Of a stretch of 64,000 nt of DNA, positions 1-64,000 are shown in pieces (positions within the stretch are counted from its first letter, which is position 1; the number at the start of each line of letters is the position of its first letter). Under the pieces are notes generated by a model. That model saw only the letters and a list, made by a program, of their open reading frames with translations. It did no database searches and had not been told where the DNA came from. The DNA comes from Allomuricauda sp. ARW1Y1 (GTDB lineage Bacteria > Bacteroidota > Bacteroidia > Flavobacteriales > Flavobacteriaceae): NCBI RefSeq assembly GCF_013407935.1, contig NZ_JACBZU010000001.1:124001-188000 (forward strand), in the 5' to 3' direction. A program made the translations under genes and the position numbers.

Positions 1-1197
1 GCCAAAACAGGCCGAGAAGGAAGGTTGTGGTTCCACCACACCAGCTTCCGTACCGGCAACTTTCGCCGTATATCCCGAAATAAAATGATACGCGGCTTGG
101 GCCGGGGTCAATTTGGAAATTGGAGGTAACACCCCGAAGGCATCCGCCGTTAAAAAGAAAATATTCTTTACGTTCTCTCCAATGGAAGGCCACTGTATGT
201 TTTCAATATGGTGGATGGGGTAGCTTACCCTTGTATTTTGTGTGATGGAGGTATCTCCGAAATCGACCACGCCATTGTCGTCCATGACCACATTTTCCAA
301 AATAGCTCCTTTTTTGATGGCCCCGTAGATTTCAGGTTCCTTCTTTTGGGAAAGGTCAATGACCTTGGCATAGCAGCCTCCCTCAAAGTTGAAAACCGTA
401 TTGTCTGGTGTCCAGCCGTGTTCATCGTCCCCGATCAATTTTCTGTCTGGATCGGTGGACAAAGTAGTTTTTCCAGTTCCGGACAGACCGAAGAAAATGG
501 CAGTATCGCCAGATTCGCCAACATTGGCCGAACAGTGCATGGGTAGCGTATTCTTATAAACGGGAAGAATAAAGTTCAAGGCGGAGAAAATACCTTTTTT
601 GATTTCGCCGGTATACCCTGTTCCTCCGATCAAAGCGATTTTTCGGGTAAAGTTAAGGATGGCAAAATTATGCTGACGGGTTCCGTCTTCTTCAGGATTG
701 GCCATAAAGCCAGGTGCATTCACCACGGTCCATTCCAGGTCAAAATCCTCTAACTCATCCTCCGTAGGACGCAGGAACATGTTATAGGCAAACATATTGG
801 ACCAAGGATACTCGTTGATTACCCGAATGTTCAACTTATAATCCGCATCGGCACAGGCATAGGAATCCCGAACATACAATTCTTTGGTATTGAGGTAGGC
901 AATGACCTTGTCGTACAGTTGGTCGAACTTTTCGCTCTCAAAAGGAATGTTGATGTTTCCCCACCACACCTTATCCGAAGTTATATCGTCCTTAACAATG
1001 AAGCGGTCCATGGGCGACCTACCTGTAAACTCTCCAGTATTTACTGCCAAGGCCCCGGAAGAAGCTTCTTGGCCCATTTCCTTTTCAATGGTAATGTCGT
1101 GTAATTCGTCTGGGGAAAGCTGGTAATTCACATTGTCATGGGTTATTCCATAGGAGTGTAACGAAATCGTTTTCGTAATTGAAGTGGAATCCTTCAT
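1..1197 (-). CDS. pckA: Phosphoenolpyruvate carboxykinase (ATP), 3' end cut by window
   Basis: Converts oxaloacetate and ATP to phosphoenolpyruvate, ADP and CO2 in the cytoplasm, the entry step of gluconeogenesis. About 399 N-terminal residues of a protein usually near 530 are visible; the C-terminus lies left of base 1. Seen: the RSPMDRFIV substrate-loop region, PMHCSANVG, the P-loop FGLSGTGKTTLS with its lysine near residue 243, and GGCYAKVIDL, all typical of the ATP-dependent (not GTP) family. The start is the ATG at 1195-1197, preceded by a TAGCTTTG promoter box. The reading frame is intact to the window edge. Confidence 0.97.
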   Translation of the reverse strand, partial: MKDSTSITKTISLHSYGITHDNVNYQLSPDELHDITIEKEMGQEASSGALAVNTGEFTGRSPMDRFIVKDDITSDKVWWGNINIPFESEKFDQLYDKVIAYLNTKELYVRDSYACADADYKLNIRVINEYPWSNMFAYNMFLRPTEDELEDFDLEWTVVNAPGFMANPEEDGTRQHNFAILNFTRKIALIGGTGYTGEIKKGIFSALNFILPVYKNTLPMHCSANVGESGDTAIFFGLSGTGKTTLSTDPDRKLIGDDEHGWTPDNTVFNFEGGCYAKVIDLSQKKEPEIYGAIKKGAILENVVMDDNGVVDFGDTSITQNTRVSYPIHHIENIQWPSIGENVKNIFFLTADAFGVLPPISKLTPAQAAYHFISGYTAKVAGTEAGVVEPQPSFSACFG

Positions 1198-1219
1198 AGT
1201 TTAGATTTTTATGTTGGTA

Positions 1220-1227
1220 CAAAGCTA
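1220..1227 (-). promoter_or_regulatory. Bacteroidota -7 box of pckA
   Basis: On the minus strand this reads TAGCTTTG, an exact match to the Bacteroidota TAnnTTTG box, 22 bases before the pckA ATG. No TTG is present at the usual -33 distance. Confidence 0.55.
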
Positions 1228-1261
1228 GAAAATAATAGCTTTTCGTCCTTTTAAATCTTGC

Positions 1262-1654
1262 TTAATTGAGTGTTTTCTTGGTTAAAATGTGATATCCCAA
1301 TAAAATCCAACCTAAGATCAGCAAAACCCCTCCAATAGGTGTTAAAAAACCTATGATTTTAAAGTCAAAAGCAGTCAAACTGTTCAATGCCAAAAGGTAA
1401 ATTGAGAAGGAGAATAGCACCACGCCTGCCACAACCAGTCCATAAATGTACCTTTTTGGCTTACTGGACAAACCATCCCACATTCCCAAAAAAAGAAGGA
1501 ACAGGGCGTGATACATTTGATACCTCACGCCCGTTTCAAAAGTGTCGATAGCTTCCGCATCTACCAATTTTTCCAATCCATGGGCACCAAAAGCACCCAA
1601 ACCAATGGCCAACAAACCGAATACCGTTCCCGTCAACAAAATTGTTCTGTTCAT
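1262..1654 (-). CDS. DUF423 family small membrane protein
   Basis: A 130-residue, four-helix membrane protein. The N-terminal pattern with GLGAFGAHGLE followed by a tyrosine/histidine segment (VRYQMYHALFLL) is characteristic of the DUF423 (YgdD-like) family, whose biochemical role is not established. Hydrophobic segments lie near residues 5-25, 45-60, 70-90 and 98-120. It lies 64 bases upstream of pckA on the same strand, but pckA has its own promoter box, so it need not be co-transcribed. It is divergent from the saccharopine dehydrogenase gene across a 78-base gap. Confidence 0.85.
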   Translation of the reverse strand: MNRTILLTGTVFGLLAIGLGAFGAHGLEKLVDAEAIDTFETGVRYQMYHALFLLFLGMWDGLSSKPKRYIYGLVVAGVVLFSFSIYLLALNSLTAFDFKIIGFLTPIGGVLLILGWILLGYHILTKKTLN

Positions 1655-1732
1655 AACTTTAACATGCTATTTTTTTAGAGATATAACATTTTAATACCTT
1701 AGTGTCCCGAATATCAAAAGTAAACAAAACAC

Positions 1733-3106
1733 ATGGCCCGTACTATTTTAGTTGTTGGAGCAGGCAAATCAACCTCTTACCTCTTGGATTATCTCCTTGA
1801 AAAATCAGCAGAAGAACAGATTCACCTCAATATCGGGGATCTTAACCCGGAGAACATTCCCGATAAATTTGCTTCACATCCCAACTGTACGGTCTTTCAA
1901 TTGGATATTTTCAACGAGACCGAACGCAAGAAAGCGGTTTCCGAAGCCTCCATTGTGGTTTCCATGCTGCCCGCCAGTCTGCACATCAATGTCGCACAAG
2001 ACTGCTTGGAGTTTGAAAAGCATTTTATTACCGCTTCCTATGTCAGCGATCAATTGCGGGCATTGGACGAGGATGTCAAGAAAAAAGGACTAGTTTTTAT
2101 GAACGAAATCGGTCTTGATCCCGGTATCGACCACATGAGTGCAATGGAAGTCATTGACCGGATTCGCGATGCGGGTGGAAAAATGTTGTTGTTCGAATCC
2201 TTTACAGGTGGATTGGTTGCTCCGCAAAGCGATACCAATCTTTGGCACTACAAATTTACCTGGAACCCTCGGAATGTTGTCTTGGCTGGCCAAGGAGGGG
2301 CTGCCAAATTTATTCAGGAGGGCACTTACAAGTATATTCCTTACCAAAAGCTCTTTAGGAGAACCGAGTTTATGGATATTGAAGGATACGGCACTTTTGA
2401 GGCCTATGCCAACAGAGATTCGCTAAAATATCGTGAGGCCTACGGGTTAGAAGATGCATTGACCCTATTCCGTGGAACCATGAGGCGCGTCGGCTTTTCC
2501 AAAGCGTGGCAAATGTTCGTGATTTTGGGCATGACGGACGACAGCTACTCCATTGAAAATTCGGAAGGTATGTCGTACCGTGAATTCGTCAACCTCTTTT
2601 TGCCCTATTCCCCTACCGATTCCGTAGAACTTAAAATGCGGCATTACCTTAAAATTGACCAAGATGACATTATGTGGGGAAAACTGTTGGAGCTGGACCT
2701 CTTTAATCCATCCAAAAAAATCCCATTAAAAAATGCGACACCTGCCCAGATGCTCCAATACATTTTGGAAGATAGCTGGACCTTGAAAGAGGATGAAAAG
2801 GATATGATCGTGATGTACCACAAATTCGGCTACGAACTGAACGGTAAAAAGAAGCAGATAGATGCCAACATGGTCGTGATTGGAGAGAACCGTGCCTACA
2901 CCGCTATGTCCAAAACGGTTGGATTGCCGGTAGCCATGGCCACGTTGCTCATCCTTAATGGAAAAATAACCACCCCAGGGGTACAAATACCCATCTTGAA
3001 AGAGGTGTACGGACCTATTTTAAAAGAGTTGAAAAACTATGGCATCAGTTTTAAGGAATATGACAAACCCTATTTGGGATATAATCCAGACTCTGTTGCA
3101 GGATAG
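1733..3106 (+). CDS. Saccharopine dehydrogenase family protein
   Basis: A 457-residue NAD(P)-dependent oxidoreductase of the saccharopine dehydrogenase/reductase (Lys9-like) family, expected to act on the lysine-saccharopine pathway. The N-terminal Rossmann segment ILVVGAGKSTSYLLDYL is recognisable, although the usual second and third glycines are replaced by KST. The central NEIGLDPGIDHMSAM segment, conserved in saccharopine reductases, follows near residues 123-137. An Lrp/AsnC-type regulator lies 49 bases downstream on the same strand, which fits control by an amino acid. Whether it works in lysine breakdown or another route cannot be settled from sequence. Confidence 0.85.
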   Translation: MARTILVVGAGKSTSYLLDYLLEKSAEEQIHLNIGDLNPENIPDKFASHPNCTVFQLDIFNETERKKAVSEASIVVSMLPASLHINVAQDCLEFEKHFITASYVSDQLRALDEDVKKKGLVFMNEIGLDPGIDHMSAMEVIDRIRDAGGKMLLFESFTGGLVAPQSDTNLWHYKFTWNPRNVVLAGQGGAAKFIQEGTYKYIPYQKLFRRTEFMDIEGYGTFEAYANRDSLKYREAYGLEDALTLFRGTMRRVGFSKAWQMFVILGMTDDSYSIENSEGMSYREFVNLFLPYSPTDSVELKMRHYLKIDQDDIMWGKLLELDLFNPSKKIPLKNATPAQMLQYILEDSWTLKEDEKDMIVMYHKFGYELNGKKKQIDANMVVIGENRAYTAMSKTVGLPVAMATLLILNGKITTPGVQIPILKEVYGPILKELKNYGISFKEYDKPYLGYNPDSVAG

Positions 3107-3125
3107 TCAACTGAAAGTTTTTCTA

Positions 3126-3133
3126 TACCTTTG
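3126..3133 (+). promoter_or_regulatory. -7 box before the Lrp-type regulator
   Basis: TACCTTTG matches TAnnTTTG exactly, in the 49-base gap between the saccharopine dehydrogenase stop and the regulator's GTG at 3156. It suggests the regulator can be transcribed separately. No TTG lies at the normal -33 distance. Confidence 0.5.
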
Positions 3134-3155
3134 ACTTCAAATCAACATCCATATT

Positions 3156-3626
3156 GTGAAAAACAATAACAATTCGGTTAAAATAGATGGTATTGACAAG
3201 AAAATCCTAAGATACTTGATGGAAGATGCGCGAAAGCCCATCTTGGAGATTGCGAGGAACATTGGGATTTCTGGAGCGGCCATTCACCAGCGGCTTCGCA
3301 AATTGGAAAGCTCGGGGCTTATCGCTGGGTCCAAGTTTGTCATCAACCCTAAAGTGTTGGGCTACTCTACCATGGCCTATATTGGTATTTATCTGGATAA
3401 AGCTATGACCAACCCAAGGGCTGTAAAGCAGCTCAAGGAAATCCCTGAGGTCTTGGAATGCCACTATACCACGGGAAACTGGTCCATACTCATTAAAGTA
3501 TTGTGCCAGGACAACGAACATTTAATGCAGGTCCTCAACAAAAAAATACAGCAAATCGAGGGAGTTTCGAGAACAGAGACCTTCATCTCTTTAGATCAAC
3601 AAATCGATCGTCAAATACGGATTTGA
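3156..3626 (+). CDS. Lrp/AsnC family transcriptional regulator
   Basis: A 156-residue feast/famine regulator. Residues about 9-65 form the AsnC-type helix-turn-helix (IDGIDKKILRYLMEDARK, then EIARNIGISGAAIHQRLRKL), and the rest is the RAM ligand-binding domain, with the ECHYTTGNWSILIKV strand near residues 104-118. These proteins form dimers or octamers and respond to amino acids. The start is a GTG at 3156; no ATG lies in frame near it. Position after saccharopine dehydrogenase suggests lysine or a related amino acid as effector, and the alanine dehydrogenase gene 2 kb away is another plausible target; both are inference. Confidence 0.92.
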   Translation: MKNNNNSVKIDGIDKKILRYLMEDARKPILEIARNIGISGAAIHQRLRKLESSGLIAGSKFVINPKVLGYSTMAYIGIYLDKAMTNPRAVKQLKEIPEVLECHYTTGNWSILIKVLCQDNEHLMQVLNKKIQQIEGVSRTETFISLDQQIDRQIRI

Positions 3627-3629
3627 TAT

Positions 3630-3660
3630 TTGTATTAAATCTAAATAAGCATTACATTTG
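3630..3660 (+). promoter_or_regulatory. Full Bacteroidota promoter (TTG-N20-TACATTTG)
   Basis: TTG at 3630-3632 and TACATTTG at 3653-3660 with a 20-base spacer match the sigma-A-type promoter of Bacteroidota. The box ends only five bases before the ATG of the next gene, so the predicted transcription start falls on or near that ATG. Confidence 0.65.
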
Positions 3661-3665
3661 TCCCC

Positions 3666-3989
3666 ATGAATGTAATAGTTCAATCTACATATTACACCCT
3701 CTACCAAGCTGCGGATGAACGCTGTTTTTATCTTGACTTTGGTCAAAAAATAGTACGTATGTCCTTATGTCAGCTTCTTTCGCTTCGCCATAAGGTGATG
3801 AGCATCAATATTGAAAACCACTTTGATAGCGACCTCAACGCCCACGGTTTCGAGGTATTGATGCTGTGCAATAAAGAACACCTGTTCATTCTAAACACTT
3901 TGGAGGTGTTGGATTTGAAAAAATTGGTGTCCAACAGTTTTGTATCCCTTGGTCTTTCCGCCGATGTTGCAGAAATGGCAGTTTCCTAG
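3666..3989 (+). CDS. Conserved-looking hypothetical protein, 107 aa
   Basis: A small soluble protein with no signal peptide or membrane segment. I do not recognise a characterised family with confidence; flavobacterial genomes carry similar short proteins of unknown function. It has three cysteines (in DERCFYLDF, RMSLCQLL and VLMLCNKEH) without a zinc-finger spacing. It stands alone between the Lrp-type regulator and ferritin. A consensus promoter ends five bases before its ATG, so the message may be leaderless, or the true start may be the in-frame ATG at 3759. Codon use looks like its neighbours. Confidence 0.7.
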   Translation: MNVIVQSTYYTLYQAADERCFYLDFGQKIVRMSLCQLLSLRHKVMSINIENHFDSDLNAHGFEVLMLCNKEHLFILNTLEVLDLKKLVSNSFVSLGLSADVAEMAVS

Positions 3990-4110
3990 ACAAGAATAAC
4001 CCTTTATTTTTAATGAGTCTTAAACCGCCTTAAAACAAAGGGCTCATTTTTAAAAGCCCCTAAAATTCAGTACCTTTATAGGGTATAATTGGATTAAAAT
4101 CATAGTATTT

Positions 4111-4629
4111 ATGAAAGACATAGCAAGACAAAGTATGAGCATTAAAGTGGAGTCCATGGATTTGCTCAACGGACAGATAAAAATGGAGGCCCACGCCTCG
4201 GCAACCTATTTGGCCATGGCCTCTTGGTGCGAACAGAACGGTTTTTTCACCAGCGCCAAATTCTTCTTCAAACAAGCTGAGGAGGAACGTGAGCACATGA
4301 TGAAAATCTTTAACTTTTTGGTGGATACGGGTGGCAACCCCATTTCTCCAGAGGTTACGGGCATCAATCACGATTATTCCTCCATCGTCGATGTTTTTGA
4401 ATCTACCTTGGAACACGAGGTGAAAGTGACCAAATCCATCCATAACATCGTAAAAAAAGCTAGGGAGATTGGTGATTTTGCCACAGAGCGCTTCTTGGAT
4501 TGGTTTGTAATGGAGCAGGTAGAAGAAGAAAACACCATCAGGGATATCTTGGATATGATCGAAGTGACCGGCACCGAAGGTGTAGGCCTGCAAATGATTG
4601 ACAACCAAGTTGCCAATTGGATTGAGTAG
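4111..4629 (+). CDS. ftnA: Ferritin (non-haem)
   Basis: A 172-residue ferritin-like iron-storage protein; family members assemble into 24-mers that oxidise and store iron in the cytoplasm. The four-helix bundle is clear, with ferroxidase ligands in LLNGQIKMEAHASATYLAMA, in the FKQAEEEREHMMKI helix (E..EH) and in WFVMEQVEEENTIRDIL. Length is normal for bacterial FtnA. It starts at the ATG at 4111 and is followed 21 bases after its stop by a strong hairpin terminator. It is a single-gene unit. Confidence 0.95.
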   Translation: MKDIARQSMSIKVESMDLLNGQIKMEAHASATYLAMASWCEQNGFFTSAKFFFKQAEEEREHMMKIFNFLVDTGGNPISPEVTGINHDYSSIVDVFESTLEHEVKVTKSIHNIVKKAREIGDFATERFLDWFVMEQVEEENTIRDILDMIEVTGTEGVGLQMIDNQVANWIE

Positions 4630-4650
4630 ACCACAAAATTAAGTATAAAA

Positions 4651-4674
4651 AAAGGGGCCGCTTGGCCCCTTTTT
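4651..4674. terminator. Bidirectional terminator between ferritin and Zn peptidase
   Basis: AAAGGGGCC and GGCCCCTTT pair around a GCTT loop, with A-runs and T-runs on both sides. It lies between two convergent genes (ferritin, plus; YugP-like peptidase, minus) and can serve both. Confidence 0.85.
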
Positions 4675-4693
4675 ATTTTATTTCATTTAGCTG

Positions 4694-5395
4694 TTAATCC
4701 CTGCCACCGAAGACCTGAACGGCCCAGTACAACAAGGAGGCCAATGCACCCAAAGCAGCAACCACATAGGTCCTTGCGGCCCACTTTAGGGCATCTTCGG
4801 CGCCTGCATATTCTTGCTGGCTTACCATGTTCTTCTGCTTGAGCCATACCAAGGCCCTTTTACTGGCATCGTATTCAACGGGAAGGGTCACAAAACTGAA
4901 CAAGGTCGCAAAACCCATCATGATCAATCCGGCTACGGCTATGTAAAAACCGATGCCTCCTGCCACGCCTGTGGCGGCCATCAGCATAATACCCCCAAAT
5001 ACCACCCATGTCGACATACCGGAGGTAACGCTTACCACGGGCACCAATTTGGAGCGCATGGTCAACCACTCATAAGCTTGTGCATGTTGAACAGCGTGGC
5101 CGCATTCGTGGGCCGCTACCGCAGCTGCAGCTGCATTGCGCTGATTGTACACTCCTTCACTCAGGTTTACAGTCTTATCCTTTGGATTGTAATGGTCTGT
5201 TAGCATTCCGGGAGTGGATATCACCTTTACATCCCGAATACCATGGTCATCGAGCATTTTTTGGGCGATTTCGGCACCGCTCATGCCATTCCTCAAATGA
5301 ACCTTGGAATATTGCTTAAACTTACTTTTCAATCGGCTGCTTACCAACCAGCTCACTAGGGCAATTCCACCAATCAATATATAATATGTCATCAT
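4694..5395 (-). CDS. YugP-type zinc metallopeptidase, membrane bound
   Basis: A 233-residue neutral zinc metallopeptidase of the YugP/Zn_peptidase_2 family. The HExxH-type motif appears as AAHECGHAVQHA near residues 95-106. Hydrophobic segments lie at the N-terminus (residues 3-18), around 120-165 and at the C-terminus (about 207-225), so the catalytic site is membrane associated. The segment LNLSEGVYNQRNAAAAAVA before the motif is typical of this family, whose physiological substrates are largely unknown. It is a single-gene unit with terminators on both sides. Confidence 0.9.
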   Translation of the reverse strand: MMTYYILIGGIALVSWLVSSRLKSKFKQYSKVHLRNGMSGAEIAQKMLDDHGIRDVKVISTPGMLTDHYNPKDKTVNLSEGVYNQRNAAAAAVAAHECGHAVQHAQAYEWLTMRSKLVPVVSVTSGMSTWVVFGGIMLMAATGVAGGIGFYIAVAGLIMMGFATLFSFVTLPVEYDASKRALVWLKQKNMVSQQEYAGAEDALKWAARTYVVAALGALASLLYWAVQVFGGRD

Positions 5396-5440
5396 AGCTT
5401 TTTCATTTTATACAAACTAATATACTACATAAAAGCAAAA

Positions 5441-5463
5441 ACCCCGCCAAATAGGGTCGGGGT
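5441..5463 (-). terminator. Terminator of alanine dehydrogenase
   Basis: ACCCCG and CGGGGT pair, with CC/GG closing the inner loop. Read on the minus strand the hairpin is followed by TTTTTGCTTTTA, 27 bases after the ald stop codon. Confidence 0.8.
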
Positions 5464-5489
5464 AATTTTGCTGTCAAAATGTTAGTGAA

Positions 5490-6590
5490 TCATGCCATCA
5501 CAGGTTCCAACTGAAAGGTTTCGGCTATTTCTTTGTATACTACCTCACCTTCTACCACATTCAATCCCTTTTCCAATGATTTGTCCAATTTACAGGCACT
5601 TCGCCATCCCATGTTCGCCAATTTTAGCACATAGGGCAGTGTTACATTCGTCAAGGCAACAGTAGAAGTATAAGGCACTGCCCCTGGCATATTGGCTACA
5701 CAGTAATGGACCACATCATCAATTATATAGATGGGATCTTCATGTGTGGTTGGTTTAGTGGTTTCCACACATCCGCCTTGATCTACCGCTACATCAACGA
5801 TTACGGTTCCCGGATGCATGTCCTTGAGCATATCCCTAGTAATTAAGTTGGGTGCTTTTGCTCCTTTCAGCAAAACCCCACCAATGATCAAATCATGCGT
5901 CTTTATATATTTTCTGATATTGAATTCGTTGGAAAAACCGGTGATCACATGGCTGGGCATAATATCGTTGACATATCTGAGACGTTTCATGTTCACATCC
6001 AAAATCGTGACCTGCGCCCCTAATCCTGCTGCCATTTTAGCAGCCTGAATGCCAACCGTACCGGCACCAAGGACCAAAACACGCCCAGGGGACACCCCTG
6101 GTACTCCGCCCAAAAGCACACCTTTACCTTTTACGGGCTTCTCCAAATATTTTGCTCCCTGTTGTATCGCCATACGCCCCGCCACTTCGGACATTGGAGT
6201 TAGCAATGGTAATGTACCGTCCTCATCTTCAACCGTTTCGTAAGCTATGCAGATGGATTTACTCCTGATCATAGCCTTGGTCAAGGCCTCGCTGGAAGCA
6301 AAATGAAAATAGGTAAACACTATTTGACCTTCCTGAATCAAGTGATACTCCTCCGCAATGGGCTCTTTCACCTTTACGATCATATCGCTCATGGCATACA
6401 CCTGACCGATGGTATCCAAAATAGTGGCCCCTGCCTGTTGGTAATCCTGGTTAAAAAAACCACTTCCTTCGCCAGCACCCGATTGCACATACACGGTGTG
6501 GTTGTTCTTGACCAATTCAAAGACCCCGGCAGGCGTCATGCCGACCCGACTCTCGTTGTTCTTGATTTCTTTTGGTATTCCAACAGTCAT
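5490..6590 (-). CDS. ald: Alanine dehydrogenase
   Basis: Reversible NAD-dependent deamination of L-alanine to pyruvate and ammonia. 366 residues, the usual length, using the ATG at 6588-6590 that gives MTVGIPKEIKNNESRVGMTP. A longer frame reaching 6650 would add 20 unconserved residues and is not preferred. Seen: the N-terminal substrate site (IPKEIKNNE, lysine in MIVKVKEP), the VLVLGAGTVGIQAAKMAAGL nucleotide-binding loop, and the ANMPGAVPYTSTVAL C-terminal signature. Transcribed alone. A set of AATAGGGGT/ACCCCTATT repeats lies 116-177 bases upstream and may be a control site; ald genes are often controlled by Lrp-family proteins. Confidence 0.95.
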   Translation of the reverse strand: MTVGIPKEIKNNESRVGMTPAGVFELVKNNHTVYVQSGAGEGSGFFNQDYQQAGATILDTIGQVYAMSDMIVKVKEPIAEEYHLIQEGQIVFTYFHFASSEALTKAMIRSKSICIAYETVEDEDGTLPLLTPMSEVAGRMAIQQGAKYLEKPVKGKGVLLGGVPGVSPGRVLVLGAGTVGIQAAKMAAGLGAQVTILDVNMKRLRYVNDIMPSHVITGFSNEFNIRKYIKTHDLIIGGVLLKGAKAPNLITRDMLKDMHPGTVIVDVAVDQGGCVETTKPTTHEDPIYIIDDVVHYCVANMPGAVPYTSTVALTNVTLPYVLKLANMGWRSACKLDKSLEKGLNVVEGEVVYKEIAETFQLEPVMA

Positions 6591-6705
6591 TTTGTTGCTT
6601 TTAATGGTTGATGGGTCAAAGTTGAACAAAAAAATCAAATTAAAACGCAAAAATTCGATAAAATACAGGGGTCAATGGTTAAAAAAGATACTTTTTAACA
6701 TCTAT

Positions 6706-6767
6706 ACCCTATTTTAATAGGGGTTAATTATTCTTTCTTTATATTTCATAATGTGTACACCCCTATT
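6706..6767. promoter_or_regulatory. Repeated inverted half-sites upstream of ald
   Basis: Three copies of an ACCC(C)TATT half-site: 6706-6713, 6716-6724 (inverted, two bases from the first) and 6759-6767. The last two form a perfect 9-base inverted repeat 34 bases apart, and GTGTACAC at 6753-6760 is itself a palindrome. The block lies 116-177 bases upstream of the ald start. A T-run follows on the plus strand, but no plus-strand gene ends here, so a regulator site is likelier than a terminator. Confidence 0.4.
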
Positions 6768-6793
6768 TTTTATAGCTACCCTGTTCTGAAAAT

Positions 6794-6823
6794 AAAAAAG
6801 CATGCCGAGTGGCATGCTTTTTT
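6794..6823 (-). terminator. Terminator downstream of leuS
   Basis: Runs of A, then GCATGCC and GGCATGC around a GAGT loop, then a T-run. It lies 143-172 bases past the leuS stop on the minus strand, beyond two palindromic repeats, and is symmetric enough to act in both directions. Confidence 0.75.
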
Positions 6824-6876
6824 AGGGTATTTCTATAAGAATCGTATTGATTTTATCGTAAGGTGACGTTTTCATC

Positions 6877-6897
6877 AACCTGAACTTGATTCAGGTT
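6877..6897. repeat. CTTGA-loop palindromic repeat, intergenic copy A
   Basis: AACCTGAA, loop CTTGA, TTCAGGTT: an 8-base perfect stem with 5-base loop. Same family as the copies at 6921-6948 and 8295-8322, with different but still complementary stem bases. Lies between the leuS stop and its terminator. Confidence 0.75.
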
Positions 6898-6920
6898 CCG
6901 ATAAAACTGATTTAATTGTA

Positions 6921-6948
6921 TGAGATTCCGAATCAAGTTCGGAATGAC
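6921..6948. repeat. CTTGA-loop palindromic repeat, intergenic copy B
   Basis: Stem ATTCCGAA/TTCGGAAT around TCAAG (CTTGA on the other strand), flanked by TGAG and GAC as in the copy inside leuS. Sits 18 bases past the leuS stop codon. This is the form of repeat I know as dispersed in many flavobacterial genomes. Confidence 0.8.
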
Positions 6949-6965
6949 AGCAACGATGTATCGGA

Positions 6966-9900
6966 TTACCCGACAATATTCACAATCTTGCCCGGCACCA
7001 CAATGACTTTCTTGGGTTCCCTGCCCTGTAACTGCTCTTTTGTTTTTTCATGGGCCAAAACAGCGGCTTCAATCTCATCCTTGCCCATATCCAACGGTAA
7101 TTCCAATTTGAAACGCATTTTCCCATTAAAGGATATCGGATATTCCTTGCTGCTTTCCACCAAGTACTTTTCCTCAAACTTCGGGAAAGGCGCTTCCGCA
7201 ATAGATTCCGTATGCCCCAAACGACTCCACAGCTCTTCGGCTATATGTGGCGCATAAGGTGATACCAAAATAGCCAATGGCTCCAGAATAGCTTTACTGG
7301 TACATTTCTGGGCCGTCAATTCGTTTACACAGATCATAAAGGTGGATACAGAGGTGTTGAACGAAAAGTTCTCGATATCCTCTTCCACCTTTTTGATGGT
7401 TTTGTGCAAGGTTTTTAGATTTTCGGCAGTGGGTTCCGCTTCGGCTCCGCTCAGCGACCCATTTGTATATGGCGCATACAACTTCCATAGTTTCTTTAAG
7501 AAGGAATGTACTCCTGTAATCCCCGCCGTATTCCAAGGCTTGGATTGCTCCAAGGGTCCCAAGAACATTTCATACAAACGCAACGAGTCTGCCCCGTACT
7601 CCTCACAAATGGCATCGGGGTTGACGACATTGTATTTGGATTTGGACATTTTTTCGATTTCTCGATAGGTTTTATTACTATCAAAGAATGCATATTTATA
7701 ATCTTTCCCATAGGGACTATTAACAAATGCTTTTACATCCAATTCATCAGAAGCATTAACGAATTCAACAGGTACTCTTATTGAAAGGTGCATATTGGAA
7801 GTATCATAATTTATTTCAAGTACTTCAATACTTTTACCTTCTTCTAAAAGGAATTTATCAAACTGTTCTTTAGCAATTTTTTCAAGCTTCGCTTCTTCAT
7901 ACTTTAGAACTGAATCCTCATCAGTAATTATTGTTGCTTGAAAAGTTATTTCTTCAATATCCGAATTACTTTTAACAACTGCATTTACATCAATAATCTT
8001 CCGAAGCATAAACGCACTCGTCCCCGTAATCATCCCTTGGTTGATCAACTTTTTGGCAAATTCGTCTTTGGGCACATAGCCCATATCAAACATAAACTTC
8101 TGCCAAAAGCGGGAATACAACAAGTGGCCCGTTGCGTGCTCACTTCCTCCGATATACAAGTCTACATCTTGCCAATAGTTGATGGCTTCGGGAGAGAAAA
8201 TAGCGTCATCATTCCGTGGATCCATATACCTATTAAAGTATTGGGAACTTCCTGCCCAACCTGGCATGGTATTCAATTCCAATGGATAAATACCGTCATG
8301 CTGAACTTGATTCAGCATCTCATCCCCCTTGTCTGACCCATCGACTGCGCTCAGGGTGACAAGGTCATTGGAAACTACTTTATTGTTCTTCGCGTCCCAT
8401 GCCCACTCGGTGGCATTGCCCAATGGTGGCTCGCCTGTTTCGGTGGGGAGGTATTTTTCTACTTCGGGCAGTTCTAAAGGCAAATATTTTTCATCGATCA
8501 TCTGCGGCATACCGTCCACATAATACACGGGGAAGGGTTCGCCCCAGTACCGCTGACGGCTAAATACGGCATCACGCAAACGATAATTCACTTTGCCCTT
8601 GCCATGTCCGATTCGTTCCAATTCAGCAATGATTTTCTTCATGGCATCTTTATAAGAAAGACCGTTCAAAAAATCAGAATTGGCAATAACAGTTGTTTCC
8701 TTGTCGGCAAATGCCTCTTCGGAAATATCGACCCCTTCGAAAATGTTGGGAATAGGTATGTTGTAATGTTTGGCAAAATCGTAATCGCGTTGGTCGCCAC
8801 AGGGTACGGCCATTACCGCTCCTGTTCCGTAGCTGGCCAATACGTAGTCTCCAATCCAAATAGGAATGGGTTCCTTGGTAAACGGATGCTCCGCATACGC
8901 TCCCGTGAACACCCCCGAAATGGTTTTTACATCGGCCATACGGTCGCGCTCGGACCGTTTTGCCGTGGCTTCCACATAAGCATCCACCTCAGCTTTTTGT
9001 TCTGGCGTAGTGATTTTAGCCACCAACTCGTGCTCTGGGGCCAAGGTCATAAAACTTACCCCAAAAATGGTATCGGGGCGAGTGGTGAAGACTTCTATCT
9101 CGTAAGGCTTCTCGACTGCGCTCGAAGTGACATCGTCATTCGTAATCACCTCTTGGTCGCTTCGACTACGCTCAGCGTCCAATACATTAAAAGTAACCGA
9201 AGCCCCAACGGAACGTCCGATCCAGTTGGTCTGGGAATCCTTTAAAGGTTGTGGCCAATCAATTTTGTCCAATCCGTCCAACAAACGCTGTGCGTAAGCG
9301 GTGATGCGCATACTCCATTGCGTCATTTTTTTGCGGATTACAGGATGTCCACCGCGCTCGGAAACTCCGTTTACGATTTCATCGTTCGCCAACACAGTCC
9401 CCAAAGCGGGACACCAGTTCACTTCGGTACCGGCCAAATAGGTCAATCTATATTTTAAAAGGATTTCTTGCTTTTCCTTATCGGAATAGCCATTCCAGGT
9501 CGCTGCATCAAAACTTGGAGTGTCATCATCACAAGCGGCTTCGACATTGCTATTTCCCTCTTTTTCAAAAATGGAAATCAAACTATCAATGCTTTCCGCT
9601 TTATCGGATTTCTTGTTGTACCACGCATTGAACAATTGGATAAAGATCCATTGCGTCCATTTATAATATTGTGGGTTGGAGGTACGTACTTCGCGGCTCC
9701 AATCAAAAGAAAAACCGAGCTGGTCCAACTGCTCACGGTATCTGTTGATGTTGTTTTCCGTAGTGATGGCAGGGTGTTGACCCGTTTGGATGGCATATTG
9801 CTCTGCGGGCAACCCGAAGGAATCGTAGCCCATGGGATGCAACACATTGAACCCCTTGTGACGTTTGTAACGTGAATAGATGTCCGTTGCAATGTAACCC

Positions 9901-10058
9901 AGCGGATGCCCTACGTGCAAACCTGCACCGGACGGGTAGGGAAACATCGACAATGCATAAAATTTAGGTTTGTCGGAATCGTTGGATGCCTTAAAGGTTT
10001 CGTTTTCTGCCCAATACTTCTGCCATTTGGCCTCAATCTCGCGGAAATCGTAATTCAT
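6966..10058 (-). CDS. leuS: Leucyl-tRNA synthetase with in-frame insertions
   Basis: Charges tRNA-Leu in the cytoplasm. 1030 residues, roughly 100 more than I expect for Bacteroidota LeuS. Intact signatures: HVGH (residues 48-51), the editing-domain TTRPDTIFG region, PGWAGSS, and KMSKS (803-807). The excess is explained by palindromic elements translated at about residues 294-317, 566-589 and 868-875, and by a low-GC stretch at about residues 693-793 just before KMSKS that encodes an unfamiliar, lysine- and glutamate-rich segment. The frame stays open throughout, so the gene looks functional. It is divergent from ftsX. The start at 10058 gives MNYDFREIEAKWQKYW, standard for the family. Confidence 0.96.
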   Translation of the reverse strand: MNYDFREIEAKWQKYWAENETFKASNDSDKPKFYALSMFPYPSGAGLHVGHPLGYIATDIYSRYKRHKGFNVLHPMGYDSFGLPAEQYAIQTGQHPAITTENNINRYREQLDQLGFSFDWSREVRTSNPQYYKWTQWIFIQLFNAWYNKKSDKAESIDSLISIFEKEGNSNVEAACDDDTPSFDAATWNGYSDKEKQEILLKYRLTYLAGTEVNWCPALGTVLANDEIVNGVSERGGHPVIRKKMTQWSMRITAYAQRLLDGLDKIDWPQPLKDSQTNWIGRSVGASVTFNVLDAERSRSDQEVITNDDVTSSAVEKPYEIEVFTTRPDTIFGVSFMTLAPEHELVAKITTPEQKAEVDAYVEATAKRSERDRMADVKTISGVFTGAYAEHPFTKEPIPIWIGDYVLASYGTGAVMAVPCGDQRDYDFAKHYNIPIPNIFEGVDISEEAFADKETTVIANSDFLNGLSYKDAMKKIIAELERIGHGKGKVNYRLRDAVFSRQRYWGEPFPVYYVDGMPQMIDEKYLPLELPEVEKYLPTETGEPPLGNATEWAWDAKNNKVVSNDLVTLSAVDGSDKGDEMLNQVQHDGIYPLELNTMPGWAGSSQYFNRYMDPRNDDAIFSPEAINYWQDVDLYIGGSEHATGHLLYSRFWQKFMFDMGYVPKDEFAKKLINQGMITGTSAFMLRKIIDVNAVVKSNSDIEEITFQATIITDEDSVLKYEEAKLEKIAKEQFDKFLLEEGKSIEVLEINYDTSNMHLSIRVPVEFVNASDELDVKAFVNSPYGKDYKYAFFDSNKTYREIEKMSKSKYNVVNPDAICEEYGADSLRLYEMFLGPLEQSKPWNTAGITGVHSFLKKLWKLYAPYTNGSLSGAEAEPTAENLKTLHKTIKKVEEDIENFSFNTSVSTFMICVNELTAQKCTSKAILEPLAILVSPYAPHIAEELWSRLGHTESIAEAPFPKFEEKYLVESSKEYPISFNGKMRFKLELPLDMGKDEIEAAVLAHEKTKEQLQGREPKKVIVVPGKIVNIVG
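7437..7456. repeat. CGCT..AGCG palindromic element inside leuS (copy G)
   Basis: CGCTTCGGCTCCGCTCAGCG, closely related to the element at 9158-9177 (CGCTTCGACTACGCTCAGCG). It encodes LeuS residues about 868-875 (SLSGAEAE), a segment absent from the LeuS proteins I recall. Confidence 0.65.
7670..7990 (-). other. AT-rich block within leuS
   Basis: Counting by hand, 87 of the 300 bases at 7681-7980 are G or C (29%), against roughly 40-48% in neighbouring leuS lines. The block encodes residues about 690-796, immediately before KMSKS. Confidence 0.7.
8295..8322. repeat. CTTGA-loop palindromic repeat inside leuS (copy C)
   Basis: Stem ATGCTGAA/TTCAGCAT, loop CTTGA, flanked by GTC and CTCA, the same layout as intergenic copy B at 6921-6948. 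Encodes LeuS residues about 580-589 (EMLNQVQHDG). Confidence 0.8.
8327..8364. repeat. Extended palindrome with GACTGCGCTCA core inside leuS (copy D)
   Basis: CCTTGTC pairs with GACAAGG and CCC with GGG around a TCGACTGCGCTCA core. It abuts copy C, so the two form one composite insertion translated as about residues 566-589 (DLVTLSAVDGSDKG...). Confidence 0.75.
9109..9132. repeat. TTCTCGACTGCGCTCGAA element inside leuS (copy E)
   Basis: Imperfect palindrome with the TCGACTGCGCTC core shared with copy D and followed by GTGACA as in D. Encodes about residues 309-317 (VTSSAVEKP) of LeuS, just before the editing-domain TTRPDTIFG segment. Confidence 0.75.
9158..9177. repeat. CGCTTCGACTACGCTCAGCG element inside leuS (copy F)
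   Basis: 20-base palindrome with CGCT/AGCG ends, 25 bases from copy E in the opposite sense; together E and F look like one composite insertion. Encodes LeuS AERSRS near residues 294-300. Confidence 0.75.
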
Positions 10059-10147
10059 TGTTAATCTTGTTCAATTTCGTGTGCAAAAATAGGTTTAATC
10101 CCCTAAATACAATTTACTTTTCTATTTTTACATACTGATTCTACCGT

Positions 10148-11026
10148 ATGAGCCAATATATTGAACGATATCAGCGCCGAAAACTGATCTCCTCCTACTT
10201 TTCCGTGGCTTTGAGCATTGCCTTGGTCTTGTTTCTTTTAGGTGTCCTGGGTCTTTTGGTGCTCAACACCAAAAAATTGGCCGACCACTTTAAGGAACAG
10301 ATTACCATTTCAGTGTACTTGAAGGATACGGCCAAACCCGTTGAAATCGACCAATTGCAAAAAAGCCTTGCCCTTGCCGAGTACACCAAATCAGCAGCCT
10401 ATATTTCCAAAGAAGATGCCGCAGAGCAGTATAGTGAGGACATCGGAGAAAACTTTGTGGAGTTTTTGGGGTACAACCCCCTTAAAAATTCCATTGATGT
10501 CAACTTAAAGGCCGACTTTGTATCGCCACAACAGATTGATGAGATTGCTGCGGAGATAACCGAAAAAGCATACGTGGATGAAGTAAGCTACGATAAGCCC
10601 TTGATTTCGTTGCTGAACAACAATGCTCGGAAAATAAGCCTTTGGATTTTGGTGGCCAGTGCTGTGTTTACACTCATTGCCGTGTTGCTTATCAATAGCT
10701 CCATTCGCCTGTCCATTTACTCCAAACGGTTTATCATCAAAACGATGCAAATGGTGGGTGCCACCAAGACCTTTATCCGCAGGCCCTTTATTTGGACCAA
10801 CATTAAGCTTGGTATGGCAGGCGCTGTTGTTGCCCTTATCGGGTTGGGCGTTTTGGTATATTATATCGATAAAAATTTCCCCGAACTGAACTTGTTGCAG
10901 GATTACATCGTCCTCATACTTTTGTTTGTTGGCGTTTTCGGTTTGGGCGTAATCATTTCTTGGGCCAGCACGCATTTTGCCACCCAACGTTTTTTGAACT
11001 TAAGGACGGACGATCTTTATTATTAA
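10148..11026 (+). CDS. ftsX: Cell division protein FtsX
   Basis: Inner-membrane partner of FtsE; the complex links ATP hydrolysis to cell-wall hydrolase activation at the septum. 292 residues with the FtsX layout: N-terminal helix (about 20-43), a periplasmic domain rich in charged residues (about 45-165, with ISVYLKDTA), then three helices near 170-190, 222-243 and 255-275 with KTMQMVGAT before the second. ftsE is not in the window. It heads a run of closely packed plus-strand genes (DUF3098, uppP, truB), an order common in Flavobacteriaceae. Confidence 0.93.
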   Translation: MSQYIERYQRRKLISSYFSVALSIALVLFLLGVLGLLVLNTKKLADHFKEQITISVYLKDTAKPVEIDQLQKSLALAEYTKSAAYISKEDAAEQYSEDIGENFVEFLGYNPLKNSIDVNLKADFVSPQQIDEIAAEITEKAYVDEVSYDKPLISLLNNNARKISLWILVASAVFTLIAVLLINSSIRLSIYSKRFIIKTMQMVGATKTFIRRPFIWTNIKLGMAGAVVALIGLGVLVYYIDKNFPELNLLQDYIVLILLFVGVFGLGVIISWASTHFATQRFLNLRTDDLYY

Positions 11027-11035
11027 CTTTGCGAT

Positions 11036-11302
11036 ATGAGCAAGAACAACAAAAACGGTCAAAAACCGACAAAGGAGTTCGTTTTTCAACGAAAAAACTA
11101 CCTCTTTCTCTTTATCGGCATTGCCTTTATAGCCCTTGGTTATATTTTGATGAGTGGAGGCGGAAGCGACAACCCAGAGGTTTTCAATCCCGAAATCTAC
11201 AATTTTAGACGGATACGCCTTGCGCCGACCTTGATTTTGATAGGGCTTGGCATTCAGGTCTATGCCATTTTGTTGAATCCTAACAAGAAAAACAAAGAGT
11301 AA
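11036..11302 (+). CDS. DUF3098 family small membrane protein
   Basis: 88 residues with two transmembrane helices (about 23-41 and 62-80) joined by a loop rich in glycine and asparagine (GGGSDNPEVFNPEIYNFRR). The pattern matches the DUF3098 family, confined as far as I know to Bacteroidota and found between ftsX and uppP; function unknown. It starts 9 bases after ftsX and its stop is one base from the uppP start codon, so translation is probably coupled. Confidence 0.85.
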   Translation: MSKNNKNGQKPTKEFVFQRKNYLFLFIGIAFIALGYILMSGGGSDNPEVFNPEIYNFRRIRLAPTLILIGLGIQVYAILLNPNKKNKE

Positions 11303-11303
11303 T

Positions 11304-12098
11304 TTGGAATTGATTGATGCCATTATCCTTGGGATTATTCAGGGATTGACCGAATTTTTGCCTGTTTCCTCCAGCGGTCATTTAGAATTGGGAAAAGCCA
11401 TTTTAGGCGCTCAGGCCGTTCCCGAAGAAAGTTTGTTGTTCACCGTGATCCTTCACTTTGCCACTGCCTTGAGTACGTTAGTGGTATTTCGGAAAGATGT
11501 TTTTGACATTTTCAAGGGCCTATTTCAGTTCAAATGGAACGAGGAAACCCAGTTTTCCTTAAAAATTATCATCTCCATGATACCTGCCGCCTTGGTCGGT
11601 CTTTTTTTGAATGATTTTATCGAGGTCTTTTTCGATGGTGCTATTGTGATTGTGGGCATCATGTTGATCATTACTGCATTTTTATTGTATTTGGCAGATT
11701 TGGCGAAAACCACCGATAAAAACGTATCCTTCCGCAGCGCATTTGCTATTGGCATGGCGCAAGCCGTAGCCATACTTCCCGGAATTTCCAGAAGTGGCGC
11801 CACTATTTCAGCTGCGGTTCTCTTGGGGGTTGATAAGACCAAATCAGCTCGTTTTTCCTTTTTGATGGTAGTTCCGTTGATCTTGGGCAAAGTGGCCAAA
11901 GATTTGATGGGAGGGGAAATTTCCTTTCATGGCGACCAAGCTGTGGCCATGGGTGCGGGATTTGTTGCCGCCTTTATCGCTGGACTGGCCGCCTGTACGT
12001 GGATGATCAAACTGGTGCGCCAAAGCAAGCTAACCTATTTTGCCATCTACTGTTTGGTTGTGGGCCTCATCGCTCTTGCGTGGAGTATTTGGGGATAG
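11304..12098 (+). CDS. uppP: Undecaprenyl-diphosphatase
   Basis: Integral membrane phosphatase (BacA family) that recycles undecaprenyl pyrophosphate to the monophosphate carrier used for cell-wall synthesis. 264 residues, normal length. Both catalytic signatures are present: LTEFLPVSSSGHLEL near residues 16-30 and PGISRSGATISAAV near 153-166. Eight or so helices. The start is a TTG at 11304, giving MELIDAIILGIIQGL, one base after the DUF3098 stop. The next gene, truB, begins directly after its stop codon. Confidence 0.95.
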   Translation: MELIDAIILGIIQGLTEFLPVSSSGHLELGKAILGAQAVPEESLLFTVILHFATALSTLVVFRKDVFDIFKGLFQFKWNEETQFSLKIIISMIPAALVGLFLNDFIEVFFDGAIVIVGIMLIITAFLLYLADLAKTTDKNVSFRSAFAIGMAQAVAILPGISRSGATISAAVLLGVDKTKSARFSFLMVVPLILGKVAKDLMGGEISFHGDQAVAMGAGFVAAFIAGLAACTWMIKLVRQSKLTYFAIYCLVVGLIALAWSIWG

Positions 12099-12833
12099 AT
12101 GAGTATATTTGCCCCAAACCCCAAGTTTTTGAACACCAAAGAAGATTTTTTAGAGGGTCAGATTTTATTGATCGACAAACCACTGGAATGGAGCTCGTTC
12201 CAAGCGGTAAATGCCCTGAAGTGGGCCATCCGCAAAAAATTTGGTCTCAAAAAGATAAAAATTGGCCATGCCGGAACCCTAGACCCCTTAGCCACGGGCT
12301 TATTGATTATATGCACCGGTAAATTCACCAAAAAAATCCCCGAGCTTCAAGGACAAGTGAAAGAGTACACAGGAACCTTCACTTTGGGCGCCACTACGCC
12401 TTCCTACGATATGGAAACCGAGGTTAACGAAACCTTTCCCACAGAACATATTACAGATGATGCTATCAACGAAGCCACCAAACCATTTTTGGGCGAAATT
12501 GAACAAGTGCCGCCTATTTTTTCCGCCTTAAAAAAGGACGGAAAACGATTGTACGAATTGGCCCGTGAAGGGAAGCAAGTGGAGATAAAATCACGGAAAA
12601 TCGAGATTTTGGAGTTTGAGATTACCCGAATTGCCCTTCCCGAAGTGGATTTTAGGGTGGTGTGCAGCAAAGGAACCTACATCCGTTCCTTGGCCCACGA
12701 TTTTGGAAAGGCAGTGGGTTCGGGTGCCTACTTATCCGAGCTCAGAAGAACCAAAATAGGGGATTTTAACGTAGATAATGCTACAACGCCCCAAATGTTC
12801 AAGGAGAGATTAGGGGTAAACACCTCAACCTAG
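12099..12833 (+). CDS. truB: tRNA pseudouridine(55) synthase
   Basis: Makes pseudouridine 55 in the T-loop of tRNAs. 244 residues. The catalytic aspartate sits in GHAGTLDPLATGLL (about residues 54-67), and KGTYIRSLAHDFGKAV marks the conserved C-terminal half of the catalytic domain. The protein ends soon after the core, lacking a long PUA domain, as is usual in this phylum. It directly follows uppP with no gap and closes the ftsX-DUF3098-uppP-truB run. Confidence 0.95.
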   Translation: MSIFAPNPKFLNTKEDFLEGQILLIDKPLEWSSFQAVNALKWAIRKKFGLKKIKIGHAGTLDPLATGLLIICTGKFTKKIPELQGQVKEYTGTFTLGATTPSYDMETEVNETFPTEHITDDAINEATKPFLGEIEQVPPIFSALKKDGKRLYELAREGKQVEIKSRKIEILEFEITRIALPEVDFRVVCSKGTYIRSLAHDFGKAVGSGAYLSELRRTKIGDFNVDNATTPQMFKERLGVNTST

Positions 12834-12882
12834 AGGGGTTGGGATAAAATATTTTAGAAAAAAAGCGGTTATAAGTTAGACC

Positions 12883-13602
12883 ATGAACCTTAACAAGAGC
12901 CAGTTATCACTTTTGATTACTTTCTTCGCTATGTCCATAGTGGTTTTGTTGCTTTTCAACATTCACTTAGGAGGTATGAAGGAGGATGAATATGTGATTG
13001 AAATGAGCTTGGCCGACGAGGATATCGAAAAACTCCTGGAAGAAGAGGAACAACGACTTGAGGAGATGGAGGCCGCCAACGACCCTATCAAAAGCCATAT
13101 GGCCCTCAATGAAACTGCAAAGCCAAGTGTGGGCAATCCGGAACCTCTGAAGACACTGGAGGAACTTATGGAAGAAAGGGCGCTGAACAGCGAAACGGGC
13201 GAATATGCCGATAATTCAGGATTTGAGGAGCAACTGAAGCAGTTAAAGGCCCAACGGGACGAAAAAAAGCAAAAGCTCGGCGAACGCGACGCCCAAAAAG
13301 AAGAATTCACCAACTACTTGAAAGATAGACGCACCTCCATTTCGTACTCTTTGGTGGAGCGCAATGCCTATTACCTCCCTCCGCCCATCTACACCTGCAT
13401 TGAAGGCGGCAAGGTAGTGGTGAACATTACCGTAGATAACAATGGCTATGTTACCGAAGCAAGTTTTAATGATAAAAGTTCGGGGACGGACAACGGTTGT
13501 TTGGTAGACAATGCCATCGCTTACGCACTTAAGGCTCGATTCAGTCCCGATTCCAAAGCAGCACAGATCGGAACCATCACCTATCTATTCCAGAGCAAGT
13601 AG
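12883..13602 (+). CDS. TonB-like energy-transducer/periplasmic protein
   Basis: 239 residues: a single N-terminal helix (about 10-27), a long charged, coiled-coil-prone region rich in E, K and Q (about 40-155), and a globular C-terminal part with ITVDNNGYVTEASFN and the cysteine pair in YTCIEGGK / DNGCLVDN. The overall plan (anchor, extended linker, C-terminal domain with VDxNGxV) resembles TonB or TonB-C-like proteins; a proline-rich linker is missing. It would sit in the inner membrane facing the periplasm. It follows truB by 49 bases; its last 18 bases overlap the 3' end of the convergent thioredoxin-like gene. Confidence 0.7.
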   Translation: MNLNKSQLSLLITFFAMSIVVLLLFNIHLGGMKEDEYVIEMSLADEDIEKLLEEEEQRLEEMEAANDPIKSHMALNETAKPSVGNPEPLKTLEELMEERALNSETGEYADNSGFEEQLKQLKAQRDEKKQKLGERDAQKEEFTNYLKDRRTSISYSLVERNAYYLPPPIYTCIEGGKVVVNITVDNNGYVTEASFNDKSSGTDNGCLVDNAIAYALKARFSPDSKAAQIGTITYLFQSK

Positions 13603-14205
13603 CTTTAGGATATCCTGTAGTATATTTTGTCCCTTGTCCTTATTGTACCAAAGCTGTAATTCCTGTTTGAACTCATCGGTAAGTTTACCGTGTTCCGCTT
13701 TATAATCTTCCACCATTTTGGTGGCAAGGCTTGGTCTTGGACCCCACTCACCAACTATTTCTTGCTGGGAGTTGTCTAAAACAATCACTTTGGGAATGGA
13801 ACGGGCACCATTGGTCAAAAAAGCATCCATCAATTCCAGGCTTTCATCCCTCAGCACAACTTTGAGGTCGATTTTAGGTGTTGATTCCGCAATTTTTTGA
13901 AGTATGGGCAAGCTTGCCGCAGCATCTCCGCACCAGCTTTCGGTGAGCACCAAGAAAGTTAATTCCCTATCCAAGTGGGTCAACTTTTCTTGAATTTCCT
14001 CAGAAATGTTGAAGGTTTTCTCCCAGCGAACCATTCTACGGTCGCTCAACTTGGTATAGTTGATCATGGCTTCGGACTGGTTGGGACCGGTTGTCTTACC
14101 CAATTTGGCCAACTCACTTACCAGTTTACGGTATCTGGAATAATCCATCGCCTTGGGAATAAAATCCTGTACCAACTCCAACTTATCGTTCTCCAAAACT
14201 TCCAT
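13585..14205 (-). CDS. Thioredoxin-family protein (WCGD type)
   Basis: A 206-residue thioredoxin-fold protein of the type seen in Bacteroidota, with the active-site position reading SWCGDAAAS (about residues 99-107 of the shorter form): a single cysteine rather than CxxC. GARSIPKVIVLD gives the cis-proline. It lacks a signal peptide and is therefore cytoplasmic. Start chosen at the ATG at 14203-14205, because a TACTTTTG promoter box at 14220-14227 overlaps the nine extra residues of the longer frame. The redox role is uncertain given one cysteine. Confidence 0.82.
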   Translation of the reverse strand: MEVLENDKLELVQDFIPKAMDYSRYRKLVSELAKLGKTTGPNQSEAMINYTKLSDRRMVRWEKTFNISEEIQEKLTHLDRELTFLVLTESWCGDAAASLPILQKIAESTPKIDLKVVLRDESLELMDAFLTNGARSIPKVIVLDNSQQEIVGEWGPRPSLATKMVEDYKAEHGKLTDEFKQELQLWYNKDKGQNILQDILKLLALE

Positions 14206-14219
14206 AAAAAATGTTTTTG

Positions 14220-14227
14220 CAAAAGTA
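14220..14227 (-). promoter_or_regulatory. -7 box of the thioredoxin-like gene
   Basis: TACTTTTG on the minus strand matches TAnnTTTG and lies 14 bases before the preferred ATG; this decides the start site. Confidence 0.55.
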
Positions 14228-14286
14228 ACCATGAGCTATCGCCTATTTGGTGACTTTTATCATTGGTTGTTTTTGAAACGGATTCC

Positions 14287-15711
14287 TTACAGTGCCTCCG
14301 GGTTGATGGCCAAGCTCTTGAACAGCATCGCTTTGGTGTAAAAGAACTTGTTCTGCATCTCGTTCTGTTTCAGATAGGCATCAATGAGTTTGCTTTCCCG
14401 TGAGTTGATCAAAAAGAGGGAACTTTCCCCAAAACTGAACTTTCGTTCCTCCGCCTGAAGCAAAGTGCCGTAATCCCTCACGATATTGGCGATCAATGTA
14501 TTTTGGGTAATGTAGGAGTCCAACTCACGATAAATGGCGATTACCTTATTCTGAATTTCAACTTGGGCATTATCGCGATCAAATTCCGCATCCCTCAGTT
14601 TAAATTTGGCCAATTTTAAATCTCCCCTCTCTTTTCGTAAAAATAAGGGTACGCTGAAGGTGAAACCTCCCTTGAAGTTTTCAGTGACCAAGGAATTGAT
14701 CAATTCAGGGGTTTCGGTAATAAAATTGTATTCCACATCCAGTTTGGGCAGCAGTTTATTGGCTTTTAGGCGGCGGTCCACCACAAGTCCATCGATTTTG
14801 AAATCGAGGGAACGTATTTTGGGATGGTTCTCCAAGGTAAAGCTGTCCAAAGGTTTGCCCAAAATCTCCAAAGTGGTGTCAATTTCGCCTTCCACGTCCA
14901 AATTGGGCACAATATTTTCCTGTAACTCAACAGGGACATCTTCTATCCAAAGAAAATTGGATAGCTCCAATGATCGTTTCATCAACTTCACATTGGCTTG
15001 CTCTAGGCTCAACGCCCTATTTTCGACAGCGATTTTTGCTTCAACCGTATCGATAATGGAAATATCGCCTGCAAGGGCACTGCTCTTAACGCCCTGAAAC
15101 CTGACCTCTGCGTTTTCCAAGAAATCCTCAAAAACCTGTGCATCGCGATAGGCGCGTAACCAATCGAAATAGGCAAGGGCGGCGTCATACAGCACTTGGT
15201 TCACCAATAAATCCTGATCTGCCTTGGACTGCTCCCTAAAGAATTTGGCTTTCCTGAGGGTGGCCATGCGCTCATTGATCCAAAATCCCTGCAAAACGGA
15301 CATGGATACCCCTGCACTGTACAGACCATCATCGGGAACAGTTGCTTCATCACTCAAAAAACTGCCCTCATTCTGTTCCAAGTTCCCCTTAAGTTCTATT
15401 CCGAACCAAGTAGGTATTTTGAAGGTTGCATTTAACTTGTCCCAGTATTCTGTTCCCTTGAACTCTTTCCGATTGTAATCCACCTCGACTTTGGGGTCAA
15501 AACCTCCCCTGGCCTTCATTAAATTCGCCTGACCAATGGCGATGGTCAGCTGGGCCTGCTTGGCCACGGGGTGGTATTTTTTTACATAGCCCAAATACTC
15601 CTTAAACCCGAGGACCATTAACGAATCCTGTTGGGCATGAGAAAAGCTTATATAAAAGAAAAAGAGGGTACAGTATAAAAGTAAACTTCTATTTCTTTGC
15701 AGCATTTGCAC
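14287..15711 (-). CDS. TolC family outer-membrane efflux protein
   Basis: 474 residues with a signal peptide ending near SHAQ (about residue 26), then long helical repeats rich in N, E, K and A (for example VKLMKRSLELSNFLW and NEMQNKFFYTKAM) and short beta stretches (FKGGFTFSVPLFLRKERGD) typical of TolC-like channels. It is the last gene of a tetR-ABC-HlyD-tolC operon and overlaps the end of the HlyD gene by 23 bases. The expected role is the outer-membrane exit duct of a type I-like exporter; the substrate cannot be told. Confidence 0.9.
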   Translation of the reverse strand: MQMLQRNRSLLLYCTLFFFYISFSHAQQDSLMVLGFKEYLGYVKKYHPVAKQAQLTIAIGQANLMKARGGFDPKVEVDYNRKEFKGTEYWDKLNATFKIPTWFGIELKGNLEQNEGSFLSDEATVPDDGLYSAGVSMSVLQGFWINERMATLRKAKFFREQSKADQDLLVNQVLYDAALAYFDWLRAYRDAQVFEDFLENAEVRFQGVKSSALAGDISIIDTVEAKIAVENRALSLEQANVKLMKRSLELSNFLWIEDVPVELQENIVPNLDVEGEIDTTLEILGKPLDSFTLENHPKIRSLDFKIDGLVVDRRLKANKLLPKLDVEYNFITETPELINSLVTENFKGGFTFSVPLFLRKERGDLKLAKFKLRDAEFDRDNAQVEIQNKVIAIYRELDSYITQNTLIANIVRDYGTLLQAEERKFSFGESSLFLINSRESKLIDAYLKQNEMQNKFFYTKAMLFKSLAINPEAL

Positions 15712-17041
15712 TTTTGTTTTCGGGTTGATAATAATTGGGCGGGAAGCCGTTCAACTGTCTCCATAATTCAAACCAGATGGGGACATCCTCCAATAGGGCA
15801 ATGGTATTGGCACCCGACCCTACTCTAAGGTCTTTGGGCCAGGGATGGTCCTCCGGGTCTGGAGCCAACAAAACCCTATATTTCCCATTATCGCTAATAA
15901 AGGTCTCAATCGCGACGACTACCCCACCGTAGGTTCCATAGGACACATTGGGCCATCCGCTGAAAATAATCACGGGCCAACCATCAAACTGTATCCGTAC
16001 TTTTTCCCCAAGGTGTATCAAAGGCAGGTCTATTGGCTCCACAAAGGTTTCTACCGCCATATCGTACTTTGCCGGCATAATGCCTACCAATCGGTCGCCT
16101 TCCTTGAAGGTTTCCCCTATACCTCCTTGAATGGCCCTGTTTATGAATCCACTTTGCGGCGCCCGAATGTAGTACAAGTCATTCCGAATGGAATAGTTGG
16201 TAAATTCGTTCTCCAGCTTGGTCACTTGGGCCTCTGAGTCGAACTGATTGGATTGGGCGGTGAACTTCTCACTTCGTGCCTTGGATATTTTGTCGGCATA
16301 CTCCGCTTCTACCCTGGTAATTTCCACTTGGGCGTTCAACACCTCATTTTTACTAGCCAAGAGTTTGTTTTCCTGCGAAATCAATTTAGCCTGTGTCTCT
16401 TGCAGCTTAAGGCGTTTTTCCTCCACATCGGTCACTGCCTTAAGTCCCTCGGACTCCAATTGTGTGGTACGATCAAACTGCCTTTGGGCAATCATAATGT
16501 TTGTTTTGGCCGCTTCAAAATCGATGCTATCGCTCTCCACTTTTAAATTGGCCTGTAACAATTTGTTCCGCGCTTGTTCCAATTTCAAGGCTCTTTCGGT
16601 GGTCAAAGCCGCTATTTGGGCATCCAAAGCCCTTACCTTTTCTTGATAGGAGGTAACCGACATTTCTTTGGCCCTGATCTGTTGCCCTGTCCGTTCCACC
16701 AAATTGGGGTCGAAATACTCATTCTTGATTTCAGAAATATGCAAAATCGTATCGCCCTTCTCCACAAAATCCCCTTCACGAACAAACCATTTCTCAATCC
16801 GACCCGGTATTGGGGATTGAATGGTCTGTGGACGTTGGTCTGGCGTTAAGGTGGTCAAAAAACCTTTGCCTGACACGTTCTGGGTCCAAGGCAGGAATAA
16901 AATGATTACAAGAATAACGGTGAACACCACAAGGAACCGATTGAAATGCTTGTAATGTCTTCGGTGGGATACCCTTTGGACTGCCCTGAAGTGGGAAAGG
17001 TCTACCTTTCTATTTAAAACTGATTTAGAAATATTCAACAT
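15689..17041 (-). CDS. HlyD family membrane fusion protein
   Basis: 450-residue periplasmic adaptor. One transmembrane helix near residues 35-53 (VFTVILVIILFLPW), a lipoyl-like half (PIPGRIEKWFVREGDFVEKG, about 75-95), a long coiled coil (about 120-280) and a second lipoyl/beta-barrel half (RAPQSGFINRAIQGG; GDRLVGIMPAKYDM). It joins the ABC component in the inner membrane to the TolC channel. Lies 11 bases downstream of the ABC gene and overlaps tolC. Confidence 0.92.
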   Translation of the reverse strand: MLNISKSVLNRKVDLSHFRAVQRVSHRRHYKHFNRFLVVFTVILVIILFLPWTQNVSGKGFLTTLTPDQRPQTIQSPIPGRIEKWFVREGDFVEKGDTILHISEIKNEYFDPNLVERTGQQIRAKEMSVTSYQEKVRALDAQIAALTTERALKLEQARNKLLQANLKVESDSIDFEAAKTNIMIAQRQFDRTTQLESEGLKAVTDVEEKRLKLQETQAKLISQENKLLASKNEVLNAQVEITRVEAEYADKISKARSEKFTAQSNQFDSEAQVTKLENEFTNYSIRNDLYYIRAPQSGFINRAIQGGIGETFKEGDRLVGIMPAKYDMAVETFVEPIDLPLIHLGEKVRIQFDGWPVIIFSGWPNVSYGTYGGVVVAIETFISDNGKYRVLLAPDPEDHPWPKDLRVGSGANTIALLEDVPIWFELWRQLNGFPPNYYQPENKSANAAKK

Positions 17042-17052
17042 GGCGTTTCGCG

Positions 17053-18714
17053 TTATTGCTTAATTGTTCCATTTTCAATGGTCAGGATACGACCACATTT
17101 GTTTACCCATTTTTTATCATCGCTTACCACGACCAGACTCCATGGCTGGGCCGGGTCGGTTAAAAAGTCCATGATACGCGTGGTCTCATCTTCGTCAAAC
17201 TGATCTAACGGATCACGTAGCACCAAGAGCTTAGGTCTTTTTACCAAGCTTCTTGCAAGCACGATCTTTTTGGCCACGGTATATGAAATTTGCTTTCCTT
17301 CGGGAAAAATAACCGTATCGATACCATCTTCCATATCCTTGACCACTTTGCTGAGTCCCGTAACATCCAGCACCCAAAGTATGTCTTCCTTCGTAATTTC
17401 AGGGTTACCGAATGTGATATTTTCCTTAAGAGTGCCCTCAAAGGGGGTCTCCAATTTTAAGGATTGTCCTATTTTGGACCTAAAGTGGTTCAAATTTTCG
17501 GATTTCAAGCGTACACCGTTTACATAGATGCTTCCCCTAGTGGGTTCAATAAGTCCAGAAATAAGGTGCAACAAGGTGGATTTTCCGGATCCATTGGCCC
17601 CTGTAATCAATATCCGATCTTTTTTCTCAATACTCATCGAAAGTCCGCTGAGTATATTGATATCGGTTTTTGGAACATTGTAAACAATATTCTCCAAGTC
17701 CATTTTAAAATCTTCTTGTTCAAAAAGTTCCAAATCCTTCTGATCCGTTTCTACTTCTTTGTCCACCACTTGGCCCAACTTTTCCAATGCAGTAAGCACG
17801 TCGTAAAAGGATTCCAATCCAACAATAAGTTTTTCCACCGAACTGATCACCAATAAAATGATAATCTCTGCGGCGACAAACTGCCCAATGTTCATCTCTT
17901 GGTTCAGTACCAAAAGCCCTCCTATGATCAGCAAGCCAGCGGTGACCAAGATTTTAAATCCGATCATCTGGATAAACTGCAGCACCAAAATGCGGAAGTG
18001 GCTTTCCCGTGCCTCTAAATAGCCACTTACCAAATAGTCGTTCTTTTGGAGTGCATGGCTGGTTTTACCGGAAAGCTTGAAACTGACAATGCTTCTGGCC
18101 ACTTCCTGGATCCAATGGGCGACCTTATATTTTTGTTTGGATTCCGCAAGGCTCGTCTCCAGACCCCTTGATATGGTATACTTAAAAACCACATATATCA
18201 ATCCCAAAAGCAACACACCATAAACAATAAAGAAAGGGTGATACAGGGACAATAAAAGCAGTCCAAAAACAATCTGCAGGAGTGCCGTTGGAAAATCAAT
18301 CAAAAGTTTGGATACCCCTTTTTGTATGTTGAGCGTATCAAAAAAGCGGTTGGCCAATTCCGGGGGATAGTAATTCCGAAGCTCGGACATCTTTATTTTG
18401 GGGAATCGATACGTAAATTCAAACGAACTCCGCGTAAATATCTTTTGCTGGATATTTTCAATGATGCGTATTTGCATCAACTGTAAGACACCCGAAAAGG
18501 CAACCCCCAAGGTGACCAAGATTACAAGTATAATCCATGAGGTACTTACCTGTGCGCCTTGAATCAGGTTGATAATAGCCTGAATACCCAATGGAAGTGA
18601 TAAACCCACCAAACCTGAAAAAATAGCGTAGTAAAAGACCTGAAGTACATCTTTTCTGTCCAATTTTAACAAGTTGACGAGTCGCTGCCAAGAAGTAAGT
18701 ATTTGTTTTGCCAT
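17053..18714 (-). CDS. ABC exporter half-transporter with degenerate ATPase motifs
   Basis: 553 residues: six-helix transmembrane domain (about 25-300) fused to a nucleotide-binding domain (about 335-553), the exporter layout. The Walker A motif is intact (GANGSGKST, lysine at 378) and a Q-loop glutamine is present (KIGQSLKLE). The other motifs are not standard: the signature reads ISYTV instead of LSGGQ, Walker B reads LLVLRDP (Arg500, Asp501) instead of LLxLDEP, and the switch histidine position is Asp532 in VVVSDDKKW. If it acts as a homodimer neither site looks able to hydrolyse ATP normally. No peptidase domain. It lies directly after tetR and heads the structural genes. Confidence 0.88.
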   Translation of the reverse strand: MAKQILTSWQRLVNLLKLDRKDVLQVFYYAIFSGLVGLSLPLGIQAIINLIQGAQVSTSWIILVILVTLGVAFSGVLQLMQIRIIENIQQKIFTRSSFEFTYRFPKIKMSELRNYYPPELANRFFDTLNIQKGVSKLLIDFPTALLQIVFGLLLLSLYHPFFIVYGVLLLGLIYVVFKYTISRGLETSLAESKQKYKVAHWIQEVARSIVSFKLSGKTSHALQKNDYLVSGYLEARESHFRILVLQFIQMIGFKILVTAGLLIIGGLLVLNQEMNIGQFVAAEIIILLVISSVEKLIVGLESFYDVLTALEKLGQVVDKEVETDQKDLELFEQEDFKMDLENIVYNVPKTDINILSGLSMSIEKKDRILITGANGSGKSTLLHLISGLIEPTRGSIYVNGVRLKSENLNHFRSKIGQSLKLETPFEGTLKENITFGNPEITKEDILWVLDVTGLSKVVKDMEDGIDTVIFPEGKQISYTVAKKIVLARSLVKRPKLLVLRDPLDQFDEDETTRIMDFLTDPAQPWSLVVVSDDKKWVNKCGRILTIENGTIKQ

Positions 18715-19392
18715 CTATTTTTTATTTAAAGTACGGAAAATGAGGTCTGTAAAAAACTCGGTTGGTGAAATGGTGCTGTTGCAATTGGTAAGCGTGGGAA
18801 AATGCTCCTTTAAAAAATACTGGTGGAGCGACCCTTCCATGACATTGCTTGCCAAACTTATGGGATAGGGGTACTTTTGGTCCACGGCAGAAATCATATC
18901 GCTCAAGCGATTGACCAATCGTTTACAAACGATAAAAAAACTATCCTTATCCTCTTGATTGACCTCCTTCACCAAATAGGATTTTGAGTACTCGTTGATG
19001 ATTATCCGGTTCAACACTACTTCGTTCACATGCGAAATGGTGCTGTCCTCCTCCACATTCTGGGTCAAAACCTCCACGGCTTTCTCCAGCTTTTTGACGG
19101 GATCATCTATACCATTGGTGGCAAATACCATGCGATACTCTACCCAGCCCCAGTACCAAGTGGCCAAATACAGCAAAAGTTTGTGTTTGTTCTCAAAATA
19201 TCGGTAAATGGAGCTTTCGTTGGAGTTGATCTTTACGCCCAATTTCTTGAACGTAAAACTATCAAAGCCAAGTTCATCGATCATCAGGATACTGTGTTCA
19301 ATAATATTCTTTCCCAAAGTGGAGGACTCGGGGTCTTTAATGTAAAGTTTTTCGTTAACCCCGATCTTCAGGGACTGCATCAATAAATCCAT
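18715..19392 (-). CDS. TetR/AcrR family regulator
   Basis: 225 residues. The N-terminal helix-turn-helix is at about residues 30-70 (ILMIDELGFDSFTFKKLGVK then ESSIYRYFENKHKLLLYL); the rest is a ligand-binding/dimer domain. First gene of the tetR-ABC-HlyD-tolC operon; its stop abuts the ABC start. A 29-base palindrome at 19429-19457 just upstream of its promoter box is the likely operator, giving autoregulation of the exporter. An alternative start is the ATG at 19378-19380. Confidence 0.9.
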   Translation of the reverse strand: MDLLMQSLKIGVNEKLYIKDPESSTLGKNIIEHSILMIDELGFDSFTFKKLGVKINSNESSIYRYFENKHKLLLYLATWYWGWVEYRMVFATNGIDDPVKKLEKAVEVLTQNVEEDSTISHVNEVVLNRIIINEYSKSYLVKEVNQEDKDSFFIVCKRLVNRLSDMISAVDQKYPYPISLASNVMEGSLHQYFLKEHFPTLTNCNSTISPTEFFTDLIFRTLNKK

Positions 19393-19420
19393 CGCACATC
19401 ACTTTTAAAATTTTGCCTCG

Positions 19421-19428
19421 CAAATATA
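19421..19428 (-). promoter_or_regulatory. -7 box of the tetR exporter operon
   Basis: TATATTTG on the minus strand, exact TAnnTTTG, 28 bases before the tetR ATG and directly next to the operator palindrome. Confidence 0.65.
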
Positions 19429-19457
19429 AAAGTATTACTATCGATTAGTAATACTTT
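19429..19457. promoter_or_regulatory. Probable TetR operator (12-base perfect inverted repeat)
   Basis: AAAGTATTACTA and TAGTAATACTTT form a perfect inverted repeat around a TCGAT spacer. It fills the region where RNA polymerase would contact the -33 site of the tetR operon, as expected for a repressor site. It is also 31 bases upstream of the -7 box of the divergent tag gene. Confidence 0.75.
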
Positions 19458-19487
19458 AACTTTCAATTAACGCTTCGATTTTTCCCT

Positions 19488-19495
19488 TACTTTTG
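19488..19495 (+). promoter_or_regulatory. -7 box of tag
   Basis: TACTTTTG matches TAnnTTTG, 17 bases before the tag ATG. Confidence 0.5.
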
Positions 19496-19512
19496 ATAAA
19501 AATTCTAGCACT

Positions 19513-20076
19513 ATGGACAAACATCGGTGTGGTTGGTGCCTTGGCGACCCCTTGTACGAAGCTTATCACGATACGGAATGGGGCGTTCCCGTGCGGGATG
19601 ATGATACACTCTTTGAATTTTTGATATTGGAGACCTTTCAAGCCGGATTGAGCTGGATTACCGTATTGCGCAAACGAGAAAATTTTAGAAAAGCCTTCGA
19701 CCGGTTCAATTACCGAAAAATTGCTGCCTACGACCAAAAAAAGGTCGATTCCCTGCTACAGGATCCCGGCATCATCAGAAATAAATTAAAAGTGAACGCT
19801 ACCATATCCAACGCCAAAGCTTTTATGGAAATCCAAAAAGAATTTGGTAGCTTCAATACCTACATTTGGGATTTTGTGGATGGTGAGCCCATCAAAAACC
19901 AATGGAAAAATTACAAGGATGCCCCTGCGACCACAGCTGTTTCCGATGCCATTAGCAAAGATTTAAAGAAAAGAGGCTTCAAGTTTGTTGGTAGTACCGT
20001 AATTTACGCCCACATGCAGGCCACCGGTATGGTCAACGACCACGAAGTAAACTGTTTTAGATACCATGAAGTTTAA
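19513..20076 (+). CDS. tag: DNA-3-methyladenine glycosylase I
   Basis: Removes 3-methyladenine from alkylated DNA. 187 residues, the usual length. N-terminal MDKHRCGWCLGDPLYEAYHD and the WGVPVRDD stretch are diagnostic, as is the C-terminal zinc-binding H...H pattern in AHMQATGMVNDH. The LILETFQAGLSW segment forms part of the base pocket. The following gene starts 11 bases inside its end. It is divergent from the tetR operon. Confidence 0.96.
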   Translation: MDKHRCGWCLGDPLYEAYHDTEWGVPVRDDDTLFEFLILETFQAGLSWITVLRKRENFRKAFDRFNYRKIAAYDQKKVDSLLQDPGIIRNKLKVNATISNAKAFMEIQKEFGSFNTYIWDFVDGEPIKNQWKNYKDAPATTAVSDAISKDLKKRGFKFVGSTVIYAHMQATGMVNDHEVNCFRYHEV

Positions 20077-20647
20077 TCCCATACTCCTTTTTATGCTTCT
20101 GATAATGCAATTTGGTGTTGCACAGAACAAGTACGAACGTGAATCAAGGATAGATGAGGAAGAATTCCCCAAAGCTTCCTACCTGTTGATACAAGATTAC
20201 TTGGACGATGCCAAACGCATCCGTTTTTATAAAGAAACGGACAGCATCAAAAAAAGCTACGAAGCAAAGTTTAAAAAAGGAAGGCTTCACTACAGCGTGG
20301 AATTTGATGAAAGCGGAAAATTGGAGGATGTGGAGTTTATCATAAAGGAGCAGGATGTTCCCAACGACACTTGGGGCACCATTCTGTTCTATCTTGATGA
20401 AAACCATGCCAAATATCGAATCAAAAAAATCCAACAGCAATATCCTTTGCTGGATGGGCAATCCGAGAAAAAGCTCCTGCACAATGCCTTCCAAAACCTG
20501 ATTTTGCCAGAGGTGAACTATGAACTGATTTTTTCCGCCAAAAAGGACAAGGAATTTCAAGAGTACGAAGCGCTGTTTGATGCAGCGGGCCAATTGATAC
20601 AAATCCGCAAATCGTTCCCACCAAGTTATGACCATGTACTTTACTAG
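20066..20647 (+). CDS. Hypothetical exported protein, 193 aa
   Basis: Signal peptide at residues 1-19 (ending FGVAQ), then a mostly charged, soluble domain with alternating strands such as GRLHYSVEFDESGKLEDVEF and YEALFDAAGQLIQIRKSFP; the repeated x-F-D-x-x-G-x-L pattern recalls PepSY-like or beta-lactamase-inhibitor-like periplasmic folds, but I do not assign a family. It overlaps tag by 11 bases and the next gene by 20 bases, so it is probably translated with the DUF2490 protein and may work with it at the envelope. Confidence 0.75.
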   Translation: MKFNPILLFMLLIMQFGVAQNKYERESRIDEEEFPKASYLLIQDYLDDAKRIRFYKETDSIKKSYEAKFKKGRLHYSVEFDESGKLEDVEFIIKEQDVPNDTWGTILFYLDENHAKYRIKKIQQQYPLLDGQSEKKLLHNAFQNLILPEVNYELIFSAKKDKEFQEYEALFDAAGQLIQIRKSFPPSYDHVLY

Positions 20648-21317
20648 GTGGTTTTTTGGTCTGCTGCTGTTGTTGTCTTTGGCCAGCGTTCGGGCCCAAG
20701 AAAACCTTACAGCCTATTGGCAGCCACAAGTGGCCGTCAATTACAAAGTTTCCGGGTCCTATTCGCACAATTTTTCATTGGCCAACCGAAATTACATTTT
20801 TGACGATGAAGTGGCGACCTTGCGGGTGAGGCAATTGGACCTTGCGCATTTTTCCAACCTAAAGATTCAGGGAAACCAAAGTGTGGCCCTTGGCATCCAA
20901 TACCGTTTCCGAAATACCTTTGAGGATCGGGAAAACGAACTGCGGCTCACCCAACAATACAACATTACCCACAAACCTCTCGCTATCCGCTACGGGCACC
21001 GGTTTAGGGCAGAGCAGCGCATTACCAACTCCTTGACCACACATCGGTTCCGATATCGCTTTGCAGTGGATTTTCCTTTACAGGGCGAAAAATTGGACCC
21101 TGGGGAACCTTACTTTGTGGGCAGTCTGGAAAGCCTATTGAGCGTGGCGAAGCAAAACGTCCCTGAGTACGATACCCGATTATCGGGACAGATTGGCTGG
21201 GAACTTAACGGTGGCCTTAAGTTCCAGATGGGCGTAGAATATCGGATAGAGGATTTTACGGCCAGTCAACCACAAAATGTGCTTTTTTTATTGACGAGTG
21301 CGCAGCTCTCCCTGTAA
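20628..21317 (+). CDS. DUF2490 family outer-membrane beta-barrel-like protein
   Basis: 229 residues: signal peptide (to about RAQE, residue 25) followed by alternating amphipathic strands (YWQPQVAVNYKVSGSYSHNF, LAIRYGHRFRAEQRI, LSGQIGWELNGGLKFQMGVE) ending in the hydrophobic QLSL, typical of small outer-membrane barrels of the DUF2490 family. Function unknown. Its last 30 bases overlap the 3' end of the convergent aat gene. A second ATG six bases downstream (20634) is an alternative start. Confidence 0.8.
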   Translation: MTMYFTRWFFGLLLLLSLASVRAQENLTAYWQPQVAVNYKVSGSYSHNFSLANRNYIFDDEVATLRVRQLDLAHFSNLKIQGNQSVALGIQYRFRNTFEDRENELRLTQQYNITHKPLAIRYGHRFRAEQRITNSLTTHRFRYRFAVDFPLQGEKLDPGEPYFVGSLESLLSVAKQNVPEYDTRLSGQIGWELNGGLKFQMGVEYRIEDFTASQPQNVLFLLTSAQLSL

Positions 21318-21962
21318 AATTTTTACGAATTCCGCTCGCGGGACCAATTCTGCTCCCAAACTCTCCAAATGGGGGGTGTACACTTGACAATCGATGGCCA
21401 AGTATCCGTTCTTATCCAGTTCCCGGGCCATTTGGATGAACGCAAATTTGGACGCATTGGGCCGCAAACTGAACATACTTTCCCCGCAAAATACGTGTCC
21501 AAGGTCAACCCCGTAGAGTCCGCCCACCAGCTCACCGTCCTCCCAGACTTCATAAGAGCGTGTATGGCCTTTTTGGTGCAAATTCATATAGGCCGTTTTC
21601 ATTTCGGGGGTAATCCAGGTTCCGTCCTGACCCTTTCGTAGGACCTTGGCGCAATGGTCCATTACCTTTTCAAAACAAGTATTTTGGGTCAAGGTAAATT
21701 GGCCGTCACGAATCACTTTTCGCATGCTTTTGGATACTTTCACCTTCTTAGGAAAAAGAACCATACGGGGGTCGGGGGCCCACCATAAAATCAAGGAATC
21801 ATCGTTGAACCAAGGAAAAATTCCATTTTTATAGGCCAACAACAACCGTTCCGGAGAGAGGTCTCCACCTACCGCTAGTAGGCCATCCTCACTGGCCCGA
21901 TCCACCGGGGGGAACTCCAACCTTTTGTTCAAAAAGTATAGGGGCGTGTTTTCCACGTGCAT
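21288..21962 (-). CDS. aat: Leucyl/phenylalanyl-tRNA-protein transferase
   Basis: Adds leucine or phenylalanine to proteins with N-terminal Arg or Lys, marking them for ClpAP degradation (N-degron pathway). 224 residues. Signatures: FPPVDRASEDGLLAVGGDLS, the GIFPWFNDDSLILWWAPDPR active-site stretch, and GLYGVDLGHVFCGESMFS. Normal length. Its 3' end overlaps the convergent DUF2490 gene. Confidence 0.96.
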   Translation of the reverse strand: MHVENTPLYFLNKRLEFPPVDRASEDGLLAVGGDLSPERLLLAYKNGIFPWFNDDSLILWWAPDPRMVLFPKKVKVSKSMRKVIRDGQFTLTQNTCFEKVMDHCAKVLRKGQDGTWITPEMKTAYMNLHQKGHTRSYEVWEDGELVGGLYGVDLGHVFCGESMFSLRPNASKFAFIQMARELDKNGYLAIDCQVYTPHLESLGAELVPRAEFVKILQGELRTRQ

Positions 21963-21997
21963 TTTTTTCTAAAAATACAAATCGGGCCAAAAACAAG

Positions 21998-22025
21998 AAA
22001 ATCTGGACGGTAGGGTCCAGATTTT
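21998..22025 (-). terminator. Terminator of the DUF3127 gene
   Basis: AAAATCTGGAC and GTCCAGATTTT form an 11-base stem with a 6-base loop; the minus strand continues with CTTGTTTTT. Confidence 0.8.
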
Positions 22026-22052
22026 CAGTAAAATTATTATTAAACGTGTCGA

Positions 22053-22433
22053 TTAAAAAGGCAAATCGTCGTGATCTTCATCGTTATAATCGTCCGCAGG
22101 CTCAAAGGCCTCCATGGGAGGAACAGGTGGCATATTGTCGGCACCGGACTGTTCCGGCTGAAGGTTTTCGATGCGCCAACCTTGGATGGAGTTGAAATAC
22201 TTGGTTTCGCCCTGTGGGTTTACCCATTCCCTGCCCCTTAGGTTGATGCTGATCTTTACCATTTGTCCAACACTGTAATTATTCAGTAAATCGCATTTAT
22301 CCTGCACAAATTCCACCAAAATATGTTGTGGATATTGTTCCTCTGTGGTAACGACCACTTCTCTTTTTCGGAAACCGTTGTTACCGTAGGTCTTGGTTTC
22401 GTCTATCATTTTGATTCTTCCCTGAACTTCCAT
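22053..22433 (-). CDS. DUF3127 protein with SSB-like acidic tail
   Basis: 126 residues. The first ~95 residues (MEVQGRIKMIDETKTYG; FRKREVVVTTEEQYPQHILV; KYFNSIQGWRIE) are a compact beta-rich domain assigned to DUF3127 by its pattern and resembling an OB fold. A proline-rich linker follows, ending in an acidic tip DHDDLPF. The window's bona fide SSB ends in almost the same tip (EDDDLPF). In SSB that tip recruits repair and replication proteins, so this is probably a nucleic-acid-associated SSB-like protein; that is inference. Single gene with its own terminator. Confidence 0.82.
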   Translation of the reverse strand: MEVQGRIKMIDETKTYGNNGFRKREVVVTTEEQYPQHILVEFVQDKCDLLNNYSVGQMVKISINLRGREWVNPQGETKYFNSIQGWRIENLQPEQSGADNMPPVPPMEAFEPADDYNDEDHDDLPF

Positions 22434-22555
22434 GCAATGTTAATTTTTGTTGAAAACCCAAAAGTACATAAAATGAATTCCATTGGCATCCGTTATTTCA
22501 ACGAACTATCAACATGTTTTCCATTTCCCTATCTTTAAAAACAATTTGACCATCC

Positions 22556-23707
22556 ATGAACTTTAGCTCAAAACGGAAAACCTCCAATCTTATCCTCTTG
22601 ATCTCGGCATTCGTAATTGTGAGCCTTATTTTATGGAACACCAACAGTTTTTTTAAAAAATTCAAGGAGGAAGAGCGACTCAAAATGGAAATATGGGCCA
22701 CGGCCCAATTGGAGCTGGTGCAATCTTCGGTGGACCAAGAGCTGGGAAACCTTACCCTAAAAGTTTTGGGTAACAACACCTCTACTCCCATGATTTTGGT
22801 GAACGAAGAGGGCTCCTATAAAACCCACAACATTCCGGAGGACAAAATCGGTGACAGTGTCTACATCCGAAAAAAAATCGCCCAATTCAGGAACGAGAAC
22901 GAACCTATACAGATCATACAGGAAGATGAACTCTTGGAAACCCTGTATTATGGTAACTCCGAGGTGCTGAACAAGTTAAAATATTATCCACTTGCCCTAT
23001 TATTGATCATTTTTCTATTTGGTGCGGTCATTTTCTTTTTCTTCAGGACCAACAAGGCATCGGAACAGAACAAACTATGGGCGGGAATGGCCAAGGAAAC
23101 CGCGCACCAGATCGGAACGCCCCTAACTTCTTTATTGGGCTGGAACGAACTGTTGAAATCTGAGGCCATCAACCCAGAGGTAACCCGTGAAATCGCAAAG
23201 GACATCAGCCGACTGGAAACCATTACCGAGCGCTTTTCCAAAATAGGTTCCGTGCCCGAACTGCGAAAACACGATATTGTTTCAGAAACCAAAAAGGCCT
23301 ACGACTACCTCAAGCAGCGCAGTTCCAAATTGGTGCATTTTTCCTTCAGCTCCAATGTAGAGGAAGCCGCGGTGCTAATGAACCCTCCTTTGTACAATTG
23401 GAGTATAGAAAACTTGGTAAAAAACGGCATCGATGCCATGAAGGGAAAGGGCAATATCACCATCCAAATTGAAAAAAAGGGCCAAAACATCAACATTCTG
23501 GTCTCCGATACCGGACACGGCATCCCAAAAAGCGATTTCCAGAACATTTTCAATCCTGGGGTCACTTCCAAGCAAAGAGGCTGGGGTTTAGGGCTTTCGT
23601 TGGTAAAAAGAATCGTGGAAGAGTACCATAAAGGAAAAATTAAAGTATTTTCGTCAAGCAAGGAAGGAACCATCATGCAAATTTCCCTGAAAGCACTAGA
23701 AAATTGA
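22556..23707 (+). CDS. Membrane sensor histidine kinase
   Basis: 383 residues. Two helices (about 10-31 and 143-163) flank a periplasmic sensor region. The phosphoacceptor H-box is AHQIGTPLTSL with His184; N-box NLVKNGIDAM, G1 DTGHGIP and G2 GWGLGLSLVKRI follow. No response regulator is encoded nearby, so it is an orphan kinase. The next gene begins three bases after its stop. The stimulus is unknown. Confidence 0.92.
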   Translation: MNFSSKRKTSNLILLISAFVIVSLILWNTNSFFKKFKEEERLKMEIWATAQLELVQSSVDQELGNLTLKVLGNNTSTPMILVNEEGSYKTHNIPEDKIGDSVYIRKKIAQFRNENEPIQIIQEDELLETLYYGNSEVLNKLKYYPLALLLIIFLFGAVIFFFFRTNKASEQNKLWAGMAKETAHQIGTPLTSLLGWNELLKSEAINPEVTREIAKDISRLETITERFSKIGSVPELRKHDIVSETKKAYDYLKQRSSKLVHFSFSSNVEEAAVLMNPPLYNWSIENLVKNGIDAMKGKGNITIQIEKKGQNINILVSDTGHGIPKSDFQNIFNPGVTSKQRGWGLGLSLVKRIVEEYHKGKIKVFSSSKEGTIMQISLKALEN

Positions 23708-23710
23708 ATT

Positions 23711-24055
23711 ATGGCCGAGGAAAAACAACTTGTAATACAGGAAGCTGACATCACCAACAACTGTCCCGAGTGTTTTAATCAGGAACTCAAGATCACATTT
23801 TACCAAAAACATACGTATAATGCCTTGTACCATAGAACCACAGGAATGGTAACCCACGAGATCAAGTGCAAAAAATGTAACTCTGTTATTTACCCCGTAA
23901 ACTGGACCCCAGACATTGAAAGGGTATTCAATTATTACAACAAGTTGGTAAAACCAGACCGGCCAGCGGTACGGTTCACCATGTTGTTCTTCATTATTTT
24001 AATCCTGATGCTGTGCTTAGCGGCGGCAGGTGTTTACTTTTATTTGGAAAGTTAA
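23711..24055 (+). CDS. Hypothetical protein with zinc-ribbon-like cysteines and one TM helix
   Basis: 114 residues. CPECFNQELK and CKKCNSVIYP give two CxxC pairs about 35 residues apart, as in a zinc ribbon, followed by a C-terminal membrane helix (about residues 92-111). It follows the sensor kinase by three bases and is probably co-transcribed; a link to that kinase is possible but unproven. Its final bases overlap the convergent HIT gene by four. Confidence 0.75.
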   Translation: MAEEKQLVIQEADITNNCPECFNQELKITFYQKHTYNALYHRTTGMVTHEIKCKKCNSVIYPVNWTPDIERVFNYYNKLVKPDRPAVRFTMLFFIILILMLCLAAAGVYFYLES

Positions 24056-24441
24056 AGTTTGGACCGGATGGCTTCCGCCACGGCTTCAAATTCTTCTTCG
24101 CTAAGTTTCTCTTTGTGTTGAAAAGTGGCATTGGCCATGCTTTGAAGTGGAATCAAATGAACGTGCACATGGGGCACTTCCAAGCCTATTACGGACATGC
24201 CCACCCGCTTACAGGGCACTGCTTTCTCCAAGGCCATCCCCACATTTCGTGAAAAGCCCATCAATCGCATGTACGATTCCTCATCCAGGTCCATGATCTT
24301 ATCCACCTCTTTTTTGGGAACGCACAAGGTATGTCCCTTGGCATTGGGGTTGATGTCCAGAAAAGCAAAATTGTACTCGTCCTCAGCTATTTTGTAACTT
24401 GGAATGTCTCCATTGATGATTTTTGTGAATATACTGGCCAT
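24052..24441 (-). CDS. HIT family nucleotide hydrolase
   Basis: 129 residues, histidine-triad fold. The HxHxHxx motif is HVHVHLIPL near residues 91-99, with the N-terminal IFTKIINGDIPSYKIAEDE typical of the Hint/PKCI-like branch that hydrolyses purine nucleoside phosphoramidates or dinucleotides. Cytoplasmic. Lies downstream of greA on the same strand but is separated by the greA terminator. Confidence 0.93.
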   Translation of the reverse strand: MASIFTKIINGDIPSYKIAEDEYNFAFLDINPNAKGHTLCVPKKEVDKIMDLDEESYMRLMGFSRNVGMALEKAVPCKRVGMSVIGLEVPHVHVHLIPLQSMANATFQHKEKLSEEEFEAVAEAIRSKL

Positions 24442-24464
24442 TTTGATTCGGTTTTAAAATAAAA

Positions 24465-24486
24465 AATCCCGTATTGCAACGGGATT
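24465..24486 (-). terminator. Terminator of greA
   Basis: AATCCCGT and ACGGGATT stem followed on the minus strand by a T-run, 24 bases after the greA stop and before the HIT gene. Confidence 0.8.
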
Positions 24487-24509
24487 AAATATAACCAATT
24501 AAGTTACGC

Positions 24510-24986
24510 TTACTCTCTTGTAATCTCCAAAATTTCAAACTTCAAGGTTCCGTTGGGTACTTTGATCTCGGCCACATCGCCCACCTTTTTGCCCAACAGC
24601 CCCTTTCCTATTGGAGAGGTTACGGAAATTTTTCCTTTCTTCAGGTCTGCTTCGCTCTCCGCCACCAAGGTGTACTTCATTTCCATACCATTGTTCTGGT
24701 TCTTGAGCTTCACGGTAGATAGCACCAATATTTTAGAGGTATCCAATTGGGATTCATCGATTAAACGAGCGTTGGCCAAGGTTTCTTCCATCTTGGAAAT
24801 TTTCATCTCCAACAATCCCTGTGCTTCTTTGGCCGCATCGTATTCTGCATTTTCGGATAGGTCTCCCTTGTCCCTTGCCTCTGCAATAGCTTGTGACGCT
24901 TTGGGGCGCTCCACATCCTTCAGGTAGTTTAGCTCGTCCCTCAATTTTTTCAGTCCTTCGGGCGTATAATATGAAACTTTGCTCAT
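24510..24986 (-). CDS. greA: Transcription elongation factor GreA
   Basis: Rescues backtracked RNA polymerase by stimulating transcript cleavage. 158 residues from the ATG at 24984-24986 (MSKVSYYTPEGLKKLRDEL), the standard length. The N-terminal coiled coil carries the acidic tip in DLSENAEYDAAKEAQ (about residues 42-56), and the C-terminal domain shows ISVTSPIGKGLLGKKVGD. The 124-base leader contains a terminator-like hairpin right at the predicted transcription start (see 25063-25111). Confidence 0.97.
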   Translation of the reverse strand: MSKVSYYTPEGLKKLRDELNYLKDVERPKASQAIAEARDKGDLSENAEYDAAKEAQGLLEMKISKMEETLANARLIDESQLDTSKILVLSTVKLKNQNNGMEMKYTLVAESEADLKKGKISVTSPIGKGLLGKKVGDVAEIKVPNGTLKFEILEITRE

Positions 24987-25062
24987 GACGTTTAGTTTTA
25001 ATACAAAAAGACATCGAAGAAAATCGAAAAATTTCCCCAATGTACACTTCCTCTACAAATAC

Positions 25063-25111
25063 AAAAAATCCTCAACGATTCCCATGACCTGCATGGTTTT
25101 TGCGAGGATTT
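25063..25111 (-). promoter_or_regulatory. Terminator-like hairpin at the 5' end of the greA leader
   Basis: On the minus strand AAATCCTC (25104-25111) pairs with GAGGATTT (25066-25073); an inner CCATG/CATGG hairpin (25082-25096) lies in the loop, and a T-run follows directly. It starts at the predicted transcription start and could act as an attenuator or release a short RNA of about 50 bases. Confidence 0.55.
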
Positions 25112-25115
25112 AACG

Positions 25116-25123
25116 CAAATATA
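25116..25123 (-). promoter_or_regulatory. -7 box of greA
   Basis: TATATTTG on the minus strand, exact consensus, 130 bases before the greA ATG. Confidence 0.6.
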
Positions 25124-25172
25124 GGCAATTTTTGATCAACTTTGCGCCTGTAACCCTTTGAAATCAATTACC

Positions 25173-25610
25173 ATGAAGCATCTCTGGGCCCTTGTTTTGC
25201 TTGTGCTTATGCTCGCCTGCAGTTCGGATACGACCAACCGCAATCCTTATTTGCAAGAGGTTCGGTTTCGGTTTGAAATCAACCTGAACCTACCGCTTTA
25301 CAACGACTTGAACAACATTGGAAATCCCGTATATGTGGGCAACAATGGCGTGGGAACACGAGGAGCTTTTGTTATCAAGGCCAGCTTAAATACCTTCTAT
25401 GCTTTTGAGGCCAGTTGCCCCAACCACACGCCCAATGAATGTTCTACCATGACCATAGATGGACAGAACGTGGTCTGCGGCTGCGAAGGATACACCTACA
25501 GCCTTTTTACGGGACAACAATTGGACCGACCCAATGATGGCAACCGCTACTATGACCTGTTGTTTTACAATGCGGCCCAAAATGGCAACACCGTGGTCAT
25601 TTCCAATTGA
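25173..25610 (+). CDS. Lipoprotein with Rieske-like remnant
   Basis: 145 residues from the ATG at 25173, which gives a clean lipoprotein signal (MKHLWALVLLVLMLACSS; cysteine in LMLAC); a TTG 15 bases upstream is an alternative. The middle resembles a Rieske 2Fe-2S domain: FEASCPNHTPNECSTM and VVCGCEGYTYSLFTGQ correspond to the two cluster loops, but the spacing is CPNH rather than CxH and the second loop has no histidine, so normal cluster binding is unlikely. Flavobacterial genomes often carry such proteins. Divergent from greA, convergent with the TonB receptor. Confidence 0.75.
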   Translation: MKHLWALVLLVLMLACSSDTTNRNPYLQEVRFRFEINLNLPLYNDLNNIGNPVYVGNNGVGTRGAFVIKASLNTFYAFEASCPNHTPNECSTMTIDGQNVVCGCEGYTYSLFTGQQLDRPNDGNRYYDLLFYNAAQNGNTVVISN

Positions 25611-25629
25611 TCTAACACTATGGTTAAAA

Positions 25630-25662
25630 AAGAGGTCCTGCACCTAACTTGCAGAACCTCTT
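25630..25662 (-). terminator. Terminator of the thiamine-type TonB receptor
   Basis: AAGAGGT with CCTGC pairs TGCAG with ACCTCTT (one bulge); the minus strand continues into TTTTTTAACC. Lies 17 bases past the receptor's stop. Confidence 0.8.
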
Positions 25663-25678
25663 GTCTTACAGTCTTACA

Positions 25679-27928
25679 TTAAAAATTGATAGTCGCACCC
25701 ACTAGGAAATTGATGCCTGCCTGCGGATAGTAACCCGCCCCTTCAACAGTGGTAACCGTTCCGGGATTGGAAAAATCATCATTAAAAGTGAAAAAATAGC
25801 CATTGGACACGATATCCGCGTCAAAAATATTGTTGACCAATCCAGAAAGCTCAATACTCTTCACAAACGAATTCATGTTGATGGTGTACTGGAGATTGAA
25901 ATCGGTTTGGGTATAGCTATCCAAGACCGAATTCTCGGAATCGATATTGCCCATGTACTGTTTTCCCACAAATTTTGACAATAATGATACTTGAAGATTC
26001 GCATTGGGTTGATAGGAAAGAATATTCCCTGCAATCAAACGCGGTGAGTAGGCAATACGGGTATTTCCCAAATTTTGAAGCTCCCCGTCACGTTCAAAAA
26101 AGAAATCGATATTGCGATTATCACTCAAGGCAATATTCGGCCTCCATTGAAAGGTTCTGGATAAGCGAACGTTGGCATCGATTTCCAGGCCTAACCTATA
26201 GCTGTCACCCACGTTGGACCGCAGCGGAGCGCCAACATCGTTCAATTCACCCGTTAGCACCAACTGGTCTTTATAGCGCATGTAGTACACGTTGGTGTTC
26301 AACTGAAAACTTGGGGAAACATACCTCCACCCCAACTCAAAATCGTTCAGCTTTTCGGGCTTTGGACTTCCATTTTCATAATCGTTGCGGTTAGGCTCCC
26401 GATTGGCCCTGGCATACGAAAAATAGAAGTTGTTGTTTCTGTTCAAATCAAAAGTGATACCCGCTTTGGGGTTAAAAAAATTGAAGGTGTCATCCACCAG
26501 TCCGGTATCCTCACCATTCGCCTGATAGGTAACCCCTCGATACTGCAGGTCGCCAAACAAGGACCATTTATCCGTTAATCTATAATTGGCCTTGGTGTAG
26601 ATGTTGAAATCCGTTTTGGTGGAGTTGTCATCATAATACCTATCGCGTATCTCGCTATTGCTGGCAAACTCGGCCCAGATAATTTCCCCAAAATGGTCGC
26701 CTTTGTATTCGTTGTAGCCACCTCCCATGATGAGTTCCAAGTTTTCGTTGTTGTAAGTGGCCGAAAAAATGGTTCCATAAAAATCATTGTCCAACCATCG
26801 ACGACGAATCAAATCTGTGGTTTCCACCAGTTCTCCGTTCACCGTAAGGGGCTCCAAACCATAAGTGGCAAAATCATCGTCCTCTTGGTATTGCTCAAAG
26901 AAGCCACGTCCCCGTGTATAATGAACCGCCAAATGGGTGTTCCAAGCAGCGTTCCAGGTTTCGTACCAGTGCAACTGAAAATGGTCTTGTTTGTAATTGT
27001 CCACTTCATTCTCATAATACTGGATATTGCCATCGTCATCCGTGTACTCACCTGCTGAATTATACGTACGGTCGTTCACCAACTGATCGGCGGTAATTCC
27101 GTTCCAAGCTTGATAGGTGATTTCGTGCCCTCCAAAGAGCAAGGCCTTTACCAAAGTATTGTCATCATTGTAAACTCCTTGCAAAAAATAGCCGTCCAAT
27201 TCGGAGGATGCCCTGTCCACATAGCCATCTGAGGTTATCCGTGACAATCGGCCTGAAAACTCCACATGATCATTCATTAGCCCCGTACTGAATTTCACAT
27301 TGCTTCGTAAGGTATTGAAGCTTCCAACGGAGGAGGAGATACGGGCATACGCTTCTTCGGAAAAAGCATCGGTCAGCATGTTCAAACTCGCACCGAAGGC
27401 TCCGGCCCCATTGGTAGAGGTTCCCACACCTCGCTGCAATTGCAAACTTTCGGTGGACGATGCAAAATCGGGCATGTTTACCCAAAATGTCCCTTGGGAT
27501 TCGGCATCATTGTAAGGGATACCGTTAATGGTTACGTTTACCCGGGTAGCATCGCTACCACGAACACGGATACTGGTATATCCTATCCCCGCCCCGGCAT
27601 CGGAGGTAGTGACCACGGCTGGCATAAAATTCATGAGGATGGGAATATCCTGCCCGAGGTTTCGTGGTGCAATTTCTACCTTATCCAAGTCGGAAAAGGT
27701 GATGGGAAATTCCTTGGTCGCCCGTACACCTTGAACAAGTACCTCATCGAGCACTACTTTTTCACCTTCGAGGCTATCAATGGGCTCCTCTTGGGCACTC
27801 ATGGTGCCACTTAGGCCAATCAAAGCCAAGGCAATAGTGAACTTTTTGAAATGGTTCCGTTTGTTGTTCCGCCGTTGTTGCGAAGAGCCCGAAATGGCCC
27901 TTTTCTGAATAATTGAATAAAATTTCAT
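25679..27928 (-). CDS. TonB-dependent receptor under TPP riboswitch (thiamine uptake)
   Basis: 749-residue outer-membrane receptor. TonB-box region near DEVLVQGVRATKE (about 62-74), plug domain with IRVRGSDATRVNVTINGIP, and a barrel ending in INFLVGATINF with the terminal aromatic residue. The signal peptide (KKFTIALALIGLSGTMSAQ) is preceded by about 28 extra basic residues; no internal start codon removes them. The TPP riboswitch 86 bases upstream is the main evidence that the cargo is thiamine or a thiamine phosphate, as for the OM receptors of other Bacteroidota. It is transcribed alone and ends in a hairpin. Confidence 0.92.
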   Translation of the reverse strand: MKFYSIIQKRAISGSSQQRRNNKRNHFKKFTIALALIGLSGTMSAQEEPIDSLEGEKVVLDEVLVQGVRATKEFPITFSDLDKVEIAPRNLGQDIPILMNFMPAVVTTSDAGAGIGYTSIRVRGSDATRVNVTINGIPYNDAESQGTFWVNMPDFASSTESLQLQRGVGTSTNGAGAFGASLNMLTDAFSEEAYARISSSVGSFNTLRSNVKFSTGLMNDHVEFSGRLSRITSDGYVDRASSELDGYFLQGVYNDDNTLVKALLFGGHEITYQAWNGITADQLVNDRTYNSAGEYTDDDGNIQYYENEVDNYKQDHFQLHWYETWNAAWNTHLAVHYTRGRGFFEQYQEDDDFATYGLEPLTVNGELVETTDLIRRRWLDNDFYGTIFSATYNNENLELIMGGGYNEYKGDHFGEIIWAEFASNSEIRDRYYDDNSTKTDFNIYTKANYRLTDKWSLFGDLQYRGVTYQANGEDTGLVDDTFNFFNPKAGITFDLNRNNNFYFSYARANREPNRNDYENGSPKPEKLNDFELGWRYVSPSFQLNTNVYYMRYKDQLVLTGELNDVGAPLRSNVGDSYRLGLEIDANVRLSRTFQWRPNIALSDNRNIDFFFERDGELQNLGNTRIAYSPRLIAGNILSYQPNANLQVSLLSKFVGKQYMGNIDSENSVLDSYTQTDFNLQYTINMNSFVKSIELSGLVNNIFDADIVSNGYFFTFNDDFSNPGTVTTVEGAGYYPQAGINFLVGATINF

Positions 27929-28014
27929 TCGTAAAAATGTTACGAATAAAAGGGGTCATTATTCTGTGTTAGTAATTGATTTTTGTTTCTTGAAGAAACA
28001 TAGAAATTCCAAGA

Positions 28015-28108
28015 TGCGGCTTGCGCATTCCCTTGGCGGCATTACCCGCCCAGGTTCATTGGGTATAATCTCAGCCTTTTGGTAAAAGCACCCCTTTGAG
28101 ATGCCGCA
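28015..28108 (-). ncRNA. TPP (thiamine pyrophosphate) riboswitch
   Basis: Read on the minus strand it contains, in order, GGGGTGC, GGCTGAGAT, TACCC, GAACCTG, GGGTAATGCC and AAGGGAA, the conserved blocks of the THI element. TGCGGC (28103-28108) and GCCGCA (28015-28020) close the outer stem. It lies just upstream of the TonB receptor. Between aptamer and ATG, GTTTCT-TCA-AGAAAC forms a small hairpin that may be part of the switch; no strong terminator follows, so control of translation is likelier. Confidence 0.95.
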
Positions 28109-28153
28109 AATGTAAGATGTTGGTTTTGGTTTTCAAAGAAAAGAGAGCAAAAA

Positions 28154-28177
28154 GAAAGGCTGCCGAAGCAGCCTTTC
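28154..28177 (-). terminator. Terminator with TTCG loop upstream of the TPP riboswitch
   Basis: GAAAGGCTGC and GCAGCCTTTC with a TTCG tetraloop on the minus strand, followed by TTTTTGCTCTCTTTT. It insulates the riboswitch from upstream transcription. Confidence 0.8.
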
Positions 28178-28254
28178 ATACTTGCCAATAAATGGTCACA
28201 AGGAAAAAAGACCACGGTACAGATTGGCAGAAATGGATAATACATGGATAGTGT

Positions 28255-28380
28255 TTACATAGCATCATCCTGCTTCATTATGTTTTCGTCCTTTTTTCTG
28301 TCTTTTAAATGTTTTATCAAAATGTACAAAGCCAAGCCCAAGGAGAATAGATTTAAAAACAGTATTATTTTATAAAACAT
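28255..28380 (-). CDS. Possible small membrane protein, 41 aa
   Basis: An open frame on the minus strand starting MFYKIILFLNLFSLGLAL: one hydrophobic helix (about residues 4-22) followed by a highly charged tail (IKHLKDRKKDENIMKQDDAM). AAGGG lies five bases before the ATG. It is bounded by hairpins at 28411-28443 and 28154-28177, so it could be its own unit. I recognise no family; the topology is sensible for a small membrane protein but the length makes chance possible. Confidence 0.45.
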   Translation of the reverse strand: MFYKIILFLNLFSLGLALYILIKHLKDRKKDENIMKQDDAM

Positions 28381-28410
28381 ATAGCCCTTGCATTCATTGA
28401 TTGGTCTATC

Positions 28411-28443
28411 AAAAGAAAGCCGTACGTATTGCACGGCCTTCTT
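28411..28443 (-). terminator. Hairpin, possible terminator
   Basis: GCCGT and ACGGC with partly paired AAG/CTT flanks; the minus strand continues CTTTCTTTT. The stretch between this hairpin and the one at 28573-28598 (about 130 bases) holds no gene that I can support, only a 7-codon frame at 28475-28498; a small RNA is possible. Confidence 0.45.
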
Positions 28444-28572
28444 ACCAAATCAACCAACCTAGTTGAGACAACCCCTAAGGATTATCGTATTTAATCATGT
28501 CATCGAAAAGAATCCCGACTGTACTTTATAAGACACAACTTTTACCGGTGGGTCACTTTTGGTCAAAAAAAA

Positions 28573-28598
28573 ATCCGCTTTTTGTTCAAAAAGCGGAT
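28573..28598 (-). terminator. Terminator of the DUF4301 operon
   Basis: ATCCGCTTTTT and AAAAAGCGGAT around GTTC, followed by a T-run on the minus strand, 22 bases past the DUF4301 stop. Confidence 0.85.
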
Positions 28599-28619
28599 CA
28601 ATTATCTTGTTGAAAACCT

Positions 28620-30158
28620 TTAGGCTTGATGCGAAGGCTTTAAAAGATCATTTACGGTTTTAACAGGGTTAAAGGTCACCAAGGGCACCTCCACAAATAT
28701 GGTGTTCCAGAAAGCCATGGCTCCGTTCCATAGTCCCGGTAGCTCAAGTGCTTTCAATTCTTTTCCTTCCTTGGTTTTTCCAGTGATGAAACCTTGTTTG
28801 GGATCCACATATTTCAACAGGTCGAATTTTTCGCCTTTGTGGTTCCGCACCCCACAGACCAAATCGACAGGGTTAAAGTGGGTCGAGTTTTTAAGAATGG
28901 CCACTTGCGCATCATCTTCCATATCTATTTGCGCCGATTCAATGATCTGAAGGGATACATTTCCGTCGGCATCCTTGATCCAAAAGGGTCCTCCACCGGG
29001 TTCGCCTTCATTTTTTACCATGCCACAGATTCGGATGGGACGATTGAGTTTGTTCTTGATTTCGGCCTTTTGCTCCTCCACGCCAAGGTCGTCATAGTTG
29101 CTTGGCATGCGTACATTGAGGTCTTTCTCCAAGAAAGCCTTGATCTCGTCCGCCTTTTCAACAGAAATATCTCCCTCTTCCATTGACTTAGCGTAGGCAA
29201 ACGCCTTATCCTGAACTTTTTTGAGGACCCCTGCCAACATTTTTTTGCTATTGGCCACTGCTTCCAAATTCTTATCGATGACCACGTTGTCAATATTTTT
29301 GATGAAGATGATATCCGCATCCTGATCGTTAAGGTTTTCGATAAGTGCCCCATGGCCACCTGGCCGGAACAGAATGGAACCATCGTTGTTTTTAAAAGGC
29401 TGGTTGTCCATATCTACCGCAATGGTGTCTGTGGAAGGCTTTTGATTGGAGTAAGAAATTTGAAAACGGGTATCCGTTTTCTTGGAAATCTTTGGGCTCA
29501 CCACGACCTCCTCTTTGGCGAACATTTCATCATGCTGTTCCGAAACGGTAAAGTGCAGATTGGCAACACCCTTGGTTTTGGCGTAAAGTGCCGCTTCCTT
29601 TAAATGTTCCTCGAATGGTGTGGCAGCCCCTGAATCGTATTTATGGAACGGCAAGAGTCCCTTGGGATAAAATCCATAATCAAGCCCACTTTCCTGTAGC
29701 ATTTCCTTCACAAAAAGATAGGCCTGCTCATCCTTGTTGGATGCTTTGCCTTCAATTCGCGCCATGATCACATCATAAAATGGAAAGTCAGAAAGATTAT
29801 CCGTAAACTTTTGGGCATCGGTATCGCCGGTACGTTTTATGTATTCGGAAAGTTTTTCTTTTGATGGGTCGTAGCTATCCAAAAAATTGAACATGGCTTT
29901 GAACATCCGGGATGCGGCTCCCGATGCTGGCACAAACTTCAACAGCTCCAAAGCGCCCCTGTTATCCTCAAAATATTGAATGAGATCCAGCCGCTCTTTT
30001 TCGGAGAAGCGCAATATGCCGTTGCCCACCACCGCGGCCTGCGATAAGTTTACAAAGGGAATGCCTTCTTTAAATGTTTCTATTTGGTTCGCTACTTTTT
30101 CTTTGGAAATTCCTTTGGAATCGAGTTGTTCCAAGTCTTTAGGACTTAATTCGATCAT
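28620..30158 (-). CDS. DUF4301 family protein
   Basis: 512 residues, soluble. The SGAASRMFKAMFNFL segment, HKYDSGAATPFEEHL and the LFRPGGHGALIENLNDQDAD stretch are features of the DUF4301 family of Bacteroidota; the last resembles the nucleotide/sugar site of UDP-N-acetylhexosamine pyrophosphorylases, hinting at a nucleotidyltransferase-like fold. Function not established. It overlaps the NadR-like kinase gene by 20 bases and closes a five-gene minus-strand run, so it may take part in cofactor metabolism. It ends at a strong terminator. Confidence 0.85.
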   Translation of the reverse strand: MIELSPKDLEQLDSKGISKEKVANQIETFKEGIPFVNLSQAAVVGNGILRFSEKERLDLIQYFEDNRGALELLKFVPASGAASRMFKAMFNFLDSYDPSKEKLSEYIKRTGDTDAQKFTDNLSDFPFYDVIMARIEGKASNKDEQAYLFVKEMLQESGLDYGFYPKGLLPFHKYDSGAATPFEEHLKEAALYAKTKGVANLHFTVSEQHDEMFAKEEVVVSPKISKKTDTRFQISYSNQKPSTDTIAVDMDNQPFKNNDGSILFRPGGHGALIENLNDQDADIIFIKNIDNVVIDKNLEAVANSKKMLAGVLKKVQDKAFAYAKSMEEGDISVEKADEIKAFLEKDLNVRMPSNYDDLGVEEQKAEIKNKLNRPIRICGMVKNEGEPGGGPFWIKDADGNVSLQIIESAQIDMEDDAQVAILKNSTHFNPVDLVCGVRNHKGEKFDLLKYVDPKQGFITGKTKEGKELKALELPGLWNGAMAFWNTIFVEVPLVTFNPVKTVNDLLKPSHQA

Positions 30159-30720
30159 GTTTTTGGAGAAGTTTATCTATGTGTTTAACTGCTGTGGAAA
30201 GCCTTGACGCTTTATCCCCCCTTAAATTAATGAATTTCCTGTTATTTTTCTCCAAAGCTTCCTTGAAATGTAGAAACATTCGTTCTCTTTCATCGGGCTT
30301 GTCCCGCAAATCGTCCGCCACCCAAGGTGTATCGATATAGGTCAAAAAATAGAGGTCGTAGCTGTTCTGCAGTGCATATTTTTCTATGAGTGGGTCGCAG
30401 GTGCTATCGTAATAGGCCTCTGAGTACACTTTGGTCTCCAAAAGATCGGTATCGCATATTAGTACCCTGTTCGCTTTCTGTGCCAACTTGTTCTCCAACT
30501 GCATTTGGCCATAGGCAATGGGCAGCAGATCTTGGGGCTCGCAGGTCTTTTGTTCTCGATCCCATTTATCTTGAAGGTATTCCCGTGCGTATTCCGGCAC
30601 CCATTCCGTATGGTAATGTTCGGCCAGTTGTTTGGAGAGTGTGGTCTTTCCTGTGGATTCAGGTCCAAAAAGGACTACTTTGATGAGGTTTGAAGGCTGT
30701 TGCCCAAGTTTTTCTTCCAT
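30139..30720 (-). CDS. NadR-like (ribosylnicotinamide/vitamin) kinase
   Basis: 193 residues from the ATG at 30718-30720 (MEEKLGQQPSNLIKVVLFGP). P-loop GPESTGKTTLSKQLAEHY and WVPEYAREYL are hallmarks of the kinase domain of NadR; there is no nucleotidyltransferase or DNA-binding domain. Classically such kinases trap nicotinamide riboside entering through PnuC. Here the PnuC gene overlaps it by 46 bases, but a thiamine-binding-family gene also sits in the operon, so a thiamine kinase role is an alternative. A longer frame to 30783 exists but the conserved part starts after 30720. Confidence 0.85.
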   Translation of the reverse strand: MEEKLGQQPSNLIKVVLFGPESTGKTTLSKQLAEHYHTEWVPEYAREYLQDKWDREQKTCEPQDLLPIAYGQMQLENKLAQKANRVLICDTDLLETKVYSEAYYDSTCDPLIEKYALQNSYDLYFLTYIDTPWVADDLRDKPDERERMFLHFKEALEKNNRKFINLRGDKASRLSTAVKHIDKLLQKHDRIKS

Positions 30721-31316
30721 GCTAGATATCCCTGTACAGCTAAAACGGTAAAGATGAGGTATTGCAAAGAGAACATTCCCCATCCCCGGTATGCATACAA
30801 AGGTACGGTTATTAAGTCACCCAAAATCCAAAGGGTCCAGTTTTCCAGTTTTTTGTTGGCCATGTACCACATAGCGGTAAAGAAAATACCAGATGTGAAG
30901 ATATCCACATAGTTGGTAGGGCCAATTTCGGCACCAAAGGCCCTGTAAACCCCATAGGTTACCAACATGGTGAGTAGAAAAAATCCGAACCCGATCCATT
31001 TCTCCTTGGTGTTCGTTCGGGTAATTTGCACCACTGGGTTTCTATCATCCTTTCTTCTGGCCCAGTTCCACCAACCGTAAATACTCATGATGGAATAGTA
31101 AAAATTCATCATCATATCGCCATATAAACTGTCCACCAAAAAAATGTAGGTCGTGATCACCGTGGCCACGAGTCCCGTAGGGTACACTAAAATATCTTCC
31201 CGTTTGGCATACACCACACTGGCAATACCGAAGAAGAAGGCCGTAGCCTCCAAAATGATCAGGGATAGCTCCCTACCTTGGTATGGGCCAAGGAAAAAAT
31301 CAAAAATGGGGTTCAT
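30675..31316 (-). CDS. PnuC/PnuT family vitamin transporter
   Basis: 213 residues, about seven membrane helices. NYVDIFTSGIFFTAMWYMAN and ENWTLWILGDLITVPLY are family signatures of PnuC-type facilitators, which move nicotinamide riboside (PnuC), riboflavin (PnuX) or thiamine (PnuT), with trapping by a cytoplasmic kinase. Overlap with a thiamine-binding-family gene upstream (17 bases), the NadR-like kinase downstream (46 bases) and the nearby TPP-controlled receptor favour thiamine; substrate residues were not checked. Confidence 0.88.
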   Translation of the reverse strand: MNPIFDFFLGPYQGRELSLIILEATAFFFGIASVVYAKREDILVYPTGLVATVITTYIFLVDSLYGDMMMNFYYSIMSIYGWWNWARRKDDRNPVVQITRTNTKEKWIGFGFFLLTMLVTYGVYRAFGAEIGPTNYVDIFTSGIFFTAMWYMANKKLENWTLWILGDLITVPLYAYRGWGMFSLQYLIFTVLAVQGYLAWKKNLGNSLQTSSK

Positions 31317-31560
31317 AGTCGCTACGGTCGGATTTTACCACTTTCATTGTAAGCACCACATGGTCCAAGTTTTCAAAGCTTTCCTTAATCTCGGAATTCA
31401 ATAATTCCATCACCTTGTCATAATCGCCAAATACTTGAGTGCTCAGCGGGTTTTCCAAAACCGTAAGTCCCGAAGCGCGAAGTTTTTTGATAAACTGAAT
31501 GATGGGGGTTTCAAAATCGTCCTGCAACGGGGAAAGGGTAAGTTCAACAGATATGTTCAT
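31300..31560 (-). CDS. Thiamine-binding (MTH1187/YkoF-like) protein
   Basis: 86 residues from the ATG at 31558-31560 (MNISVELTLSPLQDDFETPI). IQFIKKLRASGLTVLENPLS followed by TQVFGDYDKVM is the pattern of the thiamine-binding YkoF/MTH1187 family, small ferredoxin-like-fold proteins. Cytoplasmic, no signal peptide. It overlaps pnuC by 17 bases and is 36 bases downstream of the phosphopantetheinyl transferase gene. It is the best local evidence that the permease and kinase beside it handle thiamine. Confidence 0.8.
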   Translation of the reverse strand: MNISVELTLSPLQDDFETPIIQFIKKLRASGLTVLENPLSTQVFGDYDKVMELLNSEIKESFENLDHVVLTMKVVKSDRSDYEPHF

Positions 31561-31596
31561 GGCCAATAGGTTTCGCGACAAAACTACAAAAAGGAA

Positions 31597-32238
31597 TTAT
31601 CCTCCCATCATTTTAAGTGCATAAACACAGGTGAAGCCCTCGAACTCCAGAAATTCGATTTCGTAGTGCGATTTTTTGCCCTTGTACATAATTTCCGCCA
31701 CCGTTCGGGTGTCCTCGAAGGAGAAATCAATCACATTGATGTGCCTTAAAAAACTAAGGCCCTGTTGTGCATAGATTTTGTAAAGCGATTCCTTGGCACC
31801 CCAAACAATGGTCAGTTTTCGCATCAAGGCTTCCGAATTGGCCAAGGTCTTATATTCTTGGATTGGAGTGAACTTATGGGCAATCTTTAGAATTTTGTCC
31901 CGCTGCTTCTCAATATCGATACCCACCTCATCCGTTTCGCTTACGATGATTCCTGTAAAATGGTGGGAATGGGTGATCGAAATGTACTTTCCATCCTTTA
32001 AGTGTGGCTTTCCAAAATCGTCATAATATAAATCGCTGTCCACATAACCCGCCTCGGCCAAAAGGTGGCGAATGCTCAAAAATGCCCTGCGATGGGCCTC
32101 GGATTTCATACCGTCCATCCGATTTTGACAATGCGCCGTAAGCTCCACATCTTTAGCCAGTTCAGCTTCTGGCTCGCTCACTTTCCAAATATAGACCTTG
32201 GTGGTGGGTGAAACTGTTATTGTTTTATAAATGGGCAT
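31597..32238 (-). CDS. 4'-phosphopantetheinyl transferase superfamily protein
   Basis: 213 residues from the ATG at 32236-32238 (MPIYKTITVSPTTKVYIWKV). Transfers the phosphopantetheine arm of CoA to carrier proteins. Catalytic motifs: VGIDIEKQRDKI (Mg-binding GxDxE) and WGAKESLYKIYAQQG (WxxKESxxK). First gene of the minus-strand run leading to the thiamine-type genes; divergent from ahcY, with its start only 75 bases away. Confidence 0.92.
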   Translation of the reverse strand: MPIYKTITVSPTTKVYIWKVSEPEAELAKDVELTAHCQNRMDGMKSEAHRRAFLSIRHLLAEAGYVDSDLYYDDFGKPHLKDGKYISITHSHHFTGIIVSETDEVGIDIEKQRDKILKIAHKFTPIQEYKTLANSEALMRKLTIVWGAKESLYKIYAQQGLSFLRHINVIDFSFEDTRTVAEIMYKGKKSHYEIEFLEFEGFTCVYALKMMGG

Positions 32239-32260
32239 GAGCAAAAGTTATGCGAATTCG

Positions 32261-32268
32261 TATCTTTG
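32261..32268 (+). promoter_or_regulatory. -7 box of ahcY
   Basis: TATCTTTG, exact TAnnTTTG, 45 bases before the ahcY ATG. No TTG at the -33 distance. Confidence 0.55.
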
Positions 32269-32312
32269 TGCCAAAATATAAGCGAAGCTACAAAAGTAAA
32301 ATTAGATAAAGT

Positions 32313-33629
32313 ATGAGCACAAAGACAATTCCATACGTACCATATAAGGTAAAGGACATCTCTCTTGCGGATTGGGGAAGGAAAGAAATTGAGCTTGCCG
32401 AGGCCGAAATGCCAGGGCTAATGGCCCTGCGCGAAGAGTACGGTAGCGAACAACCGCTAAAAGGCGCTAGAATTGCCGGTTGTTTGCACATGACCATTCA
32501 AACGGCAGTACTCATTGAAACCCTGGTGGCCCTAGGCGCGGAGGTAACTTGGAGCTCCTGCAACATTTTTTCCACCCAAGACCACGCTGCTGCGGCCATT
32601 GCTGCTGCAGGTATCCCCGTGTATGCTTGGAAGGGGATGAACGAGGAGGAATTTGACTGGTGCATTGAACAAACGTTGTTCTTTGGTGAGGACAGAAAGC
32701 CCTTGAATATGATCTTGGACGATGGTGGGGATCTTACCAATATGGTTCTGGACCAATATCCTGAATTGGCCGCTGGCATCAAAGGTCTTTCGGAAGAGAC
32801 CACCACAGGAGTTCACCGTTTGTACGAACGTATGAAAAAGGGAACACTTCCCATGCCCGCCATCAACGTGAACGATTCCGTAACCAAATCCAAATTCGAC
32901 AATAAGTATGGGTGTCGTGAAAGTGCCGTGGATGCTATCCGAAGGGCTACCGATACCATGTTGGCCGGAAAGCGTGTCGTGGTTGCAGGTTATGGTGATG
33001 TGGGTAAAGGAACTGCCGCCTCTTTCCGTGGAGCGGGCGCCATTGTCACCGTTACCGAAATTGACCCCATCTGTGCACTACAAGCTTGTATGGACGGTTT
33101 TGAAGTGAAGAAATTGGAAACTGTGGTTCCCAATACGGATATCGTTATTACAAGTACGGGAAACAAGGACATTATCCGCGAAGAGCATTTTAGGGCCATG
33201 AAGGACAAAGCCATTGTTTGTAACATTGGGCATTTTGACAATGAAATCGATATGGCTTGGTTGAACGGTGCCTACGGAGATACCAAAGATGAAATTAAAC
33301 CACAGGTAGATAAATACACTATCGACGGAAAGGACGTGATCGTACTGGCGGAAGGTAGATTGGTGAACCTAGGTTGCGCCACGGGCCACCCAAGTTTTGT
33401 GATGAGCAACAGTTTTACCAACCAGACCTTGGCTCAAATTGAACTTTGGAAGCACAGCGATAAATATGCCAATGAGGTGTATATGCTACCCAAACATTTG
33501 GACGAAAAAGTGGCCAAATTGCACCTAGCTCGTTTGGGAGCTGAATTGACAGAGCTCAATAAAGAACAAGCAGATTACATTGGTGTGGAAGTAGAAGGGC
33601 CGTTTAAGCCAGAATACTATCGATACTAA
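32313..33629 (+). CDS. ahcY: Adenosylhomocysteinase
   Basis: Splits S-adenosylhomocysteine into adenosine and homocysteine, clearing the product inhibitor of methyltransferases. 438 residues, the standard length. Evidence: [20 protein letters not shown], the [17 protein letters not shown] substrate stretch, the [18 protein letters not shown] site (about residues 227-241), and the C-terminal FKPEYYRY containing the invariant lysine and tyrosines. Single gene with its own promoter box and terminator; no SAH or SAM riboswitch is visible in the short upstream gap. Confidence 0.98.
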
Positions 33630-33648
33630 TCAAGATTTGATATAAAAC

Positions 33649-33680
33649 AAAAAACCCATGGCCAAAACCATGGGTTTTTT
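33649..33680. terminator. Terminator between ahcY and the DUF3332 gene
   Basis: AAAACCCATGG and CCATGGGTTTT around CCAAAA, with T-runs on both strands; serves both convergent genes. Confidence 0.88.
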
Positions 33681-33698
33681 ATTGCTATTCTACTTTTA

Positions 33699-34277
33699 TT
33701 AATCGGCCAATAAGGTCTCGCCATAATAGCAAGTCTTACTTTCATTTAGCAGAGCCAATCCTTCTTCCCTAGTGCTCATTGGGTCAATTTTTACCTTCTC
33801 CCCGTTTGGCATATACACAATATAGAAACCTTCTTCAAACGAAGATAGTTTGATGATTTCCCCATTGGGACGAACGGCGTTCCAGGATTTTTCATCTGGC
33901 TTGTACACCAAATCAATTTTCTTTCCTTTTTTAGGTCCTTCCACAACGGTCACCTGAATCCTGTTTTTGGTGGCGACCATCTCAAAGGTATTGCCATCAT
34001 GCTCCACCATTTGGATTTCGGATTCCCCATCCTTCATGGCTATAGGGTTGGAGCCGGACCAGAACTCTATTACGTTGAATATTAAGGCATCCCCAAGAAA
34101 GAACAATCCATACACAGGAACAATGTTCAATCCCCAAAAAATCAAGTTGTCCAAGAACTTGCTATCGGTCAGTCCTTGGTTCCAATCCTTCAGGTTGTTG
34201 AATGCCCTAAAAGAGCCCAAACAGCTAGTGAATAGTATGGAACAGGCCAATAATGAAGAAATAATTGCTTTTTTCAT
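33699..34277 (-). CDS. DUF3332 family lipoprotein
   Basis: 192 residues. Lipoprotein signal MKKAIISSLLACSILFTSC with the lipid cysteine at about residue 19, then LGSFRAFNNLKDWNQGLT, a central hydrophobic stretch (FWGLNIVPVYGLFFLGDALI, about residues 47-66) and a beta-rich C-terminal domain. This order is that of DUF3332 proteins, of unknown function. Convergent with ahcY; monocistronic. Confidence 0.85.
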   Translation of the reverse strand: MKKAIISSLLACSILFTSCLGSFRAFNNLKDWNQGLTDSKFLDNLIFWGLNIVPVYGLFFLGDALIFNVIEFWSGSNPIAMKDGESEIQMVEHDGNTFEMVATKNRIQVTVVEGPKKGKKIDLVYKPDEKSWNAVRPNGEIIKLSSFEEGFYIVYMPNGEKVKIDPMSTREEGLALLNESKTCYYGETLLAD

Positions 34278-34432
34278 AATATAAGTTTTATAGTTAATGG
34301 TAGTTAAGGTACAAAAGATTTTGATGGAAAGTCTTCCCGCTTAATTAGCGCCCCGATTTCTTGACAGCTGCCATTCCATATCCATACATCGGATCGGGAT
34401 TGTTACCTTTATGCATTCAAAAAGGCAAAGTG

Positions 34433-35545
34433 ATGGACAATACGTGGTACCATATTGAAAATATAGAAACTGTGGATTCCCCTTCCATAGCATTGTACAA
34501 GGAGCACTTAGAATACAACATCGGTAAGATGGTTTCTTTGGTGGATGGTCAAACCGACAGGTTGATGCCTCATATCAAGACCAATAAAATGCCCAAAGTG
34601 ATGCAGCTGATGTTGAAATCCGGAATTCAAAGATTTAAGGCCTCTACCATTGCCGAAGCAGAGATTGCCGCCGAGGCCGGTGCCGCCACCGTGCTGATTG
34701 CCCATCAATTGGTTGGGCCCAAAGTGGACCGTTTATTGGAGATGATACCGCATTACCCCAATACGGAGTTTTCCGCCCTTCTGGACAATGTGGACAGCGC
34801 CGAGGAACTCAATCAAAAAGCTGAGGAAAAGGGACTGAAGGTCCAAATTTATATCGACATCAACAACGGCATGAACCGTTCGGGTATTGAAATAGGCCCT
34901 CGACTGGATGAACTGATTGCCTATTTAAAAATCTGTAAATCCTTAGTCTTGAGTGGACTTCATGCCTACGATGGGCATTTACGGGACTCCGATTTTGAGT
35001 TACGCAACCAACAGATAGAAAAAGGGGTACAGGATGTGGAAACCTATTTTGATGCGCTCCGAATAGATTATCCCAAAGCCCAGCTTATCTGTGGGGGAAC
35101 GCCCTCGTTTACCTCACATCTACTTCAGGAAAAACGGATTACCAGCCCGGGCACCTGTGTGTTGTGGGATTGGGGATATGGCGAGAAACTAAAAGAACAG
35201 GACTTTAAGCATGCTGCGCTTTTGATTACCCGAATCATTTCAAAACCCACAGAGGGCATCATCACAGTAGATCTTGGTCATAAATCGGTCGCAGCTGAAA
35301 ACCCGATTGATAAGCGAGTCAAATTCGTGAACCTTGATGGCTACGAACTGCTTTCACAAAGTGAGGAACATGGGGTTATTAAAGTAAAGGAGTGGGACAA
35401 CTACAAAGTGGGCGATGTCCTCTATGGCATTCCCTATCATATTTGCCCCACTATCAATCTCCATGATGAAGTTTCCGTAATTGAAAACGGGGAAAAAGTG
35501 GATACTTGGCAAATTACCGCCCGCAAACGAAAACTTACATTTTAG
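34433..35545 (+). CDS. D-threonine aldolase-like PLP enzyme
   Basis: 370 residues from the ATG at 34433 (MDNTWYHIENIETVDSPSIA). Alanine-racemase-type TIM barrel: LMPHIKTNKMPKVMQL carries the PLP lysine, IDINNGMNRSG and GLHAYDGHLRDSD are barrel signatures, and the C-terminal HICPTINLHDE supplies the metal-binding histidine of the D-threonine aldolase/D-serine dehydratase branch. It likely cleaves D-beta-hydroxy amino acids to glycine and an aldehyde; the exact substrate is open. A TTG 72 bases upstream is an alternative start that I consider weaker. Monocistronic. Confidence 0.87.
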   Translation: MDNTWYHIENIETVDSPSIALYKEHLEYNIGKMVSLVDGQTDRLMPHIKTNKMPKVMQLMLKSGIQRFKASTIAEAEIAAEAGAATVLIAHQLVGPKVDRLLEMIPHYPNTEFSALLDNVDSAEELNQKAEEKGLKVQIYIDINNGMNRSGIEIGPRLDELIAYLKICKSLVLSGLHAYDGHLRDSDFELRNQQIEKGVQDVETYFDALRIDYPKAQLICGGTPSFTSHLLQEKRITSPGTCVLWDWGYGEKLKEQDFKHAALLITRIISKPTEGIITVDLGHKSVAAENPIDKRVKFVNLDGYELLSQSEEHGVIKVKEWDNYKVGDVLYGIPYHICPTINLHDEVSVIENGEKVDTWQITARKRKLTF

Positions 35546-35580
35546 ACCCGTAGTGCATTTTGTTCTTTTAACTTGAAAAC

Positions 35581-35696
35581 CGTCAATTCGAGTGAAATTT
35601 TGAAAATTTTATATCCAGAATACGGTTTTCTAGGGAAAATCCCGTTCTCGATACTCGTTTTCTCCACTGAGCTCCAAAAACAAACTCGAACTGACG
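35581..35696. repeat. Large imperfect palindrome (CGTCA-TTCGAGT ends) between convergent genes
   Basis: The left end CGTCAATTCGAGT and the right end ACTCGAACTGACG are inverted copies with one mismatch; inner arms also match loosely (ATACGGTTTTC against GAACGGGATTTTC). 116 bases long. It resembles dispersed repeats I know from related flavobacteria and lies between two convergent stop codons, where it could act as a terminator. Confidence 0.65.
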
Positions 35697-35724
35697 AATT
35701 TTTCAACCAAAATGCACACAAGAA

Positions 35725-36744
35725 CTATTTCAGGTCGAGCGCTTTGTTCAAATCGTAAAAATAAAAGTTCTTTTCGTCGTTCATAGCGACAAAAAGCCCG
35801 TTCGAAAAGGTATCGTTCAATGAAACCGTTACCACATCGCAACCATCGGTTTCCAAAGTGGATAGATTGACGGCTTTGATGAAACTATTGTCCTTTCTGG
35901 AAAAAATATTGAACTGCCCCCGTTGCTGGTCGGAAACGATGATATATCCCTCCCCGTTTGGATACCGGGCGATGGCAATGCCCTCGATATCCTCCAAGAA
36001 CAGCTCGCCGCCAAAGCAAGCCAACTCCTCATCGCCCATACTCGGTTCTGCATAGTACTTTTTGATGCACTCGCCTTCGTCGGAATAATATACAAAGCCC
36101 ATCTCGTGATCTACAGCAATGGCCTCGATTTCCTTTCCGCCCGTAAAGCTTCCGAACTTACGTACCAAATTAGCAGTAACCCCAATACTATCTGCTTCTA
36201 ACTTATATTGATAGAGATAGGAACCGCTTGGACCTATTTTTCTACCAACAATGGCATACAGGGAAGAGTCCTTCGGCGATTTGTAGAGGCTGATACCCAT
36301 GGCCAAACGCTGCTCAATATTGGCTTCATCTTCAAAAACGGGAAAGCCCCCACCATCCAATGGCTTCATATCCGGAACAGAAAACAGTCTGATCTGTTGC
36401 TTTTCTCTTTCGGTAAAGGCAATTACATCTACCGCAACGGAATCGTTCAACTGGAAACCGTAGGCCAAATCCACATTATTGGGGCGTTCTATGTTTTTGA
36501 TGGATTTTTCCTGAATAATCTTTCCATCCAAATCAAAGGCATATATTCCTCCGTTCGTCTCTTTATCGGTTCCAAAGACAATGCTTTTGGAGACATCATC
36601 GGGATTCACCCAAATGGCGGGGTCATCGGTGTCGTTCGGGGTTTTTTCGGTAATCACATCGGGCGCTATGGCTGGCAGTTTACTTCCTTGTTGACAGGAA
36701 ACCATGGCTAAAATGGCAAATAGTGGAATGTATGTTTTTCTCAT
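35725..36744 (-). CDS. Beta-propeller phytase (3-phytase)
   Basis: Releases phosphate from phytate (inositol hexakisphosphate). 339 residues with a lipoprotein signal (AILAMVSCQQ). Family signatures of six-bladed propeller phytases: DTDDPAIWVNPDD near the N-terminus, IERPNNVDLAYGF, YYSDEGECIKKYYAEPS and SNGLFVAMNDEKNF near the C-terminus; the acidic residues bind calcium and phosphate. It is 91 bases downstream of a TonB-dependent receptor on the same strand, a pairing often seen for Gram-negative propeller phytases, so it is probably surface or periplasmic and works with that receptor. Confidence 0.92.
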   Translation of the reverse strand: MRKTYIPLFAILAMVSCQQGSKLPAIAPDVITEKTPNDTDDPAIWVNPDDVSKSIVFGTDKETNGGIYAFDLDGKIIQEKSIKNIERPNNVDLAYGFQLNDSVAVDVIAFTEREKQQIRLFSVPDMKPLDGGGFPVFEDEANIEQRLAMGISLYKSPKDSSLYAIVGRKIGPSGSYLYQYKLEADSIGVTANLVRKFGSFTGGKEIEAIAVDHEMGFVYYSDEGECIKKYYAEPSMGDEELACFGGELFLEDIEGIAIARYPNGEGYIIVSDQQRGQFNIFSRKDNSFIKAVNLSTLETDGCDVVTVSLNDTFSNGLFVAMNDEKNFYFYDLNKALDLK

Positions 36745-36775
36745 AGTTATGGTTAAGATAAAAATACCAGTTCCA

Positions 36776-36799
36776 AGAACCTACCAAAAGGCAGGTTCT
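36776..36799 (-). other. Intercistronic hairpin between TonB receptor and phytase
   Basis: AGAACCT and AGGTTCT, with the stem continuing through a G-T pair to give about 10 pairs and a TTTT loop on the minus strand. No T-run follows, so it may tune message stability rather than end transcription. Confidence 0.5.
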
Positions 36800-36835
36800 C
36801 GTTGTGGCACCGTATATAAAATATACTACCTGATT

Positions 36836-39697
36836 TTATTTTTTGAACAAATCGTACTTCAAACCAAAGGTCAATCGAAGTCCGTAGTACTCCGCTTGTT
36901 GCGTACGTTCGCTTACGCCTTGGAAAAAGCGTAGGGGTTGGTTAGTGATGTTGTTCAAATCGGCATAGATCCTGAGCTTGTTATTGATGGCAAAACTAGA
37001 ATTGAAATCCAAGAAAAACTGCTGATCATAATACCTGTCTTCAAAGGCGTTTCCTCCACTTTCATCCACGTAGGAGTCTGAAAAGTTCGCAGACAAACGG
37101 GCACTGAATCGCTTACCGGCGTAACCCAAGGAAGCATTGAACATATTGGGTGCGGTATTGGGCAAGTCCAAGTCGGTTCGCTCATCCCCATCCTCGTTTC
37201 GTATGCCATCGGCACTGGAAGTAAGATATGTATAGTTCAAGTAGATGTTGAAGTTTCTAGCGAAGCCCGGTAGAAAGTCGAGTTGCCGCTGGAAGGCAAA
37301 TTCCATCCCAAAAATAGTGGCATTGTCCCCGTTCAATGGCTGGAATACATCAAAACCTTCTGTATCTGGGCCAAAGGAGTTGTCCGGAGCTTCAGAAATG
37401 AAGGTATAAATAAAATCGTCGATATTTTTATAAAATAAACCTCCCGAGATTACCCCAATACTTTCAAAATAATGCTCTGCCATCAAATCAAAGTTCATGG
37501 AAGTGGTCGGGTCCAAAGCTGCGTTACCCAATATAATCTCGTCATCAGCATTGATAATTTCCGCTCTTGGAATCAAGTCTTCATAGTTGGGTCTGGCCAA
37601 GGTATTGGTCCACGCAAAACGTAAAATAGTGTTGGTACTAAAATCATATTTAAAATGTACACTGGGCAAAATGTTGGTGTATGAGTTATCGGCACTGACT
37701 TCTTGGGAGACGATGTCATCTTCCGTAAATGTTACGCTAAAACCATCGGATTCCAATTGGGTGTGTTCCAAACGAACCCCTGCCAATACGCTCAACTTAT
37801 CCGAAAGTTTTTGATTGGCCATCATGTATCCTGCATATACGTTTTCTGAAATATCGAAGTTTCCGGGAAGAAATTCCTCGATGATGGATTCTCCGTTGTC
37901 CGCGTTCAGATTGAGACCGCCGAGCCATGCAGGGTCTGCGTAGAATCCTGCTGCATATTGGCCTCCGGCCAAATAATCCGGGTCGGTAAAATCCCGATTT
38001 GGAACTGCATCCAGCGTAGGGAAGGTGTCTTCCAAATCATACTCAAAAAAATCATTGTTCCTATTCTTGTTCTTAAAGCGTCCCCTTGCCCCAAATTTTA
38101 CGGTCCCATCTCCTTTTCCAAAAAGGTCCGCAGGAATTTCAACATTGACAAAAATATTGAGGTCATCTTCCTCCGTATATTGGGTTTCGTTGGTAATCTC
38201 ATCAAACTCAAAAGCCGATAGATTGTTGGCGTCTCCTGGGTTTGCAGCGGTCATGATGGGGAACTCTGGGTCGCTATTGTCATTGATTACGGTGTATTCG
38301 GTAGCAAACTGCGCATAGCGCTCGTCCAATCGCTCTTCGGATGCCTTGGCGTACGATGTCAACCAATCTACTTTTACGTTGCCCCAAAGGTGGTTTCCCC
38401 CAAGGGTATAGTTTTGCATACGCTGGTCTTCCAAACGGGCATTTTGGTTTCGGTTATTGTCTATTCCCCCCTTGGTTTCTCGGGCTATCTCTGCCGGAAA
38501 ACGGGTCGGGATACCGTTGGTGATGGTAAAATCATCAGGGCCAATATCCTCCGCATCCAAAATCTCTTGGGCCAAGACATAACGGTTCTCCCTATCATCC
38601 CTCCAGTTGTACATGGTTTTAAGGTAGATGGAGTTATTGGCATCGAACTGATAATCAAAATTGGCAGAAAAACTACGACGTACGCGTTGCACTAAATAGG
38701 TCCGTTGCTCGGCCACATTGGTGTATGGATTTACATCCAATTCTTCTTCCTCTCCTTCTGCATTGGTAAATGCGAATTCATCCGTCCATTCTGCCTCGAT
38801 ATTATCGGAACCAAAATCGTTATCCTGAATCACAGCACCCAACATCCATCCAAATTTTCCGTCCTTGGTACGATCCCCTACTAGGAACGAAGCATTTAAG
38901 TTTCTTTTATCTGTTATGAAATTTATCCCGGAGCCCAAGGTTGCCGAAAGTCGAAACCCTTGCGGGGCTGTTCGGGTAACCAAATTCACGGAACCTCCCA
39001 AGGCATCGCCATCCATGTCGGGGGTTACGGCCTTGTTCACCTCTATGGTCTGGATCATATCCGATGGAATCAGGTCCATTTGAATGTTACGATTATCAGC
39101 TTCGGCAGATGGAATACGACTGCCGTTCAAGGTCACGGAGTTGAGTTGTGGCGAAAGACCCCTCACAATCACATTACGCGCCTCCCCTTGGTCCACTTGC
39201 ATGGTGATACCCGGTATACGTTTTACCGCATCACCGATATTGGCATCGGGAAATTTTCCTATCTGGTCGGTGGAAACCACGTTGGTAATGTTCAAATTGG
39301 TTCGTTGCGTGTTCAGCGCCTTGGCTTGGCCGCTCAAACCTTGTGCAGCGACTTCCACTTCGTCCAATTGATAATTGGTAGGCATCAATTCTACCACCAC
39401 ACTGGCTGTTTCTCCAGAGGCAACCGATACTTCTTGATCTACATTTCCATATCCTATGTAGGTAATCTGAAGTGTATAGGTTCCTTCTGGTACACCCACC
39501 AAAGTAAACCTTCCATCAAAATCGGAAATGGTTCCTTTGTTCAGCGTTTCGATAAAGATGTTGGCACCAGAGACGTAAATTCCGTTTTCATCGGAAATGG
39601 TACCCTGAATATTTCCTGTTTGGGCTTGTGCTGTGGCAAAGCCAAAGACTAAGAACAGCGTTACAAACAGGTAATTTTTGATATGCATTAGTTTCAT
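36836..39697 (-). CDS. TonB-dependent receptor paired with phytase
   Basis: 953-residue outer-membrane receptor. Signal peptide to about residue 25 (ending ATAQAQ), carboxypeptidase-regulatory-like domain (GNIQGTISDENGIYVSGANI, about 27-110), plug with IKRIPGITMQVDQGEARNVI, and a large barrel ending GLKYDLFKK. Its position ahead of the phytase suggests uptake of phytate or its inositol-phosphate products. Start could also be the ATG nine bases inside (MHIKNYLF). A TAGTTTTG promoter box lies 24 bases upstream, after a run of GGAAACAAAA repeats (about 39760-39790). Confidence 0.93.
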   Translation of the reverse strand: MKLMHIKNYLFVTLFLVFGFATAQAQTGNIQGTISDENGIYVSGANIFIETLNKGTISDFDGRFTLVGVPEGTYTLQITYIGYGNVDQEVSVASGETASVVVELMPTNYQLDEVEVAAQGLSGQAKALNTQRTNLNITNVVSTDQIGKFPDANIGDAVKRIPGITMQVDQGEARNVIVRGLSPQLNSVTLNGSRIPSAEADNRNIQMDLIPSDMIQTIEVNKAVTPDMDGDALGGSVNLVTRTAPQGFRLSATLGSGINFITDKRNLNASFLVGDRTKDGKFGWMLGAVIQDNDFGSDNIEAEWTDEFAFTNAEGEEEELDVNPYTNVAEQRTYLVQRVRRSFSANFDYQFDANNSIYLKTMYNWRDDRENRYVLAQEILDAEDIGPDDFTITNGIPTRFPAEIARETKGGIDNNRNQNARLEDQRMQNYTLGGNHLWGNVKVDWLTSYAKASEERLDERYAQFATEYTVINDNSDPEFPIMTAANPGDANNLSAFEFDEITNETQYTEEDDLNIFVNVEIPADLFGKGDGTVKFGARGRFKNKNRNNDFFEYDLEDTFPTLDAVPNRDFTDPDYLAGGQYAAGFYADPAWLGGLNLNADNGESIIEEFLPGNFDISENVYAGYMMANQKLSDKLSVLAGVRLEHTQLESDGFSVTFTEDDIVSQEVSADNSYTNILPSVHFKYDFSTNTILRFAWTNTLARPNYEDLIPRAEIINADDEIILGNAALDPTTSMNFDLMAEHYFESIGVISGGLFYKNIDDFIYTFISEAPDNSFGPDTEGFDVFQPLNGDNATIFGMEFAFQRQLDFLPGFARNFNIYLNYTYLTSSADGIRNEDGDERTDLDLPNTAPNMFNASLGYAGKRFSARLSANFSDSYVDESGGNAFEDRYYDQQFFLDFNSSFAINNKLRIYADLNNITNQPLRFFQGVSERTQQAEYYGLRLTFGLKYDLFKK

Positions 39698-39720
39698 TTC
39701 AATTTGCGTTTTGGTTTTCT

Positions 39721-39728
39721 CAAAACTA
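39721..39728 (-). promoter_or_regulatory. -7 box of the phytase-associated TonB receptor operon
   Basis: TAGTTTTG on the minus strand, exact TAnnTTTG. Further upstream (plus-strand 39760-39790) GGAAACAAAA recurs about every 13 bases and could be a regulator site. Confidence 0.5.
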
Positions 39729-39867
39729 TGTATATCAATTCGTTATGGTTTGAAATAAAGGGAAACAAAAAGGAAACAAAAGGGAAAATGCACAGAAACA
39801 AGAGGGCAACAATTACAGTTATTTTACATTGGCATAACCTTTTCCATAAAACAGGGAGGAAATGGTG

Positions 39868-41463
39868 CTAAAGATCGATCATAAAGTTTACCAATTCTTC
39901 TTTTTGATCTATGGGCAGTTTTTTGCGAAGTCGATGGCGGGCCACACGGACACTATCTGGGGTTACCCGTAAAATGGATGCAATTTCCTTGGAGGAAAGA
40001 TTCAACCGCAACAGCATGCCCAAGCGGAGTTCGGCGGGCGAAAGGGAGTTTTGGGACAATGAAGATAATTTCTTGACGAATTCGGGATGGATTTCCTTAA
40101 AAAAGCTCATAAACTCATCCCACTCCTGTTCCTGTTTTAGATTGAAGTCGATTTCCTTGACCAACTCCTTGATTTTGCTCGAGGTGTCCATGTGCTTGCG
40201 TGAAGCTATGTTTCTTAAGGTGTTGGACATATCCAGTAAGATTTTGTTTTTCTGGGAAAGGTGCAGGCTGTATCGGGACAAGGAGGCTGCCTTAAGCTGT
40301 ACCTCGTGTTGGAGGTTTTTTTCTTCGATGGCCTTTTTGTCCAGTTCCGCCTTTAGCATGCGTTGTTTGTATTCCTGAATCTTGAGCTTGGCCTTTCGCT
40401 TTCTGCCCATGTAGTAGTACATAATAACGAAGATGACCGCAATTGAAAAGAGGGCTACCCAAAGTAAATTCTGATGGGCCTCGCTCACCTTGTTCTGCTC
40501 TTTGAGCAGCTCAATCTCTGCTTCCTTTTTGTTGGTTTCGTAAATGGTCTGGAGCACGTTCAGCTGATCGCTGTTCTGGGACGTGAGCATATCGCTGTTG
40601 TATTGCTCGGCCAGCAGCAGATGGGCATGTGCCTGTTCAAAATTACCCATGAGCGCATAGGTTTTGGAGAGGTCCTTGTGCGCACTTTCCATTTGATGAA
40701 GGTCGTTGATTTGGATGGCAAGTTCCAGTGCCAAGGTGGTTTTTTCCAAGGCGGACGGATACTCCCCTCTTTTCCGAAAAACATCGCCTAGATTGTTCAA
40801 TACATTCGCCTCGGCTTCGGTTCCGGTCCCTTTGAGATGGCCATAAGCCCTGTTGAAATAATCATAGGCAAGATCAAATTGTTCAAGGTCTTCATAAATG
40901 CTTCCGATATTTTCGTTGGTCAGTGCCGTGCCCAAATCATCACGAAGCTCTTTGAAAAGCGCCAAGCTCCTTCTTTGATCTTCCAAGGCTTCCTCGTATT
41001 CCGATTGCTTTTCGTGGCTTGCCCCCAAAAGTCCCAAAGATGTGGCCAGACCTTTTTTGTCGCCTAGTTGCTCGCATGCTGTTTTGGTCTCCTCAAAATA
41101 CTGTTCAGCAAGTTCAAAATTGATTAGGGAAAGGTAAACTTTGCCAATGTTGTTGTTGAGTTCCGCATACAACATATCATCGGGATGATGAACCAGTTGT
41201 TCAAGGGCAAAATTATATTGTGCCAATGCTTCTGTATACAGACCAAGGGTATGATAATATGCTCCAAGTTCTAGATGTCCAACGGCAATCTGTAGCGGTG
41301 ATTCAGGGTGCTGCTTGGCCGTTTCCAACTGCTTCTGAAGTATATGATAGGCTTCTCCAGCCAGTCCCAAATCCAAATAATCATCTGCTTGTTGGCCATA
41401 CAGTGAAATTGGCAACATACAGACTGTCAAAAAAAACAATACAAACCCGAAAATCTTTTTCAT
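39868..41463 (-). CDS. Membrane TPR protein with LuxR-type DNA-binding domain
   Basis: 531 residues from the ATG at 41461-41463 (MKKIFGFVLFFLTVCMLPIS). Layout: signal peptide, tetratricopeptide repeats (about residues 25-310, e.g. ALAQYNFALEQLVHHPDD), one transmembrane helix (about 332-350), a coiled coil, and a C-terminal helix-turn-helix (SPAELRLGMLLRLNLSSKEI then RVARHRLRKKL). It would sense with periplasmic TPRs and bind DNA from the membrane. Located just upstream of the phytase TonB receptor on the same strand, it is a candidate regulator of that operon. Confidence 0.88.
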   Translation of the reverse strand: MKKIFGFVLFFLTVCMLPISLYGQQADDYLDLGLAGEAYHILQKQLETAKQHPESPLQIAVGHLELGAYYHTLGLYTEALAQYNFALEQLVHHPDDMLYAELNNNIGKVYLSLINFELAEQYFEETKTACEQLGDKKGLATSLGLLGASHEKQSEYEEALEDQRRSLALFKELRDDLGTALTNENIGSIYEDLEQFDLAYDYFNRAYGHLKGTGTEAEANVLNNLGDVFRKRGEYPSALEKTTLALELAIQINDLHQMESAHKDLSKTYALMGNFEQAHAHLLLAEQYNSDMLTSQNSDQLNVLQTIYETNKKEAEIELLKEQNKVSEAHQNLLWVALFSIAVIFVIMYYYMGRKRKAKLKIQEYKQRMLKAELDKKAIEEKNLQHEVQLKAASLSRYSLHLSQKNKILLDMSNTLRNIASRKHMDTSSKIKELVKEIDFNLKQEQEWDEFMSFFKEIHPEFVKKLSSLSQNSLSPAELRLGMLLRLNLSSKEIASILRVTPDSVRVARHRLRKKLPIDQKEELVNFMIDL

Positions 41464-41562
41464 GATGCGTACTTGGACAAGCAAACAATGAAATTCGTTT
41501 TTCAGGCTAACCCTAACATCACCGTTAGGTTATAAAACCATTAAAATTTCTCAAATAAAAAA

Positions 41563-41580
41563 GCCCCGCATTTGCGGGGC
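41563..41580 (-). terminator. Terminator of rplU-rpmA
   Basis: GCCCCGC and GCGGGGC around ATTT, followed on the minus strand by TTTTTTATTT, 27 bases past the rpmA stop. Confidence 0.88.
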
Positions 41581-41606
41581 CCTTGTATCAATTCTGTTGT
41601 GATTGA

Positions 41607-41867
41607 TTATGCTTGGAAAGGCTCGATGGATACAAATGATTTTCCACCAGCTTTTTTCTCAAACTTCACAACACCATCTACCTTGGCATGCAAGGTATGG
41701 TCTTTTCCTGCGTATACATTTTCGCCAGGGTTGTGCTTGGTACCACGTTGTCTTACAATGATGTTACCGGCAACAGCTGCCTGACCACCAAAAATCTTAA
41801 CACCCAAGCGTTTCGATTCTGATTCTCTACCGTTTTTTGAACTACCTACACCTTTCTTGTGAGCCAT
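41607..41867 (-). CDS. rpmA: 50S ribosomal protein L27
   Basis: 86 residues; [20 protein letters not shown] then [20 protein letters not shown] are the canonical L27 sequence. The N-terminus, which reaches the peptidyl transferase centre, starts directly with AHKKG, with no cleavable extension of the Firmicutes type. Follows rplU by 24 bases in the usual order. Confidence 0.98.
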
Positions 41868-41891
41868 GATATATAAATTTTAGTTCTTGTC

Positions 41892-42422
41892 TTATTTGCT
41901 TAACGCTTCGATCAACTCGGCTTTCTTCATAGAAGAGTACCCGCTGATTTCTTTGGCTTTTGCCATTTCCTTCAATTCAGCAACCGTTTTGGAACCTAAA
42001 TCCTCAGTCGCCTTTGGAGCTTCTTTCTTTGGGGCTTCCGCTTTTTTCTCTGCTTTTGGTTCAGCAGCTGGTTTTGCTTCAGCTTTTGCTTTGGCAGCTT
42101 TCTTAGCGCCTTTCGCTACAATGCTTTCCACAACGATTTCGGTCAAATACTGTCTGTGACCGTTTTTCTTTTGGTAACCCTTACGTCTTTTCTTTTTAAA
42201 GACGATTACCTTATCTCCCTTAAGGTGCTTTACTACTTTGGCTTCAACAGCCGCACCTTCTATGACCGGGGCGCCAATGGTTACGTTACCACCATCTTCC
42301 AAAAGAAGGACCTTGTCAAAAGTGACCTTGCCACCTTCTTCCTCTTGCAAACGATGAACGTACACTTTTTGGTCTTTTGCAACTTTAAACTGCTGCCCTG
42401 CCATCTCTACAATTGCGTACAT
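41892..42422 (-). CDS. rplU: 50S ribosomal protein L21 with C-terminal extension
   Basis: 176 residues against about 103 for most L21. Residues 1-105 are L21 (MYAIVEMAGQQFKVAKDQKV; KKRRKGYQKKNGHRQ). The extra ~70 residues begin with a low-complexity alanine/lysine/glutamate linker (about 112-140) and end in a compact helical segment (LGSKTVAELKEMAKAKEISG) that resembles a SAP or Rho-N-like nucleic-acid-binding module. First gene of rplU-rpmA, transcribed from a consensus promoter. Confidence 0.96.
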   Translation of the reverse strand: MYAIVEMAGQQFKVAKDQKVYVHRLQEEEGGKVTFDKVLLLEDGGNVTIGAPVIEGAAVEAKVVKHLKGDKVIVFKKKRRKGYQKKNGHRQYLTEIVVESIVAKGAKKAAKAKAEAKPAAEPKAEKKAEAPKKEAPKATEDLGSKTVAELKEMAKAKEISGYSSMKKAELIEALSK

Positions 42423-42473
42423 AATGCGTTAATTAGATTAAAAATTCTTTCGCTTTGTCAAAATTAGCGGGTG

Positions 42474-42503
42474 CAAATATACTGCTAAATCCTTAATCTA
42501 CAA
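42474..42503 (-). promoter_or_regulatory. Full consensus promoter of rplU-rpmA
   Basis: On the minus strand TTG (42501-42503), a 19-base spacer and TATATTTG (42474-42481): the ideal Bacteroidota promoter, 52 bases before the rplU ATG. Confidence 0.85.
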
Positions 42504-42517
42504 GTATTCTATTTGAT

Positions 42518-42973
42518 TTAACCCATTATTTTTTTGGAGTTGTTGCTGGTTTTGAACAATTGCATAAAGGAAAGCGTTAAAACCAAAGTTGTGGCAAACC
42601 CCATGATGGCCACCGTAAAAAAGACGATGCCCTCGAAGTTCTTATAATCACTGGACCAAGCGGTGGAAAGTTCCCCTAAAAAGGCACTGTCCAGCTCCGT
42701 GGCATAAAATGCAAAGAAAATGGTGAACAGCAAGGTGGCCACAAACCCTGTTGTGATACCTGCCGTAAACCCGCTCCCATACGTAAAGTTTTTACCTTTC
42801 CGCAGTTTGGTGTATTTAATGGTCTCATAAATCCCAAAACCCGTAATCACCCCATTGAACAGACTAAAAAAGACGTTCGTGTGCTTGCCCATTAACGCCA
42901 AAATCAAAAAATAGGCAATGAGCACCGCACTGGTGACAATTCCGAAACGGATTGGAAGGGTAATGTTTTTCAT
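42518..42973 (-). CDS. DUF4199 family membrane protein
   Basis: 151 residues with four hydrophobic helices (about 8-28, 35-50, 68-92, 115-142). The TYGSGFTAGITTGFVATLLF segment and overall length fit the DUF4199 family of Bacteroidota, of unknown function. Monocistronic; ends just before the rplU promoter. Confidence 0.8.
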   Translation of the reverse strand: MKNITLPIRFGIVTSAVLIAYFLILALMGKHTNVFFSLFNGVITGFGIYETIKYTKLRKGKNFTYGSGFTAGITTGFVATLLFTIFFAFYATELDSAFLGELSTAWSSDYKNFEGIVFFTVAIMGFATTLVLTLSFMQLFKTSNNSKKIMG

Positions 42974-43156
42974 AGTATTGTTTTTGGATTCATGTATTAA
43001 TTTACTGAATGTTTGCCAATTATGCTAAATTTTAAATCTAAAGACTTTTATAAAACTTCTGCCCACCCACAAAATATTTTATATTTTGCGTAACATCGAG
43101 CAAGAAATCGATACCAACCCCGTAGCAACATCAATTTTTAAATACTGACTATTACA

Positions 43157-44479
43157 ATGAAAAAACATTTGTTTTCTGCATGGCTCATGCTCTTTGGAGC
43201 GACCACGCTTTCTGCACAGGAAGTCGTTTTTGAAGAGTATGACCTGGACAATGGGCTTCACGTTATCCTACATCAGGACAATGGCGCCCCAGTAGTGACC
43301 ACATCGGTAATGTACCATGTGGGATCCAAGGACGAGGATCCCAACAAAACAGGTTTTGCCCACTTTTTTGAACATTTATTGTTCGAGGGTACCAAAAACA
43401 TCGAACGTGGTGAATGGGACCAAATCGTAGCTTCCAACGGGGGCAGGCACAACGCCAATACCTTTTTGGACCGCACCTATTATTATGAGGTGTTCCCATC
43501 CAACAGTTTGGAGGTAGGCCTTTGGCTGGAATCGGAGCGATTGCTGCATCCCATTATAGGCCAAGTGGGGGTCGATACCCAAAAAGAAGTGGTACAGGAA
43601 GAAAGAAGGCTCAGAACGGACAATGCTCCTTACGGTGCCTTTTTTGAGCAAATCCTGAAAAATCTCTACACCGAACATCCATACCGTTGGGGCGTTATCG
43701 GGTCGTTGGACCATTTGGCCAGCGCCACTTTGGATGATTTCAAGAAATTCAACAAAACCTATTACGTGCCCAACAATGCCGTTTTGGTGGTAGCTGGTGA
43801 TTTTGATACCGAAAAGACCAAAAAAATGATTCAAGATTACTTTGGCCCTATCCCTAGAGGCGCCGAAATTCAGCGACCCAACGTAAAGGAAGAGCCCATC
43901 ACCACCACAAAATTTGCCAAGTATTACGACCCCAATATCCAAATCCCAGCCATCTTATTGGCTTACCGGACTCCTGGGCAAGGTCAGCGCGATGCCTATG
44001 TAATCAACATGATCTCTACCTATTTGAGTGACGGGGAAAGCTCCAAACTTTACAAGAAACTGGTGGACGAGAAAAAAATGGCATTACAAATACTATCGGT
44101 ACCTGTGGATGCGGAAGATTACAGCTCTTACATTGTTGGAGGACTTCCCGTGGGAGACAATTCCATCCAGGACATCAAAAAGGAAATCGATGAGGAAATC
44201 CTAAAGCTTCAGATGGAGCTCATTTCTGAAAAGGATTACCAAAAACTCCAGAACAAGTTCGAAAACCAATTTGTAAATGCCAACAGCAGTGTTGAGGGCA
44301 TTGCCAATTCCTTGGCCGAAAACTACATGCTCAAGGACGACACCAACCTCATCAACACGGAAATCGACATTTACCGCTCCATTACCCGAGAGGAAATCAT
44401 GGAAGTGGCCAAAAAATATTTGAAGGTGAACCAACGCTTGGAGTTGGAATATTTACCAGAACAAAAAGACGCTAATTAA
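43157..44479 (+). CDS. M16 zinc peptidase, catalytic subunit
   Basis: 440 residues. Signal peptide ends near TTLSAQ (residue 21). The inverted zinc motif HFFEH (residues 69-73) and the downstream EVVQEERR glutamate give a complete M16 zinc site. The C-terminal half lacks the R-Y pair found in single-chain or R/Y subunits (the region reads YKKLVDEKKMALQI). Located one base before a second M16 gene that has the opposite set of features; the two should form a periplasmic heteromeric peptidase. Confidence 0.93.
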   Translation: MKKHLFSAWLMLFGATTLSAQEVVFEEYDLDNGLHVILHQDNGAPVVTTSVMYHVGSKDEDPNKTGFAHFFEHLLFEGTKNIERGEWDQIVASNGGRHNANTFLDRTYYYEVFPSNSLEVGLWLESERLLHPIIGQVGVDTQKEVVQEERRLRTDNAPYGAFFEQILKNLYTEHPYRWGVIGSLDHLASATLDDFKKFNKTYYVPNNAVLVVAGDFDTEKTKKMIQDYFGPIPRGAEIQRPNVKEEPITTTKFAKYYDPNIQIPAILLAYRTPGQGQRDAYVINMISTYLSDGESSKLYKKLVDEKKMALQILSVPVDAEDYSSYIVGGLPVGDNSIQDIKKEIDEEILKLQMELISEKDYQKLQNKFENQFVNANSSVEGIANSLAENYMLKDDTNLINTEIDIYRSITREEIMEVAKKYLKVNQRLELEYLPEQKDAN

Positions 44480-44480
44480 G

Positions 44481-46553
44481 ATGAAAAAGTATTTAGTTTT
44501 GACCGTGCTGTCGCTTTTCATGACAGCATCGTACGCACAAATAGACCGAAGCACACAGCCCAAACCAGGCCCAGCTCCCAAAATCAACCTGAAAGATCCT
44601 GCCCGTTTTGAATTGAAGAACGGCCTGAAAGTACTGGTGGTGGAAAACCATAAATTGCCAAGGGTGCGTGTACAGCTCTCGATTGACAACCCTCCCATTA
44701 TGGAAGGGGACAAAGCAGGTCTTTCCGCACTCACGGCGAGCATGATGGGAAAAGGATCCAAAAACATCCCAAAAGATGAATTCTACGAAGAAGTGGATTT
44801 TTTGGGCGCAACAGTGTTTATAGGTGACCAAAGTGCCTTTGCCAGCTCCTTGTCCAAATATTTTCCAAGAATTTTGGAACTGATGGCAGATGCTGCCCTT
44901 AACCCGAACTTTCTTCCCGAAGAGTTTGATAAGGAAAAGGAAAAAATCATCACAGCGATCAAATCCGAAGAAAAAGACGTTTCCGCGGTGGCAGACCGAG
45001 TGCAATTGGCCCTTGCCTACGGAAAAAATCATCCTTTTGGTGAATTTATGACAGAGGAAACGGTGAACAATGTTACCCTAGCGGATGTTGAGCAATTTTA
45101 TCGTTCCTATTTTGTGCCCGCCAATGCCTATTTGGTGGTCATCGGGGATGTGGAATTCGAAAACGTAAAAGAATTGGTGACCAAGGCGTTCACTCCTTGG
45201 TCGAAAGCGGCTCCGCCTTCCTTCACCTATTCCGACCCCAAAGATGTGCAGTACACGCAGATCAACTTTGTGGATATGCCCAATGCCGTACAGTCCGAAG
45301 TGGCCGTGCAGAACATCACCGATCTGAAAATGAAGGACGAAGATTATCTGGATGCCTTGTTGGCCAACCGAATCTTGGGCGGCGGCGGACAGGCCCGATT
45401 GTTCAAAAACCTACGTGAGGACAAAGGATACACATACGGTTCGTACTCTGGCATCAGGGCGAACAAATACAGCCCTATGCGATTTAATGCCTATGCACAG
45501 GTAAGGAATGCGGTGACCGACAGTTCCGTAGTTGAAATTTTAAAGGAAATCGACAAAATTACTACCGAACCCGTATCCGATGAAGAGCTGGCCAATGCCA
45601 AGGCAAAATACGCCGGAAGCTTCGTTATGGCACTTGAAAAGCCCGAAACAGTGGCGGAATATGCCCTGAACATCGAAACAGAGGACCTTCCAAAGGATTT
45701 TTACGAGACCTATTTGGAACGATTGGACGCTATTACCAAAGAGGATGTGCTCCAAGCTGCCCAAAAGCATTTCTCCACTACAAACGCCAGAGTGGTGGTC
45801 ACTGGAAAAGGAAGCGATGTATTGGAAAATTTGGAAAAAGTGACCTTTAAGGGCAAAGACGTTCCCGTGTTGTATTTTGATAAATATGCAAACAAGACAG
45901 AAAAGCCCGATTACAATGCTGCAGTTCCCGAAGGAATGGATGCGAAAACAGTACTCGAAAACTACATCCAAGCGATTGGAGGCAAAGCCAAGCTTGAAGG
46001 GGTAGAATCGTATTCCATGGTGGCCGAAGCAGAGATGCAGGGCATGAAACTGGAACTGGAGATGAAGAAAACAGCTCAGGACCAATTCATGCAAAATGTG
46101 AAAGTGCAGGGAAATTCCATGCAAAAACAAGTGTTGGATGGCGATAGTGGTTATATGGTAGTGCAGGGCCAACGCAAGGACCTTTCCCCAGAAGAGATTT
46201 CCAAGATCAAGGAAGAATCAGCCGCGTTCCCCGAACTTAACTATTTGGCCGCAGGTGATGTTTCCTTGGAAGGGATAGAGCCCGTGGGCGATAAAAAAGC
46301 ATACAAATTAAAGATTAGTGACAACAAAACGGCTTTTTATGACGTAGAGACCGGGCTTAAAGTTCAAGAAATCAACACTCAAGAGATGCAAGGCCAACAA
46401 ATGACCAGCACTCTAGGCTATGGTGATTACCAAGAAGTTTCCGGCATCAAGTTCCCGTTTAAGTTGATGCAAAGCATGGGGCCCCAAAACTTTGAGTTTC
46501 TTGTGAAGGAAATCAAAGTAAATGAGGGGGTAGATGCCTCGGATTTTAAATAA
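44481..46553 (+). CDS. M16 peptidase, non-zinc R/Y subunit with lipoprotein-sorting-like domain
   Basis: 690 residues. Signal peptide to about residue 20. The zinc motif position reads ALTAS (83-87) instead of HxxEH, so it cannot bind zinc there, but FKNLREDKGYTYGSYSG keeps the R-Y substrate-binding pair. After the M16 region (about 30-460) comes a further ~200-residue domain (NYIQAIGGKAKLEGVESY onward) resembling the LolA/LppX-type fold. It follows the catalytic subunit by one base and ends at a strong terminator. Confidence 0.92.
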   Translation: MKKYLVLTVLSLFMTASYAQIDRSTQPKPGPAPKINLKDPARFELKNGLKVLVVENHKLPRVRVQLSIDNPPIMEGDKAGLSALTASMMGKGSKNIPKDEFYEEVDFLGATVFIGDQSAFASSLSKYFPRILELMADAALNPNFLPEEFDKEKEKIITAIKSEEKDVSAVADRVQLALAYGKNHPFGEFMTEETVNNVTLADVEQFYRSYFVPANAYLVVIGDVEFENVKELVTKAFTPWSKAAPPSFTYSDPKDVQYTQINFVDMPNAVQSEVAVQNITDLKMKDEDYLDALLANRILGGGGQARLFKNLREDKGYTYGSYSGIRANKYSPMRFNAYAQVRNAVTDSSVVEILKEIDKITTEPVSDEELANAKAKYAGSFVMALEKPETVAEYALNIETEDLPKDFYETYLERLDAITKEDVLQAAQKHFSTTNARVVVTGKGSDVLENLEKVTFKGKDVPVLYFDKYANKTEKPDYNAAVPEGMDAKTVLENYIQAIGGKAKLEGVESYSMVAEAEMQGMKLELEMKKTAQDQFMQNVKVQGNSMQKQVLDGDSGYMVVQGQRKDLSPEEISKIKEESAAFPELNYLAAGDVSLEGIEPVGDKKAYKLKISDNKTAFYDVETGLKVQEINTQEMQGQQMTSTLGYGDYQEVSGIKFPFKLMQSMGPQNFEFLVKEIKVNEGVDASDFK

Positions 46554-46570
46554 AAAACAGTCCCTTACAA

Positions 46571-46599
46571 AAAAAGGCGCTCCAGTGGAGCGCCTTTTT
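46571..46599. terminator. Terminator between the M16 pair and the copper-type receptor
   Basis: AAAAAGGCGCTCC and GGAGCGCCTTTTT with an AGT loop; works for both convergent units. Confidence 0.9.
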
Positions 46600-46614
46600 A
46601 GTTTTGGGAAAGGA

Positions 46615-48729
46615 CTAAAAACTATATTGAATAAAGGCAGAAAGATTTCTTCCCGGGTCGTTGATCGGTACTCTGCCAAAATCCGCTTGGTTTACAAATG
46701 AAAAATTCAAGTGGTTGTTATAGGTTGTATCAAAAACGTTGGATGCAGCTACCCCAACGGTTAGGTGTTCAAAAGGTTTTGCACCAAAGCGAAGGTCCAA
46801 CACCCCGTATCCATCCGTGACCTGCTCCCCGAAGGAAAGCGCAATGTTCGATTGTTCCGAAGTGAGGGTGTAGGTGGCTTTGGCCCATATGGTTTCCTTT
46901 TCAAAATCGAGATTAAAGCGGGTCACCAAAGGTGGCGTTAAGGGCAAAGATTCGTTCAGATCTTGGTTTTTGGCATACACATAAGCCAATTCTGTTTTAA
47001 AACTAAAATCCTGCAAAAAAGCCAACTCGGCAAACAGTTCAAATCCCGTTTTATAGGCACTTTCCAAATTGGTGAATCTTTTTACCGCTGTTGGTTCCGC
47101 CATGGGCATATATTTTTTGTCCAATTCGGGGTCGATAACTGCCACGATGTAGTTTCCGTAATCCGAATAATAAACGGAAGCCCCAAAATCCAATCGATTC
47201 AGCGCATAGCCCTCAAAATCGGTATTGCCCTTTACGCCCAATTCAAACTGATTGTTCACCTCGGCATCCAAGAAAGGGTTGCCCACATATTCGAAAGGGT
47301 CTTGCCCCACGGTAAAATGGTTGATGAAACGCTCAATCATGTTGGCGGAACGCACTCCTCTTCCAAAGGCCAATTCAAACAGTAAATGCGATGAAGCCAT
47401 ATACTTTACCGAAGCCGTAGTGCTGATATTGTGTTCGGTGCGGGTGTCCAAGTTAGGGTATTCGGCTACAAAATCATCCGAAGGGGAATCGGTTCGGGAA
47501 CGGACCATATCATACCTGGCCCCAACATTCAACAACAGTTTTTGACTCAAGGGATACTTGCCCTCCACAAACGCTCCATAATCCTCAATTTGGGAATCCT
47601 GCCAAACCTCATCCACAAATTCCATGGGCATGGGTAGCGGGTTCCCTGTCATCATGTTCATTTTTACCAAGCGGGTCCTGTTCCCTGTTCTTCCGACCGA
47701 AAAGGCATCAATCCCAGTGTACAATTTAACATCCTCAGCGGGTCTCCATTCCAACTCCATCCTTCCACCCACTGTGGTCGCATCCACTTCGGACACTGCC
47801 TCGGTCATCATAAAGCTCGGACGCAACTCGTTGGTCATCACGTGGTCGACCCTGGAACGGTACACCTTGGCGCTCAGCGTCCGCAAACCATCAGAAATAT
47901 TATCCAATTTATAATCCAAAGAGAGTACGTTGGAATCGTCGATTTCGGTATCCATGGGTAATCCTGCGTGCAATACATCCCTTCCGAACGACTGCCGGAA
48001 TCCTAATTGGATCCTTTGGTTGTCGGTTGGGTTGTATCCGACCTGAACTCCGTAATCCGTGCTTTTGAAAGAAGATGGTATTTCGTTGCCGTCACCATCC
48101 ACATAGTTGCCAAAATCACGTAGCCCAAAATTAAGGTTGGCATCGAACTGCTCACCCACATATTTAACATTGGCAAAACTGGTTATGGCGTTACCGTTGT
48201 TCTCACCCCCAAAGTTTACCTTGCCATGGTACCCTTTTTCCTGTTTCTCCACTTCTTGCGTGACCAGATTCACGATACCTCCAAAGGTGGGGCCATACCT
48301 AAAGGTATAGGGGCCCTTTACCACTTCCACACGTTCAATCTCTTCCGGTATTACATGGGTGGTTATAGGGTCCATTCGGTTGGGGCAAGCGTGCATCACC
48401 TTGGTTCCACCATTGAACTGCACGTTCAACTGCTCATATTGGGTCGCCCTAAAGGAAGGGTCCATGGCATAATTGCCCCGTTTGATAAGGTTGAAGCCAT
48501 TAATGTCCTTAAAAAGGTCGGCCACATTTTTGGATTGGACTATCTTTTTTTCCTGTTCGCTCTTAAAGGCCGAAAAAACGGGGTCTGACTTTCTTTTTCC
48601 TTGTACCAATACTTCGTCCAGTTGTACCGGTTTTCTTTCGAGGGAATCCTGAGTGTTGGACTGTTGCGCATAGGACACAGCTGTCCCGAAAAGCAAAACA
48701 CTAAGTTTTGCCATTGTACTTGTATTCAT
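46615..48729 (-). CDS. Copper TonB-dependent receptor (NosA/OprC-like)
   Basis: 704-residue outer-membrane receptor. Signal peptide to about residue 21, TonB-box region LDEVLVQGKRK, plug, barrel ending AFIQYSF. It contains the copper-binding pattern of OprC/NosA: CPNRM (Cys115-Met119, CxxxM) in the plug and HVM (His296-Met298, HxM) in the barrel. NosA supplies copper for nitrous oxide reductase in denitrifiers. It is the second gene of an operon with a small cysteine/methionine-rich membrane protein, behind a Crp/Fnr-type site; a short hairpin (TCGGTAG/CTACCGA, 48758-48778) lies between the two genes. Confidence 0.88.
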   Translation of the reverse strand: MNTSTMAKLSVLLFGTAVSYAQQSNTQDSLERKPVQLDEVLVQGKRKSDPVFSAFKSEQEKKIVQSKNVADLFKDINGFNLIKRGNYAMDPSFRATQYEQLNVQFNGGTKVMHACPNRMDPITTHVIPEEIERVEVVKGPYTFRYGPTFGGIVNLVTQEVEKQEKGYHGKVNFGGENNGNAITSFANVKYVGEQFDANLNFGLRDFGNYVDGDGNEIPSSFKSTDYGVQVGYNPTDNQRIQLGFRQSFGRDVLHAGLPMDTEIDDSNVLSLDYKLDNISDGLRTLSAKVYRSRVDHVMTNELRPSFMMTEAVSEVDATTVGGRMELEWRPAEDVKLYTGIDAFSVGRTGNRTRLVKMNMMTGNPLPMPMEFVDEVWQDSQIEDYGAFVEGKYPLSQKLLLNVGARYDMVRSRTDSPSDDFVAEYPNLDTRTEHNISTTASVKYMASSHLLFELAFGRGVRSANMIERFINHFTVGQDPFEYVGNPFLDAEVNNQFELGVKGNTDFEGYALNRLDFGASVYYSDYGNYIVAVIDPELDKKYMPMAEPTAVKRFTNLESAYKTGFELFAELAFLQDFSFKTELAYVYAKNQDLNESLPLTPPLVTRFNLDFEKETIWAKATYTLTSEQSNIALSFGEQVTDGYGVLDLRFGAKPFEHLTVGVAASNVFDTTYNNHLNFSFVNQADFGRVPINDPGRNLSAFIQYSF

Positions 48730-48791
48730 TTTGATTTTGATTTAAGATTATACATGTTCGGTAGGGTTTGACTACCGATTCGTGGGGCATC

Positions 48792-49184
48792 TTAAATCAT
48801 TGGAGGCTTTATAAGCCTTGGGGTATAGTGATAGGTATATAGGTCTACATACTGGACTGTATGTATTTCATGATTCTTTTCAGGACTCATACTGTAGCTG
48901 GGAAGAACTACAAAAAACACCAAAACCTCTTCCCAACCTATAATGGGCATGGGTTCATCATCTTCCGATTGTGCTTGGAGCATCTGCGCCAACATACATT
49001 TTCCATCGCAATTGAGTTCCGGTTTATCCTTGTTCTCGCAGAGTTGTTCAATAAAGCCTTCCCTATCCAAACTATAGTAAACATACATGGACGAAAACCG
49101 TAGGTTGCTAATCAGTATCATACCGATGAACAACAAGGCAATGCCAATTTTGTTGATGGTCCTATGTTGGGAGCTAGACTGCAC
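48792..49184 (-). CDS. Small Cys/Met-rich membrane protein of the copper operon
   Basis: 130 residues starting at a GTG (49182-49184). One N-terminal helix (about 13-29), then a soluble part with LCENKDKPELNCDGKCMLAQ (Cys49, Cys59, Cys63, Met64, Met68), a likely metal-binding patch exposed to the periplasm; the rest is rich in tyrosine, proline and methionine. No named family is known to me. It precedes the copper-type TonB receptor by 62 bases and probably helps bind or hand on copper; inferred from residues and context only. Confidence 0.72.
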   Translation of the reverse strand: MQSSSQHRTINKIGIALLFIGMILISNLRFSSMYVYYSLDREGFIEQLCENKDKPELNCDGKCMLAQMLQAQSEDDEPMPIIGWEEVLVFFVVLPSYSMSPEKNHEIHTVQYVDLYTYHYTPRLIKPPMI

Positions 49185-49212
49185 TTTTTGCCTTTTGACG
49201 TAAACTTTTTAG

Positions 49213-49220
49213 CAAAATTA
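49213..49220 (-). promoter_or_regulatory. -7 box of the copper receptor operon
   Basis: TAATTTTG on the minus strand, exact TAnnTTTG, 28 bases before the GTG start; no TTG at -33, as expected for an activator-dependent promoter. Confidence 0.6.
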
Positions 49221-49240
49221 GGTACTCTTTGTATTCCCTA

Positions 49241-49258
49241 ATGTGATAAAAGTCACAT
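49241..49258. promoter_or_regulatory. Crp/Fnr-type binding site upstream of the copper operon
   Basis: ATGTGA-TAAAAG-TCACAT: perfect 6-base inverted repeat with 6-base spacer, containing TGTGA-N6-TCACA. Its centre is about 42 bases upstream of the predicted transcription start of the copper receptor operon, the position used by class II activators. The neighbouring plus-strand promoter is over 100 bases away. Confidence 0.6.
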
Positions 49259-49355
49259 TTCGTCTTTTTTTAGGATAAAAATGTCTTTTTTTGTTTTATC
49301 TGTTCTGAAACCCAAAATTGTTCATTATTAACATTTATTAAAGTTCCCTTACTCT

Positions 49356-49383
49356 TTGGCTAAGCAATTCCTGTTTATTTTTG
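49356..49383 (+). promoter_or_regulatory. Promoter TTG-N17-TATTTTTG
   Basis: TTG at 49356-49358 and TATTTTTG at 49376-49383; places transcription start about 10 bases before the ATG at 49401 and argues against the longer upstream frame. Confidence 0.6.
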
Positions 49384-49400
49384 TGTTCAAATTCGAGATC

Positions 49401-49835
49401 ATGAAAAAATTTGTTTCCTATTTGGCTTTGGCCTGTCTATTGATCAGCACCTCCTGCAAAGAGGAGAAAAAGGCCCCCGAGGGTCCTACACAAATGGAAA
49501 AGGTGATGGCCATCCACGACGAGGTGATGCCCAAAATGAGCACCATTGGTAAATTGGTCGGTGAGCTTCGACCTAAGGTTGATTCTACAGAAGTTGGCCA
49601 ACAGTACGAAGAAGCTATGAAGGATCTGCAAGACGCCAACACTGCCATGATGGATTGGATGAAGGAGTTTGGTGATCGGTTCAACCACGACGAAATCATG
49701 AACGGCAAAGAACTTTCCGTAGAAAAGCAACAACTACTGGACGAGGAAGAGGAAAAAGTGAAGGTGGTAAAGGAAAAAATCAACGGTAGTATTGAACGTG
49801 CCCAGGCCCTGTTGGCCAAGGATACGTTGCAATAA
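49401..49835 (+). CDS. Hypothetical helical lipoprotein
   Basis: 144 residues. Lipoprotein signal with the lipid cysteine at residue 19 (LLISTSCKEE), then an all-helical, highly charged body (QYEEAMKDLQDANTAMMDWM; LLDEEEEKVKVVKEK), rich in methionine early on. Proteins like this are sometimes labelled viral A-type inclusion protein in flavobacterial genomes, a name without functional meaning. Convergent with gldD, whose stop codon directly abuts its own. Confidence 0.78.
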   Translation: MKKFVSYLALACLLISTSCKEEKKAPEGPTQMEKVMAIHDEVMPKMSTIGKLVGELRPKVDSTEVGQQYEEAMKDLQDANTAMMDWMKEFGDRFNHDEIMNGKELSVEKQQLLDEEEEKVKVVKEKINGSIERAQALLAKDTLQ

Positions 49836-50393
49836 CTATTCCTTCCATCGCAGGCTTTCCATAATCCTCCGGATATCGTTTTGGAGGTACATGGCCGCTG
49901 GCAGTATGGAGTCGTAGTTCGGTTTGGCGTAAAAATACAGTGACCCAGTCACAAAATGATCGGTACTGTCGGTCACATAAAATTGTGATTGGGAGGCGGC
50001 GTTGCCACTCACTTCGTAGAACATGCCATACACTCCATCTTCTTGGTTGATAAAGGGTTGTTCCACAATATTATCGGCCTTCACCACGTGTTCGTACGAC
50101 AATTTTTGGGCATCTACCAGTAAGGTGTCCAAATTTCCTTGAACGGGCTTATAGGTTAGGTAAATGGATCCTTTCATCATGGGATAGTCCAGTACAAGGG
50201 AACAATCCTTGTTTTCCTTGATATTGGACAGGCTGTTCTGGTCGAAGGTGTACACACAATCAGTATCCGCGGTTTGGTAGTCGGCCGTCGGATACTCCAA
50301 TCGGAGCATGGCTTTCGGTTTGGGCAGTACCTCCTCCTTACAACCAATCGAGAATATGGCGAGCGCCAAAAATAGGAACATCTTATGCTTCAT
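49836..50393 (-). CDS. gldD: Gliding motility lipoprotein GldD
   Basis: 185 residues. Lipoprotein signal (ALAIFSIGCKEE, cysteine 18), then PKAMLRLEYPTADYQ, a distinctive GldD feature, and the C-terminal DSILPAAMYLQNDIRRIMES. GldD is required for gliding in Flavobacterium and is placed with the envelope motility/type IX secretion proteins; its exact activity is unknown. Overlaps gldE by 11 bases, the normal gldE-gldD order. Confidence 0.93.
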   Translation of the reverse strand: MKHKMFLFLALAIFSIGCKEEVLPKPKAMLRLEYPTADYQTADTDCVYTFDQNSLSNIKENKDCSLVLDYPMMKGSIYLTYKPVQGNLDTLLVDAQKLSYEHVVKADNIVEQPFINQEDGVYGMFYEVSGNAASQSQFYVTDSTDHFVTGSLYFYAKPNYDSILPAAMYLQNDIRRIMESLRWKE

Positions 50394-51693
50394 GTGGTAA
50401 AGTTACTTTAATACGTTTTAATCGTTTTTTATCCATGCTTTCCACTACAAACAGATAGTCCTTGAAAGGTACTTTTTCCCCGATTTTAGGAAAGCTACCT
50501 GAAATTTCCAGCACGAATCCGGCAATGGTCTCGGATTCCCCTTTTTGACTCTCAAATTCGTTCTCCTCCTCTATTTTGGCCACGCGGTAGAAATCCTTGA
50601 GGGCGGTTTTGCCATCGAACACAAAATTGTAATCATCCAATTTAGAAAAGACCAAATCTTCATCATCAAACTCATCGCTGATATCTCCCACGATTTCTTC
50701 GATGATATCTTCCAAGGTAACGATTCCAGATGTACCTCCGTACTCATCCACCACAACGGCCAAGTGGTTCTTCTTATCCTGAAATTCCAAAAGCAGGTCG
50801 TCCAGTTTCTTGTTTTCGGGAACAAAATAGGGTTCGCGTATCAACGACATCCAATTAAAATTCTTTCTTTCTATGTAGGGCAACAGATCTTTGACGTACA
50901 AAACCCCAAGCACGTTGTCCATATTTTCGGAAAAAACTGGGATTCGGGAATAGCCATTTTCTTTTATTTCTTCCATCACTTCTGGAAACTTCATTTTTTC
51001 GTTGAGCGCAAAAATATCGATGCGTGGGCACATTACCTGCTTGGTATCGGTATTCCCGAAGGTAACGATGCCCTCGAGAATCTTCTGTTCCTCTTTGGTG
51101 GTGTCCCCTTCGGAGGCCAGTTCGAGCGCTTGGGATAGATGGTTGATGCTCAGGTTGGATTTTTTCTTGCCCAATTTGTCTTCCATAAAAAGGGTCACGG
51201 ATCGCATGGGTGAGCTCAAGGGAGTGAAGATATAGTTGAGCACCTTAAGCGGCACGGCTATGAACTGGGAAAACTGCACCCTATTGCGGTTCGCATAGAT
51301 TTTTGGTAAAATTTCACCAAACATCAATATTAAAAAGGTGGCCACTACCACTTCCAACAAAAAGCGGAGGGTGCCATCGATTTCTGCAAAAATGGTATTG
51401 CCGATGGAGCTAAAAAGCAATACTATCCCAATATTGATGGCATTATTGGTAATCAAAATGGTCGCCAATAACTTTTTCGGCTTTGCCAGTAGCTCCACGA
51501 TCAATTTGCTTCGGGACGAATTGCTTTCCTGCATTTCGTTCACATCGGTCTGAGATAGGCCAAAAAGGGCCACCTCTGCTGCCGAAATAAGGGCTGAGCA
51601 GGCCAACAACAGCACTAGCACAACTATTTTAATGGTAAAGACTCCACTAAAAGTGGAAAGGTAAAATGCCAAACTATGGGGCTCGGGATCCAA
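50383..51693 (-). CDS. gldE: Gliding-associated CBS-domain membrane protein GldE
   Basis: 436 residues of the CorC/HlyC (CNNM-like) family: an N-terminal four-helix DUF21 membrane domain (about 15-190, LVLLLACSALISAAEVALFG), two CBS domains (about 210-330, MCPRIDIFALNEKMKFPEVM; VVVDEYGGTSGIVTLEDIIE) and a C-terminal transporter-associated domain. In Flavobacterium gldE lies beside gldD and affects gliding when overexpressed. Ion transport is possible from family membership. It precedes gldD and follows ssb by 25 bases. Confidence 0.92.
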   Translation of the reverse strand: MDPEPHSLAFYLSTFSGVFTIKIVVLVLLLACSALISAAEVALFGLSQTDVNEMQESNSSRSKLIVELLAKPKKLLATILITNNAINIGIVLLFSSIGNTIFAEIDGTLRFLLEVVVATFLILMFGEILPKIYANRNRVQFSQFIAVPLKVLNYIFTPLSSPMRSVTLFMEDKLGKKKSNLSINHLSQALELASEGDTTKEEQKILEGIVTFGNTDTKQVMCPRIDIFALNEKMKFPEVMEEIKENGYSRIPVFSENMDNVLGVLYVKDLLPYIERKNFNWMSLIREPYFVPENKKLDDLLLEFQDKKNHLAVVVDEYGGTSGIVTLEDIIEEIVGDISDEFDDEDLVFSKLDDYNFVFDGKTALKDFYRVAKIEEENEFESQKGESETIAGFVLEISGSFPKIGEKVPFKDYLFVVESMDKKRLKRIKVTLPHEA

Positions 51694-51718
51694 TGTAGTA
51701 TTGCTTTAAACTTTGTAT

Positions 51719-52180
51719 TTAGAATGGTAGGTCATCATCCTCTTCGGTATCTTCCATGGGTGCGGTCGAACTTTGGCCACCCGCAGGTTCTTGGTAATTG
51801 GAAGGCGACGAACCGGATGACTGTGCATTGGCCATACTCTCCTTTTTAGTGGTCAAAAAGGTAAAATCCTGTACATGCACTTCGGTAGTGTACCGCATAT
51901 TGCCATCCTCTCCTTGCCATTGCCTGTTTTTTAAACGCCCCTCCACATAGACTTTGTCCCCTTTACTGAGGTATTTTTCACAAATCTCGGCGGCCTTATT
52001 GCGGACCACAATGTTATGCCAATCCGTATTGGTGACCCTCTCCCCAGTTTGCCTATTGGTATAGGTTTCGTTGGTGGCCAAAGGGAATCTGCCAATACAG
52101 TTTCCTCCTTCAAAATAGTGCATTTTCACTTCGTCTCCCAAATGCCCGATCAGCATTACTTTGTTCAATGTTCCGCTCAT
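51719..52180 (-). CDS. ssb: Single-stranded DNA-binding protein
   Basis: 153 residues. OB-fold (MSGTLNKVMLIGHLGDEVKM; TDWHNIVVRNKAAEICEKYL; GDKVYVEGRLKNRQW), a glycine/serine-rich linker and the acidic tip ending DDDLPF that recruits repair and replication partners. Third gene of the mutY-ssb-gldE-gldD run. Confidence 0.97.
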   Translation of the reverse strand: MSGTLNKVMLIGHLGDEVKMHYFEGGNCIGRFPLATNETYTNRQTGERVTNTDWHNIVVRNKAAEICEKYLSKGDKVYVEGRLKNRQWQGEDGNMRYTTEVHVQDFTFLTTKKESMANAQSSGSSPSNYQEPAGGQSSTAPMEDTEEDDDLPF

Positions 52181-52203
52181 ATCTCTTTAATTTGTCAAAA
52201 GTA

Positions 52204-53241
52204 CTAAATTTTAAATGTCTTGATAAAATCAGCTATCAAAACCGGTACGGGAAAATCATCGATTTTTTTCCACGGTATTCCTTCCTCTAATATATGGGAA
52301 GTTTTTAGGATCCAAAACTGTGTATGCAAATGTTGATGTGAAAGTTTGTGAATGATGGGTTCATTATTATATAAGGACAGTGTCTCAATTTCTAACGGGG
52401 TTTGGTTCACTTTCATTTTTTCTTCAATTTCTCCATCCTCCAAAGGACCATCGGTTTCTAGGAGTGGAAATTGATACAGGTTTTGCCATATACCCTTGCC
52501 CTTGCGTTGCTCCAAAACGGTATTCCCATTTCCATCCAACCATACCAAATAATTAAAGTACCGGTTCCGCACCTTGGTCTTGTTCAGTTTTATGGGCAGT
52601 ATGTCCACCTTGTTCTCCTTAAGGGCCACACAACTTTCCTGCAACGGACAAAGCAGGCAGTAAGGTTTTTTGGGAGCACATTGTATGGCACCAAACTCCA
52701 TGATGCCCTGATTGTAGTCTCGAATGTTCTCGGCATCCATCACCTCTCTGGCCAACTCCTTAAAATAGGTAATGCCTTCGGTACTATTAATAGGAAGATC
52801 TACGCCAAAATATCGGGAAAGTACCCGGTACACATTTCCATCCACAACAGGTTCGGGCACATCAAAACAAAAAGAGGCTATGGCACTTGCCGTATAGTCG
52901 CCTACTCCTTTTAATGTTTTAAGTTCTTCATAGGTATGTGGAAACTGACCATCAAATTCGGTAACAACCATTTTGGCTGTGGTATGGAGATTACGCGCCC
53001 GGGAATAATATCCCAGCCCCTGCCACAACTTCAGCACCTGTTCCTCTGGAGCTTCTGCTAAATCGTAAACCGTAGGAAATGTTTCTACAAAATTCAAATA
53101 ATAGGGCATCCCTTGGGTCACTCGTGTCTGTTGAAGTATAATTTCCGACAACCAAACCCGGTAAGGGTCACGGGTTTGTCTCCACGGAAGATCGCGTTGA
53201 TGTTCACGGTACCAATTCAGGATTTTTGGGGCAAAACTCAT
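52204..53241 (-). CDS. mutY: A/G-specific adenine glycosylase
   Basis: 345 residues. Removes adenine mispaired with 8-oxoguanine. The catalytic glutamate is in WLSEIILQQTRV, the helix-hairpin-helix is LKGVGDYTASAIASFCFD with the catalytic aspartate nearby (VVDGNVYRVLSRY), and the 4Fe-4S cysteines are in CAPKKPYCLLCPLQESC. The C-terminal NUDIX-like domain (from about residue 230) reads 8-oxoguanine. First gene of the minus-strand run with ssb, gldE and gldD; divergent from HU. Confidence 0.97.
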   Translation of the reverse strand: MSFAPKILNWYREHQRDLPWRQTRDPYRVWLSEIILQQTRVTQGMPYYLNFVETFPTVYDLAEAPEEQVLKLWQGLGYYSRARNLHTTAKMVVTEFDGQFPHTYEELKTLKGVGDYTASAIASFCFDVPEPVVDGNVYRVLSRYFGVDLPINSTEGITYFKELAREVMDAENIRDYNQGIMEFGAIQCAPKKPYCLLCPLQESCVALKENKVDILPIKLNKTKVRNRYFNYLVWLDGNGNTVLEQRKGKGIWQNLYQFPLLETDGPLEDGEIEEKMKVNQTPLEIETLSLYNNEPIIHKLSHQHLHTQFWILKTSHILEEGIPWKKIDDFPVPVLIADFIKTFKI

Positions 53242-53322
53242 GGATGAAAGTAATAAAGCCCAAATGTATCAGTTTATATACTTAAAATTAAAGGGTTAAA
53301 GGGAAAGATTAATTATAATGTT

Positions 53323-53330
53323 TATATTTG
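53323..53330 (+). promoter_or_regulatory. -7 box of the HU gene
   Basis: TATATTTG, exact consensus, 36 bases before the HU ATG. Confidence 0.6.
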
Positions 53331-53365
53331 CAAGCCGAAAAAAATTAGAAAATTAATAAGACGAA

Positions 53366-53656
53366 ATGACGAAAGCAGATATTGTAACTAGGATCTCGGA
53401 GAAACTAGGTATCGAAAAAGGAGATGTGCAAGCGACAGTGGAATCCTTTATGGAAGAGGTAAAATCATCCTTGGAGAATGGTGATAATGTTTATTTAAGA
53501 GGTTTTGGTAGTTTTATCATCAAAACCAGAGCGGAAAAGACAGGTAGAAACATCTCTAAGAACACTACCATCAAAATTCCTGCGCACAATATCCCTGCAT
53601 TCAAGCCTGCCAAAGTATTTGTGGAAGGCGTTAAGACCAACGTACAAGTAAAATAA
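53366..53656 (+). CDS. HU family DNA-binding protein
   Basis: 96 residues, nucleoid protein that bends and compacts DNA. MTKADIVTRISEKLGIEKGD starts the helical body; GDNVYLRGFGSFIIKTRAEK and GRNISKNTTIKIPAHNIPAF give the beta-arm. Upstream of a small basic ribosomal-type protein and RNase E/G, the usual flavobacterial order. Confidence 0.96.
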   Translation: MTKADIVTRISEKLGIEKGDVQATVESFMEEVKSSLENGDNVYLRGFGSFIIKTRAEKTGRNISKNTTIKIPAHNIPAFKPAKVFVEGVKTNVQVK

Positions 53657-53685
53657 TATAATTAACAACACTAAAGCAAGAGCAT

Positions 53686-53775
53686 ATGCCGAGTGGAAAG
53701 AAAAGAAAAAGACATAAGGTAGCGACGCACAAGCGTAAGAAGCGTAGAAGAGCTAACCGACACAAGAAAAAGTAG
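53686..53775 (+). CDS. Small basic ribosome-associated-type protein, 29 aa
   Basis: A 29-residue protein beginning MPSGKKRKRHKVATHKRKKR and ending RHKKK; over half Arg, Lys or His. This is a highly conserved Bacteroidota protein resembling the AURKAIP1/COX24 (mS38) domain, so it is probably a small ribosomal subunit protein; I infer that from composition and similarity. The stop codon lies inside the stem of the following terminator (53767-53793). Located 29 bases after HU. Confidence 0.88.
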   Translation: MPSGKKRKRHKVATHKRKKRRRANRHKKK

Positions 53776-53793
53776 TTGTTTCAACTACTTTTT
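53767..53793 (+). terminator. Terminator overlapping the small basic protein's stop
   Basis: AAAAAGTAGTTG and CAACTACTTTTT, 12-base perfect stem, three-base loop. Includes the TAG stop codon. Confidence 0.85.
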
Positions 53794-53843
53794 CGTTTTA
53801 CCCTATTACGTTCTTTGACATAGAGATTCAAGCAACGAATTTC

Positions 53844-53913
53844 AATCGGTTCGAAAAATGACCGATTCCATATATTGTTTAATCATTTGTCCCGAAATTG
53901 ATTGTGGGACAAA
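53844..53913 (+). promoter_or_regulatory. Two stem-loops in the RNase E/G leader
   Basis: Stem 1: AATCGGT (53844-53850) and ACCGATT (53861-53867). Stem 2: TTTGTCCC (53886-53893) and GGGACAAA (53906-53913), perfect 8-base arms. They lie between the HU-unit terminator and the GTG start and may allow self-control of the RNase message, as in E. coli rne. Confidence 0.5.
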
Positions 53914-53928
53914 TAAAAATCGATTCAG

Positions 53929-55479
53929 GTGAATAGAGAATTAATCGTAAGATCTACTCCTGAAGCAGTCGATTTTGCCTTACTAAAGGATGGAAAATTA
54001 GTAGAATTACACAAAGAAGAAGACAATAACAACTTTTCCGTAGGGGATATCTTCCTAGCCAAAATCAGAAAACCCGTTACTGGCCTAAATGCAGCATTTG
54101 TCAATGTAGGTTATGAAAAAGATGCGTTCCTGCACTATCACGACCTGGGCCCGCAACTGTCTTCCATGTTGAAATTCATCAAAAAGATTAGAACGGGAAA
54201 ACTCCGCGAGTACTCCCTAAAAGATTTTCCATTTGAAAAAGACATTGACAAGAATGGCAGCATCAACGATGTGTTGAAGGCCAATCAGTCACTATTGGTA
54301 CAAATTGTAAAAGAACCCATCTCCACCAAAGGACCACGAATCAGTTCCGAGCTTTCCATAGCCGGTCGTTACTTGGTCATGGTGCCTTTTTCCGACCGGG
54401 TCTCGGTATCCCAAAAAATAGCGAGCAAAGAAGAAAAGGACAGGCTTATACGTCTTGTAAAGAGTATTAAGCCCAAAGGATTTGGAGTTATTATCCGTAC
54501 CGTTGCAGAAGGCAAAAAGGTTGCTGAACTGGACAAAGATCTACAGAACTTGTTTTCCAAATGGACAAACATGTGCAAGAAATTGTACAAAGCGCCCCAT
54601 CCATCCAAAGTATTGGTGGAACTGAACAGGGCATCATCCATCCTTCGGGATGTATTCAACGATTCCTTTACCGGAATTTATGTTGATGAAGAAACGCTTT
54701 ACAACCAAATTAAGGATTATGTGCACGAGATTGCACCAGAGAAAGAATCCATTGTAAAGCAGTACACCGGTTCGGCCCCGATTTTTGAAAAATTCGGGAT
54801 AGAGCGTCAAATTAAGACCTCATTTGGCCGAACAGCATCCATGAGCCGAGGGGCTTATCTTGTTATCGAGCATACCGAAGCATTGCACGTTATTGACGTG
54901 AACAGCGGCAACCGCTCCAACAAGGCCAAAAACCAAGAAGATACCGCACTCGAAGTCAACTTATTGGCAGCAACCGAAATTGCACGACAATTACGCTTGC
55001 GCGATATGGGCGGAATCATTGTGGTAGACTTTATAGATATGACCAAAGGTGACCATCGACGCAAATTGTTCGACCACCTAAGGAACGAAATGAAGGACGA
55101 CAGGGCGAAACATAAAATTTTGCCCCCCAGTAAATTCGGACTTGTCCAAATTACAAGGCAAAGGGTCCGTCCCGAAATGAACATCAAAACCAGTGAGGAA
55201 AACCCGAACGTATCGGGTGCCGAAGTGGAAGCTCCCATTGTTTTGATCGATAAGATCCAAGCAGATTTGGAGCGAATCCTTAAACCGGACCGCAAAATCA
55301 ACGGCATTGTATTGAACATACATCCTTTTATTGCGGCATACCTAACCAAAGGATTCCCATCCATTCGTTCCAAATGGTTTAAAATGTACAAGAAGTGGAT
55401 TAAAATCCAACCTAGGGATGCCTATACATACCTAGAGTACCGTTTTAAGGACAAGGACGGTAAAACCATAAGACCATAA
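53929..55479 (+). CDS. rng: Ribonuclease E/G family endoribonuclease
   Basis: 516 residues, start GTG at 53929 (MNRELIVRSTPEAVDFALLK). S1-like RNA-binding domain near residues 35-125 (VGDIFLAKIRKPVTGLNAAF), then the catalytic core with metal-binding aspartates in VIDVNSGNRSN and IVVDFIDMTKGDHRR. The CPxCxGTG zinc link used by E. coli RNase E to tetramerise is absent after RQRVRPEM. It processes rRNA and degrades mRNA. Its leader holds two stem-loops. Confidence 0.95.
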   Translation: MNRELIVRSTPEAVDFALLKDGKLVELHKEEDNNNFSVGDIFLAKIRKPVTGLNAAFVNVGYEKDAFLHYHDLGPQLSSMLKFIKKIRTGKLREYSLKDFPFEKDIDKNGSINDVLKANQSLLVQIVKEPISTKGPRISSELSIAGRYLVMVPFSDRVSVSQKIASKEEKDRLIRLVKSIKPKGFGVIIRTVAEGKKVAELDKDLQNLFSKWTNMCKKLYKAPHPSKVLVELNRASSILRDVFNDSFTGIYVDEETLYNQIKDYVHEIAPEKESIVKQYTGSAPIFEKFGIERQIKTSFGRTASMSRGAYLVIEHTEALHVIDVNSGNRSNKAKNQEDTALEVNLLAATEIARQLRLRDMGGIIVVDFIDMTKGDHRRKLFDHLRNEMKDDRAKHKILPPSKFGLVQITRQRVRPEMNIKTSEENPNVSGAEVEAPIVLIDKIQADLERILKPDRKINGIVLNIHPFIAAYLTKGFPSIRSKWFKMYKKWIKIQPRDAYTYLEYRFKDKDGKTIRP

Positions 55480-55480
55480 C

Positions 55481-55513
55481 AAAAAAGCGACCCCAAACCG
55501 GGTCGCTTTTTTT
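55481..55513 (+). terminator. Terminator of RNase E/G
   Basis: A-run, GCGACCC and GGGTCGC stem, then a seven-T run, directly after the rng stop. Confidence 0.9.
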
Positions 55514-55565
55514 GTTTTTACCAGTTACTGGCAAAATCCTATTTTTGATACTCAACATCCCTACC

Positions 55566-57935
55566 ATGAAAAAAACACTCTTCGTACTACTAGGTCTATT
55601 TGTTTTGGCGTGTGCTCCCCAAACCCAACAGCCACTGACCGATATTTTACAAGACTCCCCGAACATATCAGGTAAAGAAGATTATTTGGAATCCCCTTTT
55701 GTTGCCGCGGGAGACAGGGTGTACATGGTGGGCCACCAAGACGGTAGTTTCCCTCCTTTGGGCTGGCATATCAAGGGAGAGATGGGAGGTATTTGGAACC
55801 ATCCCATAAAACTGATGGACGGTTTTGAGGCACAATTGATCACTGAGCAAGGAGTGCTTCCTCTTGAAAATGCATCAACCTTTACCAACTACCCCTACGC
55901 CAATAAACACACCTATACTTTTAAAAATGAAGGACTGCTTATTGAACGAGTTCAATTTGTACCCGATGGAAAACAGGGCATATTCGTTCAGTTTATCCTC
56001 AAAAATAATGGAGAAGACAACTTTGAGGGGGAGTTCAACTTCGTAGGGCACTCCAACTTGAGGCCAACCTGGTTGGGAGAACGTTCCAACATGATCGATT
56101 CCAAAGATTCGGGCTCTTTTGAAGAATCGCATTGGGTGGTGAAAGACAGTATCAACCCTTGGTACACTGTGTTTGGATCTGATCAAAACCCCCTTACTTC
56201 TGAAACCCTTTCCGATTCCCTTAAACCCAATGGAGCATCCCACTCACTCACCTATGCGGTGACTATTCCTGCCAAATCGGAAACGACCCTAAATTTTTCC
56301 ATTGCTGGATCCTATCATTCGAAAGAAGAAGCTATCAGTACTTTTCTTGATATTTTGACCGACCATCACGACATGGCAGCGGAGAAAAAACTTCGCTATG
56401 AACAATTGGCCCAACAGTCCAAACTGACCATCCCCGACAAACAATTGCAAGAGACCTTTGAATGGCTGAAGTACAACTGTGATTGGCTGGTGCGCACCGT
56501 TCCCGAGATAGGCACGGGCATTGGTGCCGGGATTGCAGACTACCCTTGGTGGTTTGGGGTGGACAGTGAATATGCCCTAAAAGGTTACATGGCCGTAGGC
56601 CAAGATGATATCGTGGAACAGACCATACAACTTTTGGACAGCGTTTCCATGGCGGTAAACGGCAATGGTCGGATTTTACATGAGATGTCTACCAATGGCG
56701 TCGTCTTCAATGAAGGCAACATCAACGAAACCCCTCAGTTTGCCTCCTTGATATGGGAGATTTACAAATGGAACGGCGATAAAACTTTTCTGGCGAAGTA
56801 CTTTCCAACCATACAAAAAGGACTAAAATGGCTTTTGGAAGCCAATGATGCCGACAACAACTTGTTCCCAGACGGTTTTGGCATGATGGAAATTCATGGT
56901 CTGGACAGCGAAATGATCGATGTGGCCTCCTACACCCAGCGCGCTTTCTCCGATGCCGCCCTGATGGCCTTGGAACTTGACCAACCTGAACTAGCCAAGG
57001 AATATCGCGAAGTGGCGGATGAATTAAAGGAAAAAATCAACACCGAATTCTGGTCGGAAACCTTTGGGTCCTATGCTGATTTTATAGGGACAGATGCACA
57101 GGCACTTCGATTGATAGAGGATGCCTTGGTTAGAGCGGACACCTTGAACAAACCATGGGCCGTAGAGGAACTTAAGGCAACTAGGCAAGAAATTTTGAAA
57201 AACCCATCCAACAAGGCAAGGCCATTTGTGCTATATCACAATTGGGTAGTGAATACGCCAATGGAAATGGGAATTGCCGACAGTACCAAGGCGATTACAG
57301 CTTTGGACAACGCCAAAAAATTTACGAATCCCTTTGGTATGTTCGTAACGGGAATCGACCGTGATGAGACCGCTGGGGAGGACGAAGGCTCGTTCCAAGG
57401 CAGCAAGGTGTTTTCGTATACGGGAGCCGTAATGACCTTGCCCACCGGCGTACAAGCCGTAGCTGAAAATAATTATGGCAGACCGGACCAAGCCTTGGAC
57501 TATTTAAAGCGGATGTCACGTTCCTTTAGCTATGCGCTTCCCGGCAGTATTTACGAGGTTTCACCAGATTATGGGATGATGACCCAGGCATGGAACATCT
57601 ATGCCTTTGCGGTTCCCATTGTGAACCAATTTTTTGGTATCAAGCCCATGGCGCACCAAAAAACAATCATTATAGAGCCGCAAATGCCAAGTGAGTGGGA
57701 CAACGCCTCTCTCGAAAATGTCAAGATTGGGAATAACCTTATTTCGGTGTGGCATAGCACATCGGAAAATGGGCATCAAATCAAAATCACACAAACACAG
57801 CCCGATTGGAAAATTGAAGTTGTTTTACCAGATATTGGCTACACCGTGCAGGAAGGCAACCCTCAAACTGAAACCAAAAACGATAAAACCGTATTTACGT
57901 TTACCGAACCCTCTATGATTATTGGAAAAAATTAG
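55566..57935 (+). CDS. Exported (alpha/alpha)6-barrel glycosidase, lipoprotein
   Basis: 789 residues from the ATG at 55566. Lipoprotein signal (LGLFVLACAPQT). An N-terminal beta-sandwich domain (about 25-280) precedes a helical barrel (about 290-700) with WLKYNCDWLVRTVPEIGTGI, GIADYPWWFGVDSEYALKGY and GSFQGSKVFSYTGA; a short beta domain ends it. The plan matches six-hairpin glycosidases of the glycogen-debranching/GH15-like type. The substrate is unclear. It is followed one base after its stop by recX. Confidence 0.82.
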   Translation: MKKTLFVLLGLFVLACAPQTQQPLTDILQDSPNISGKEDYLESPFVAAGDRVYMVGHQDGSFPPLGWHIKGEMGGIWNHPIKLMDGFEAQLITEQGVLPLENASTFTNYPYANKHTYTFKNEGLLIERVQFVPDGKQGIFVQFILKNNGEDNFEGEFNFVGHSNLRPTWLGERSNMIDSKDSGSFEESHWVVKDSINPWYTVFGSDQNPLTSETLSDSLKPNGASHSLTYAVTIPAKSETTLNFSIAGSYHSKEEAISTFLDILTDHHDMAAEKKLRYEQLAQQSKLTIPDKQLQETFEWLKYNCDWLVRTVPEIGTGIGAGIADYPWWFGVDSEYALKGYMAVGQDDIVEQTIQLLDSVSMAVNGNGRILHEMSTNGVVFNEGNINETPQFASLIWEIYKWNGDKTFLAKYFPTIQKGLKWLLEANDADNNLFPDGFGMMEIHGLDSEMIDVASYTQRAFSDAALMALELDQPELAKEYREVADELKEKINTEFWSETFGSYADFIGTDAQALRLIEDALVRADTLNKPWAVEELKATRQEILKNPSNKARPFVLYHNWVVNTPMEMGIADSTKAITALDNAKKFTNPFGMFVTGIDRDETAGEDEGSFQGSKVFSYTGAVMTLPTGVQAVAENNYGRPDQALDYLKRMSRSFSYALPGSIYEVSPDYGMMTQAWNIYAFAVPIVNQFFGIKPMAHQKTIIIEPQMPSEWDNASLENVKIGNNLISVWHSTSENGHQIKITQTQPDWKIEVVLPDIGYTVQEGNPQTETKNDKTVFTFTEPSMIIGKN

Positions 57936-57936
57936 G

Positions 57937-58425
57937 ATGATGGCCACGTACGAATCCCCAAAAAAATATTATTCGGTTCAGGAAGCTACGGCTAAAATGG
58001 AGCATTATTGCGCCTACCAAGAACGTTGCCACAAAGAGGTGATGGACAAACTGAAGTCCATGAACATGATTCCTGAGGCCATCGACCAAATTGTGGGACA
58101 TCTTATCCAAGAAAATTACCTGAACGAGGAACGCTTCGCCAAAGCTTTTGCCCGAGGTAAATTCCAAATCAAAAAATGGGGTACGAACAGGATTGTTCGG
58201 GAACTTAAGTTTAGGGATATTTCTACATACAACATCAAAAGTGCCTTGGCAGAAATCCAGAACGAAGATTACCTAAAAACGTTTGATGAATTGGCCAAAA
58301 AAAGGTTGGGTCAAATCAAGGAGACCAATCCGTTCAAAAAAAAGAAAAAATTGGCCGATTATCTGCTCTATCGGGGTTGGGAAAGTCACTTGGTCTACGA
58401 AAAAGCGAACGAACTCGTGAAATAG
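57937..58425 (+). CDS. recX: Regulatory protein RecX
   Basis: 162 residues from the ATG at 57937 (MMATYESPKKYYSVQEATAK), one base after the glycosidase stop; a TTG at 57922 would extend it five residues. Three-helix tandem repeats typical of RecX: YLNEERFAKAFARGKFQIKK and YLLYRGWESHLVYEKANEL. RecX modulates RecA filament activity. Its stop is two bases from the convergent cupin-like gene. Confidence 0.93.
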   Translation: MMATYESPKKYYSVQEATAKMEHYCAYQERCHKEVMDKLKSMNMIPEAIDQIVGHLIQENYLNEERFAKAFARGKFQIKKWGTNRIVRELKFRDISTYNIKSALAEIQNEDYLKTFDELAKKRLGQIKETNPFKKKKKLADYLLYRGWESHLVYEKANELVK

Positions 58426-58427
58426 GT

Positions 58428-59297
58428 TCAGTTCTGCAGCAATAGTTTTTGGGTGCGCTCCACGGCCTTTTCATTCTTCCAATCAATCCATTCCTGCCCT
58501 TTGATTTTGCGCATCAAATTATCAAAATGACGCATCACGAAGATGTTATAGATCGCCCTGCCCAGGTTTTTGGGTTTTCTGGCGATGGCCCTTAGGCTCA
58601 TCGAAAAACCAGGGGTCACATATTTCATATAATGCCAGTACCCTTCAGGGATGTACAACACATTTCCGTGTTCCAAACGGGTTACATGTCCCTTGGCATG
58701 TTGTAACGCTGGCCATTGTTCCAAATCGGGATTGGCAAAGTCGATATCCTCCCTCGTGATCAAGGAGTGGGGCACCTTGTACAAAAACTTGGTTTCTTCC
58801 TGAGAAAAAAGAATACACTCCTTCTTCCCTTCAAAATGAAAGTGAAAGATATTGGCCAAATCAATGTCATAGTGCATGAAGGTGTAGGAATCCTCACCTC
58901 CAAAAAAGAGCATGGGCAGTCCTTTCATCAGCCGAAGTCCAAAATCGGGATAGGAAAAATCCTTTTGCAATTCGGGGACTTCCTTTAAAATATTCCAGAG
59001 AAATATCCGGTATTTGGTAGGGCCAGTTTTTAGAAGATCCACATAATCCGCCATTTTCATTTTGGCATGTGGTTCGTTAAAGCCTTCGTCGTGCTTCACA
59101 GGGCGGTCATCGTACAAAGGAACTTCCTTGTGACCCGCAATTTCTTTCATGTAGTCCAAACTCCATTTGGAATACGCTGGCCAATCCTCAATAAACCGTT
59201 CGATGACCACCGGTTTTTGGGGCTTGAAATAGTTTTGGAGAAACGCTTCCTTGGAAAGGGTCTTCTCCCGAGGTATCTGTTCAAGATTCAGCTTCAA
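58428..59297 (-). CDS. Cupin-like (JmjC/FIH-type) oxygenase-like protein
   Basis: 289 residues, TTG start at 59295-59297 (MKLNLEQIPREKTLSKEAFL); no usable ATG precedes it. Cupin_8 layout: KPVVIERFIEDWPAYSKWSL then the iron-binding HxD in FMHYDIDLANIFH and distal histidine in GNVLYIPEGYWHYMKYV. Probably an Fe(II)/2-oxoglutarate-dependent hydroxylase; the target is unknown. Monocistronic, between recX (convergent) and a TonB receptor downstream of its start. Confidence 0.85.
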   Translation of the reverse strand: MKLNLEQIPREKTLSKEAFLQNYFKPQKPVVIERFIEDWPAYSKWSLDYMKEIAGHKEVPLYDDRPVKHDEGFNEPHAKMKMADYVDLLKTGPTKYRIFLWNILKEVPELQKDFSYPDFGLRLMKGLPMLFFGGEDSYTFMHYDIDLANIFHFHFEGKKECILFSQEETKFLYKVPHSLITREDIDFANPDLEQWPALQHAKGHVTRLEHGNVLYIPEGYWHYMKYVTPGFSMSLRAIARKPKNLGRAIYNIFVMRHFDNLMRKIKGQEWIDWKNEKAVERTQKLLLQN

Positions 59298-59405
59298 AAT
59301 TTCAAGGAATTAGCAAAAGCTAAATTACGAAAACGTTTTGAAATGGTTACGAAAACCCATCCTTTTGAGACTGGCCTGACTTATACTGGGATACTTCGTT
59401 TGGTG

Positions 59406-61235
59406 CTATTTAAAACTATAGCGCAAACCAAATAATACATTGCTTGGCGGCATTGGAACAAATCCTGCTTCTATGTAATCCGCATCGAAAATATTGCTTG
59501 CGGTAATGGTAAACTCTGCCTGCTTTACTTTGATTCCCAACGAAGCGTCCCAAACATTATAGGTTTGCCCTGTAGTCCGTTCTGCATACTTATAGATGAT
59601 ATTCTGGCGCACATTTTTAAACAGTTGGGTACTCAAGCGAGTGGTATATTGATGCTTCAGCGTATTTAAAGAGTAACGGGATAGTTCCTCATTTTGATCT
59701 AAAATATTGTCATCTAAAAACGCATAGCCCACACTTAAGGTTTGCGTAAAATCCTTGAACAAAAAATTATAGGCAGCGTCCAATTCCAAACCTTTGGTAT
59801 TTACCTCTGTAATATTGGTTGCCACAAATACATCCTCAGAAACATCGTTTCTGATATAATCTATAAGATTATCCGCGTCTCTATTGAATACAGCGATACT
59901 GGCGTTAACTTTAGGCGTAGTATACTTTAGACCAAATTCCTGTGCAAATGCTTCTTCTGGTTCCAAATTTTCGTTACCACTGGAAACAGGGTCATTGTAA
60001 AACAAATCGGTATAAGTGGGTATGCGATAGGTATAACCAATATTCCCATATATCTTAAAATTATTGGTAAGGCTATACCCTATATCCAAACCAGGAAAGG
60101 CACGGAATTTAAAATCGGAAAAGTAAGTTAGCGCCACACCCGGAGTAATATCCAACTTGTTATCCGCTATACTAAAGCGATGCTCCAAAAACACATTCGA
60201 CATGAAACGGTTTCGATTGCCCAGGTTATTACTTCTTAAATAGATTTTAGAAAATTCCACTCCAAAACCAGTAATTCCCAATTTAGAGGCATAAGAAGCA
60301 TTGGTTTCCACGCCAATCTTATTGGAAATATGCATGTTTCTGAAAAAACTGGGGTCATTTCGTCTCAAGAGAAACAAGTCTTGGTTACGTTTCCAATAGA
60401 GTCTTGGCTGTATTTTTAGGTTATTTTTCTTGAAGGTGGTAGATAACGCCAAAAGACTATTTTGGGTTTCCTCGTACTCGTTAAATGTAGGATTGGTGGT
60501 GTAAAAGTTCTCAGCCCCAAAATTACGCTCCAAGAATGAAGCTGTCAATATAATGGGCTGCGCATTTTTATTAAAAGTGCTTTTTAAAAAGTAATTGGCA
60601 TTATCGTAATCCGAGTTATTTCTATATCCTTCGGAGGTTACCCTTCCCACATGTATGATATGCGAAGAGTTTTCCTTATCCACCCCTGCAGTTACGCTAC
60701 CATTTAATTGACCAAAAGAACCCGCTTCCACATTTAAGGAAACGGAATTGTTCAAACTCTTCTTTGTAATGATATTGATGGCGCCCGTGAAGGCGTTTTG
60801 TCCAAAAACCCGAGCTGCTGGACCTTTTATAATTTCTATCCGTTCGATAACCTCTAAGGGCAAAGCTGCGTTCATGGTGTGGTGACCCGTTTGCGGATCG
60901 TCCATTTTAACGCCATCTATAAGCAATAAGGTTTGGTCAAAACCACCACCTCGTATGTACAAATCAGCTTGGCTACCCCCTGTACCGCGCCTTCTAATAT
61001 CTACACCTGCAACTTGTTGCAATAAATCCGCTACATTAACCGCTGCACTGTTTTTAATTTGAGCGGAGGTTACAATGTTTATGGTTCTAGAATTTTCCTT
61101 GAATGGAAGGTTGATTCGGTTGGCGATCACTACAACTTCGCTCAACGAATCTATCTTGACAGTATCGTCTTCTTGGGCTTGTACTTGAAAAGCACCAACT
61201 AGGAGCATCGTAGAAAGTAAAATTAACTTCTTCAT
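59406..61235 (-). CDS. TonB-dependent receptor (BtuB-like size), cargo unknown
   Basis: 609-residue outer-membrane receptor. Signal peptide to about residue 20 (FQVQAQ), TonB box near SLSEVVVIANRIN, plug with QQVAGVDIRRRGTGGSQADL and IRGGGFDQTLLLIDG, barrel ending GLRYSFK. The length and plug resemble BtuB-type receptors. No cobalamin riboswitch precedes it. It shares a 96-base intergenic region with a divergent MocR-type regulator, which probably controls it. No cytoplasmic transport partner is nearby. Confidence 0.92.
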   Translation of the reverse strand: MKKLILLSTMLLVGAFQVQAQEDDTVKIDSLSEVVVIANRINLPFKENSRTINIVTSAQIKNSAAVNVADLLQQVAGVDIRRRGTGGSQADLYIRGGGFDQTLLLIDGVKMDDPQTGHHTMNAALPLEVIERIEIIKGPAARVFGQNAFTGAINIITKKSLNNSVSLNVEAGSFGQLNGSVTAGVDKENSSHIIHVGRVTSEGYRNNSDYDNANYFLKSTFNKNAQPIILTASFLERNFGAENFYTTNPTFNEYEETQNSLLALSTTFKKNNLKIQPRLYWKRNQDLFLLRRNDPSFFRNMHISNKIGVETNASYASKLGITGFGVEFSKIYLRSNNLGNRNRFMSNVFLEHRFSIADNKLDITPGVALTYFSDFKFRAFPGLDIGYSLTNNFKIYGNIGYTYRIPTYTDLFYNDPVSSGNENLEPEEAFAQEFGLKYTTPKVNASIAVFNRDADNLIDYIRNDVSEDVFVATNITEVNTKGLELDAAYNFLFKDFTQTLSVGYAFLDDNILDQNEELSRYSLNTLKHQYTTRLSTQLFKNVRQNIIYKYAERTTGQTYNVWDASLGIKVKQAEFTITASNIFDADYIEAGFVPMPPSNVLFGLRYSFK

Positions 61236-61284
61236 TATTTTGAGCTTGTAACGTATGTTTTTAAGTCGTTTCCATTAGAACTGC

Positions 61285-61325
61285 AAAAGTCCTAACTTTC
61301 CGGACGATTAAACTAGTCCACTTTT
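61285..61325. promoter_or_regulatory. Candidate MocR operator between divergent genes
   Basis: GTCC at 61289 and 61316 and GGAC at 61302 are arranged as overlapping direct and inverted half-sites; AAAAGT (61285-61290) and ACTTTT (61320-61325) form an outer inverted pair. The GTCC copies are 27 bases apart. MocR proteins often bind directly repeated sites. Confidence 0.4.
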
Positions 61326-61331
61326 AAAATA

Positions 61332-62828
61332 ATGAATAGTCCGGTTTTAGATTTGTTGACCCAGCTTGTATCCATAGATAAGTCTATTGTACAGCCTGTG
61401 TATGTGCAAGTGGCACAGCAAATCATGAACGCCATTCAGAGAGGGTATTTGGAAAAAGGCAGCAAATTGCCGGGTACCCGGATTTTAAGTGAGTTATTGA
61501 ACGTTCACCGCAATACTGCTGTGGCCATCTATGATGAATTGGCCTCGCAAGGATGGGTAAACATTATTCCCAACAAAGGAACTTTTGTGGTGGTGCCAGA
61601 AGGTTCCGAGGTAAAGATCAAGGCAAATACACAGCATATTAATCAGGCATACCAGTATCCCATAAGTCCGGGATTTCCATTCCAACAATCCTTTAATTTA
61701 GCATCTACCAGAGAGGAGACCACCGCCAAATATTCTATAAATGATGGTAAGCCCGATTTAAGATTACATCCTGTGCACCAATTTTCCAGGTGGTATAGCG
61801 CTGCAATGAAACGAAAACCATTGATCAACAAATGGAATAGAACAAGCGCCTTGGTTCCTTCAGTTTTTAGCAAACAACTTTGCAATTACTTAAATGCCAC
61901 CAGGGGCTTTCATATCAAACCAACCAATTTATTGAATACCCGGAGCACCGAAATGAGTCTGTATATAGTTTCGCGGGTACTGATACATCCGGGCGATTTG
62001 GTACTGGTAGGACAACTGAGCAATTACGTGGCCAACATGATATTTCAACAAGCAGGGGCAAAAATAAAAACAGTACCTGTAGATGATGAGGGAATGGATG
62101 TGGGCTATATCAAAAAGCATTGTGTACATGGGAAAATTCGGTGTATTTATGTTTGCTCCAATCGGGACTACCCTACCACCATCACCTTAAGCACCAAAAG
62201 AAGACTGCAATTATTGGAATTGGCCAAAATCCATGGTTTTGCCATAATTGAGGACGATTTTGACCATGATTTTCAGTTTGAGGGTTCTTCGATGTTGCCC
62301 ATGGCCAGTGCAGATGCCAATGGTAATATGATTTATTTGGGCAAACTGGGACAATCTTTATTTCCGAGTTTTCATACTGGGTTTGTCGTGGCACCCGAAC
62401 AGGTCATTACAGAGGCCCATAATTACTTGCAATTATTGGACACCCAAGGCGACCTCATACAGGAACAAATGCTATCCGAACTGATATCCGAAGGTGAAAT
62501 ATACCGGCTCACGAAGAAAAATATAGTAACCTACAAACAACGTAGAGATGCGTTATGCACTTTATTAAAAGAACATTTTGACGATATACTTGATTGGCAA
62601 ATACCCTCTGGAGGACTTGCCCTATGGCTGCGATTTAAAAATCCCATATCTCTGGTAAAACTAGCCGAAGAGGCTGAAAAATTGGATTTATTCCTGCCAA
62701 AAACGATTCTCTATCAAGATAAAAATACCTGCGCCATACGTTTTGGTTTTGGCCATTTAAGCGAGGAAGAGCTTAAAATCGCAATGGAAAAGTTAAAACA
62801 AGCGTACCATCAGTTGATCGCTGCATAA
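61332..62828 (+). CDS. MocR/PdxR-type regulator (GntR HTH + aminotransferase domain)
   Basis: 498 residues. GntR winged helix at about 20-88 (YVQVAQQIMNAIQRGYLEKG; LLNVHRNTAVAIYDELASQG), linker, then a fold-type I aminotransferase domain (about 130-490). The PLP aspartate region is EDDFDHDF (Phe310 replaces the usual Tyr), and the position of the Schiff-base lysine, normally in a SKTLxP-type motif, reads GQSLFP with Gln341; the usual arginine is His348. The regulator may thus bind PLP weakly or not covalently. Divergent from a TonB-dependent receptor. Confidence 0.9.
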   Translation: MNSPVLDLLTQLVSIDKSIVQPVYVQVAQQIMNAIQRGYLEKGSKLPGTRILSELLNVHRNTAVAIYDELASQGWVNIIPNKGTFVVVPEGSEVKIKANTQHINQAYQYPISPGFPFQQSFNLASTREETTAKYSINDGKPDLRLHPVHQFSRWYSAAMKRKPLINKWNRTSALVPSVFSKQLCNYLNATRGFHIKPTNLLNTRSTEMSLYIVSRVLIHPGDLVLVGQLSNYVANMIFQQAGAKIKTVPVDDEGMDVGYIKKHCVHGKIRCIYVCSNRDYPTTITLSTKRRLQLLELAKIHGFAIIEDDFDHDFQFEGSSMLPMASADANGNMIYLGKLGQSLFPSFHTGFVVAPEQVITEAHNYLQLLDTQGDLIQEQMLSELISEGEIYRLTKKNIVTYKQRRDALCTLLKEHFDDILDWQIPSGGLALWLRFKNPISLVKLAEEAEKLDLFLPKTILYQDKNTCAIRFGFGHLSEEELKIAMEKLKQAYHQLIAA

Positions 62829-62835
62829 AATAAAA

Positions 62836-62857
62836 GAGACCGTTTAAAAATGGTCTC
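62836..62857 (+). terminator. Weak hairpin after the MocR gene
   Basis: GAGACC and GGTCTC with a 10-base A/T-rich loop, eight bases after the stop; no clear T-run follows. Confidence 0.45.
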
Positions 62858-62922
62858 CCTAAACATTCAAATTTATATCTTGCACAGAGGATAATAAATG
62901 ACCAAAAAAGCTGAATACCACC

Positions 62923-64000
62923 GTGCTTAAAAAATTACGTTCCTTAAGGTATCAAGACCTGGACTGGAAAACAGTCGTCTTTGTTTTGGTCGTAGTCTCA
63001 ATTTTCATCCGTTTCCCTTTCTTTTTTAGGGATTACGTGGACCGGGACGAGAGCACTTTCATTTTGATGGGACAATCTTGGGTGAACGGGTATTTGCCCT
63101 ACACCCAATTGTGGGACCTGAAACCACCGATTACATTTCTCTATTTTGCCATCATCATCAAAATTTTCGGGAAAAGCTTCTTTGCCATTCGTTTTTTTGG
63201 TTCGTTGTTGGTTGGGCTTACCGCCTTATTTACCTACGGTATTGCATCAAAAATCACCTCAAAAAAGATAGCCTTTTGGGTGGCGATATTCTGTGTTTTT
63301 TTTCAAAGTCTGTTTGGCAGTTTGCAAGGAGTGATGTCGGAGCACATTTGTACTTTCTTTTTTGTGGCAGCGCTCTTCATTCTGTTCACCAAAGAGGATA
63401 GTAAATGGTTTTTTACGGCCGGACTCCTGTTGGGGCTTTCGGTAATGAGCAAGCTCAACATGGCCTATCCCGTTTTAAGTTTGGGCGTTTTTTACCTCTG
63501 GGAGGGATTTCATACCAAACGGCTTTGGATAAATTTGAAACATCTGGTGTTCATGGGAGTCGGCTTCATGGTAACAGTTCTTTGTACACTACTCCCCTAT
63601 TATCTTCAAGGAATTTCAGACGTTTGGTGGAAATCCATTTTTGAAGCGCCTTTGGCCTATTCTAAGGGGAAATTTCATTCACCATGGAAAACCTTGCCTT
63701 ACGTTGGAACCATTGCGCTCTTGTTGGGTGGTATTTACTATTTTAAGTGGGCGGATTGGAAATCAAAAGGAATACAACTGTTAACCATTGTAGTTGTTGG
63801 AATATTGTTTTCGTATGTTCAAGCAGGGAAAGTGAACGGGCATTATCTCATCCAACTATATCCATTTATTTTGATTCCCTTGGGCATGGCCGGGAGCAAA
63901 CTACCTGTGATTCCGAAAAAGTTTAGCCCGATTGTTATCGTACTCCTTATTTTGATTCCGATGGAATCCTATTTGGAATATGGAAACATTGTTTCCAACA
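62923..64000 (+). CDS. GT39-like glycosyltransferase, C-terminus cut by window
   Basis: About 359 residues visible, open to the window edge. Starts at GTG 62923 (VLKKLRSLRYQDLDWKTVVF). Multi-helix membrane protein of the dolichyl/polyprenyl-phosphate mannose type (ArnT/PMT-like, GT39/GT83 clan): after the first helix comes RDYVDRDESTFILMGQS, with the catalytic-type acidic pair in the first periplasmic loop, and LPYTQLWDLKPPITFLYFA, the typical second conserved block. It transfers a sugar from a lipid carrier at the outer face of the inner membrane; the substrate is unknown. Confidence 0.85.
   Translation, partial: MLKKLRSLRYQDLDWKTVVFVLVVVSIFIRFPFFFRDYVDRDESTFILMGQSWVNGYLPYTQLWDLKPPITFLYFAIIIKIFGKSFFAIRFFGSLLVGLTALFTYGIASKITSKKIAFWVAIFCVFFQSLFGSLQGVMSEHICTFFFVAALFILFTKEDSKWFFTAGLLLGLSVMSKLNMAYPVLSLGVFYLWEGFHTKRLWINLKHLVFMGVGFMVTVLCTLLPYYLQGISDVWWKSIFEAPLAYSKGKFHSPWKTLPYVGTIALLLGGIYYFKWADWKSKGIQLLTIVVVGILFSYVQAGKVNGHYLIQLYPFILIPLGMAGSKLPVIPKKFSPIVIVLLILIPMESYLEYGNIVSN

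Follow-up and report, generated by a model that had tools for sequence, protein, structure and literature searches.

Several families of short repeated elements, and a DUF559 nuclease cassette, occupy loops of leucyl-tRNA synthetase in frame in Flagellimonas/Allomuricauda

Three loops of leucyl-tRNA synthetase (LeuS) in the genus Flagellimonas/Allomuricauda are very probably recurrent landing sites for short repeated elements (A, CGTC-type REP hairpins; B, a repeat of ~25 nt that is weakly palindromic; C, a GC-rich hairpin; and others) that are retained in frame. Occupancy of these loops differs between close relatives, the elements are all in frame, and copies of A and B are spread over the genome. 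In addition, the first loop, site 1, is probably where a mobile element of a new class homes. This element would be a cassette with palindromic ends that encodes only a Vsr-like DUF559 nuclease, lies in frame and is never spliced, and its separate lineages would each keep to one site, in leuS, recG or metH or in N-terminal position before hemD or rnpA. The initial annotation had described palindromic elements accepted in frame inside leuS; beyond this, our analysis shows that several element families replace one another at three loops, one of which can also hold the nuclease cassette. The window, which is the whole stretch of 64,000 nucleotides analysed, belongs to a genome of 3.53 Mb in this genus (hereafter the ARW1Y1 genome) and contains the following features.

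6966..10058, minus strand: leuS, leucyl-tRNA synthetase, 1030 aa, a single open frame
9102..9179, minus strand: LeuS insertion site 1 (aa ~294-319), at the entry of the editing domain, with two B units in the ARW1Y1 genome
9155..9181, minus strand: B unit, read as DAERSRSD, its core repeated 22 times in the ARW1Y1 genome, with a weak fold
9108..9132, minus strand: B-type unit, read as VTSSAVEK
8295..8360, minus strand: LeuS insertion site 2 (aa 567-588, VTLSAVDGSDKGDEMLNQVQHD), a composite of B and A units
8294..8321, plus strand: A unit, with a CGTC tag, an 8-bp stem, a 5-nt loop and the tail CTC
8338..8361, minus strand: B-type unit of site 2
7432..7472, minus strand: LeuS insertion site 3 (aa ~863-873), with a B-type unit (7432-7460) read as GSLSGAEAEP
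6873..6950, no strand assigned: intergenic pair of A-type hairpins, beyond the 3' end of leuS

The ARW1Y1 genome has 9 copies of core A (CTGAAYTTGNTTCAG) and 22 of core B (GAGCGNAGTCGAAG), and the reversed-pattern control of each gave no match. Two of these 31 cores of 14-15 nt are in leuS. A genome-wide count of both families, as proposed in the initial annotation, thus found the repeats inside other genes as well, with at least four of the 31 matches lying deep within long genes that are conserved (two in leuS and one each in mfd and prmC). Two further matches are near the N-terminal ends of conserved frames (L254 and L257), probably before the start, and five are in frames of 151-223 aa. 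In mfd (L244) and prmC (L248) of this genome the B-type units are in frame, and a second B-like segment was seen by eye in the mfd frame.

The A unit of leuS forms a strong hairpin (z -3.9), and none of 200 shuffled sequences was as stable. Its stem, loop and stem read ATGCTGAA/CTTGA/TTCAGCAT, the stem begins with AT pairs, and the CGTC tag at 8294-8297 is unpaired in the fold. The two A-type units of the intergenic dimer at 6873-6950 are also strong hairpins (z -3.9 and -4.4). By eye, this dimer is present in L009, L010, L012 and L013 and absent in L011, L018 and L046 (seven loci, that of the ARW1Y1 genome included). The B units folded as 8338-8364, 9108-9132 and 7432-7461 gave z of +0.75, +0.70 and +0.12, no better than shuffled sequences, and the unit folded as 9151-9178 was weakly better (z -1.7). 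Because B units fold at or near the level of shuffled sequences, the segment 9109-9177 is repeated yet not clearly palindromic, and B is not filed as a REP since it does not form a stable stem-loop. The description of palindromic elements within leuS therefore stands for the position of the named segments, which are in frame in an open gene, and for the A unit, and fails for the B units, which are not significantly palindromic.

A match to LeuS was found in all 71 genomes of the genus that were searched, and a full frame was obtained from 67 of them (L009-L075, ARW1Y1 included); G054 and G061 gave pieces of LeuS (L076-L078) and G048 and G055 gave weak hits, all of which stand outside the 67. 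All 67 full frames are open, with lengths of 932-1188 aa and a median of 992 aa. The HVGH and KMSK motifs are invariant in 39 aligned LeuS. Rfam at the gathering threshold gave no match in leuS. The alignment of the genus shows variation at three narrow sites and in the region before KMSKS. This last region (window 7720-8000, aa ~680-780), which by its position we take to be the leucine-specific domain, is hypervariable in the genus, with alignment blocks of up to 126 columns. Four LeuS pairs that are otherwise about 93% alike have windows of 37-72% identity there; they include ARW1Y1 with the genome labelled as the same species, and the ARW1Y1 type of the region is common to L010.

An AlphaFold model of the window LeuS from a 39-row alignment was too poor for use (pTM 0.36, mean pLDDT 61), and an alignment to the solved LeuRS of Thermus thermophilus (1h3n) was used instead for this reason. 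The model weakly supports aa 297-316, 569-586 and 865-871 as predicted low-confidence stretches between secondary-structure elements. In the alignment to 1h3n the site-1 stretch falls mostly in a gap.

The states of the three sites were assigned with hand-made patterns on short peptides. At site 1, 23 of the 67 LeuS have B, 10 a partial B, six a repeat-like type F, one A and five the DUF559 cassette; 16 are empty and six are unclassified. Site 2 is empty in 41 and holds a short palindrome of the same length in 10, B+A in seven, A+A' in five and type C, a GC-rich hairpin, in four, so that 55 of the 67 (ARW1Y1 being counted in the 67) are without an A-bearing form. At site 3, 31 are empty, B is read in two different frames (18 and 10 LeuS) and type C is found in eight. 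In several species a further palindrome, D, is nested within A or B units. Ten of the 67 LeuS have no element at any of the three sites.

The initial annotation had named relatives as the test of insertion, and identical segments in all relatives were not seen. The 8295-8360 segment is absent in relatives, including L012 from a genome (G041) labelled as the same species, and the flanks align, which supports insertion in frame. These alignments, the site states and the changes on the tree largely contradict the view that the segments are an ancestral LeuS loop lost in some species, with the likeness to repeats due to chance or to convergent codon usage. We consider this view very improbable. 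It would be consistent with site 2, where the occupied form also replaces several codons, so that empty alleles differ in these codons too and no single clean insertion is visible. It does not account for cores that occur 31 times in the genome, two of them in leuS, with no match in the control, for the alternatives at one site that are unrelated element families, one nested in another, or for the T. thermophilus LeuRS, which is without most of the site-1 segment.

On a LeuS tree from 814 columns outside the sites, the fewest state changes were 30 at site 1, 21 at site 2 (13 when the palindrome of the same length is ignored) and 28 at site 3; these counts are inflated because 21 of the 64 inner branches are below 80% support, and they do not separate gain from loss, a blindness that also favours the ancestral-loop explanation. 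The turnover is seen in single pairs as well. L043 and L074, 0.938 identical over the rest of LeuS, have different states at each of the three sites, with flanks that are 0.94, 0.92 and 0.94 identical. The 12 A-bearing site-2 alleles are scattered on the tree, and the right flank G[IV]YPLEL is found in all 12 and in none of the other 55, while their left flank is shared by 11 of the 12 and by two of the 55. At sites 1 and 2 the flanks (~20-25 codons) are no less alike when the states differ. At site 3 the likeness is slightly lower (p 0.1 for 26 close pairs and 9e-5 for 162 further pairs, the pairs being non-independent). Long co-conversion tracts were therefore rejected, since the identity of the flanks is undiminished at the first two sites and falls slightly at site 3; short shared haplotypes remain. 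A drop of identity in sliding windows was not taken as co-conversion because it is attributed to the inserts themselves.

B cores are concentrated in leuS, with 40 of 913 across the 67 genomes in this gene compared with about 0.7 expected if they were uniform (leuS being 3 kb of 3.9 Mb); for A cores the count is 9 of 491. Other B copies number 18 (median) in the 32 genomes with B in leuS and 4 in the 35 without it (rank test p 3e-7, kinship ignored). The number of A copies had no significant association with leuS occupancy (p 0.23, 67 genomes, kinship ignored).

We propose that the empty 932-aa form of LeuS is the older one and that elements would arrive by rare copying from other copies in the genome. 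Occupied alleles might then pass between species by short-tract recombination. The encoded peptides would stay in the finished enzyme because selection would leave only in-frame copies in tolerant loops. A Y1/RAYT-type transposase, which is thought to mobilise GTAG REPs, is an unlikely agent of this movement. The presence of such an enzyme in the same genome, by which GTAG REP/RAYT systems are recognised, was not found here: PF01797 had no match in the ARW1Y1 genome at E 1e-3, yet this genome has 9 A and 22 B cores. Therefore, any moving enzyme comes from elsewhere or is of another kind. PF01797 matches in 13 of the 71 genus genomes would agree with a past or visiting transposase source.

The short repeats at site 1 of the window leuS occupy the same loop as the DUF559 cassette. 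In five of the 67 LeuS (L066, L071, L072, L073 and L074), the LeuS frame includes a complete DUF559 (Vsr-like) domain at site 1 (Pfam DUF559, E 6e-37 for the insert of L066), and the cassette leaves about 140-186 aa in the enzyme. PF04480 matches 70 of the 71 genus genomes, a tally that is not a count of cassettes because many matches are short and partial. The cassette is not confined to the genus. The LeuS cassette domain matches 112 of 299 sampled genomes of the family (E 1e-3), and 18 of the best 30 matching family loci (L259-L288) are LeuS in which the cassette has this same position; one of these 18, L288 from a genome that is 64% complete, has a broken cassette frame. In a sample of the phylum, 80 of 395 genomes match at E 1e-20, some of them in frames above 800 aa. 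Three of the five cassette alleles of the genus end in NHPYQ, as do many B-occupied alleles, and a fourth ends in DHPHQ. The shared NHPYQ ends hint at a possible entry of the cassette into alleles that already had repeats. As a weak hint, they also speak against a protection of site 1 from the cassette by B elements.

Related domains were found in other conserved genes; Pfam was run on L170, L192, L190 and L201, and the others in these genes were recognised by their motifs. In RecG, a related DUF559 domain is in frame between DEQHRFG and MTATPIPRT. The 881-aa RecG frame occurs in six of the 70 genomes with a match; the other RecG listed are nearly all of 712-773 aa, with a match that breaks near query position 451-460 and resumes near 590-598 (exceptions G037, G039 and G055). 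In L295, the RecG of G025, a 12-residue in-frame stretch resembles both cassette ends and is likely to be the scar of a lost cassette. MetH has DUF559 between its cap and B12-binding domains (L170, L183, L275 and L280), and N-terminal DUF559 fusions were found in HemD (L190, L203, L208 and L283) and in RnpA (L201, L202 and L209). The RecG of the ARW1Y1 genome is empty, and the one full-length DUF559 match of this genome is an RnpA fusion (L201, C1:416500-419800), a 276-aa frame that joins the nuclease to the RNase P protein. DUF559 was also seen within HsdR-like type I restriction subunits of 1226-1230 aa (L198 and L199, Pfam on L198); these were left out of the insert count because the domain may be natural there. 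In L273, DUF559 is fused in frame on the C-terminal side of a 573-aa ORF that in our reading resembles histidinol dehydrogenase.

Four nuclease motifs, which we take to be the PD-(D/E)XK core, are all present in 23 of 23 LeuS, 8 of 8 RecG and 4 of 4 MetH domains, and one of four HemD domains lacks one of them. Pfam found DUF559 alone in the inserts of L066, L170 and L192, plus MTES_1575 below the cut-off, and no splicing domain as in inteins. Rfam at the gathering threshold gave no match of any family, group I and II introns included, in L074, L192, L170 and L190. In 33 cassettes (21 LeuS, 8 RecG and 4 MetH), folding is stronger at the ends than in the interior, with best-window z medians of -2.7 and -2.1 compared with -0.8. 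Single cassettes vary in their ends (z from -0.2 to -4.5 at the 5' end and from -0.4 to -4.4 at the 3' end), and some interiors also fold well.

Host-gene labels on a tree of 82 distinct domains (chosen, non-random loci, with few columns and some long branches) required 10 changes, the minimum for 11 groups, and shuffled labels required 40.3 on average. RecG (8/8), MetH (4/4) and HemD (4/4) each form one group, and LeuS (23 domains) needs four changes. Among L066, L072, L073 and L074 (six pairs), dS of the cassette is 0.28-0.68 compared with 1.08-1.67 in the rest of leuS, with dN/dS of 0.02-0.07. In the four pairs that include L071, cassette and backbone both have saturated dS, and dN of the cassette (0.17-0.18) exceeds that of the backbone (0.07-0.08), so that L071 gives no sign of recent transfer. 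In RecG, dS of the cassette is below that of the backbone in 12 of 12 computable pairs, for example 0.19 compared with 1.63, but only slightly in several (1.14 compared with 1.38), with some backbone values near saturation and the backbone saturated in the other three pairs. The RecG insert is less constrained than RecG, since its dN is higher than that of the backbone in 12 of 15 pairs. As judged from synonymous divergence, the cassettes are younger than their hosts in the pairs where dS was computable. Across genera, identities of the LeuS cassette and its backbone correlate (r 0.52), and the cassettes are at least as alike as the backbones in 11 of 210 pairs; the older copies are therefore largely consistent with descent as well. 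Site-specific lineages that spread between hosts, as in homing, were thus found in the clustering by host gene and in dS below that of the host where computable. The cassettes look like homing elements without splicing, and cleavage of the empty allele would be their putative activity.

A link between the cassette and the short elements was also considered, in which the DUF559 nuclease with its palindromic ends moves or creates small GC-rich palindromic elements, LeuS site 1 is one target, and solo type C units are one-ended or deleted derivatives. This is possible but rather doubtful. Solo type C units at sites 2 and 3 resemble cassette ends by eye, and the short in-frame stretch of the L295 RecG resembles both ends; against this, the cassettes showed no link in sequence to either the A or the B family.

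Our data provide, in one essential gene and 67 genomes, a natural series of empty, repeat-bearing and nuclease-bearing alleles. This series allows direct tests of the movement of palindromic repeats in bacteria that have no transposase dedicated to them, of the tolerance of proteins for such repeats, and of whether homing can persist when neither protein nor RNA is spliced, splicing being commonly regarded as the cost of entering an essential gene. If the proposal for the cassette is true, the host enzyme has its own parasite permanently built in as an additional domain. The findings are also a warning for annotation, as some housekeeping enzymes of Bacteroidota carry foreign nuclease domains or peptides derived from repeats.

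Rickettsia palindromic elements are short hairpin repeats accepted in frame in proteins. The LeuS elements share in-frame insertion with empty orthologues and differ in their host, a free-living marine flavobacterium. The likeness to these elements drawn in the initial annotation holds for the A unit, a short hairpin repeat read in frame. In PMC3733652 (Di Nocera 2013), CGTC-1 and CGTC-4 of R. conorii correspond to RPE-6 and RPE-4, and RPE-1 is called longer. The same paper reports that CGTC REPs occur in Bacteroidetes and that REPs lie within many genes, among them tRNA synthetases of three other species, and the suggestion that such in-frame insertion may be undescribed was thus too strong. 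The A unit shares with CGTC REPs, as they appear there, the unpaired CGTC/TGTC tag, a stem of 8-9 bp starting from AT pairs and a loop of 4-5 nt; its 8-bp stem and 5-nt loop are the lengths of family 2. Dispersed and paired copies (9 cores and the dimer at 6873-6950), the lack of a dedicated transposase, and copies in genes including tRNA synthetases and repair genes are also shared. The A unit differs in its tail, CTC and not CCA, which does not exclude it because, according to the paper, 'most' tails fit CCA. Two further differences are that several families here replace one another at three sites of a single gene within one genus and that B units form no stable stem. For the leuS elements of the window, the phenomenon as such is known, and the case is new and striking.

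Of greater importance is the nuclease cassette, although it lies outside the window itself; it has not been described as far as the literature searched shows. Searches on DUF559, Vsr-like and non-splicing homing, LeuS insertions, repeats of this genus and palindromic elements in Flavobacteria and Bacteroidetes, which covered titles and abstract openings and few subscription journals, gave no description of the cassettes or of the leuS elements among the papers listed. VsrA of Caulobacter is a DUF559, PD-(D/E)XK, Vsr-like protein that brings about the SOS response of some of the cells in which the ScmA methyltransferase is missing, and the available text on it does not describe it as an insert in another gene (PMC12907096). 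Compared with inteins and homing endonucleases, in part as generally known and in part from the portions available of PMC6083498 and PMC3943268, the cassette shares a fixed site in conserved genes, lineages by site, sporadic occurrence, conserved nuclease motifs and an age below that of the host in datable pairs. It differs in having no Pfam splicing domain, no Rfam intron and palindromic ends. An in-frame homing insertion with no detectable splicing domain is reported for the methylase of phage ShiLan in the accessible text of PMC11855218. The HNH nuclease of ShiLan is out of frame, whereas the nuclease of the DUF559 cassette is in the frame of its host, in bacterial housekeeping genes.
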